IMG/VR virus record: IMGVR_UViG_3300030328_001171
Span: 1 to 25,946 of that record
Length of the DNA stretch: 25,946 bases
Direction: 5' to 3' (one strand)
Source of the DNA: a virus
In this document: piece by piece, positions 1 to 25,946 of the stretch
Layout: each line of letters opens with the position of its first letter
Position numbering within the stretch: the first letter of the stretch is position 1
Notes under the pieces: model-generated
The model's input: the letters and a program-made list of their open reading frames with translations, nothing else
What the model was told of the DNA's origin: nothing
The model's database searches: none
Made by a program: the position numbers and the translations under genes

Positions 1-408
1 ATCATAAGCAGGATTAGGAACTTCTTGATCTTTTAAATTAACTGGTGGTATAGTTTTAGGCTTATCTTTTTGTTGTTCTACTGCATTTGCTACCTCATCA
101 TAACTTGCAATAGATGTATCAATTCCTAATCCAAGAAAGCCCATGGATCTTCCCACACTTGAAGTTTCACAATTTTCTAATGCTGATGTTTTATTAATAA
201 ATGTAGAATCTTCTTTTTCATAAGCAATCCCAGTAAATTTTCTATCAGGATTTTTAACATCAGGAATAACAGTAGTTTTAGTAATAAATCTATCTGTCAT
301 TTCAATTAACTCTGTTGTTATTGATCCATTTGGATAATCTTTATGAAATTGTTTTACTCTTTCATTTACCTCAATATAATCTTTACCCTTTATTTGTATT
401 TTCTTCAT
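1..408 (-). CDS. ERF/annealing-type recombination or ssDNA-binding protein (3' end beyond window)
   Basis: An uninterrupted frame of 136 codons runs from ATG at 408 to the left edge, so the C-terminus is missing. The start overlaps the stop of the upstream 65-aa gene (TAATG), with AGGAGA as ribosome site inside that gene's last codons. The translated block at residues 79-107 (ENCETSSVGRSMGFLGLGID, then SIASYDEVANA) matches a pattern I associate with phage single-strand annealing (ERF-like) or ssDNA-binding proteins, where an NCETSAVGRAL-type motif is typical. From residue 112 the visible part becomes lysine- and proline-rich, as in linkers of that family. By inference it acts in phage DNA recombination or replication and belongs to the early operon. 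The family assignment is from motif memory only; a different ssDNA-binding family is possible. Confidence 0.55.
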   Translation of the reverse strand, partial: MKKIQIKGKDYIEVNERVKQFHKDYPNGSITTELIEMTDRFITKTTVIPDVKNPDRKFTGIAYEKEDSTFINKTSALENCETSSVGRSMGFLGLGIDTSIASYDEVANAVEQQKDKPKTIPPVNLKDQEVPNPAYD

Positions 409-605
409 TATTTTATCTCCTCTTGATATTTAATTAATTGATATTCTTTATATTCTTTTTGATACTTGTGTGGTGACATAACTATATCTATTATGCTCTC
501 AGTAGTATCAAATTCTTCCAAATGTTCATTACCATATACTTCCTTATACCATTGTAAAAAGAAGCCAAAGTCCTCATTATTTAAATCTATTTCTTTATTT
601 GCCAT
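408..605 (-). CDS. hypothetical protein, 65 aa
   Basis: The product is small, acidic and rich in tyrosine and glutamate, with no recognised domain. Residues 10-25 (NEDFGFFLQWYKEVYG) look amphipathic, and the C-terminus carries a helical run of K, E, Y and Q. The start ATG at 605 has GGAG four bases upstream, within AATGGAGAAAC, the same short ribosome-site context found before the 52-aa gene at 783 and the plus-strand gene at 21734. The stop overlaps the start of the ERF-like gene, so translation is probably coupled. It is the middle gene of an early-type operon. Function unknown. Confidence 0.7.
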   Translation of the reverse strand: MANKEIDLNNEDFGFFLQWYKEVYGNEHLEEFDTTESIIDIVMSPHKYQKEYKEYQLIKYQEEIK

Positions 606-624
606 GTTTCTCCATTATCCCTTT

Positions 625-783
625 TTATTTGTTTTCTTCAAAATAATTTTTATGTTCACAACTTTCACACTCTATACCATCAACTATTTGGTCAGGGTCT
701 GTAAAAGCATCATTGCAATGCTCACATTCAGAGCAAAAAAAGTAAAATTCTTGAACTGCTATTTTTTGATTTAATTTTTTCAT
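625..783 (-). CDS. small zinc-ribbon-like protein, 52 aa
   Basis: The frame stays open upstream to a GTG at 819, but the ATG at 783 is preferred: it has GGAG six bases upstream, and the bases 819-784 are the conserved untranslated-looking leader also found before the gene at 21734. The protein has C17-x2-C20 (plus C23) and C39-x2-C42, a spacing that fits a zinc ribbon, separated by an acidic segment. Such small ribbons in phages often act as DNA-binding or RNA polymerase-binding regulators, but nothing here specifies the target. It is the first gene of the operon reading towards the left edge. Confidence 0.7.
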   Translation of the reverse strand: MKKLNQKIAVQEFYFFCSECEHCNDAFTDPDQIVDGIECESCEHKNYFEENK

Positions 784-819
784 TTGTTTCTCCATTGTTA
801 TTTGTTTTGTCTCACTCAC
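780..819 (-). promoter_or_regulatory. 40-nt conserved leader with ribosome site (copy 1)
   Basis: Read on the minus strand from 819, this segment is base-for-base identical to plus-strand 21698-21737. It starts GTGAGTGAGAC, ends AATGGAGAAACAAATGA, and contains the GGAG ribosome site and start codon of the 52-aa gene. Similarity fades on both sides: an AATATAT-type stretch upstream is partly shared and the coding parts differ. It is best read as a duplicated 5' leader that gives two small genes common expression. An alternative is a conserved 12-residue N-terminus read from GTG at 819. Confidence 0.7.
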
Positions 820-824
820 CCTAT

Positions 825-860
825 ATATTAAGCATAATATTTGATATATAAAACAATTAT
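825..860 (-). promoter_or_regulatory. probable promoter of the leftward early-type operon
   Basis: The AT-rich stretch just upstream of the conserved leader contains, on the minus strand, TTGTTT near 858-853 and a TTAATAT-like -10 near 834-828. The second copy of the leader, at 21698, has a much clearer sigma70-type promoter in the same relative position, which supports a start site at about the first base of the leader. The match here is weak and the exact boxes are uncertain. Confidence 0.35.
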
Positions 861-889
861 TTTATATTTTTATAATTATTTATTATTTA

Positions 890-921
890 TAGAAAAGAAA
901 AACCCTCAATTAAGAGGGTTT
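890..921 (-). terminator. rho-independent terminator closing the tail operon
   Basis: On the minus strand the RNA reads AAACCCTC, loop TTAATT, GAGGGTTT, followed by TTCTTTTCT. This is an eight-pair stem with a U-rich tail, about 40 bases after the stop of the last tail gene (963). It separates the late structural operon from the early-type operon that starts near 820. Confidence 0.85.
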
Positions 922-962
922 AACTTACTCTGTATGATGAGGATAAGGGTATTTACCAGAGA

Positions 963-1943
963 TTAAACTTGTTCTTCTAATGTTAGTTTGTAATTAATAA
1001 ACTTAGGGTTTGTTTGTGTTACTTGATAATCAGATATTCTAACTATTGCCCATTGGTCTGAGTTTGTAGAATCAGATATATTTATCACTAATGGCAAATG
1101 TCCTCCCATAGTCATCTTAATTACTGATGTATAGAAATCTGTGCTGTTATTAGTATCATATAGGCTTGAATCATCTGCTCCAGTAGAATATTCACTCTGA
1201 CTATCTTGTGTCCAATTATTGCTATTTAACATATTATTTTGTGCCATCATCTTGCTATCTTGTAAGAAGCTAAAATTAACATTCCAAGTTCTAATACCAT
1301 TTCTTGAATTTGTAGGCTCATTTCTTGTATCTGAAGCATTTGCATCTAATTCCCAAGCATCTAATAACCATTTACCTGTTTTAGAATAATTAAGAGTAGA
1401 TATAGTTTTACCTGATACAGATTTTTTAGCTTTATATCCATAACTAACTTTAAGTGTTTGATTTACATCTACATTCTGTGGTGCAGTCCATTTTTTACCC
1501 CATAAAACAGATCCAATCATATTTTCTGCTCCATTATTAAATCTTAATTTCATTTCTTCAAATTCTGAACCACCACTAATACTTGCTAAACTCCAACCAT
1601 TATAATCACAATCTGTGTCTATGTTAGAATTAACTACTTGTGATGTGCTTAGTTCATCATCATCTGCAAATAAAGATATGTTCTGATTAGTTTCTGCAAA
1701 GTTATGTCCTAATGTCATAAAGAAATCAGGTTGTATTTTTTGACTTAAAGTAAAAATAATATCATCCTCTAATTCATTTGCAAAAGAAGATATTTTAGAA
1801 GGATTTAAGCTAATTAAGTTAAATAGTTGTTCTTCTGATAAATCAGTAGTTGATGTTATTTCTCCCAACATTCCACTTGCATAAGCATAAAGTGGATAAC
1901 TTGTATAAAATGTTAATTTGTCTGCTAATTGATAATTTCCCAT
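963..1943 (-). CDS. tail-associated structural protein, 326 aa (putative)
   Basis: Last gene of the structural operon; its ATG overlaps the stop of the preceding 189-aa gene (TAATG). The product is rich in asparagine, serine and threonine and looks beta-rich, without membrane segments. The last ~60 residues (THE MGGHLPLVINISDST region, then an alternating polar/hydrophobic stretch to the end) resemble a beta-sandwich, but I recognise no family. Its place directly after the tail-tip gene and before the terminator suggests a distal tail or receptor-binding component. This is context inference only. Confidence 0.6.
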   Translation of the reverse strand: MGNYQLADKLTFYTSYPLYAYASGMLGEITSTTDLSEEQLFNLISLNPSKISSFANELEDDIIFTLSQKIQPDFFMTLGHNFAETNQNISLFADDDELSTSQVVNSNIDTDCDYNGWSLASISGGSEFEEMKLRFNNGAENMIGSVLWGKKWTAPQNVDVNQTLKVSYGYKAKKSVSGKTISTLNYSKTGKWLLDAWELDANASDTRNEPTNSRNGIRTWNVNFSFLQDSKMMAQNNMLNSNNWTQDSQSEYSTGADDSSLYDTNNSTDFYTSVIKMTMGGHLPLVINISDSTNSDQWAIVRISDYQVTQTNPKFINYKLTLEEQV

Positions 1944-2512
1944 TAATAACCTCTTTTAATTCTTTTTTGTTTATTATTACCTATTTTAGGTAAAGTAGTT
2001 AAATTTGTGTCTTTTTTGCCCAAATATGATAACTTCCTGCTTGTTTCTTTGGTTGTAGTTATAGTATTTGTTTCATTATCTATCTTTGATACTTGTTTTA
2101 ATGATTTAACATAACTATTGTTACCATTAAATGTTAAGTCACTATAATTAGTAGTTAATGATTCCCATAAATATTTAGATGTGCTATTGTCATCTAATCT
2201 TTTAGTTCCTAATGCACCCCATGTTTGTAGTGCTGGTTTCTTAGTAATCAGATCATATTCATTTAAATCTTTATCTACCATCTTTGCATAGTAAATATTA
2301 CAATTACCATTATATTCAAACAATTCTTCTATTATCTCATCATTATTACTAAATCTTATTATTATAATCTTATTGTTCCCTTTTTGAACTATAAAATCAT
2401 TAGGTAGTTTATTATTTATATATAATTCACCTTTGTATCTAATTTCAATACCTTGATACAATATATCTGTATTTATTTCTACTGACTTTTCTTTTATTAG
2501 TAATTTATTCAT
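1943..2512 (-). CDS. tail-associated protein, 189 aa (unknown)
   Basis: This gene lies between the tail-tip gene and the last tail gene, with TAATG overlaps at both ends, so the three are translationally coupled. The N-terminal ~85 residues alternate short hydrophobic strands (KIIIIRF, LYINNKL) and look beta-structured. The C-terminal ~60 residues are polar, rich in T, N and K, and end in a basic tail (KQKRIKRGY). No domain is recognised. A baseplate or fibre-attachment role would fit the position. Confidence 0.6.
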   Translation of the reverse strand: MNKLLIKEKSVEINTDILYQGIEIRYKGELYINNKLPNDFIVQKGNNKIIIIRFSNNDEIIEELFEYNGNCNIYYAKMVDKDLNEYDLITKKPALQTWGALGTKRLDDNSTSKYLWESLTTNYSDLTFNGNNSYVKSLKQVSKIDNETNTITTTKETSRKLSYLGKKDTNLTTLPKIGNNKQKRIKRGY

Positions 2513-5500
2513 TATTCTATTATTGTATTAACAAGTGCTATCACATCTACCACATCTAAACTACCACTATTATCTGTATCTGCTATATCAGAATATTCAT
2601 TGTTTATAATCATATTTACAAGTCCTATAACATCTGTTATATTTATTACACCATCTTGATTTAAATCACCATAAGGTATTTCATCACCTTGCACATAATT
2701 GACAAATTGATTTCTTTCTGAAAGTGGTAAATAATTATAATTTCTAATGCTTGGATATGTAGTGTTAAACATTCTTAAATTAGCTACTACATCATAATTT
2801 TCACCAAAGCCATGAACACCATCAGTTCCCAAATAATGTAATTGATATGCAGATACTCTTATTCTATCTAAACTATAATCTGTTGCAGTAACAATCCATA
2901 AAGGATATATAGGCTGTCCATTTAACATTTCTACCTTGCTATAATCTATTCCAAATGCTTTTGTATCATTTAACAATGGTATATGCAATATATCACCACA
3001 TTTAATTGTATAGCTAAGTGGTAGATCTAAATTCATTAATAAATGTTGATTACAATTATTTAATAAATCAAATGTTTGAAATTTCTTAGCAGTTGCAGTA
3101 TCTGTATGATACCTTAATTGCTTTTCACTAAATGCAGTATCTTCATTTATATTATAATATTGTTCACCATTATAATCCAGTAAATTTCTAACATCTAATA
3201 TATCACTTCTTGATTCACCATTTTCATCTACATAAGATGTAAATCCATCTGTATTAAAAGTATATTTATCTAAACCATTATCATATCTATAAAAACATTT
3301 ATTTCTTATTATAACATTTTCTCTTTTTGTTCTACTGATACTATAATTCAAAACATCAGTTTCATCTATAACATAATCTATATCATCTTCAGTATAGTTG
3401 TTTTTAATTGTTATTAATCCAAAATTGCCTTCAGGTGTAAATGAAAAGAATGATTGTGTTTCTTTAGATATGTCTTGTAGCAAGTTCTTAGCTTCTACAT
3501 TGTCATCTATACAAAATCCCATTTTCCAATCATTATATACTGCTCTTGATTCTTCTATAAGATTATGATCAAAAAAGTTTGTATCTAAAACATTATCACC
3601 TAAACCATAATTAAGTTCTCTTGATAACAAGTTAATAAATATGTCTGTTGGTTTTTCTATTATACCACTTGTTTCAAATATAACATTTGGGTTTGTAAAA
3701 AATTCTGTTTTTATAGAATCATAGTTTATATGTTTCCATAGCTGTGTTATATGTGGTGTTGTTTGTCCATTCTCATTTGGATTTTCATTCCACAAATATA
3801 ATTCTAATCTATTTCCTGCTTGAACTACACCATTTTCTATATGTGATTCTACATCACATATGTCTTTATTAATAACATTAATTAGTTCATCTAAATATGG
3901 TGTTAAATTATCAATCCATATATCAATACTTTCATTAGTATTTAAATCTACACCTAAATCCCATTCAGGCAATTGTAATCCTAAATTATCAACCTCTATA
4001 TCTTGTTGATATAAATATTTAAATATTGATATTATTAATAATCTTCTATATGATTCATATTCATTAATATTATTATAAAAAGTTTCTAAATATTCTTCAT
4101 AAGCATCTACAGGATAATCATTACCCCAGCTATTGTTTAAACTTGTGTCAAATATTTTTCTCATAAATGAAACATAGTTGTTTTCACCAAGTTCATATTG
4201 ACTAAATAAGTTTGCTGTATATTCACCATTAGGTAGTGTTCTTATTAAATCTAATGATTCTTCTTTTAGTTGATTGAATACTACATTTTCATATATGTTT
4301 CTATATAGTTTTTTAACTAATCCATGTAATATGTTTGCAATAACTTGATTAGATTGTGAAAATTTACTATCATCAGATTCTGATATTCTTTTATATGGAA
4401 AGTCAGAAACTAAATATTGAAATGGAGTTCCATAATCAAAATAATCTACAACTCCAAAATCATAGCTATTACCTGAATCTATAAAAAACATAATATTTAA
4501 AAAAGTATTAGCTTCACCTTTATTAGAGAAATTGTGATACATTTGGTCAAAATACAGATCCCATTCATTTATTAATTCATTAAAGTTAGGTAGTGTATTA
4601 TCTAATCCAAGTGCTGCTTCATTTGGTGTTACATTAATTTCTTCTTGTAGTTGTGTTAAATTAGTAATGTTTTCTGTTGAAGAATAATCTTTCCTTCCTG
4701 TAATTGAAGCATAAAATGTTTCTGATTCATAATTTGATTTTTCAACAAAATATATAAATGAAAAATTAGCTAACTGCATACCTAAACTTTGTTCTGTGTT
4801 GCCTTGATAATTTTCATAAAACAAAGCTAAATCAGTTTCAACCATACCATCAAAATTATTCTTTGTTTCTGTGTGGTTAAACCTTCCATTGCTATCTCTA
4901 TATTCTTTAAATATTCTATTTCTTGCAGTTTTGCTATTATAAGAAGGCATTAAAGAAACATCTGATGAACCTGTTTCTGTATCTTGTGTTAATAATGTTG
5001 CTAAATCAGATTCAGGTGTTTCATCATCAATTAGTTCTTTTAAATAATCTACATTTAATGGATTTAAATACAAATAAACTCTTTCAGTATTTGTGTTTTG
5101 TATTGGGTTTCCATTCTCATCTAATCCTGCAAATAATTTTACATAACCATTAAATCTATATATTTTTTTAGTTTTATCTAATTTACATAATATCCATCTT
5201 CCTTTACCTTCTGCTGTGCTACTTGGATATGTTATTGTTTCAACATTAAATAATTCTGTTGGATTATGATTTTCTGCATAAGCATCATCATCTCTATACC
5301 ACTTTTTGTCATAGCCATAATTAGAAAATAAAATATCAGAATTTGGATTTTGATTAACATCTGATATTGCATCTTTTAAACTTGATATAGTATTATCACC
5401 ACTTAAATCAACCAACACATTATTAGGAAATGTATATCCCATACACAATATTGGTGTTGCATGAGTATGTTCTAATTCAGGTATTATGTTTGCTGATTCA

Positions 5501-6378
5501 AATAAAAATGTTTGAGGATTAACAAAGTTGCTTTCACCTTTACTTGGATTAAAATATACTTCATAAGGAAAAACAACATAATCATCATCATCAGTTAAAT
5601 ATAAGTATGGAAATGGATTAGTATATGTTCCAGTATCTTTACTTGTTCTAAATACTGAACTAACTGGCTGACTATCATGAATCATACCAAGTGATTTATA
5701 CCCATCATTGTTTTCTAAATTAGTTTGATATACAATACTTGGTGCTTTATCTACTCTACCATAAACCATAGGAACTGGCTTAGTTTCATCTAAATCAGAT
5801 ATTCCATCTTTAATCTTTTCATCAAGGTCTGCTAACTTAGTAGCTGGTAGTTTTTTATCTTTAATATAATCTTGTGTAAAATCTTCTGCTTGTATAGAAA
5901 TCTTATCACCTGATTGTGATATTCTATTTACTATTCCATAAAACATAATAGAGCAGTCATCATTAGATAACTCTTGTATATTCTTATTTAAGTTTATTTT
6001 ACTGCATGTAGGTGTTTTATAGTATAAGATAACATATTTACCTATTAAGGAATTTAAATCATTAAATGATACTGAATTTGTTAGTTTAGTAACTGCATCA
6101 TAATAGTTATATAAACTAAATCTAAATGTATTTACTTTTATATTTTTTTGTTCATAATCAATAGAATTTTTAACACTTGATATGTTTTGCAGTATCTCTT
6201 TTGTTTCTATTGAATTGTCATCTTGGTCTTGTAAGATTAAATTAGAAGTAGAAAAGCTATCTAATAGATTATATTTATCATCTTCTAACTCTGCAACTAT
6301 AACTACTGGAATTACAGATAGATTGTTTCCTTGTGTGTCATTCTTAAAATTTTGACTAATTAATGCCAATGTCACCAC
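2512..6378 (-). CDS. tail-tip / central tail protein with C-terminal dockerin-like domain, 1288 aa
   Basis: Largest gene of the window, directly after the tape measure, where siphophages carry their tail-tip and host-recognition protein. The N-terminal ~230 residues look like a tail-hub domain (ISQNF, FYGIVNRISQSG, VPMVYGRVDKAP), followed by a long acidic, N/Y-rich region with no recognised fold. Residues 1237-1288 form two EF-hand-like repeats: D1238-x-N-x-D-G-x-x-N1246-x-x-D1249 and D1267-x-D-x-S-G-x-x-D1275-x-x-D1278, each followed by a VIxLVNxII helix, the layout of a type I dockerin. Start is GTG at 6378 (a second GTG is adjacent), overlapping the tape-measure gene by 23 bases. The dockerin call is strong by motif; the hub role is inferred from order and size. 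Confidence 0.8.
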   Translation of the reverse strand: MVTLALISQNFKNDTQGNNLSVIPVVIVAELEDDKYNLLDSFSTSNLILQDQDDNSIETKEILQNISSVKNSIDYEQKNIKVNTFRFSLYNYYDAVTKLTNSVSFNDLNSLIGKYVILYYKTPTCSKINLNKNIQELSNDDCSIMFYGIVNRISQSGDKISIQAEDFTQDYIKDKKLPATKLADLDEKIKDGISDLDETKPVPMVYGRVDKAPSIVYQTNLENNDGYKSLGMIHDSQPVSSVFRTSKDTGTYTNPFPYLYLTDDDDYVVFPYEVYFNPSKGESNFVNPQTFLFESANIIPELEHTHATPILCMGYTFPNNVLVDLSGDNTISSLKDAISDVNQNPNSDILFSNYGYDKKWYRDDDAYAENHNPTELFNVETITYPSSTAEGKGRWILCKLDKTKKIYRFNGYVKLFAGLDENGNPIQNTNTERVYLYLNPLNVDYLKELIDDETPESDLATLLTQDTETGSSDVSLMPSYNSKTARNRIFKEYRDSNGRFNHTETKNNFDGMVETDLALFYENYQGNTEQSLGMQLANFSFIYFVEKSNYESETFYASITGRKDYSSTENITNLTQLQEEINVTPNEAALGLDNTLPNFNELINEWDLYFDQMYHNFSNKGEANTFLNIMFFIDSGNSYDFGVVDYFDYGTPFQYLVSDFPYKRISESDDSKFSQSNQVIANILHGLVKKLYRNIYENVVFNQLKEESLDLIRTLPNGEYTANLFSQYELGENNYVSFMRKIFDTSLNNSWGNDYPVDAYEEYLETFYNNINEYESYRRLLIISIFKYLYQQDIEVDNLGLQLPEWDLGVDLNTNESIDIWIDNLTPYLDELINVINKDICDVESHIENGVVQAGNRLELYLWNENPNENGQTTPHITQLWKHINYDSIKTEFFTNPNVIFETSGIIEKPTDIFINLLSRELNYGLGDNVLDTNFFDHNLIEESRAVYNDWKMGFCIDDNVEAKNLLQDISKETQSFFSFTPEGNFGLITIKNNYTEDDIDYVIDETDVLNYSISRTKRENVIIRNKCFYRYDNGLDKYTFNTDGFTSYVDENGESRSDILDVRNLLDYNGEQYYNINEDTAFSEKQLRYHTDTATAKKFQTFDLLNNCNQHLLMNLDLPLSYTIKCGDILHIPLLNDTKAFGIDYSKVEMLNGQPIYPLWIVTATDYSLDRIRVSAYQLHYLGTDGVHGFGENYDVVANLRMFNTTYPSIRNYNYLPLSERNQFVNYVQGDEIPYGDLNQDGVINITDVIGLVNMIINNEYSDIADTDNSGSLDVVDVIALVNTIIE

Positions 6379-7945
6379 CTAATCTTAAAGATTCTTTAAT
6401 GTTATCCATAAGTTGATTTTCTACAAAATCTTGTGTCATTATAGGATTATTAAAAGTAACATTAACTCCTGCTCCTTGTGGTCCATCTAAATTAGGATCT
6501 GCAAGTGGTGTAACTTGAACTCTTTCAGGTCCACTACCTTCACCAACTAACATCATTTGAGGTCCATCAGTAACAAAATCTGCTCCATATTGTGCTGCCT
6601 TTATACCATTTTTAGCAAATAGCTTATCAATACTATCACCTGCTGTTGCTGCTGCTACAAGATTAAAAGGAAAAGGCAATTTCATTATTTGACTTATAAG
6701 GTTAGCTTTTGAAGCAGAAAAAGCATTTGCTATTTCTTGTTCTGCTGCTGATTTAGATTCACTTTGTTTTAATTTAGCATATAATTTTACAAATTCACTT
6801 CTATCATCATTTGCATCATTTAATTTTTTTACAATTTGTTCTTCTTCTTTTTCTAATTTATTAATTTCAGTTTGCAGTTGTATCTGTTCTTTTAAATCAT
6901 TTATTTCCTTTTCTGCTTTTTTTCTTTCTTCCTTAAATGCTATTTCTCTATTTGTTATCCTTGTGCCTTCTCTAAATTCTCTGTCTTTAAATTCTTTGTT
7001 TTCAAATTCTGCTCTATCTTGTTCAATTTGAAATCCTTTTTCCATAATTATTTTATAACCTTCAAGTTTTTCATTAAGTTCATCTTGTGCTTCTTTATTT
7101 TCTGTCAAACCATTTTTTAATTTTCCTAATCTATCATTAATTTCAATCCTTTTAAGTGTTAATTCATATTTTTCTGTTTCCATACCAAGTTCTTGCATTT
7201 CACCAATAAATCTATCCATTCTTGATTCATTTAATCTTTGAAAATAATTACCTATTGCTTCTGCTGCATTTTTAGTAGCTACTGCAAATGATTTCATTAG
7301 TGGTTCTAATGCTTCACCCATAGCTTCTTGTGTATCACCAATAGCATTATTCATTTGTGCCATAGCACCTGCAAGAGTATCTGTTTGTTCTGTTGCTTGT
7401 CCACCAAAAACTGCTGCTAAATTACCAGTTAATGATTCTAATCTTTCAGTAGAACCAACTGCTCCTGTTACCTCAATACCATATCTTGATAAAGCATTTG
7501 TAGATGAACCAAGTGTTTTAGATACTAAATCTGCTGCAACTGTTAATTCCATTCCTTTTGCTGCTGCTAAATCAAGAGTAGCTTTTGTTGCTGATGCAAT
7601 AGCTTCTTCTTCTTTTACAAATGAACCAATTAATGCTTGTGCTTCTATTATAGTTTCATCACCAAACATTGTTACTTGTTGCAATGCTTTTGCTTGATTT
7701 AACAAAGCATTAGATGTTCTTCCAAGTGCTGCTTCTAATTTTTTTTCTGCTAATTCTTGTTTTGCAAATAAATCAATAGATTGTTTAACACCATTTAATA
7801 ATGCTCTTGTTCCAAAATAAGCTGCTGCTGCAATTCCTGCTTGTTTAGCAAGTCCACCTAAAGCACCACCTACACCTTTAATCTGTTTCTCAGATTTTTT
7901 TGCTCCCTTAGTTTGAACATCTATTATGTGCTTATTTGTTGCCAT
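6356..7945 (-). CDS. tail tape measure protein, 529 aa
   Basis: N-terminal features are typical of tape measures: a basic start (residues 1-20, DVQTKGAKKSEKQIKG), a glycine/alanine-rich hydrophobic stretch (26-50), and a repeat-poor helical region with LGSSTNALSRYGIEV and QTDTLAGAMAQMNNAIGD, phrases common to this family. Residues ~250-400 are a charged coiled coil (E, K and R rich). The C-terminus has ADFVTDGPQMMLVGEGSGPE, another hallmark. It sits after the tail chaperone pair and before the tail tip, the canonical order. At roughly 0.15 nm per residue it predicts a short tail near 80 nm. The start ATG overlaps the chaperone frame by 14 bases and has AAGGA upstream. Confidence 0.9.
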   Translation of the reverse strand: MATNKHIIDVQTKGAKKSEKQIKGVGGALGGLAKQAGIAAAAYFGTRALLNGVKQSIDLFAKQELAEKKLEAALGRTSNALLNQAKALQQVTMFGDETIIEAQALIGSFVKEEEAIASATKATLDLAAAKGMELTVAADLVSKTLGSSTNALSRYGIEVTGAVGSTERLESLTGNLAAVFGGQATEQTDTLAGAMAQMNNAIGDTQEAMGEALEPLMKSFAVATKNAAEAIGNYFQRLNESRMDRFIGEMQELGMETEKYELTLKRIEINDRLGKLKNGLTENKEAQDELNEKLEGYKIIMEKGFQIEQDRAEFENKEFKDREFREGTRITNREIAFKEERKKAEKEINDLKEQIQLQTEINKLEKEEEQIVKKLNDANDDRSEFVKLYAKLKQSESKSAAEQEIANAFSASKANLISQIMKLPFPFNLVAAATAGDSIDKLFAKNGIKAAQYGADFVTDGPQMMLVGEGSGPERVQVTPLADPNLDGPQGAGVNVTFNNPIMTQDFVENQLMDNIKESLRLGGDIGIN

Positions 7946-8354
7946 TAGAATCCTTTGCTTTTAAATGGTTTAATTCTTTTTCTATTAACATAAACTCATC
8001 AATTATATTTGCTGGTGTTTGTTGTAAAGAGGGATATGGAGGACAACTAAATGATTTACAATAGGTATATTCTTTAATTCTTTTCTGAACATCTTGATCC
8101 AATAAATCACTTGTATTGCAGAAAAAGAAATGCTCTGTATATAATGTTTCTCCTATTGAACTAATATTCTTTTGCATTATCTCATCATAACAGGCTTCAA
8201 GTTCTGTATAAACATCTTCCATATTTGTAAACATCTTCTGTTTGCCTGTAACTGGACTTAATGCTTTATAAGGAAATTTAAAACCATTATCTCCATTGTT
8301 GTTTAATCCTCTATAAGAAATGTGAATATTTATTAAAAATATTATTTCTTCACT
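7932..8354 (-). CDS. tail assembly chaperone, frameshift extension (gpT-like part)
   Basis: This frame is open from the A9 run at 8362-8354 to 7932, and the frame's nearest upstream stop (TAA) lies inside the start of the A9 run itself. The only plausible internal start, ATG at 8234, has no clear ribosome site. A -1 slip after codon 84 of the upstream gene would add 140 residues (beginning SEEIIF), giving a fusion of about 224 aa. This is the arrangement of lambda G/GT and of tail chaperones in many siphophages. The extension is cysteine-containing, acidic and helical at its C-terminal end, without recognised motifs. It ends 14 bases inside the tape-measure gene. If frameshifting is absent, a separate 100-aa protein from 8234 remains possible. 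Confidence 0.75.
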   Translation of the reverse strand, partial: SEEIIFLINIHISYRGLNNNGDNGFKFPYKALSPVTGKQKMFTNMEDVYTELEACYDEIMQKNISSIGETLYTEHFFFCNTSDLLDQDVQKRIKEYTYCKSFSCPPYPSLQQTPANIIDEFMLIEKELNHLKAKDSNGNK

Positions 8355-8605
8355 TTTTTTTTATTGACAAAATTAGAAACACTTATAGCAATAGAAAAGA
8401 TTTCATCATTAGAATAATTATTAATTTCTTCATCTGACATATCTGTTGCTAATCTAACTATCTCAATAGCTGGACTAAACATACCATCTTTGTTGTTAAA
8501 AAACTTATATAAAAGATTATTTAATTCTATTCTTTCTGTTAGATTAAATTCCTTTATATCTAATTTGAAAGGTTTTACACCTTCACCTTTAATATCTATT
8601 TTCAT
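8342..8605 (-). CDS. tail assembly chaperone, zero-frame product, 87 aa (gpG-like)
   Basis: The gene lies between the tail tube and tape measure, the standard place of the tail assembly chaperone. The protein is small and acidic, with helical segments (FNLTERIELNNLLYKFF, ATDMSDEEINNYSNDEIFSIAISVSNF), as expected for chaperones that bind the tape measure during tail assembly. Its last codons are AAT AAA AAA AAA GTG AAG AAA TAA, which contain a slippery A-run. Most ribosomes would end here; a fraction slipping -1 would continue in the downstream frame. The start ATG at 8605 follows AAAGGATAAGGGTAA. Confidence 0.75.
   Translation of the reverse strand: MKIDIKGEGVKPFKLDIKEFNLTERIELNNLLYKFFNNKDGMFSPAIEIVRLATDMSDEEINNYSNDEIFSIAISVSNFVNKKKVKK
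8354..8362 (-). other. predicted -1 ribosomal frameshift site (A9 run)
   Basis: Nine consecutive A on the coding strand include the zero-frame heptamer A AAA AAA (8360-8354). After a -1 slip the next codon is AGT and the frame stays open for 140 codons; a +1 slip meets TGA at once. Directly downstream, GTGA and ATATTT can pair with AAATAT and TCAC to form a weak A/U-rich bulged stem. Transcriptional slippage on the same run would produce the same fusion. Confidence 0.75.
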
Positions 8606-8686
8606 TTACCCTTATCCTTTTATTTATATATATATTTATATATAGTAGTTAGCTAACCCTTAACTAACCCTTACTTAACTCTTAAA
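8606..8686 (-). other. intercistronic region with AAGGGTTAG repeats and a small hairpin
   Basis: On the minus strand, after the tail-tube stop, the sequence has two near-tandem copies of AAGGGTTAG (about 8674-8651), a ten-base palindrome GTTAGCTAAC, and a possible stem TAGTTA/TAACTA. An AT stretch with two TATAAATA boxes (8640-8633 and 8628-8621) follows, then the chaperone ribosome site. It may reduce read-through from the abundant tail-tube gene or carry a promoter. There is no T-run, so a classical terminator is unlikely. Confidence 0.4.
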
Positions 8687-9682
8687 TTAAGCTGCTGTTC
8701 CTATTGTAACAACTGGATTTGAAGTTGCAGCAGAATCATAAGTGAATCTTAATGGTATTGTTTGTTTCCAACCATCATCATCAAAACTAATTCCAGCTTC
8801 ATCAACAAATACTTTGCTTCCTGATATTTGAAATACTGTTGTATCTATATCAAGAGCCATACCTGCTGCATTATCAATAGCATCATCAACTTCACCATCT
8901 CTTTTACAAGTTAATGAACCTGTTACTTCATAGCCACCAACACTATAACCCATAGGTCTAAAATCATTACCTGAATCAAAACCAATTCTATTAATAGGTC
9001 TTGCTATATTTAAATCAAAACTATATAACAATAGATCTTCACTATCAAGTGTTGTTGTTTGTAAGTCATGCATATTAAACATAGTTGTTTGTGCTGTTAA
9101 TAGTGTATGTGTTCCACCACTAAATGTTAAAGCACCTTGTGTTGGAGCATAAGCAGTTTGGAAAGTTGCAGTTCCCATAACTACTCCACCATTTGAACCA
9201 ATATCACCTGATAATGTAAGTCCTGTGCATAAACAAGATGTGAAATACATATCCACACCCTCACCATCATGTCCTGCATTTTCAAACCATAATGTTACTG
9301 GTGTAGTATTTGATTGTCCATGTCTGTAATCAACCACAGAAGGCATTGAACCTAATAAAGCATTAGGTGTTGAACCATCACCAAATAGTGCTAAACATAC
9401 TCTATCTATTGCTTGAGCAGTTGCATGAAATGTAATTGAAACATCAAACATTCTATCATGTCTTTGCCATTTAACCATATCATCAGATTGTGTTAATGCT
9501 CCACTACCTGCTCTTGGTGGTGCTACACTTAATGAATGTTTTTTAATTTCTGAAAATGAATAATCAGTTACAGGCATTTCTATTGTTGTTCCAGCAGCCA
9601 ATGTTGCTGTTCCCATAGTAACTTCTGTGCCAATTACTACATTTGTATTTTGTTTTGTTTGGAATGTTGCACTTTTAGCCAT
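8687..9682 (-). CDS. major tail tube protein, 331 aa
   Basis: Two genes upstream of the chaperone pair and after the tail terminator, as expected for the tail tube subunit. The protein is beta-rich, rich in G, T, S and D, and starts with AKSATFQTKQNTNVVIGTEVTMGT, a form common among tube proteins of marine siphophages. The C-terminal half includes SFDLNIARPINRIGFDSGND and YEVTGSLTCKRDGEVDDA, like the tube-domain strands that close the ring. AAAGGAGGTAAG, an unusually complete ribosome site, precedes the ATG and is embedded in the last codons (KGGK) of the overlapping 63-aa gene, which fits high expression. The assignment is by position and composition rather than a catalytic motif. Confidence 0.75.
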   Translation of the reverse strand: MAKSATFQTKQNTNVVIGTEVTMGTATLAAGTTIEMPVTDYSFSEIKKHSLSVAPPRAGSGALTQSDDMVKWQRHDRMFDVSITFHATAQAIDRVCLALFGDGSTPNALLGSMPSVVDYRHGQSNTTPVTLWFENAGHDGEGVDMYFTSCLCTGLTLSGDIGSNGGVVMGTATFQTAYAPTQGALTFSGGTHTLLTAQTTMFNMHDLQTTTLDSEDLLLYSFDLNIARPINRIGFDSGNDFRPMGYSVGGYEVTGSLTCKRDGEVDDAIDNAAGMALDIDTTVFQISGSKVFVDEAGISFDDDGWKQTIPLRFTYDSAATSNPVVTIGTAA

Positions 9683-9866
9683 TATTCTTACCTCCTTTAT
9701 TAGCTTTTATTTCTGTTAAATGTTCTTTTAAATCTTTTGGAATATCATTATTCCATTCTATTTCTAATCCTGCTTTCAACTTTAAATGTGTTGATGCAGA
9801 TAATAGAGAATTAAAATTTTTTGTATCATCTAATTCTAAGTATGATGCTTTTGCTTTATATTTCAT
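9675..9866 (-). CDS. hypothetical protein, 63 aa
   Basis: Small basic protein between the tail-terminator-like gene and the tail tube. Its last eight bases overlap the tube gene start, and its final codons form that gene's ribosome site. No domain is recognised. The sequence reads like a short alpha/beta peptide (YLELDDTKNFNSLLSAS, then LKLKAGLEIEWNN) with a helical, lysine-rich end. It could be a minor tail-joining or assembly factor; the evidence is only its position. Confidence 0.65.
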   Translation of the reverse strand: MKYKAKASYLELDDTKNFNSLLSASTHLKLKAGLEIEWNNDIPKDLKEHLTEIKANKGGKNNG

Positions 9867-9870
9867 ATTC

Positions 9871-10308
9871 TTATCCTAAGTTATTTAAATGTTCACAGCT
9901 AAAATTCCAAGATATTGCATAATAATCTTCATATTCTTCTTCTACTTCTATTCCCATTTCATTACTACCACTTCTTAAATTATAAGCAGTAGTTGAATCA
10001 GCTAATGATAATGTTGGATTATCATGTATTAGTGCTTCCAAAATACTTATTTGGTTAAACACATAATCTTGAAATTGTGTATTATTTCTATCTACTAAAT
10101 AATAAATTATATCTATGTTAAAAATCCTATGCTCAGAATACTTAGTAACATCACCTTGTTCTGATCCTCTTGGTATTAACCTAATAAATTGATTTGCTTT
10201 ACTTGTTTCATCAAATCCACTTATTACTGGACATTTCATCTCTGCCCTAATTTTGCTCTTTAAAGCCACTAAAATGTTTTTCCAAGTGTTTGTATAGGTA
10301 ACTGCCAT
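9871..10308 (-). CDS. putative tail terminator / tail completion protein, 145 aa
   Basis: It follows the connector gene with a TAATG overlap and precedes the tail tube. Length and layout suit the gpU / tail-terminator group: an N-terminal helix (WKNILVALKSKIRAEM), a central strand pair with FIRLIPRGSE, HRIFNIDIIYYLVDRNN, and a C-terminal strand ISWNFSCEHL. Proteins of this type cap the tail tube and join it to the head. Sequence divergence in the family is great, so this is mainly order and size; a minor capsid or neck protein is the alternative. Confidence 0.55.
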   Translation of the reverse strand: MAVTYTNTWKNILVALKSKIRAEMKCPVISGFDETSKANQFIRLIPRGSEQGDVTKYSEHRIFNIDIIYYLVDRNNTQFQDYVFNQISILEALIHDNPTLSLADSTTAYNLRSGSNEMGIEVEEEYEDYYAISWNFSCEHLNNLG

Positions 10309-11294
10309 TATCTGCTTAATTCAATAGTAGCATTGCTTTTATTTGTTTGTTTTCTATGGCTACCATATACCTCAACTATCCAATAATCACTTGTATGAGC
10401 AGATGTTCCACTGAATCTACCAAATAAATTATTATGTATATGCTGTAAACCACCTGTAATAATTTCAGGATTAGTTGTAGCACCTTCTAATTGGTCATTA
10501 GATAAATAACTAACAGTAAACTCAGCAGTTCCATAGTTTCCACCAGTAGATATACTTATTTTTAATCTATCATAATGTTCACCTCTGTATTCACCTGCAA
10601 GTTCTACTAAATCCATAGAACCATTAGAATCTACTCTGTAAGCAATCTTACCATTCTTATCTTTTGCATCTACTTCATGTGATAGTTTAAATAAACCTGC
10701 ATTTAGCTTATCAATTATACCAGTTGATTCAGGATTAGTTACTAATGAATAATAATAATCTGCTTCTTCTGAAGCACCTTCTTTTGCTCTAATTAAATTA
10801 GCTGCTGCAATATAACATACTGACTTAATGATAATTGGATCATATTCAGATGTTGCAGAATTAATTGCTGTATCAATATCTATTTGTTTTTGTTTTTCTA
10901 AAGGTGTTGAATATCTCATATCAAGATAATTATGTAGTTCTAAAGAAGCATCTACTAATGCTTGTTCTAAGAATGTTGTAAAATCTACACCTGCTTCAAA
11001 TACTTGTTCATTAATTGTAGTAGAAGAATAATTACTATTATAATATTCTACTTGATTTGTTGCACTTGCATAAAACCATTCACCATTAGTATCTACATCA
11101 CCTGATGTTGATTGTGCTGCTGCTAATTCTTCTCCATTTAGAAAAAGAGTATCTACATATCCTGAATCTCTAAACAAATGTAAATTCCCTGATGTTAAAG
11201 TAGGAAATATTTGAACCTTAGAATCAAAGTCATTTACTCTGTTAAAGTATTTGTTTAAATCAGATATACTTGCATATTTAAAGTTTGTTGCCAT
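10308..11294 (-). CDS. head-tail connector / adaptor protein with extra C-terminal domain, 328 aa
   Basis: Residues ~100-195 (FLEQALVDASLELHNYLDMR, STPLE, DPIIIKSVCYIAAANLIRAK) resemble adaptor proteins of the Mu gp36 (DUF1320) / gp6-like connector type, which bind the portal ring. The N-terminus, ATNFKYASISDLNKYFNRV, fits the usual start of that family. About 130 further residues (from ~200) are polar and beta-like, ending in YWIVEVYGSHRKQTNKSNAT. They are not part of the typical ~140-aa family and may be a fused neck domain. The ribosome site AGGA lies in the last codons of the preceding gene. Confidence 0.6.
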   Translation of the reverse strand: MATNFKYASISDLNKYFNRVNDFDSKVQIFPTLTSGNLHLFRDSGYVDTLFLNGEELAAAQSTSGDVDTNGEWFYASATNQVEYYNSNYSSTTINEQVFEAGVDFTTFLEQALVDASLELHNYLDMRYSTPLEKQKQIDIDTAINSATSEYDPIIIKSVCYIAAANLIRAKEGASEEADYYYSLVTNPESTGIIDKLNAGLFKLSHEVDAKDKNGKIAYRVDSNGSMDLVELAGEYRGEHYDRLKISISTGGNYGTAEFTVSYLSNDQLEGATTNPEIITGGLQHIHNNLFGRFSGTSAHTSDYWIVEVYGSHRKQTNKSNATIELSR

Positions 11295-11298
11295 ATAA

Positions 11299-12987
11299 TT
11301 ATCCTAACACTATTGCTTCTATTGTTGTATCTTTAACTGGATTAATACTTCTTGCTTTTATTTCTTGAATTGAATTGTATTCTTGAATAGAATAAGTAAC
11401 TCCACCTGAATGTGCAGAATTAGATTGTCCTCTAACTTTAAACTCTGCTTCAGGTAAACTTGCTACTGTCCATTCACAATGTCCTTTTTCATAATCTACC
11501 TTACCAACTACTTTATCTAAGTAAAGTAAATCACCATTACCATTATCAAATATAAATGCTTTTTCATTTAACATATCTACACCTGTAATTGGATCTGTAA
11601 TTTCTTCTTGTGCTAATGTAGATTTAGGTCCATAAACAATATCATCTGTTGTTCCACCACCATGCTCAGAACCCATTAATACTGGAACACTACTTGCTAA
11701 TGCAGGAAAAGCACCTACTCCAAAAGGTGTAGTGCCTGATACATTACCAATACCTACTATTGTATCTGAATTGTTTGACATTGATTGAACTCTAACATCA
11801 CCATTATGTAAAAATATTTTTACTTTTTTTCCATTTAATCCTGATGATGTTGTATAAAATTGTGTATCTAATACTGCTTGTATTTTAGGTAATACTGCAT
11901 TAGAACTACCTGCAAATGTTGTATCAGAAGCATCTGTTGTAAATGCTATTGCAGTTTCAGTTGATGTTCCATCAAATCCACCATTATTAAATTCATCTAC
12001 TACAATATGAAATGTATATGCAGTTGAAGCAGCAAGTCCTGTTTCTGTATTAGGTGTAATACCATTTAAACCCCAATCTAAATAACCACCTTCTGTATAA
12101 AAAGGTCCTATTGCTACAGAGCCTGGAACAAGCCCATCTACTTTAGTATCACTTGTTCTTGCTTTAGAAAAGAATCCACCTCTTTGTTTAAATCTTCCTT
12201 TTTTATCTGACATACATTTACCAACATTGTATTTTAAATGCTCATTACCAAAGAAAAAGTTAATAGCAACATCATCTACATGTGTAGCAGCAGTAGAGCC
12301 TAATAAACCTCTTTTAACAACTGCTTTACTTTTAGCTAAGTTTGAACCATCACCTAATGATTCTATTTCCATAATTTCATTTTCTACTTGTATTAAATCA
12401 CCTACTTTAAAAAATTTAGAATGTCCATTTTCCATATATAAATCAACTACTGTAACATCACTACCCATATCAGAACTTGTAGCATGGTCTAAATCAGCAG
12501 TAGAATCTGCATATTCATTAGCACTATTAATACTTAAAGGCTCAGTTGAAATAGCACCATCACTTGCTTTAGCAGCAGATTCATAAGCAGTTCCAACATC
12601 AGAAGCATAAGCTAAAACTCTATTATTAGGCAAATACATAAACTCACCAGCAGGTAGTAAGAAAGACCAACTTCTAAAACTTGTTGCAGATCCAGGTCCT
12701 AAATCAACACTATTATAAACATCAGTATCACTACTATCTGTCCATTCCATAACAGTAATTAATAACTCTGCTGCAATATTACTATTATTCTTTAATAAGA
12801 TAGCTTTAGCAGAAGCCATTGTGTTTGTTGCTTTAGATGAACCACCTGATACTAATGTAACAAAAGCATCTGCATTATCTAATTCTTGGTTAATAGAAAA
12901 AACATCTGTGTAGTTCTTTGACAAACTACAATCATAGGTCTTTTCTGCTTGTATTGTTAAACTTGTTGTAAATTTTTTATTTGCCAT
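11299..12987 (-). CDS. structural protein, 562 aa (unknown function)
   Basis: The product is G/S/T/D-rich and beta-like, without membrane segments. Residues ~185-245 contain FKVGDLIQVENEIMEIES and AVVKRGLLGSTAATH, a pattern I have seen in phage virion proteins that follow fibre genes, though I cannot name a family. Residues ~305-400 look like an independent domain (AASTAYTFHIVVDEFNNGG and LPKIQAVLDTQFYTT). It lies between the fibre-like proteins and the connector. A virion surface or neck-associated role is an inference from place and composition. AAGGAGAAAG precedes the ATG. Confidence 0.65.
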   Translation of the reverse strand: MANKKFTTSLTIQAEKTYDCSLSKNYTDVFSINQELDNADAFVTLVSGGSSKATNTMASAKAILLKNNSNIAAELLITVMEWTDSSDTDVYNSVDLGPGSATSFRSWSFLLPAGEFMYLPNNRVLAYASDVGTAYESAAKASDGAISTEPLSINSANEYADSTADLDHATSSDMGSDVTVVDLYMENGHSKFFKVGDLIQVENEIMEIESLGDGSNLAKSKAVVKRGLLGSTAATHVDDVAINFFFGNEHLKYNVGKCMSDKKGRFKQRGGFFSKARTSDTKVDGLVPGSVAIGPFYTEGGYLDWGLNGITPNTETGLAASTAYTFHIVVDEFNNGGFDGTSTETAIAFTTDASDTTFAGSSNAVLPKIQAVLDTQFYTTSSGLNGKKVKIFLHNGDVRVQSMSNNSDTIVGIGNVSGTTPFGVGAFPALASSVPVLMGSEHGGGTTDDIVYGPKSTLAQEEITDPITGVDMLNEKAFIFDNGNGDLLYLDKVVGKVDYEKGHCEWTVASLPEAEFKVRGQSNSAHSGGVTYSIQEYNSIQEIKARSINPVKDTTIEAIVLG

Positions 12988-12995
12988 CTTTCTCC

Positions 12996-13772
12996 TTAAC
13001 CTGTAATATGATATTTAATTGTTGCATTAATTGAATAATCTGAATTTACTGAATCAGTCCTATGTGTAAATAAAACAATTTTACCAGCACTAACATCTGC
13101 TGATTGTATTGTCATTTGTTGATAATATGCTTGTTCATATCCTGCATTTGTTATGTCTGAACCATCTGCCAAGACTACTCCATTTGACAAATCACCACTT
13201 GCTGATGTATTGTTTCTATCTACATCATAACTCATTAAATGACATCTTGAAGTATCCCCATTTGCAGCATCAGCACCTGACCACCAAACTACTCTGTCTA
13301 TTGTAATGCTATCCATAATAAACCAATAATGAACAACAACATCATCTGCTGTTGAGGATATTGAAAGTGATGTATCAGGATTAGTTCCTGTTCCTATTGC
13401 AACTATGCCTTGTGGTGAAGTTCTATTAAAAGGGACAGCATAATGTGTATTTGCAACTGCTGTTTGTAATGCTCCTGTTTGAGCACCAAAATAAGCATAT
13501 TGTGTATTAACATGAACACCATTTGCTTTAACATAATTGTTTGTAGTATCTACTAATAGCTTACTTGTTCCACTTGCATTTTGAACATCTAATGCTGTTG
13601 TATTATCTGTTGCTGATTTAACTTGTAAAGACCTATCAGAAACTTGTAATGCTGTACTTGATCCATTACCTGTCTTAACTTGCTTTAAAGAAGTAGTAAC
13701 ACCATTATTATCATTATCTACATAAGCAATGTCTTTGTATGTTTCTGATGGTGATTTTCCTGTTAAACTCAT
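12996..13772 (-). CDS. fibre-like structural protein, 258 aa
   Basis: The N-terminal ~90 residues (KQVKTGNGSSTALQVSDRSL, then DNTTALDVQNASGTSKLLVD) are a short-repeat, beta-rich segment of the sort found in fibre or spike shafts of marine phages. A similar phrase (LKIGDKSTPIELSESELKV) occurs in the 407-aa protein at 15055-16278. The C-terminal part (from ~110) forms what looks like a compact beta domain (VVVHYWFIMDSITIDRVVWW to SINATIKYHITG). Its 5' flank (13773-13841) is non-coding and AT-rich. Probably a fibre or head-decoration subunit; receptor binding is not shown by the sequence. Confidence 0.6.
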   Translation of the reverse strand: MSLTGKSPSETYKDIAYVDNDNNGVTTSLKQVKTGNGSSTALQVSDRSLQVKSATDNTTALDVQNASGTSKLLVDTTNNYVKANGVHVNTQYAYFGAQTGALQTAVANTHYAVPFNRTSPQGIVAIGTGTNPDTSLSISSTADDVVVHYWFIMDSITIDRVVWWSGADAANGDTSRCHLMSYDVDRNNTSASGDLSNGVVLADGSDITNAGYEQAYYQQMTIQSADVSAGKIVLFTHRTDSVNSDYSINATIKYHITG

Positions 13773-13841
13773 AAATTTTTACCTTTATTGATATTATAAT
13801 ATAACATATTAATTATTTTTTAAAACATTTAATTTAACTAA
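13773..13841 (-). promoter_or_regulatory. AT-rich gap, possible internal promoter
   Basis: This 69-base gap is one of few in the operon. On the minus strand it contains GTTATATTATAA followed by AAAGGT and the 258-aa start. The same twelve bases occur upstream of the scaffold gene (near 21614-21603). It may be a -10-type element, but the region is so AT-rich that chance is possible. Confidence 0.3.
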
Positions 13842-14504
13842 CTAAAAATTTGTACCAAAAAATGTTGCATTATCTGTTGCTGCTGTTGCATAAGTTATGT
13901 CTAAATATGGATCTCTGCTTGTTCCTGTGTAATTTTGAAAAGCAAAGTATATTTGTGCATAATCTCCACCTAAAGATGGAGCAGAAACAGTAAAATCATA
14001 ATACCCTAAACAACCAACAGTCAATGTTCCACTTCCAATAGCACTATTTACAGCAGCTATTCCATTAGAACCAAAATCAACATCAACATATGCTGGACTT
14101 GTCCCTGCTGAACCAAGTCCATAAGATGTTCCTAATGTTGTTCCACTTGTAAAACAATTACCATAATCAGCATCTGCTCCTGCTAAAGCAGTTGCTCCAA
14201 CAACTAAAAATGATGCCTCCTCATCAGCAGCAGTTCCTAAATTTTTAACATAAGGCTTAAATGAAACAGATGTTGCAGTTCCTGATTCTCCTGATAAATC
14301 AAAGGCAAAATAAGTTCTTGAACAATAATATGTATTTGCTCCTCTACCTCCTGAATACCTATTATAAATAGCAAACTCATAATCTGCTCCTGTATTAGTA
14401 CCATGTGATGCTGAACTTGATACAGTTCCTCTTGCATTTGCCCAAGATGAGTTATCAGTTAATCTAAACCAACCATCATAACCATTTGCATATACCTGAG
14501 CCAT
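13842..14504 (-). CDS. secreted-domain-like / fibre-associated protein, 220 aa (DNRLRE-like)
   Basis: Translation starts in a TAATG overlap with the methyltransferase gene. There is no signal peptide. The phrase RTYFAFDLSG followed by ATSVSFKPYVKNLG, with the closing strands YAQIYFAFQNYTGTSRDPYL and DITYAT, resembles the jelly-roll DNRLRE/carbohydrate-binding type of domain. That would suit a surface-exposed virion protein that binds glycans. Low charge, high G/S/A/Y. Family recognition is tentative; any beta-sandwich fibre tip would look similar. Confidence 0.55.
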   Translation of the reverse strand: MAQVYANGYDGWFRLTDNSSWANARGTVSSSASHGTNTGADYEFAIYNRYSGGRGANTYYCSRTYFAFDLSGESGTATSVSFKPYVKNLGTAADEEASFLVVGATALAGADADYGNCFTSGTTLGTSYGLGSAGTSPAYVDVDFGSNGIAAVNSAIGSGTLTVGCLGYYDFTVSAPSLGGDYAQIYFAFQNYTGTSRDPYLDITYATAATDNATFFGTNF

Positions 14505-15055
14505 TACATTTCAACCTTTGGCATATAGTAATTATTTTTTATATTTGTATACATATTTTCATCAGGTGTTACAGATATTTGCTCATAAATAACAGAATCA
14601 AATGAATGTGGATTATATTCTTCTTCATTATTATTCCAATAAGTAATTTTACCACCACTTTTAATTTTATCTAAAGCAAATGTTTTGAAACTATCTAAAC
14701 TTTCATCTCCAAAAGTATCTAAAAATATACCATCATAAGCAGACAATCCACTAACACTATTCCAATCTCCCTCAATTATAGTAACATTAGATTTATCTTC
14801 TGCCCATATATTTAATTTTTCAATAATCTGTGGGTGTATTTCAATTATTGTATGAGAATTAACACCCTGTGCTTGTATATAATCAGCACAAATGCCCATA
14901 CCAAATCCTATTTCAAGTATATCTCCTTTATTAGAACATATAAATTCAGCACTTTTTTCCATTATAAGTGCTTCCCAGTCCATCATAACCTCAATACCTT
15001 TTGGATCAACTATCTTATTATTATAAAACTCTAATATATTATCTTTAAAAGCCAT
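14504..15055 (-). CDS. SAM-dependent N-methyltransferase, guanidinoacetate/RMT2-like, 183 aa
   Basis: Class I methyltransferase fold with the SAM glycine loop LEIGFGMG (47-54), an acidic strand end IIEIHP (70-75), and the post-motif VTIIEGDW (91-98). The segment VMMDWE (23-28) before the loop, DGIFLDTFGDE (108-118) and SGGKITYWN (133-141) match the pattern of guanidinoacetate methyltransferase and arginine delta-N-methyltransferase 2 (RMT2), whose usual substrates carry guanidino groups. It is shorter than the cellular enzymes. It sits between two fibre-like genes with TAATG overlaps at both ends, so it is co-translated with structural proteins. The substrate (a virion or host protein, or a small molecule) cannot be told from sequence. 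Confidence 0.8.
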   Translation of the reverse strand: MAFKDNILEFYNNKIVDPKGIEVMMDWEALIMEKSAEFICSNKGDILEIGFGMGICADYIQAQGVNSHTIIEIHPQIIEKLNIWAEDKSNVTIIEGDWNSVSGLSAYDGIFLDTFGDESLDSFKTFALDKIKSGGKITYWNNNEEEYNPHSFDSVIYEQISVTPDENMYTNIKNNYYMPKVEM

Positions 15056-16278
15056 TAAAAGTTTAAAGTTGCAACAGCAAAAGCAGTTTGGTCAGTAGCA
15101 TCCCAATATATTGATATTATATCAGTTTTATCTGCTCCTGTTGTTAAAGTAGGAGCAGAACCACCTGCCCATCTAACTTGTCCATCAGTTCCATTTGTTC
15201 CTACATTATTATCACATAAAGTTTCATCATAAGCATAAGCCCTCCACCCTGCACTTGCTACTGTTCTACTTCCTGTTCCATCTTGCACAACTGTTAATAG
15301 AAAATTACCTGATACAGAGGGAAATATCATATTGATATATTCACTTGAACCTGATATATTATCTGTTAATGTTAATTCATATTTATTACCAAATCTAAAA
15401 TCAACATCAGTAGAATCATTACCATCTCCAATTACTCCTGATGTGCCAAATATTGCAGCTTGTCTACTAAATCCTGCACAAGAAGCCTTAAAATAAAAAT
15501 AGTTTCCATTATCCCCATCTTCTTTTACTCTAAGCATATTATCACCACCAACATATAAATCTAATACATCTGCTGATTGTTCATGCAGGTAAGTATCTCC
15601 TGCACCCAATATCAACTTACCAGTAGAAGCTATAGATAAATCAGTTCCATCAAAAGTTAGATTAGATTCAGCAGTTATAGCACTTGTTCCTGTTCCTGTT
15701 AATATACTATTATCTGTTAATGAAGATGCTCCTGTTCCTCCATTTTCAACTGCTAAGTCAGTCCCATCCCAATCATCATTATTAATTTCAAGGTCACCAC
15801 CTAATGTAAGATTACCTGATGATGTTATAGTGCCTGTTAATGTTAATCCATTAATTGTGCCTGTACCACCTGCTGATGTTACTGTACCTGTAGTAGTTGT
15901 AAAACCTGATGAACTATTATCATAATTTGACAAGTCATCATCTACTACTAAATCTACAGTTCCATCTGCATCTTGGTAGGTAGCAGCTATAAGAGTTTCA
16001 GTATTCCCAGTAAACATATCTCCTACTTTGTCTTGAACTTGCTCATCAGTTAAGGTTGCAGTTACAACAGCAGATCCATCAACATTAATAGATTCTGCAT
16101 TTATAGTACCAGTTACCTTTAATTCTGATTCTGATAATTCTATTGGAGTAGATTTATCACCTATTTTCAAAGGCTTTAAGTGATTATCTAATGTGCTATC
16201 ACCAGCAAGGGAAACTAAGTTTTTTAGCTTCCCTTGAAAAACACTTTTTAATGCTTTTTTAATTGATGATATTGACAT
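15055..16278 (-). CDS. tail fibre / spike-like protein, 407 aa
   Basis: Long stretches of short G/T/S repeats (residues ~125-240, for example TGTITSSGNLTLGGDLEINN and ENGGTGASSLTDN) are typical of the shaft of marine phage fibre or structural proteins. The N-terminal ~75 residues include a basic start (SSIKKALKSVFQGKLKNL), then KIGDKSTPIELSESELKV, a motif shared in outline with the 258-aa protein. The C-terminal end (QVRWAGGSAPTLTTGADKTD, IISIYWDATDQTAFAVATLNF-like close) matches the end style of such proteins. ATG overlaps the stop of the 50-aa gene. Which virion part it belongs to is unknown. Confidence 0.65.
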   Translation of the reverse strand: MSISSIKKALKSVFQGKLKNLVSLAGDSTLDNHLKPLKIGDKSTPIELSESELKVTGTINAESINVDGSAVVTATLTDEQVQDKVGDMFTGNTETLIAATYQDADGTVDLVVDDDLSNYDNSSSGFTTTTGTVTSAGGTGTINGLTLTGTITSSGNLTLGGDLEINNDDWDGTDLAVENGGTGASSLTDNSILTGTGTSAITAESNLTFDGTDLSIASTGKLILGAGDTYLHEQSADVLDLYVGGDNMLRVKEDGDNGNYFYFKASCAGFSRQAAIFGTSGVIGDGNDSTDVDFRFGNKYELTLTDNISGSSEYINMIFPSVSGNFLLTVVQDGTGSRTVASAGWRAYAYDETLCDNNVGTNGTDGQVRWAGGSAPTLTTGADKTDIISIYWDATDQTAFAVATLNF

Positions 16279-16430
16279 TACTTATACTTCTTTATTATTG
16301 GTTTTATTTTCTTCCACAATTCATCATCTTTCTTTGATTTAGTTGTTTTAACAATTAAATTTCCAATAAGAAGAAGAACTGCTACACCACCTTTTTTGGC
16401 AATCCATTTACCTAATAATACTTGTAGCAT
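16278..16430 (-). CDS. small membrane protein, 50 aa
   Basis: The gene starts at ATG 16430 (overlapping the stop of the 47-aa gene, TAATG) and ends in TAATG at 16278, overlapping the fibre gene. The product has a positive N-terminal part (LLGKWIAKKG), one hydrophobic segment (GVAVLLLIGNLIV, about residues 15-27) and a lysine-rich C-terminus. It could be a holin, antiholin or structural membrane peptide; the precise overlaps at both ends make it a convincing gene despite its size. Confidence 0.7.
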   Translation of the reverse strand: MLQVLLGKWIAKKGGVAVLLLIGNLIVKTTKSKKDDELWKKIKPIIKKYK

Positions 16431-16573
16431 TATTTACCTGCTATTTTCTTAATAAACCCTTTTAATGATGTCCATAGCATATCATCATAAGGTGTTGCTG
16501 ACAATGCAACTGCTTTATCTAATACTAAAATAACTATTGTTATAATTTCCCAGTTGTTTGTTAATATTTCCAT
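16430..16573 (-). CDS. small hydrophobic protein, 47 aa
   Basis: ATG at 16573 has the strong ribosome site AAAGGAGAG upstream. The sequence begins MEILTNNWEIITIVILVLDK, has a single hydrophobic stretch (about residues 8-18), and ends with a basic helix (SLKGFIKKIAGK). Its ATG overlaps the stop of the 71-aa gene (TAATG) and its stop overlaps the 50-aa gene. It belongs to the run of small membrane proteins between lysozyme and fibre. A lysis-related role is plausible from location only. Confidence 0.7.
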   Translation of the reverse strand: MEILTNNWEIITIVILVLDKAVALSATPYDDMLWTSLKGFIKKIAGK

Positions 16574-16788
16574 TAATTATACTCTCCTTTGTCTATTAGT
16601 TCTATATTATTGATCCATGCTTCCACATATTTCAATCTTTCATCTAATTCTTTAAATTGTGTTTCTTTAAATACTGGGGGGTGTGAATCTGTCTTTAAAT
16701 GTGCTACCATTATTTCAAGATTCTCTATATACTTACCTTGTTTATGTAGAGCCTTCCATAATATATCTATCTGTTTATCTAAAGTCAT
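16573..16788 (-). CDS. hypothetical helical protein, 71 aa
   Basis: Predicted to be mostly helical: residues 1-32 (LDKQIDILWKALHKQGKYIE, then NLEIMVAHLK) and 44-65 (QFKELDERLKYVEAWINNIE) form two amphipathic helices joined by a short SHPPVF loop. There is no membrane segment or catalytic motif. It overlaps the small 33-aa gene upstream and shares a TAATG with the 47-aa gene downstream. It may be a soluble partner of the small membrane proteins; this is not shown by sequence. Confidence 0.65.
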   Translation of the reverse strand: MTLDKQIDILWKALHKQGKYIENLEIMVAHLKTDSHPPVFKETQFKELDERLKYVEAWINNIELIDKGEYN

Positions 16789-16876
16789 CTTGATTTATCC
16801 ACCCTTTGTCTATTAATATAATTCCACCAAAGAAAAAAACACAAAATCCTAATCCAAATAAAATTACTTTAATCAC
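16775..16876 (-). CDS. small transmembrane peptide, 33 aa, GTG start
   Basis: GTG at 16876 overlaps the stop of the 123-aa gene (GTGATTAA) and the frame ends in TAA at 16775, 14 bases inside the 71-aa gene. The peptide is almost entirely one membrane segment (IKVILFGLGFCVFFFGGIIL) followed by IDKGWINQDDFR. The 80-base gap between its neighbours would otherwise be unexplained. The ribosome site (GGGACAA) is poor, so translation may depend on coupling. Confidence 0.5.
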   Translation of the reverse strand: MIKVILFGLGFCVFFFGGIILIDKGWINQDDFR

Positions 16877-17240
16877 TGCAGTTGTCCCATTTCTTTAAAT
16901 CTAACATTGGTAAAGGTTTTTCAATTACATAATCTTTTAAAGTATCATTCTGTATTGCAACCTTGTTACCACCTTTAATATAAGGTTTACCATCTGTGCA
17001 ACCAACCTCATATACAAATAATATTGTCTTCCAAATGCCTACTCTTACTACTCTTGCAGGTCTTGATTCACCATTTATATTTATAATAATAACATCATCA
17101 GTATTTAAATCATCACCTAAAAATACTTTAAGTCCACTTATTGCAGATTCTAAAGTAGTTCTTGCTATTAAAAACACAAATCCAGTTATAATAAGCCAAC
17201 TGTATTCTCCTAACAAGTTCTCTATAATCTTTGTGTCCAT
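16869..17240 (-). CDS. membrane protein with MscS-like beta domain, 123 aa (putative)
   Basis: One hydrophobic segment at about residues 12-27 (EYSWLIITGFVFLIAR) is followed by a beta-rich part: LGDDLNTDDVIII, RPARVVRVGIWKTILFV and NKVAIQNDTLKDYVIEKP. This order (entry strand after GD, a valine-rich strand, then IPN-like VAIQND near the end) resembles the small Sm-like beta domain of MscS-type channels, without the pore helices. It is much shorter than a real channel, so it would not conduct alone. AGGAG precedes the ATG. It lies between the metallophosphoesterase and the tiny membrane peptides; a lysis or envelope role is a guess. Confidence 0.5.
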   Translation of the reverse strand: MDTKIIENLLGEYSWLIITGFVFLIARTTLESAISGLKVFLGDDLNTDDVIIININGESRPARVVRVGIWKTILFVYEVGCTDGKPYIKGGNKVAIQNDTLKDYVIEKPLPMLDLKKWDNCSD

Positions 17241-17249
17241 ATACTCCTA

Positions 17250-18446
17250 TCATACTATTACTTTAAATATTGTTGTTCCTTGATTAACTTTGCCTGAACT
17301 CTTTGCATTGTATGATTCTAAAGAACTATCTATATCATACATATCATTATCATAGTTTTGCAAGTCAATTTTTATTCCATCTCTATTGCCATTCTCATAG
17401 AAGATATAACAATTCTGTGATGCTCTACCTGCTAAGTTTAATGCCTTCTCAGAATAATCATTTGCTCCTACCATACTACTGCTTCTACTAAATGTATCAC
17501 CCACCCTTGCAGAATGTATATGTCCAAAAATAACATAATCTACATTTAACCCTCTTGACTTGTATCTTCCCATTATCTGAGTGATACTTGTGTCAATGCC
17601 TTTTTTAATAGAACCATTACCATGTAATAACAATAAATTTTGTCCTGCAACCTCAACTACCATCTCAGTTGGGTCACCTTGTATAAAATTAACCTTACTA
17701 TCTTTAAATATATACTCTAATGTTTTAAATATAGTAAAATCATAATTATCAGAAGCTAACATATTACTCCAGCCCCAGTCTTTTTTTACTCTTGATTCAT
17801 TGCCTGTAACTGCTGCTACTGAAACATTAAAGTGTTTGTTTAACTCTAAAATAATCTGTTGAAATATATCTACTGCTAAAAAAGTAGCCTTTGCTCTGTT
17901 AGTAGCCATATTAAGTAATTCATCTAACCTTCTATCACTATTTAACAAATCACCTGTTTGTGCTATTAATATATTGCTTATATCTTGTGATTTAAAGAAA
18001 GATATTGCCCTTTTAACAAAGTATTTACATCTTTTAGATGCAACCTTAAAGTCATACTTATTATGCTCTAAATCAACTAATTCATTAAAATGCACATCAC
18101 TAAACTGGATAACACCACAAGCCTTGTTTTTTTGTTTATGTGATTTAGTTAGTTTACTTAACTTATAATTGTCAAAAATCTCTGTTAGTTTGTAATTGTA
18201 TTTAGATACTGCATTTTCTATTCTTGCATATTCTCTAAATGCTTTTCTTTCAATTCTATTTAGATCTTGTAATGATTGTTTTTGTTTTGCTAATTTTACA
18301 TTTGATGTAATTATGTCTACATCATCAGGTGATAGTGGATATATTGTTTTATGATTGCATTTTTTACATTTATATCTTTGTCTACCTCTGTGCCAACCTT
18401 CTTTACCCAGTTGTAAACTAAAGCAATTAGGACAAACAAGTTCCAT
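17250..18446 (-). CDS. zinc-ribbon metallophosphoesterase (Mre11/SbcD-type nuclease candidate), 398 aa
   Basis: Domain 1 (residues 1-35) is a zinc ribbon with C5-x2-C8 and C27-x2-C30 separated by an R/K-rich loop, like DNA-binding ribbons of transposase relatives. Domain 2 (112-340) is a calcineurin-like phosphoesterase with D117-x-H119, G165-D166-x-x-N169, G215-N216-E217, H275 (LLLLHGNG) and GH309-x-H311. A charged helical linker lies between. In the third motif E replaces the usual catalytic H of GNH, as I recall for some phage relatives, so catalysis may differ. Likely a two-metal nuclease or phosphatase on DNA. It stands among lysis and structural genes, an odd place for a replication enzyme; it may act in DNA processing before packaging or in host-DNA degradation. 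Confidence 0.8.
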   Translation of the reverse strand: MELVCPNCFSLQLGKEGWHRGRQRYKCKKCNHKTIYPLSPDDVDIITSNVKLAKQKQSLQDLNRIERKAFREYARIENAVSKYNYKLTEIFDNYKLSKLTKSHKQKNKACGVIQFSDVHFNELVDLEHNKYDFKVASKRCKYFVKRAISFFKSQDISNILIAQTGDLLNSDRRLDELLNMATNRAKATFLAVDIFQQIILELNKHFNVSVAAVTGNESRVKKDWGWSNMLASDNYDFTIFKTLEYIFKDSKVNFIQGDPTEMVVEVAGQNLLLLHGNGSIKKGIDTSITQIMGRYKSRGLNVDYVIFGHIHSARVGDTFSRSSSMVGANDYSEKALNLAGRASQNCYIFYENGNRDGIKIDLQNYDNDMYDIDSSLESYNAKSSGKVNQGTTIFKVIV

Positions 18447-18453
18447 TAAATAT

Positions 18454-18651
18454 TTATTCCTTTATAAAATACCCTAAAACACTTGCAATCACAAATGTAA
18501 TTGCAGTTCCTACTCCCATAATCCTTTGTATAGCAGATTCTGTTTTACCTACTCTGCCATTTAATTTTTCTAAATGTTTATAGTTTGCATCAACTTTTTC
18601 TTTAATGTATTCAAGATGAGTAAGAACCACCTCTGTGTCTTTTTTATTCAT
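18454..18651 (-). CDS. holin-like protein with N-terminal coiled coil, 65 aa
   Basis: Residues 1-42 form a polar helical coiled coil (TEVVLTHLEYIKEKVDANY, KHLEKLNGRVGKTESAIQRI) and residues 43-63 form one membrane segment (MGVGTAITFVIASVLGYFI). This is the architecture of XhlA-like holin or hemolysin-associated proteins. The ATG overlaps the lysozyme stop (ATGA), so it is translated with the endolysin. It would supply membrane permeabilisation for release of the lysozyme. A tail-anchored membrane protein of other function cannot be excluded. Confidence 0.65.
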   Translation of the reverse strand: MNKKDTEVVLTHLEYIKEKVDANYKHLEKLNGRVGKTESAIQRIMGVGTAITFVIASVLGYFIKE

Positions 18652-19049
18652 AAACCTCTAATAACCTCACTTAGTTCTTTTGCTCTTCTTGGTGTTTGTT
18701 TTGCCCATAAAGAATCTAACATTTCTACTGATGCTTCTTCATATTGCTCTGTTTCTAATAAATATATTGTCTTTTTAAATTTACTAAAGCCTGATAAACC
18801 AAGCTGGTAACACATATTAATAACTACTTCTTTAGCTTCTTGTGGTGCAGTATGATACCATTCAAATTTCTTACTTATCTTAGATTCTAATTGAGCAATC
18901 TTTCTGATTAATATCTTCTCTGCCATATCTTCATCTATTTCTAAGTCCTTAATAGCAAAGCCATATCCTATTGTATCATAACCTTCTGTGCATTGATATA
19001 CACTTGATTTAAATCCTTCATGCTCTTTGATTTTATCTAATAAAGACAC
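18648..19049 (-). CDS. endolysin, T4-type lysozyme (GH24), 133 aa
   Basis: The N-terminus aligns residue-for-residue with the T4 lysozyme active site: E11 in KEHEGF, position 20 in YQCTEGY and T26 in DTIGYG. The general acid E11 and T26 are present, but position 20, aspartate in T4 lysozyme, is cysteine. The downstream part (ALLMCYQLG-type segment reading VVINMCYQLGLSGFSKFKKT, and the C-terminal WAKQTPRRAKELSEVI) matches GH24 proteins, and the length is close to the family minimum. It hydrolyses peptidoglycan to release virions. Start is GTG in TAGTG overlap with the upstream gene; there is no signal peptide, so it depends on a holin, likely the next gene. Confidence 0.9.
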   Translation of the reverse strand: MSLLDKIKEHEGFKSSVYQCTEGYDTIGYGFAIKDLEIDEDMAEKILIRKIAQLESKISKKFEWYHTAPQEAKEVVINMCYQLGLSGFSKFKKTIYLLETEQYEEASVEMLDSLWAKQTPRRAKELSEVIRGL

Positions 19050-19555
19050 TACTGTCTTTCTATGTGGAAAACAAATGTTAAATCATCAGTTGCTGCAAAA
19101 GCAGTTTCTGCTCTGCAAATAGCTGTAAAGAAAACACTTGTAGAATCAGATGATGCTTCTAATAACATTGGAAGTTGTAAAGCATTAGCATTTCTATTAT
19201 GACCTGCAAAATAACACAAAGAAGCAATACTCCCAACACTTGTTGCTGTTGCACTCCAATCAACATCAATAGAACCTAATGGCTTTGCAGCTATTAAATC
19301 AGAGTCAGAAACAGATGCTGCTGAACCTGCTGTTCCAAAGTTTTGCTGACTTTGTGTAAAATGTATATCAAAATCATGTGCTTCATTATCTTTGTCAATC
19401 ATCAATATACCAATTAACTTACAAGACCCACCTTTACCAATTACTGCATCAGGTATTTCTGTGCTATTAAACATAACATCATCTACATGTGTTGTTCCAG
19501 CAATTACAGTAGGTGTTACTCTAATCATTGTATATTTACTATAATTATTTGCCAT
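19049..19555 (-). CDS. structural protein, 168 aa (possible head decoration)
   Basis: The product is beta-rich, low in charge and G/A/S/T-rich, with no membrane segment. It begins ANNYSKYTMIRVTPTVIAGT and has repeated short hydrophobic strands (SCKLIGILMIDKD, FDIHFTQSQ, ALQLPMLLEASSDSTSVFFT) ending TFVFHIERQ. No family is recognised. It is the second gene after the major capsid protein and overlaps the 60-aa gene before it, a common place for decoration or head-stabilising proteins. The role is inferred from this context alone. Confidence 0.6.
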   Translation of the reverse strand: MANNYSKYTMIRVTPTVIAGTTHVDDVMFNSTEIPDAVIGKGGSCKLIGILMIDKDNEAHDFDIHFTQSQQNFGTAGSAASVSDSDLIAAKPLGSIDVDWSATATSVGSIASLCYFAGHNRNANALQLPMLLEASSDSTSVFFTAICRAETAFAATDDLTFVFHIERQ

Positions 19556-19727
19556 CTTTTACCTCATCTTTCTTTTTAGCTTTTTTAGATGGTTTTTTAG
19601 GCTTCTCTGCCTTGATCTCATTACCTTTAGCATCACATTCAGTAAATCTGTCTTTTAGTGAATTTATATCATGGTTAGCATGAACCTTGATAATTGTTCC
19701 ATCTGCTTTTTTAAAATATTGTTCCAT
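19545..19727 (-). CDS. hypothetical protein, 60 aa, lysine-rich C-terminus
   Basis: The frame opens at TTG 19742, but GGAG at 19741-19738 is the ribosome site for ATG 19727, so the shorter form is chosen. Residues 1-25 (MEQYFKKADGTIIKVHANHD) look beta-structured, the last 20 are almost only K, E, P and D (EKPKKPSKKAKKKDEVKDGK). The start lies just after the hairpin that follows the capsid gene. The stop overlaps the 168-aa gene start. A nucleic-acid-binding or capsid-interior role is possible because of the basic tail, but it is unproven. Confidence 0.65.
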   Translation of the reverse strand: MEQYFKKADGTIIKVHANHDINSLKDRFTECDAKGNEIKAEKPKKPSKKAKKKDEVKDGK

Positions 19728-19742
19728 AAATTTTTTCTCCAA

Positions 19743-19772
19743 GTTAAAACAAGGAGCAGTTTAACCTGCTCC
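19743..19772 (-). terminator. hairpin after the major capsid gene (terminator or attenuator)
   Basis: On the minus strand GGAGCAG, loop GTTAAA, CTGCTCC is followed by TTGTTTTAAC. It is a perfect seven-pair, GC-rich stem 25 bases after the capsid stop, with a modest T-rich tail. It would give partial termination or protect the capsid mRNA 3' end, and thereby set high capsid relative to downstream products. Confidence 0.7.
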
Positions 19773-19797
19773 CTGTTATTGTTTTCAATGTAACTAA

Positions 19798-20682
19798 TTA
19801 AGAAACATCAGATAAGATATAAACACCAAAGGCATCTTTTATCTCAACTTGTCCCCAGAATCCAACAGCAACATACTCTGTAGATCTGAATGAAGCATTT
19901 CTTTCTGTTTCTAATCTAAATAGACCATCAGGTCCAATAGCAAGTCCTACAGCACCTCTTGAAAATGCAAATCCAGCAGCATCACCACCACCTGATACAT
20001 CTTCATCAATTTGATCAGACCAGTAAGTATTAAATCCTGCAATACTTCCAATCATACCAGTAGCCATAGCTTCTTCACCTTTATTTCCTAAAAGAGATAA
20101 TGGCTTAGAATTAGAACCTGTTACTGCTGCATCATTAGTTAATGCAATTAGTCCTTTTGCACCCCATACTTGTTTTGGTGATAAAACCAAATTGTATGGA
20201 AAAGGAGCACCAGCAGATCTTAATTGTCTCATAGAACCAAAGATATGTGATAAAGCTAAAGAAGTTCCAGCACCACATTCTGTTTGTGAGAATGTTTTAC
20301 CAAGTTCAACTAAATCATCATCAAGTTTTGCAGCTACTGCATTACCTAATATAGCACCTACATTACCTGTTAAATCATCAGCATTACCCATAACTGCTAA
20401 ATCAGTCACATCTGCTCTAATAACATGCTCACTTACTGTAGCACTTCTTGCAGCAGTTGTAATTGATGTAACTGTTCCATAATCAGAACCATCTGTTCCT
20501 GCTCCAACATCACTTGAAGCAATTTTAGTATAATCAGGGAATTGCACTGTAATAGCACCTTTCACTGCTTGTTTTGAAGTTACTAAAGGTAGCATAACAT
20601 TAGCATGGTTAAATGCTATAACTGCATCACCAATAACCTTTCCTAATCCACCTTGAGCAACACCTGTATCTGTTTCAGCCAT
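19798..20682 (-). CDS. major capsid protein, HK97-fold, 294 aa
   Basis: The gene follows the scaffold and a small protein, with the strong ribosome site GGAGGG. The sequence begins AETDTGVAQGGLGKVIGDAV and includes the E-loop-like VQFPDYTKIASSDV, the A-domain stretch FPYNLVLSPKQVWGAKGL and the end FWGQVEIKDAFGVYILSDV, a style known from capsid proteins of marine siphophages (from memory). Composition is alanine- and glycine-rich, and low in cysteine and tryptophan, as in other capsid subunits. A hairpin follows its stop. No N-terminal protease-cleavage region is evident, and a separate scaffold gene precedes it. Confidence 0.85.
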   Translation of the reverse strand: MAETDTGVAQGGLGKVIGDAVIAFNHANVMLPLVTSKQAVKGAITVQFPDYTKIASSDVGAGTDGSDYGTVTSITTAARSATVSEHVIRADVTDLAVMGNADDLTGNVGAILGNAVAAKLDDDLVELGKTFSQTECGAGTSLALSHIFGSMRQLRSAGAPFPYNLVLSPKQVWGAKGLIALTNDAAVTGSNSKPLSLLGNKGEEAMATGMIGSIAGFNTYWSDQIDEDVSGGGDAAGFAFSRGAVGLAIGPDGLFRLETERNASFRSTEYVAVGFWGQVEIKDAFGVYILSDVS

Positions 20683-20741
20683 TTGATTGACCCTCCATAT
20701 CTATCTTTCAACTGCTTATTTAAGCCTTCATTTTGATAGAT

Positions 20742-21005
20742 TTATTTATTTTTTTCCTGTTCATAAGGTTTTTTTAAAGTTCCTTTACCAAAGCCACCAA
20801 AGTAACCAATAGATTTAGATATAGGTTTGCCATCAGCATGGTTATTTGTCCTTGTTTCCATTTCATCAATGTATTCATCAAAGGTCATCTTACCATTCTT
20901 ATATTTAACATCTACATCACCATCTTTTTTAGGCTTTAATTCCATATCACCTTTAGGATCATAATCAACTCCTGCTAAAACACTATGATTTTGTTTAGTA
21001 GCCAA
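20742..21005 (-). CDS. hypothetical protein between scaffold and capsid, 87 aa, start uncertain
   Basis: The open frame runs upstream inside the scaffold gene only as an artefact. I chose TTG at 21005, which overlaps the scaffold end by 11 bases; ATG at 20945 (67 aa, AAAGGTG just upstream) is a good alternative. The product is very polar: KGDMELKPKKDGDVDVKYKN, TFDEYIDEMETRTNNHADGK and a glycine-rich FGGFGKGTLKKP end. No domain is recognised. Its place suggests a capsid-assembly or head-associated factor. A +1 frame relation to the scaffold makes a programmed -1 fusion unlikely. Confidence 0.55.
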   Translation of the reverse strand: MATKQNHSVLAGVDYDPKGDMELKPKKDGDVDVKYKNGKMTFDEYIDEMETRTNNHADGKPISKSIGYFGGFGKGTLKKPYEQEKNK

Positions 21006-21561
21006 TTTTAATACCAGTTCCTTTAACTGAATTGTTAGCTTCTTGATAACCTTTTGGATCCTTCTGTGCCCATTCAGCATAAGAAGTGTATCCACCCATA
21101 TCACCTGCTTTGCCAGTAGTGGCTCTTGCAGATGAAGTAGAAGGTGCAGAAACAGTAACAACCTTATTTACATATTTTTCTAATTTATCTAAACTCAAAC
21201 CTTCTGCAATAGATTTATCATCATCTTCAGTTAATTTGCTCATTAATGATTCTCTTTTGTTAGTTTGGTAAGTATTCCATTGCTCTGCTTGTGTTTTAAA
21301 ATCATCTCTTTCCTTCTGAACAATATTAAGAGCCTCTTTTAGTTTACCATCTTCAACCATTTTAGCTTCTTCTTGTTGTTTAGTAGTTTGATTCATTTTA
21401 TCAATCTGAGCCTGTAATTTACCAACCTGTCCTGCCAAATCATTCTTTGCTTGGTTAACTTCTGCAAATCTATCATATGGAACATTTTTTGTATCAGCTT
21501 GAGTGCTGTTGTTATTATCCTGAGTATCTTCAGTTGTTTGAGTAACATTTTCTTCTGACAT
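20995..21561 (-). CDS. head scaffolding protein, 188 aa
   Basis: The acidic N-terminus (SEENVTQTTEDTQDNNNSTQ), a long helical coiled-coil region at residues ~35-125 (AEVNQAKNDLAGQVGKLQAQ, KLKEALNIVQKERDDFKTQA) and a small basic C-terminal end (KGTGIKIGY) form the standard architecture of phage scaffolds, in which the C-terminus binds the capsid subunit. It lies two genes before the capsid. There are no cysteines and few aromatic residues apart from the C-terminal region. It is expected to leave the prohead or be processed. An AT-rich promoter-like region lies upstream. Confidence 0.8.
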   Translation of the reverse strand: MSEENVTQTTEDTQDNNNSTQADTKNVPYDRFAEVNQAKNDLAGQVGKLQAQIDKMNQTTKQQEEAKMVEDGKLKEALNIVQKERDDFKTQAEQWNTYQTNKRESLMSKLTEDDDKSIAEGLSLDKLEKYVNKVVTVSAPSTSSARATTGKAGDMGGYTSYAEWAQKDPKGYQEANNSVKGTGIKIGY

Positions 21562-21606
21562 TTTTTACCTCTGTTTGTTGAGTTTTAGTTGAAAATTCTT
21601 ATTTAT

Positions 21607-21634
21607 AATATAACTTACTAAATCTTTTATACAA
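21607..21634 (-). promoter_or_regulatory. possible promoter for scaffold-capsid genes
   Basis: On the minus strand TTGTAT (21634-21629), a 16-base spacer and TATATT (21612-21607) resemble sigma70 boxes; a TATAAATA box overlaps at 21607-21600. It lies 46 bases before the scaffold start, in a gap between divergent genes, so a promoter is expected here. The exact elements are uncertain because the region is AT-rich. Confidence 0.4.
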
Positions 21635-21662
21635 TTATTTTTTAAATAAATTAAAATAATAC

Positions 21663-21697
21663 TTGCATTATATTATTATAAAGTTATAATATATGGT
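21663..21697 (+). promoter_or_regulatory. sigma70-like promoter of the plus-strand gene
   Basis: TTGCAT at 21663-21668, a 16-base spacer and a perfect TATAAT at 21685-21690 point rightwards. The predicted start site (about 21697) coincides with the first base of the conserved leader that is shared with 819-780. This coincidence supports both the promoter and the idea that the leader is the 5' end of the mRNA. Confidence 0.65.
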
Positions 21698-21737
21698 GTG
21701 AGTGAGACAAAACAAATAACAATGGAGAAACAAATGA
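21698..21737 (+). promoter_or_regulatory. 40-nt conserved leader with ribosome site (copy 2)
   Basis: Identical over 40 bases to the minus-strand leader at 819-780, in inverted orientation about 20.9 kb away. It contains GGAG six bases before ATG 21734. There is not one silent difference between the copies, which points to function at the RNA or DNA level or to recent duplication. Confidence 0.7.
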
Positions 21738-21910
21738 CAAAAGAAAATAAAATAACATGGAAACAAGATGGTTCAGGATACTGTCTTATAACAGAAACAA
21801 GAACTTCTTGGATTGCTACATCAAAACATGGTTCAATAAGATGTAATCCAAATATGAAAAGATGTGATAATGTTAATGTATGGAATAAAATAATACAGGA
21901 GGTGGCATAA
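21734..21910 (+). CDS. hypothetical protein, 58 aa; lone plus-strand gene
   Basis: This is the only convincing gene on the plus strand. ATG 21734 is chosen over GTG 21698 because a canonical GGAG lies six bases before it and the region upstream is the conserved leader. The product (SGYCLITETRTSWIATSKHG, then CNPNMKRCDNVNVWNKIIQE) is small and basic with three cysteines and looks like a compact beta domain plus helix; no family is recognised. It has its own promoter and terminator and interrupts the head operon, the typical look of a moron or an independently expressed early gene. Confidence 0.7.
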   Translation: MTKENKITWKQDGSGYCLITETRTSWIATSKHGSIRCNPNMKRCDNVNVWNKIIQEVA

Positions 21911-21917
21911 GCCACCT
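21900..21917 (+). other. hairpin at the stop codon of the plus-strand gene
   Basis: AGGTGGC, loop ATAA, GCCACCT: a perfect seven-pair stem whose loop contains the TAA stop, followed by TCTTAATC. It is too poor in trailing T to be a good terminator alone. It may protect the mRNA 3' end or act together with the terminator 35 bases downstream. Confidence 0.5.
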
Positions 21918-21950
21918 TCTTAATCAAGGGATAAAGGAGAACTTAATAAA

Positions 21951-21980
21951 AGAGCCACTTAATTGTGGCTTTTTTATTTT
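21951..21980 (+). terminator. bidirectional rho-independent terminator
   Basis: AGCCAC, loop TTAATT, GTGGCT followed by TTTTTATTTT on the plus strand terminates the 58-aa gene. On the minus strand the same stem is followed by CTTTTATT, so it can also end transcripts arriving from the portal-MuF genes, whose last stop lies at 21974. Head genes upstream and downstream of this point are therefore probably separate transcripts. Confidence 0.8.
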
Positions 21981-22435
21981 CTACCAATCTTGTATGTGGT
22001 AGTTTTATTAGGTCCTAATTTCTTCTTTATATAGCCATGTGCTTCATTGTGTAAATACTTAATAACACCATCAGGCATAGGTTGTGATTTGGTAGTTAAT
22101 ACTCTACCCATTTTCTTTAATGCTTCTACCCTTGCACCTAATGTAACCCAACCTATTTGAAATCCATTTGTCATTGTTTTAATTAAACTATAATCTTTAA
22201 GTAAATCAGATGTTAATACTGGATTAGTAGAATCTTTAAAACTTGAAGCCTGTCTTTTAAACTTATCTGCTCTTTTTCTTTGACTATATTTAGGTTTATA
22301 TGATTTAAATTTTCTACCAAATACATCTTTTGCTTGTTGAACATATTGACCACTTGCATCACTACCAAAGATATGCTTCCTATATCTATCTCTTACATTA
22401 GGTCCTATTCTTCTAAAGAATGTAGCATCAAGCAT
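21974..22435 (-). CDS. virion morphogenesis / tail-completion-like protein, 153 aa
   Basis: Very basic protein with FGRKFKSYKPKYSQRK (residues ~39-54), then NPVLTSDLLKDYSL and FQIGWVT, in the order seen in phage virion-morphogenesis (Mu gpG / tail-completion-like) proteins: a G-x-x-F/W...Y-x-x-R-K segment, followed by L-x-x-x-G/D-x-L. The gene follows the MuF gene by one base, a typical pairing in Mu-like and SPP1-like head modules. It would act in head completion or head-tail joining. The family match is by pattern memory; a neck protein of another family is possible. Confidence 0.55.
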   Translation of the reverse strand: MLDATFFRRIGPNVRDRYRKHIFGSDASGQYVQQAKDVFGRKFKSYKPKYSQRKRADKFKRQASSFKDSTNPVLTSDLLKDYSLIKTMTNGFQIGWVTLGARVEALKKMGRVLTTKSQPMPDGVIKYLHNEAHGYIKKKLGPNKTTTYKIGRK

Positions 22436-23569
22436 TTAAGAACCTCTTAATGAATTAAAGAAATCACCAACAAATTCAAATTCTTCTATTAATTTATTCT
22501 CTTTCCATAACCTATACATTTCAGCAAATTGTTCTTCTGCATTTGTAAGTATATATGTTCCACTAATTTGTGATTGTTTTGTCAAAATTTCCAATTTATT
22601 TAATTTAAATTTATCAGATAATAATTTATTTAAAGCATTGCTTGGTGATGTTAAAGTATCTATTGGATTTATATAATCTAAAATATGCCCATACTCATGT
22701 GTCATAATGCTTTCAACTGTTCCATTTTTTATTATACCCTTTTCATTTAATCTTCTTATAGAATCATTTAATCTTTTTTTATTCCCTGCATTATTTATGC
22801 CATATTTAAATTTAATACTTTGAACAATAGATGTTTCAGTTCCACCTATTGTTAAATATTTAGCAGATACAGAAAAAAGTTCTTTTGATTTTCTTGTTGG
22901 CAAAATTTCATCTATAACTATTCCTTTAGATTGTAATTCCTTTAATTGTTTATTAATTAAGTTAGCAACACCAACATCTGTTTTACTAAAATCTACTTTT
23001 TTTGCTACATTGGTTTCTGCCCATTTAGTAGCATCTTTTAACCTACTATGCTTACCTGCCATTGATAATAAATTTATATTACCTTGCTTATTCTGTATTA
23101 CTTGTTGTGCTTGTTTGCCTTCAAATAACTTAATCCCTTCATCTGATGCTATCTCCCACTTATGTCTGCAATTAATACCACCACCATCTACTAAAGAAGC
23201 TGCCCAACCACTTTCAATAATCTGTGCTTCTGTTAATGGTCCAGCACTTGCATAATCTAAACACTCATCTCTTGTTCTATCATCAATAGGACCTACATAT
23301 ACATACTTAGTATCAGCAGGTGCATCTTTCATCATAGTATTAGTAGCTACTCTTGAATATGTATTTAATCTTGTATTAAGTATTGCTCTTTGCCCTGAAG
23401 CAGATGATGCTACACTAACTTGATTAAGTATCTCTGATGTTTGCATACCTGATATAGTAGCAGAATTAAGTATGTTCTTTAATTCAGAAGCATCTGTGCC
23501 AATGATCTCATCTAATACAGATAGATTACCTGATAAGAATGATTCTAATGTTTGTTCATTTATTGGCAT
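22436..23569 (-). CDS. MuF minor head protein fused to HExxH metallopeptidase-like domain, 377 aa
   Basis: Residues ~1-145 form a MuF/SPP1 gp7-like domain: helical start, then VGPIDDRTRDECLDYA (93-107) and DGGGINCRHKWE (128-139), the conserved D-x-R-T-C...NCRH motif that is packed in the capsid near the portal. After a linker, residues ~215-377 carry HEYGH (291-295), an HExxH zinc site, with EEQFAEMYRLW (345-355) downstream offering the third, glutamate ligand. MuF proteins with toxin or enzymatic C-terminal domains are known; this one would be a capsid-borne peptidase-like effector or head protease. The substrate is unknown. ATG lies 14 bases inside the 86-aa gene. Confidence 0.8.
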   Translation of the reverse strand: MPINEQTLESFLSGNLSVLDEIIGTDASELKNILNSATISGMQTSEILNQVSVASSASGQRAILNTRLNTYSRVATNTMMKDAPADTKYVYVGPIDDRTRDECLDYASAGPLTEAQIIESGWAASLVDGGGINCRHKWEIASDEGIKLFEGKQAQQVIQNKQGNINLLSMAGKHSRLKDATKWAETNVAKKVDFSKTDVGVANLINKQLKELQSKGIVIDEILPTRKSKELFSVSAKYLTIGGTETSIVQSIKFKYGINNAGNKKRLNDSIRRLNEKGIIKNGTVESIMTHEYGHILDYINPIDTLTSPSNALNKLLSDKFKLNKLEILTKQSQISGTYILTNAEEQFAEMYRLWKENKLIEEFEFVGDFFNSLRGS

Positions 23570-23816
23570 CTAAATCTCCAAAAGGTATGGTTTCTTCTAA
23601 TACTACTCTATGTTGTTGAATGTATAATTGCTTTGCTTTGCTTATTTTTGCATCTAAAATAGCCTTTAAATCCATTTTATCTAATGCTTGGATAAATTCA
23701 TCAGGTGTAACTTTATCTCTTAATTTAAGCAAATCCTCAGTTAATTCTAATTTTGCTTTATCAAGTATTGCAGTTACTTGTTCAGAAACTTCTTTAATTT
23801 TATCTTGATCAGGCAT
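23556..23816 (-). CDS. hypothetical helical protein, 86 aa
   Basis: Predicted nearly all helical with heptad-like spacing: KIKEVSEQVTAILDKAKLEL, TEDLLKLRDKV, FIQALDKMDLKAILDAKISK. No cysteine or membrane segment. It begins in the portal stop (TAATG) and overlaps the MuF start by 14 bases. In SPP1-like phages small proteins between portal and MuF are often of unknown assembly function. No domain is recognised. Confidence 0.7.
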   Translation of the reverse strand: MPDQDKIKEVSEQVTAILDKAKLELTEDLLKLRDKVTPDEFIQALDKMDLKAILDAKISKAKQLYIQQHRVVLEETIPFGDLDANK

Positions 23817-25156
23817 TACTCTGTAGGTTTAGCTAATGCTTCAAGTAATACATTACCAGTAGGTTCAGGTGCTTCTTCTACTTTGTTTCTTATCTCTAAT
23901 TCAGCTTCTGCTTCTTCTCTTGTTAAATCAGGATTCTTTTGCATTAAGATGTCTGCTAAATCAATAAGACCTTTAGATAATTCCCATTCCCATTTATCTC
24001 TTTGTTCTTGGTCATTTAATACTTCTACTGATTCACTAAAATCTACATCTTCTAAATCACCAGCATCTTTACCATCTTCTACTGCTATGATTCTTCTTTC
24101 AAGTTCAAATAGTTTAAATTCAATATCCCTCCACCTTGTAACATCAGATTTTCTATCATCTGTTAGTTCAGTATTCCTTAGTTTTAAAGCTACACCTGAA
24201 GCAGCAGTAGTTCCTTCAACAAAAGAAATAGGGAGATGGTAGTTCTGAGCCAACATCTTATAACTGCTTTGTATGGATTCATCAAGTGCTGGAACTGCAT
24301 TGGGAGGAGATACTATGCTGATACTACCATCTACACCTAAATAATTTACTTTATCTTGTCCTATTTGCATTGTGTCTTTATCTATACCTGCTCCATTAAC
24401 AAACAGATAACCAAATGATTGAAACATTATATTAGCATTCTTATTAGTTTCTGCTACATTAATAGCTAAGTTAGTTTGTATTAAATCTGTTGAAGCATTA
24501 GTATCTAAGTAATCTGTTTCAGGCTTACCATCTCTAAAACATTCTACAAAAGGTAATACACCATAAGGATTAACCATATCAGGATTATCATCATGTGTAT
24601 ACATCTTTCCATTTTTATCAAATATAAAGTGATTCTCAGAATCCCAGTATGCAAATTGTTCAGGAGTAGTGTCCAATACCTCTGCTTTTTGAGCAATAGG
24701 ATAAACAATAGCATGAGGATTAAGTGGATCAGTATCAAAGATTGGTTCATAATCCATAATAATATCATACTCTATACATTCACTTCCATCATCTTTAATT
24801 CTCCAGCAAGGCTTGATTAATACACCATCAAGTAGGTTAGTCATTCTTTCTAATCTTTGTAGTTTGTGGTCTTTACCACTAAAGTAATCAGTAACATCTT
24901 CTTTAGTATAGGTTCTAATAGGTGATTCCATATATACAAGTGATATTCTGTTTATAATTCTTTTAGTAATATTAACATTACCAATAGGAACTTTAGATAA
25001 GGTAGATTCACTAAAATAATCATGCACATATTCTTTAGTATTACCTTTATAATAATCAAGTGCTTTATATCTTGATTGTTTCCACTTGTTCTTTCTTTGT
25101 TGGTTAATGTCCCATTTACTCATTAAGACACTTAGTTCACCTATGTTTGGTATCAT
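23816..25156 (-). CDS. portal protein, 446 aa
   Basis: The gene lies between terminase large subunit and MuF, the invariant portal position. It starts with a basic helical region (KWDINQQRKNKWKQSRYKAL, DYYKGN), has VNITKRIINRISLVYMESPI, a portal-type segment, YEPIFDTDPLNPHAIVYPIA in the wing region, and the stem/crown-type AQNYHLPISFVEGTTAASG. The C-terminus is acidic and helical (TREEAEAELEIRNKVEEAPE). Length is in the usual range for SPP1/HK97-like portals. Twelve copies would form the DNA-entry ring bound by terminase. Start ATG 25156 has AGGAGC upstream, 12 bases after the terminase stop. Confidence 0.85.
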   Translation of the reverse strand: MIPNIGELSVLMSKWDINQQRKNKWKQSRYKALDYYKGNTKEYVHDYFSESTLSKVPIGNVNITKRIINRISLVYMESPIRTYTKEDVTDYFSGKDHKLQRLERMTNLLDGVLIKPCWRIKDDGSECIEYDIIMDYEPIFDTDPLNPHAIVYPIAQKAEVLDTTPEQFAYWDSENHFIFDKNGKMYTHDDNPDMVNPYGVLPFVECFRDGKPETDYLDTNASTDLIQTNLAINVAETNKNANIMFQSFGYLFVNGAGIDKDTMQIGQDKVNYLGVDGSISIVSPPNAVPALDESIQSSYKMLAQNYHLPISFVEGTTAASGVALKLRNTELTDDRKSDVTRWRDIEFKLFELERRIIAVEDGKDAGDLEDVDFSESVEVLNDQEQRDKWEWELSKGLIDLADILMQKNPDLTREEAEAELEIRNKVEEAPEPTGNVLLEALAKPTE

Positions 25157-25168
25157 ATCTTGCTCCTA

Positions 25169-25946
25169 TTATCTATCTTGTGTTCCTATTACTGGTTTAA
25201 CTACTGGAAATTCCCAATCTACACCATATCCAAAAGCATCAGACATGTGTGTTAATTCTTTATTACTTTTATCTATATCTCTGCTACCCTCTTTATTAGT
25301 AACCTTTTCTAAATCACCAATTAACATCTTACAAGATTTATCAATGATAATATTATCTTTTGATAAGTTGTTATTAACAGCATTTACTCTATTAACAACT
25401 CTTGGATTAATATGTTTTACCATTACCCTTATCCCACTTCTTCTAACTATATCTATATCTGAATATTGTGATGATGAATGTCTGCTTTGTCCTGTTGCAT
25501 CAGGATAACCATAATATGTTTGATTAGGAAACAATCTTTTAACTTCATCACACATTCTTTGTGTCATTAAATCTCCTTCACCTCTATGGTATAAGGCAAT
25601 CTCTTTGACCACTCTAATGTAAGGCTTTTGTTTGTAGACTTGGAACACAACTGCTGACAATGGATCAACATTCCAGTCCATTCCAATTCTGATGGGCAAT
25701 CTACTGTTATAGGATACTTCACCTGTGTGCTGTTCTCTATTGAAAGCATAATAAGTTGCTCCTCTACTTAAATTAACAAATTGTCCTTCCATATATGCTT
25801 GTAACATCTTTTCATCATAGTTGCTCTCAAGCAGTTTAATGTAATTCTCTGGCAAGTATGTATTATCTCTTGTCTTACCATGAATTAACAATCTATCATC
25901 ATTATTATCTTCTACAAATATCTTATGGCAATAGTGATAACCTTCA
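25169..25946 (-). CDS. terminase large subunit, C-terminal nuclease part (5' end beyond window)
   Basis: The reading frame is open to the right edge, so the N-terminal ATPase domain lies outside. The visible 258 residues contain the RNase-H-like nuclease: IGMDWN (metal aspartate at visible residue 90), YGYPDATGQSRH (D149) and HMSDAFGYG (D236), the three acidic ligands of terminase nucleases. The visible start EGYHYCHKIFVED looks like the end of the ATPase-nuclease linker. It cuts concatemeric DNA at the start and end of head filling. No start codon should be taken at TTG 25891, which is internal. Confidence 0.9.
   Translation of the reverse strand, partial: EGYHYCHKIFVEDNNDDRLLIHGKTRDNTYLPENYIKLLESNYDEKMLQAYMEGQFVNLSRGATYYAFNREQHTGEVSYNSRLPIRIGMDWNVDPLSAVVFQVYKQKPYIRVVKEIALYHRGEGDLMTQRMCDEVKRLFPNQTYYGYPDATGQSRHSSSQYSDIDIVRRSGIRVMVKHINPRVVNRVNAVNNNLSKDNIIIDKSCKMLIGDLEKVTNKEGSRDIDKSNKELTHMSDAFGYGVDWEFPVVKPVIGTQDR

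Follow-up and report, generated by a model that had tools for sequence, protein, structure and literature searches.

Results and Discussion

A GAMT-like gene in a phage structural module

Why would a phage carry an enzyme resembling guanidinoacetate methyltransferase (GAMT) among its fiber genes, and what would that enzyme methylate? We addressed this question in IMG/VR virus record IMGVR_UViG_3300030328_001171, whose 25,946 bases make up the window (the whole stretch of DNA that was analyzed; the record does not give its completeness). The best explanation, to which we give an even chance, is an active enzyme that methylates a protein-bound arginine, most likely R54 of the protein encoded by the next gene.

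Genes in the window include those for a terminase, a portal, a major head protein, an endolysin, and a tape-measure protein; the region is therefore a tailed-phage structural module. The initial annotation had placed a methyltransferase with the motifs VMMDWE, LEIGFGMG, and LDTFGDE at 14504-15055, and the ORF found there matched this description exactly, on the minus strand and with 183 aa. The features needed below are as follows.

13842..14504, minus strand: partner adhesin (putative), 220 aa, beta sandwich with a CBM96/chondroitin-CBM-like fold (predicted model and fold search)
14316..14318, minus strand: codon of adhesin R63 (AGA), the internal control, kept with or without the methyltransferase
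14343..14345, minus strand: codon of adhesin R54 (AGA), in a two-residue beta-hairpin turn, proposed methylation site
14502..14506, minus strand: TAATG junction between methyltransferase and adhesin
14504..15055, minus strand: GAMT-superfamily methyltransferase, 183 aa (ORF list, sequence search, fold)
14717..14719, minus strand: codon of methyltransferase D113, equivalent of the GAMT general base Asp134 (PDB alignment)
14972..14974, minus strand: codon of methyltransferase E28, in the MDWE motif, equivalent of GAMT Glu45 (PDB alignment)
15053..15057, minus strand: TAATG junction between fiber and methyltransferase
15055..16278, minus strand: upstream fiber-like gene, 407 aa, C-terminal cap type 1

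The gene had also been described as locked by overlaps between two fiber-like genes. TAATG overlaps are indeed present on both sides, but the downstream gene encodes a CBM96-like adhesin and not a fiber. Such overlaps are frequent across the window genome; what sets this locus apart is its fixed gene order rather than the overlap by itself. Between the lysis and fiber genes, the window also carries an exonuclease-like gene (17250-18446; phrog_284, 8.2e-59) whose N-terminus looks like a zinc ribbon by eye.

The ORF product is a member of the GAMT superfamily

A phmmer search of the PDB with the methyltransferase returned GAMT on top (1xcj, 1.4e-12; 3orh, 2.6e-12), followed by KsgA-type rRNA methyltransferases at 0.045. 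The gap widened with a profile of 18 relatives (GAMT 8.8e-21, next family 0.016). An AlphaFold2 model (pLDDT 93.3) superimposed on the GAMT fold with Z 22.9 and an rmsd of 2.1 over 180/183 residues at 27% identity. Three GAMT entries led the fold search (Z 22.9, 22.8, and 19.5), and the next class I methyltransferases scored 16.1. In the PDB alignment, E28 fell on the catalytic Glu45 of GAMT and D113 on Asp134. Asp134 is the general base of GAMT according to PMC12471008 and PMC12842229. Among 140 distinct full-length relatives, the catalytic E and the catalytic D were each recovered in 138, and the pattern used did not match the remaining two. Thus, the ORF is a real member of the GAMT superfamily by sequence, fold, and catalytic residues, and the proposed assignment to a GAMT/RMT2-like family that methylates guanidino nitrogens held on all three counts.

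Pfam and NCBIfam scans gave no GAMT match. Their best matches were KsgA-type and stayed below the cut-offs for KsgA/Erm (TIGR00755, 25.7 bits versus a cut-off of 171; PF00398, 22.2 versus 24). We also looked for the closer kinship to rRNA or sugar methylases that would have spoken against the original assignment and did not find it. The rRNA-methylase reading was dropped because the KsgA-type matches are below cut-off and GAMT is far ahead by sequence and fold.

A tree with GAMT and phage homologues, as the initial annotation had proposed, was built from 118 rows: 38 phage enzymes, 2 GAMT sequences, and 78 of 80 bacterial sequences (those with masked stretches or shorter than 100 aa were left out). 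The phage enzymes and the GAMT rows lay on opposite sides of a branch with 100/100 support, with bacterial rows between them. The phage enzymes did not group with animal GAMT, as members of GAMT proper would be expected to do. One contig from a Flavobacteriales metagenome-assembled genome (L087) fell inside the phage clade; the nearest other cellular row (L088) sat on a long branch. Some bacterial GAMT-like domains lie within very long ORFs (L091, L132, L142, L144, L151, L154, and others), and at least L091 looks, by eye, fused to an adenylation-type (NRPS-like) domain.

The phage enzyme and GAMT (3orh, 1xcj) share their fold, the VM..WE and LE(I/V)GFGM motifs, and the E45/D134 equivalents. 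The phage enzyme is shorter, with 183 versus 236 aa; residue 2-3 of the phage protein pairs with residue 19 of GAMT. The GAMT family includes SznE, and yeast RMT2 is a protein arginine delta-N-methyltransferase with a GAMT-like domain behind an N-terminal extension. The phage protein has no such separate N-terminal domain: only 22 of its 183 residues precede the VMM motif. RMT2, which we compared by description only, is listed as a protein methyltransferase (PMC3153492). The chemistry that we propose, methylation of protein-bound arginine by a GAMT-like domain, would be the same, but the substrate would be a phage adhesin.

The adhesin gene follows the methyltransferase gene at all 121 loci with enough downstream sequence

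A search of IMG/VR with the single methyltransferase protein found 25 relatives with 48-82% identity. Two alignment-based searches confirmed 430 of 463 and 408 of 457 pattern stretches as relatives, with 80 retained each time. The enzyme therefore has more than 400 relatives in IMG/VR, and the ORF is not a chance one. A single named phage record, the 634-kb LR745206, gave a match.

We examined 165 loci (the window and 164 obtained with methyltransferase queries) and removed 35 duplicates and 9 loci with <450 bases downstream; loci L385-L397 lie on contigs already counted and were left out of the counts. In all 121 remaining distinct loci, the next gene downstream of the methyltransferase belongs to the adhesin family, and in 102 of them its start lies at offset -1 or 0 relative to where the methyltransferase ends. 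The gene preceding the methyltransferase, where read, is a fiber with a variable N-terminal part and one of two C-terminal caps. The Flavobacteriales contig carries the same methyltransferase/adhesin pair, its adhesin with an RGG tip. The association with virion-type proteins is thus stronger than had been claimed. The pair is real and widespread, the family of its enzyme is confirmed, and its function is proposed.

In the huge phage LR745206, the methyltransferase gene also follows a fiber-type gene; no adhesin was found in that record, in a search that had no positive control. Searches for the adhesin in named phages gave no matches, and the window adhesin used as a lone pattern query found no relatives.

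Adhesin genes that lack the enzyme often overlap the preceding gene directly (21 of 30, 19 of these by TAATG). The enzyme gene thus acts like a module that can enter or leave between two such junctions.

The partner has the fold of polysaccharide-binding modules

The window adhesin was modeled as a beta sandwich with a pLDDT of 93.1. Its best fold matches were a chondroitin-sulfate-binding module (8wab, Z 15.8) and an alginate-binding CBM96 (7vbo, Z 14.7; rmsd 3.5 over 167 residues), and the next unrelated rows, growth factor prodomains, began at Z 10.0. At the sequence level, Pfam CBM96 was touched by 10 of 47 adhesin members at E values up to 0.1 (best 7.6e-4). Ten relatives scanned singly gave a best CBM96 score of 15.3 bits versus a cut-off of 26, with all shown scores below the cut-off, and a Pfam scan of the window adhesin returned no family at all. 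The protein therefore has a CBM96-like fold but is not a CBM96 member by sequence. It shares the beta sandwich with 7vbo and 8wab and differs from them in being a stand-alone phage protein with two invariant arginines and sub-cut-off Pfam scores. We call it a putative adhesin from its predicted fold and its gene place.

The gene that follows some enzyme-less adhesins (L229 2100-4538, L232 3748-6216, L276 3533-5854) encodes a protein of about 770-820 aa that begins much like a signal peptide. The C-terminal end of the L232 and L276 proteins is similar to a Bacteroidota type IX secretion sorting signal. These genes hint at Bacteroidota hosts and at phage-encoded exported proteins.

R54 is invariant where the enzyme is present

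In a first set of 68 distinct adhesins, the columns of R54 and R63 were arginine in 68/68, and no other column was seen at 68/68. In the model, strands 41-53 and 56-69 are joined by a two-residue turn that contains R54, and R63 lies in mid-strand.

A further adhesin search that did not rely on the enzyme yielded 294 ORFs of at least 120 aa, 175 of them distinct. The enzyme gene was adjacent in 138; 30 had no enzyme and >700 bases upstream, 6 lay at contig ends, and a single, poorly aligning adhesin (L274) had the enzyme in its locus but not adjacent. The queries for the enzyme-less set were built mostly from enzyme-linked members. Arginine occupied both the R54 and the R63 column in 138/138 distinct enzyme-linked adhesins. 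In the enzyme-less adhesins, R63 was kept in 30/30 whereas the R54 column held arginine in 16/30 by plain alignment, and many of the rows retaining it have a shortened hairpin tip. An arginine 8-11 residues before R63 was present in 136/138 adhesins with the enzyme versus 8/30 without it (Fisher test on 60% clusters, which ignores the tree, 1e-7).

In the window's own group, three enzyme-less adhesins from two lineages have K, K, and I in place of R54, with the other seven conserved columns intact. In a second group, the other four conserved columns were intact in 27/27 enzyme-less rows while R54 varied. Lysine at this place was found in 0/138 adhesins with the enzyme and in some without it (L176, L177, L204, and L212). 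Thus, R54 is invariant with the enzyme and the constraint on it is relaxed without; R63 is explained by the fold, and R54 is needed where the enzyme is present.

A strict law of co-occurrence was weakened by more data. A quick tree was built from 159 of the 175 adhesins, those of 180-300 aa with or without the enzyme. Its 26 enzyme-less rows of normal length formed 12 clades, four of which keep a full-length R tip (L229/232, L187/196, L259/261/267, and L279); the tip is a perfect RGGG in the last two. No enzyme relatives were found in the records, possibly fragments, of these tip-keeping clades, and no PF13649 match was found in the eight such records tested. Distant enzyme-less adhesins may have lacked the enzyme from the outset.

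Arginine depletion in general under CpG pressure was considered as the cause of R54 loss in L176, L177, and L185 (CpG observed/expected 0.07, 0.05, and 0). It is not sufficient, because R63 stays in all three and the zero-CpG window and L039 keep R54 as AGA.

A proposed enzyme and substrate pair

A guanidino-methylating fold encoded next door and an R54 tied to the enzyme make R54 the economical candidate substrate. We propose that the ORF product would be an active, SAM-dependent GAMT-superfamily methyltransferase acting on one of the guanidino nitrogens of a protein-bound arginine. The target would most likely be R54, which sits at the tip of a hairpin in the adhesin from the next, translationally overlapping gene. 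This adhesin, with its fold of acidic-polysaccharide-binding modules, is probably carried at the fiber end. Methylation of R54 would alter its charge shell and hydrogen bonding and may thereby tune or protect ligand binding. The tip is retained in four lineages that lack the enzyme, and the huge phage has the enzyme in a record where no adhesin was found. R54 is therefore named here as a candidate; that the enzyme methylates it seems to us evenly balanced.

If this is true, these phages chemically modify the protein with which they recognize their hosts. Such tailoring of a receptor-binding protein after translation, encoded by the phage itself, would add a layer of host range invisible to sequence alone. 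A 2026 study (PMC13288928) describes virion proteins of marine Cellulophaga phages, a putative tail fiber included, in which lysine and arginine are methylated, and its authors state that no methyltransferase gene is known from any of those phages. The present locus would offer a concrete phage enzyme for virion arginine methylation and would name a single partner protein and a single residue as candidates. In the titles and abstract beginnings listed from one PMC library, the literature that was searched, we found no account of this module under phage-encoded protein arginine methyltransferases or methylation of receptor-binding proteins.

Other substrates and other functions

The enzyme might instead methylate another protein arginine, whether in the upstream fiber, in a different virion protein, or in a surface protein of the host; we consider this unlikely. 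It fits the chemistry of the family and the fiber-module place in LR745206, where no adhesin was found, and fibers with cap type 2 have an arginine of their own at 77/79. The best arginine column of cap type 1 reaches only 35/55, and the upstream fiber was therefore dropped as the common substrate. The adjacency of the adhesin in 121/121 loci and an R54 constraint that tracks the enzyme also speak against this alternative. The initial interpretation is supported in part: its family held, no conserved arginine common to the two fiber cap types was found, and the partner adhesin's arginine is the candidate substrate that the data favor.

Somewhat less probable still is a small-molecule enzyme of creatine or N-methylarginine metabolism, which would make the gene an auxiliary metabolic one, the role that PMC11360552 proposes for viral GAMT in the ocean. 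The closest characterized relative is GAMT itself, and PMC12637814 mentions a free-arginine methyltransferase, SznE. We scanned 40 enzyme-bearing records (the window and 39 of the larger records) for the amidinotransferase family PF02274 and found it in 0/40; the control search matched in 3 of 14 genomes, and a host could supply guanidinoacetate. A metabolic role also stands against the adjoining adhesin gene in 121/121 loci and leaves R54 unexplained. With their own branch (100/100), fiber-module context, and lack of an amidinotransferase in these records, the phage enzymes differ from GAMT.

This bears on a 2024 ocean survey. PMC11360552 reports that viral GAMT (K00542) had the greatest enrichment over microbial homologues (85.4-fold) and occurred in nine Arctic populations, and it proposes creatine synthesis. 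These ocean virus genes annotated as GAMT probably include the present phage family, for which gene context points instead to modification of a virion-type adhesin. If so, the most enriched of the viral metabolic genes compared may not be metabolic and may be misnamed. We tentatively go further, at somewhat below an even chance: the locus would represent a widespread two-gene module of marine phages, a dedicated protein-arginine methyltransferase with its own CBM-like adhesin as substrate, with an enzyme gene that is gained and lost at TAATG junctions between fiber and adhesin, and the viral "creatine synthesis" genes of ocean surveys would largely be this module.

It is improbable that the adhesin arginines are unmodified ligand contacts as in CBM96, with the enzyme acting elsewhere and the two traits linked only by a shared ligand ecology. 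PMC9971899 identifies Lys27 and Arg36 of CBM96, nine residues apart, as key residues in the binding of alginate, which is lost in the R36E mutant. R54 and R63 have the same spacing of nine, and lysine replaces R54 in some enzyme-less relatives. The likeness is one of spacing, without established residue equivalence, and purely charge-based ligand binding does not predict the complete lack of lysine in the 138 adhesins with the enzyme. Finally, a methyltransferase fold acting on another nucleophile (an rRNA or DNA base, or a sugar) or serving as a non-catalytic chaperone of fiber assembly is scarcely credible: the sub-cut-off KsgA-type matches in Pfam and NCBIfam, where GAMT is absent, are set against the lead of GAMT by sequence and fold and against catalytic residues kept in nearly all relatives.

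CpG absence explains the arginine codons

The initial annotation had remarked on the coincidence of an arginine-modifying enzyme in a genome with restricted arginine codons. The restriction is real: the 228 arginine codons of the window are 203 AGA, 25 AGG, and 0 CGN. It has a cause other than the enzyme, because CpG is absent from the whole window (0 versus about 560 expected; GpC observed/expected 1.33) and CGN codons are absent with it. The only 4-mers without CG that are missing are CTAG and GGCC. The methyltransferase itself contains no arginine. The pattern looks like a total purging of CpG, perhaps directed against a CpG-targeting host defense. Two other adhesin-bearing contigs (L039/L179 and L185) have zero CpG over about 10 kb, and the median CpG observed/expected is 0.45 across 306 viral loci, a number that includes overlapping ones.

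Follow-up and report, generated by a model that had tools for sequence, protein, structure and literature searches.

A 40-nucleotide sequence that stands twice, inverted and identical, in the DNA of an uncultured marine phage most likely acts as a non-coding 5' leader and includes a ribosome site; it is best read, from sequence comparison, as a start module that is retained at exchangeable accessory genes. We put at roughly three in four the probability that it is the transcribed non-coding leader and ribosome site of early-type accessory units, with exchangeable genes behind it. The repeat and its place, the conserved ends around unrelated genes, the empty and filled versions of one locus, and the confinement of the start element GGAGAAAC to non-core genes are direct observations.

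The sequence studied, referred to here as the window, is the whole of an IMG/VR virus record, 25,946 bases long. The record is classed as linear, so the phage genome it represents is probably not complete. The encoded terminase and capsid proteins resemble those of ~32-kb pelagiphages (HTVC026P, HTVC112P; about 36% and 30% identity), which, together with an A+T content of 70%, makes a SAR11-type host likely. Megablast of the window against cultured phages yielded no match. The relative G001 is 31.4 kb long, with ends that overlap near-identically over about 0.4 kb; by comparison with it, and judging from the gene order of L012, the window appears to lack ~5.5 kb of the early region, the part that would lie between the terminase gene and the gene at 1-408, so that any copies of the leader there fall outside the count. 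The gene at 1-408 (minus strand; L012:3854-4477) encodes a conserved early protein of 207 residues (PHROG 11717/23738, function unknown).

The 40-mer, GTGAGTGAGACAAAACAAATAACAATGGAGAAACAAATGA, lies at 780-819 on the minus strand (copy A) and at 21698-21737 on the plus strand (copy B) with zero mismatches, as the first-pass annotation had stated. The window has no other exact repeat as long (in 60 sequences simulated with the window's dinucleotide content the longest reached 18), and the 25,946-base record holds no third copy, even with 3 mismatches allowed. A repeat-finding tool calls the inverted repeat as 69 nt at 90% identity. Outside the 40-mer the two copies agree at 30 of 60 positions upstream and at 28 of 60 downstream; the downstream figure exceeds a shuffled mean of 18.7, and both copies run into A-rich coding starts. 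The segment had been described as ending in a ribosome site and ATG: both are present, but the identical block ends one base further on (ATGA). GGAG stands 6 nt upstream of the ATG and the leader RNA is unstructured, the window copies folding no better than shuffled sequences, which together support the suggestion that the leader aids translation. The proteins of 52 and 58 residues encoded behind the two leaders have no match to each other, in keeping with the claim that the coding parts are unrelated; the short third occurrence, AATGGAGAAAC, does indeed abut the ATG of a 65-aa gene at 605. Outside the window the leader is rare. The exact 40-mer has no match in viral contigs, a degenerate leader pattern has none in bacterial and archaeal genomes totalling 257 Gb, and a search for relatives by way of the two small proteins found none. 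Matches to a loose leader pattern in L122-L127 were discarded as unrelated sequence. A near-identical leader (36/40) does recur, in only two relatives (L003 and L032), so the lack of further copies in relatives that the first-pass annotation named as a refutation is not observed.

Copy B belongs to a unit set antisense between two genes, one of 153 aa and one of 188 aa; the second stands ahead of the capsid gene, at the scaffold position, and is named by place only. A candidate promoter, TTGCAT-16-TATAAT at 21663-21690 (plus strand), has its TATAAT ending 7 bases upstream of the first base of the 40-mer. A consensus promoter scan by itself makes no call there, and such scans do not discriminate in DNA as AT-rich as this; the case for this promoter comes from upstream conservation. 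The 60 nt that precede leader B are matched at 60/60 positions in L005, 59/60 in L032 and 54/60 in L003 (where the -35 element is TTGACT), despite 10-11% divergence of the flanking gene. Behind the leader (21698-21737, plus strand) follows the gene of the unit, which we refer to as a moron (ORF at 21734-21910, plus strand, 58 aa, antisense to its neighbours). Its protein matches no family in Pfam, PHROGs or PADLOC, and Rfam matches nearby are at chance level. The gene ends inside a hairpin (21898-21919), taken up below. Next comes an orphan element resembling a ribosome site, AATCAAGGGATAAAGGAGAA (21922-21941, plus strand), with no gene behind it and the same in L032. The unit closes with a terminator, AGCCACTTAATTGTGGCT followed by a T-run (21953-21970, plus strand). 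This 18-mer is exact in the window, L003, L004, L032 and L041, twice in G018, and in G002 and G017 behind the late operon; terminators thus seem to move between loci, serving the moron in some phages and the late operon in others. Its positions in three of the genomes are G002:3534, G017:19831 and G018:25560 and 31415.

Relatives show what happens at this place. Both neighbours can be read at 43 loci, the window counted; of these, 35 are empty (a gap of 54-81 nt) and 8 are filled (405-1059 nt); the slot of G018 is likewise filled. The filled loci of L003, L005/L014 and L032 have the reversed promoter (54-60/60) and the terminator AGCCACTTAATTGTGGCT in common with the window. The leader is kept at 36/40 in L003 and L032, and L005 has only GTGAGTGA. 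The slot proteins of the window, L003 and L032 are unrelated, with no BLAST match better than E 0.3. Promoter, terminator and some or all of the leader thus surround unrelated proteins, so the slot with its ends is more durable than whichever gene occupies it, and the proposal of a leader conserved as DNA in front of unrelated genes is supported. At L005:4127-4534, and in L014, promoter and terminator are intact and the gene between them looks decayed. The slots of L040/L042, L041/L043 and G018 hold other genes, some of them forward. The moron of L041/L043 has several genes, each opened by a AACTAGGGA(G/A)AAAC element, and its last start element is geneless and sits before the terminator, as does the orphan of the window and L032 (AAGGGATAAAGGAGAA). 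Orphan start elements are the expected remnant of gene loss or exchange between repeated start elements.

Copy A (780-819, minus strand) stands at the start of the early operon. Upstream of it lies a candidate promoter region (AATTGTTTTATATATCAAATATTATGCTTAATATATAGG; 820-875, minus strand) common to the region upstream of the early operon in L012/G001; its hexamers are weak and its role as a promoter is putative. Just upstream of that, a terminator scan finds the intrinsic terminator of the late operon, AAACCCTCTTAATTGAGGGTTT (900-921, minus strand), in whose place G002 and G017 have a terminator of the moron type. The first early gene, behind leader A (ORF at 625-783, minus strand), encodes 52 residues with CxxC pairs, by eye zinc-ribbon-like, with no family match in Pfam, PHROGs or PADLOC. 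The third element, AATGGAGAAAC at 606-616 (minus strand), is immediately 5' of the 65-aa gene (ORF at 408-605, minus strand), which is conserved in L004, L012 and L024; before the same gene relatives have AAAAAGGGATAAAGGAGAAACAAACA or CAAGGGATAGGAGAAAC. At the place of copy A they have differing first genes and leaders such as AAGTGAGTTAATCAATT...AACTATGGAGAAGCAATGG, and among the sequences compared the window alone has a GTGAGTGAG-type leader there. The two window leaders agree at 40/40 positions and copy B agrees with the same locus of L032 at 36/40, making the copying of a moron-type leader into the early locus the simplest reading, although the direction is something that we infer. The within-genome identity suggests that copying between loci was recent. 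In L129 (G001), L004, L007 and L130 (G002) a hairpin with an invariant GTGAG loop lies just past a candidate promoter and its stem carries compensatory changes.

The start elements have a wider distribution than the 40-mer. In 20 related contigs GGAGAAAC occurs within 20 nt of the start of 34 of 395 non-core genes and of none of 447 core genes (Fisher P 3e-12, a value that is only indicative because the genes are related to one another and their relatedness is uncorrected). Similar leaders make up 0.81% of pairs within genomes against 0.34%, an excess that none of 500 label shuffles reaches. That excess is real but small, with most genomes contributing little; mean leader similarity is 0.380 within and 0.371 between genomes, and strong genome-wide homogenisation is accordingly not claimed. 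Several genomes have a repeated start element of their own (27 nt in G017, 21 nt in G004, 18 nt in G018 and 17 nt in L041), with genome-specific forms such as AAATAAAATCAAGGGATAGGAGAAACA (G017), TAACTAGGGAGAAACAAA (G018) and TAAATGGAGAAACAAATGCAA (G004). G004 has 17 starts with GGAGAAA. Start elements also precede genes of different families in G003, G004, G017, G018 and L041. There is a second leader lineage, in which a different 5' element, GTGTT..AAGGGAAAC, precedes start elements (L041:149, G007:17809, G009:10620 and G018:25318).

The 3' end of the moron gene (GAG GTG GCA TAA) lies inside a hairpin, GGAGGTGGC-ATAA-GCCACCTTC (21898-21919, plus strand; RNA fold z -4.5), with the stop codon in the loop. 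The pattern GRAGGTGGCRTAAGCCACYTYY finds 27 stretches in viral contigs, and in 19 of 21 distinct contexts the TAA of the loop terminates, in frame, an ORF of 40 residues or more, a count in which only the frame is informative, because the pattern itself fixes the residues EVA/KVA. In nearly all, the next ATG follows 10-25 nt behind the hairpin, mostly 14-18, with a ribosome site between. Across 257 Gb of genome sequence from bacteria and archaea, a slightly narrower pattern has one match, at a gene whose protein is the same as that of a phage contig. A covariance model adds versions outside the pattern (L077, L071 and G004), in each of which the loop again holds the in-frame stop and a ribosome site follows, in G004 AATGGAGAAACAAATG. 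The hairpin GGAGGTGGCRTAAGCCACYTCC and its variants end unrelated genes in phages that differ in base composition; stop-in-loop hairpins of other kinds are rare among 2,320 ORF ends, and the sequence was not found in the literature searched. Besides the window, gene ends of this type, unrelated to one another, were seen in L032, L041, L066, L072 and L166-L191. A tentative proposal, to which we give slightly less than even odds, is that small accessory genes of these marine phages are exchangeable cassettes bounded by a leader or short start element in front and, behind, by the stop-in-loop hairpin and the ribosome site of the next gene, the hairpin being an undescribed viral boundary or translation-coupling element.

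Could the 40-mer be coding? In both window copies the GTG that heads it shares the frame of the ATG, and this frame is open across the block there and in L003 and L032, as a shared N-terminal peptide (MSETKQITMEKQM) conserved at the protein level would have it. However, the four differences of L003 and L032 are confined to two codons and alter both residues (T to N), and the third element (606-616) is in a different frame relative to its ATG. L005 retains the promoter and GTGAGTGA, and its GTG frame stops within a few codons; early-operon leaders of G001 and L004, and also L007, read GTG AGT TAA at the position of the GTG. The DNA motif persists where the frame stops at once, and the broken frame in L005 and in these early-operon leaders argues against a coding block; a peptide-coding role is very improbable. 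The main rival to the leader model is instead that the leader is a site for a phage regulator or antiterminator, acting on the 5' end of the RNA or on the DNA past the promoter and co-controlling both units, which is possible, if rather doubtful. GTGA(G) does recur immediately behind the promoter in leaders of the early operon (G001, L004, G002, G006, G017 and G003), in L007 and in moron leaders of the group. In four relatives GTGAG is the loop of a hairpin of 7-9 bp, with both partners exchanged at two of the pairs (94% of cells paired), and the 5' element of another lineage differs (GTGTT..AAGGGAAAC), as ESAS differ among subclusters of cluster K (PMC3203893). Those hairpin sequences are just four, with a covariation score matched by 37 of 500 shuffles. 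The same place in the window copies has no stem and folds no better than shuffles, and conservation of the leader runs to the ATG, past any operator. The earlier suggestion of a regulator site is left with a hint from the hairpins of relatives and with stemless copies in the window itself.

Two further explanations were weighed. Perfect 40-bp inverted repeats bound 820-21697 and could, as the first-pass annotation proposed, be recombination sites that flip a 20.9-kb late module. Such an inversion would oppose capsid and tail genes to portal and terminase. At every one of the 43 junctions that can be read, the two late-gene neighbours are co-oriented. Copy B is missing from most relatives, and a search of 29 window proteins against PHROGs (the genome being incomplete) found neither an invertase nor an integrase; the claim has no support in these observations, and we regard inversion as extremely unlikely. 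The repeat might also be an assembly chimera of misjoined metagenomic contigs, since the window is one uncultured contig and misjoins typically fall at repeats of about k-mer length. Against this, promoter B adjoins the pre-capsid gene and the terminator adjoins the 153-aa gene in the independent contigs L003, L005, L014 and L032, and G001 also has promoter A behind the late terminator. A misjoin would exchange flanks and still require two copies; a chimera is highly improbable.

On the leader reading, which we prefer, copy A would open the early operon and copy B would lie within a promoter-leader-gene-terminator moron that is reversed between late genes. From a host-type promoter, RNA would be made that has GTGAG... 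in its 5' part and leads through an unstructured A-rich stretch to GGAGAAAC and the ATG, so that a short gene dropped behind the leader could be expressed at once. Start and end elements would persist while the genes that they enclose are exchanged, dropped or gained, probably through recombination at short shared sequences that leaves expression unbroken. The identity of the two copies might reflect one locus having recently been overwritten with, or built from, the leader of the other. Promoter use, timing, strength of translation, recombination route and direction of copying are what we infer in this account from the arrangement of the sequence.

The nearest precedents are the start-associated sequences (SAS and ESAS) of cluster K mycobacteriophages, described in 2011 (Pope et al. 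2011, PMC3203893) and treated again in PMC12699233. SAS have a 13-bp consensus, GGGATAGGAGCCC, with at most 2 deviations and 11-19 copies per genome (PMC3203893). Like them, the repeat of the window stands a few bases before the starts of unrelated non-structural genes and includes the Shine-Dalgarno core; longer versions with lineage-specific inverted repeats exist, and the stop of the preceding gene may fall inside. In position the two systems agree, three window genes having the element and the two with long leaders being unrelated, and the absence of GGAGAAAC from all 447 core genes parallels the restriction of SAS to non-structural genes. In sequence they differ: the window has AATGGAGAAAC and the orphan GGGATAAAGGAGAAC in place of GGGATAGGAGCCC, and the relative G017, with GGGATAGGAGAAAC, shares just the ten bases GGGATAGGAG, a likeness that may have arisen by convergence on a ribosome site. 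There are 3 elements in the window (an incomplete record) against 11-19, and these are other phages with other hosts. The inverted repeat of extended SAS has no counterpart in the unstructured window leader, although G001, L004, L007 and G002 have the GTGAG hairpin, and the long version in the window is linked with a promoter and with a moron whose ends are conserved.

There is likeness also to the PeSL (promoter-early stem-loop) cassettes of T4-type phages (Arbiol 2010, Comeau 2014), in the accounts available through PMC4503421 and PMC3950731, in which conserved early promoter/stem-loop ends surround exchanged genes; the window has terminator stem-loop, promoter and leader at 780-921. The window phage is not T4-type, however, with a terminase and capsid resembling those of pelagiphages such as HTVC026P at no more than 36% identity, and its conservation, set beside those accounts, is concentrated in the transcribed leader and its ribosome site. 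The copy B unit has the features of a phage moron in its own terminator and the conserved sequence of a putative promoter, its place between late genes, its absence from 35 of 43 loci and its small protein of unknown function. It differs in that the gene is exchanged and promoter, leader and terminator stay, which makes the slot, not the gene, the stable unit. The case is thus akin to SAS and PeSL, with a sequence of its own, and a member of neither. Empty, filled and refilled versions of the slot, with their conserved ends and orphan ribosome sites, display the outcome of gene swapping in a phage group that sequence data hold in abundance, and they make it testable whether start repeats serve expression, gene exchange or both, and the stop-in-loop hairpin provides a second, separate element that can be tested.
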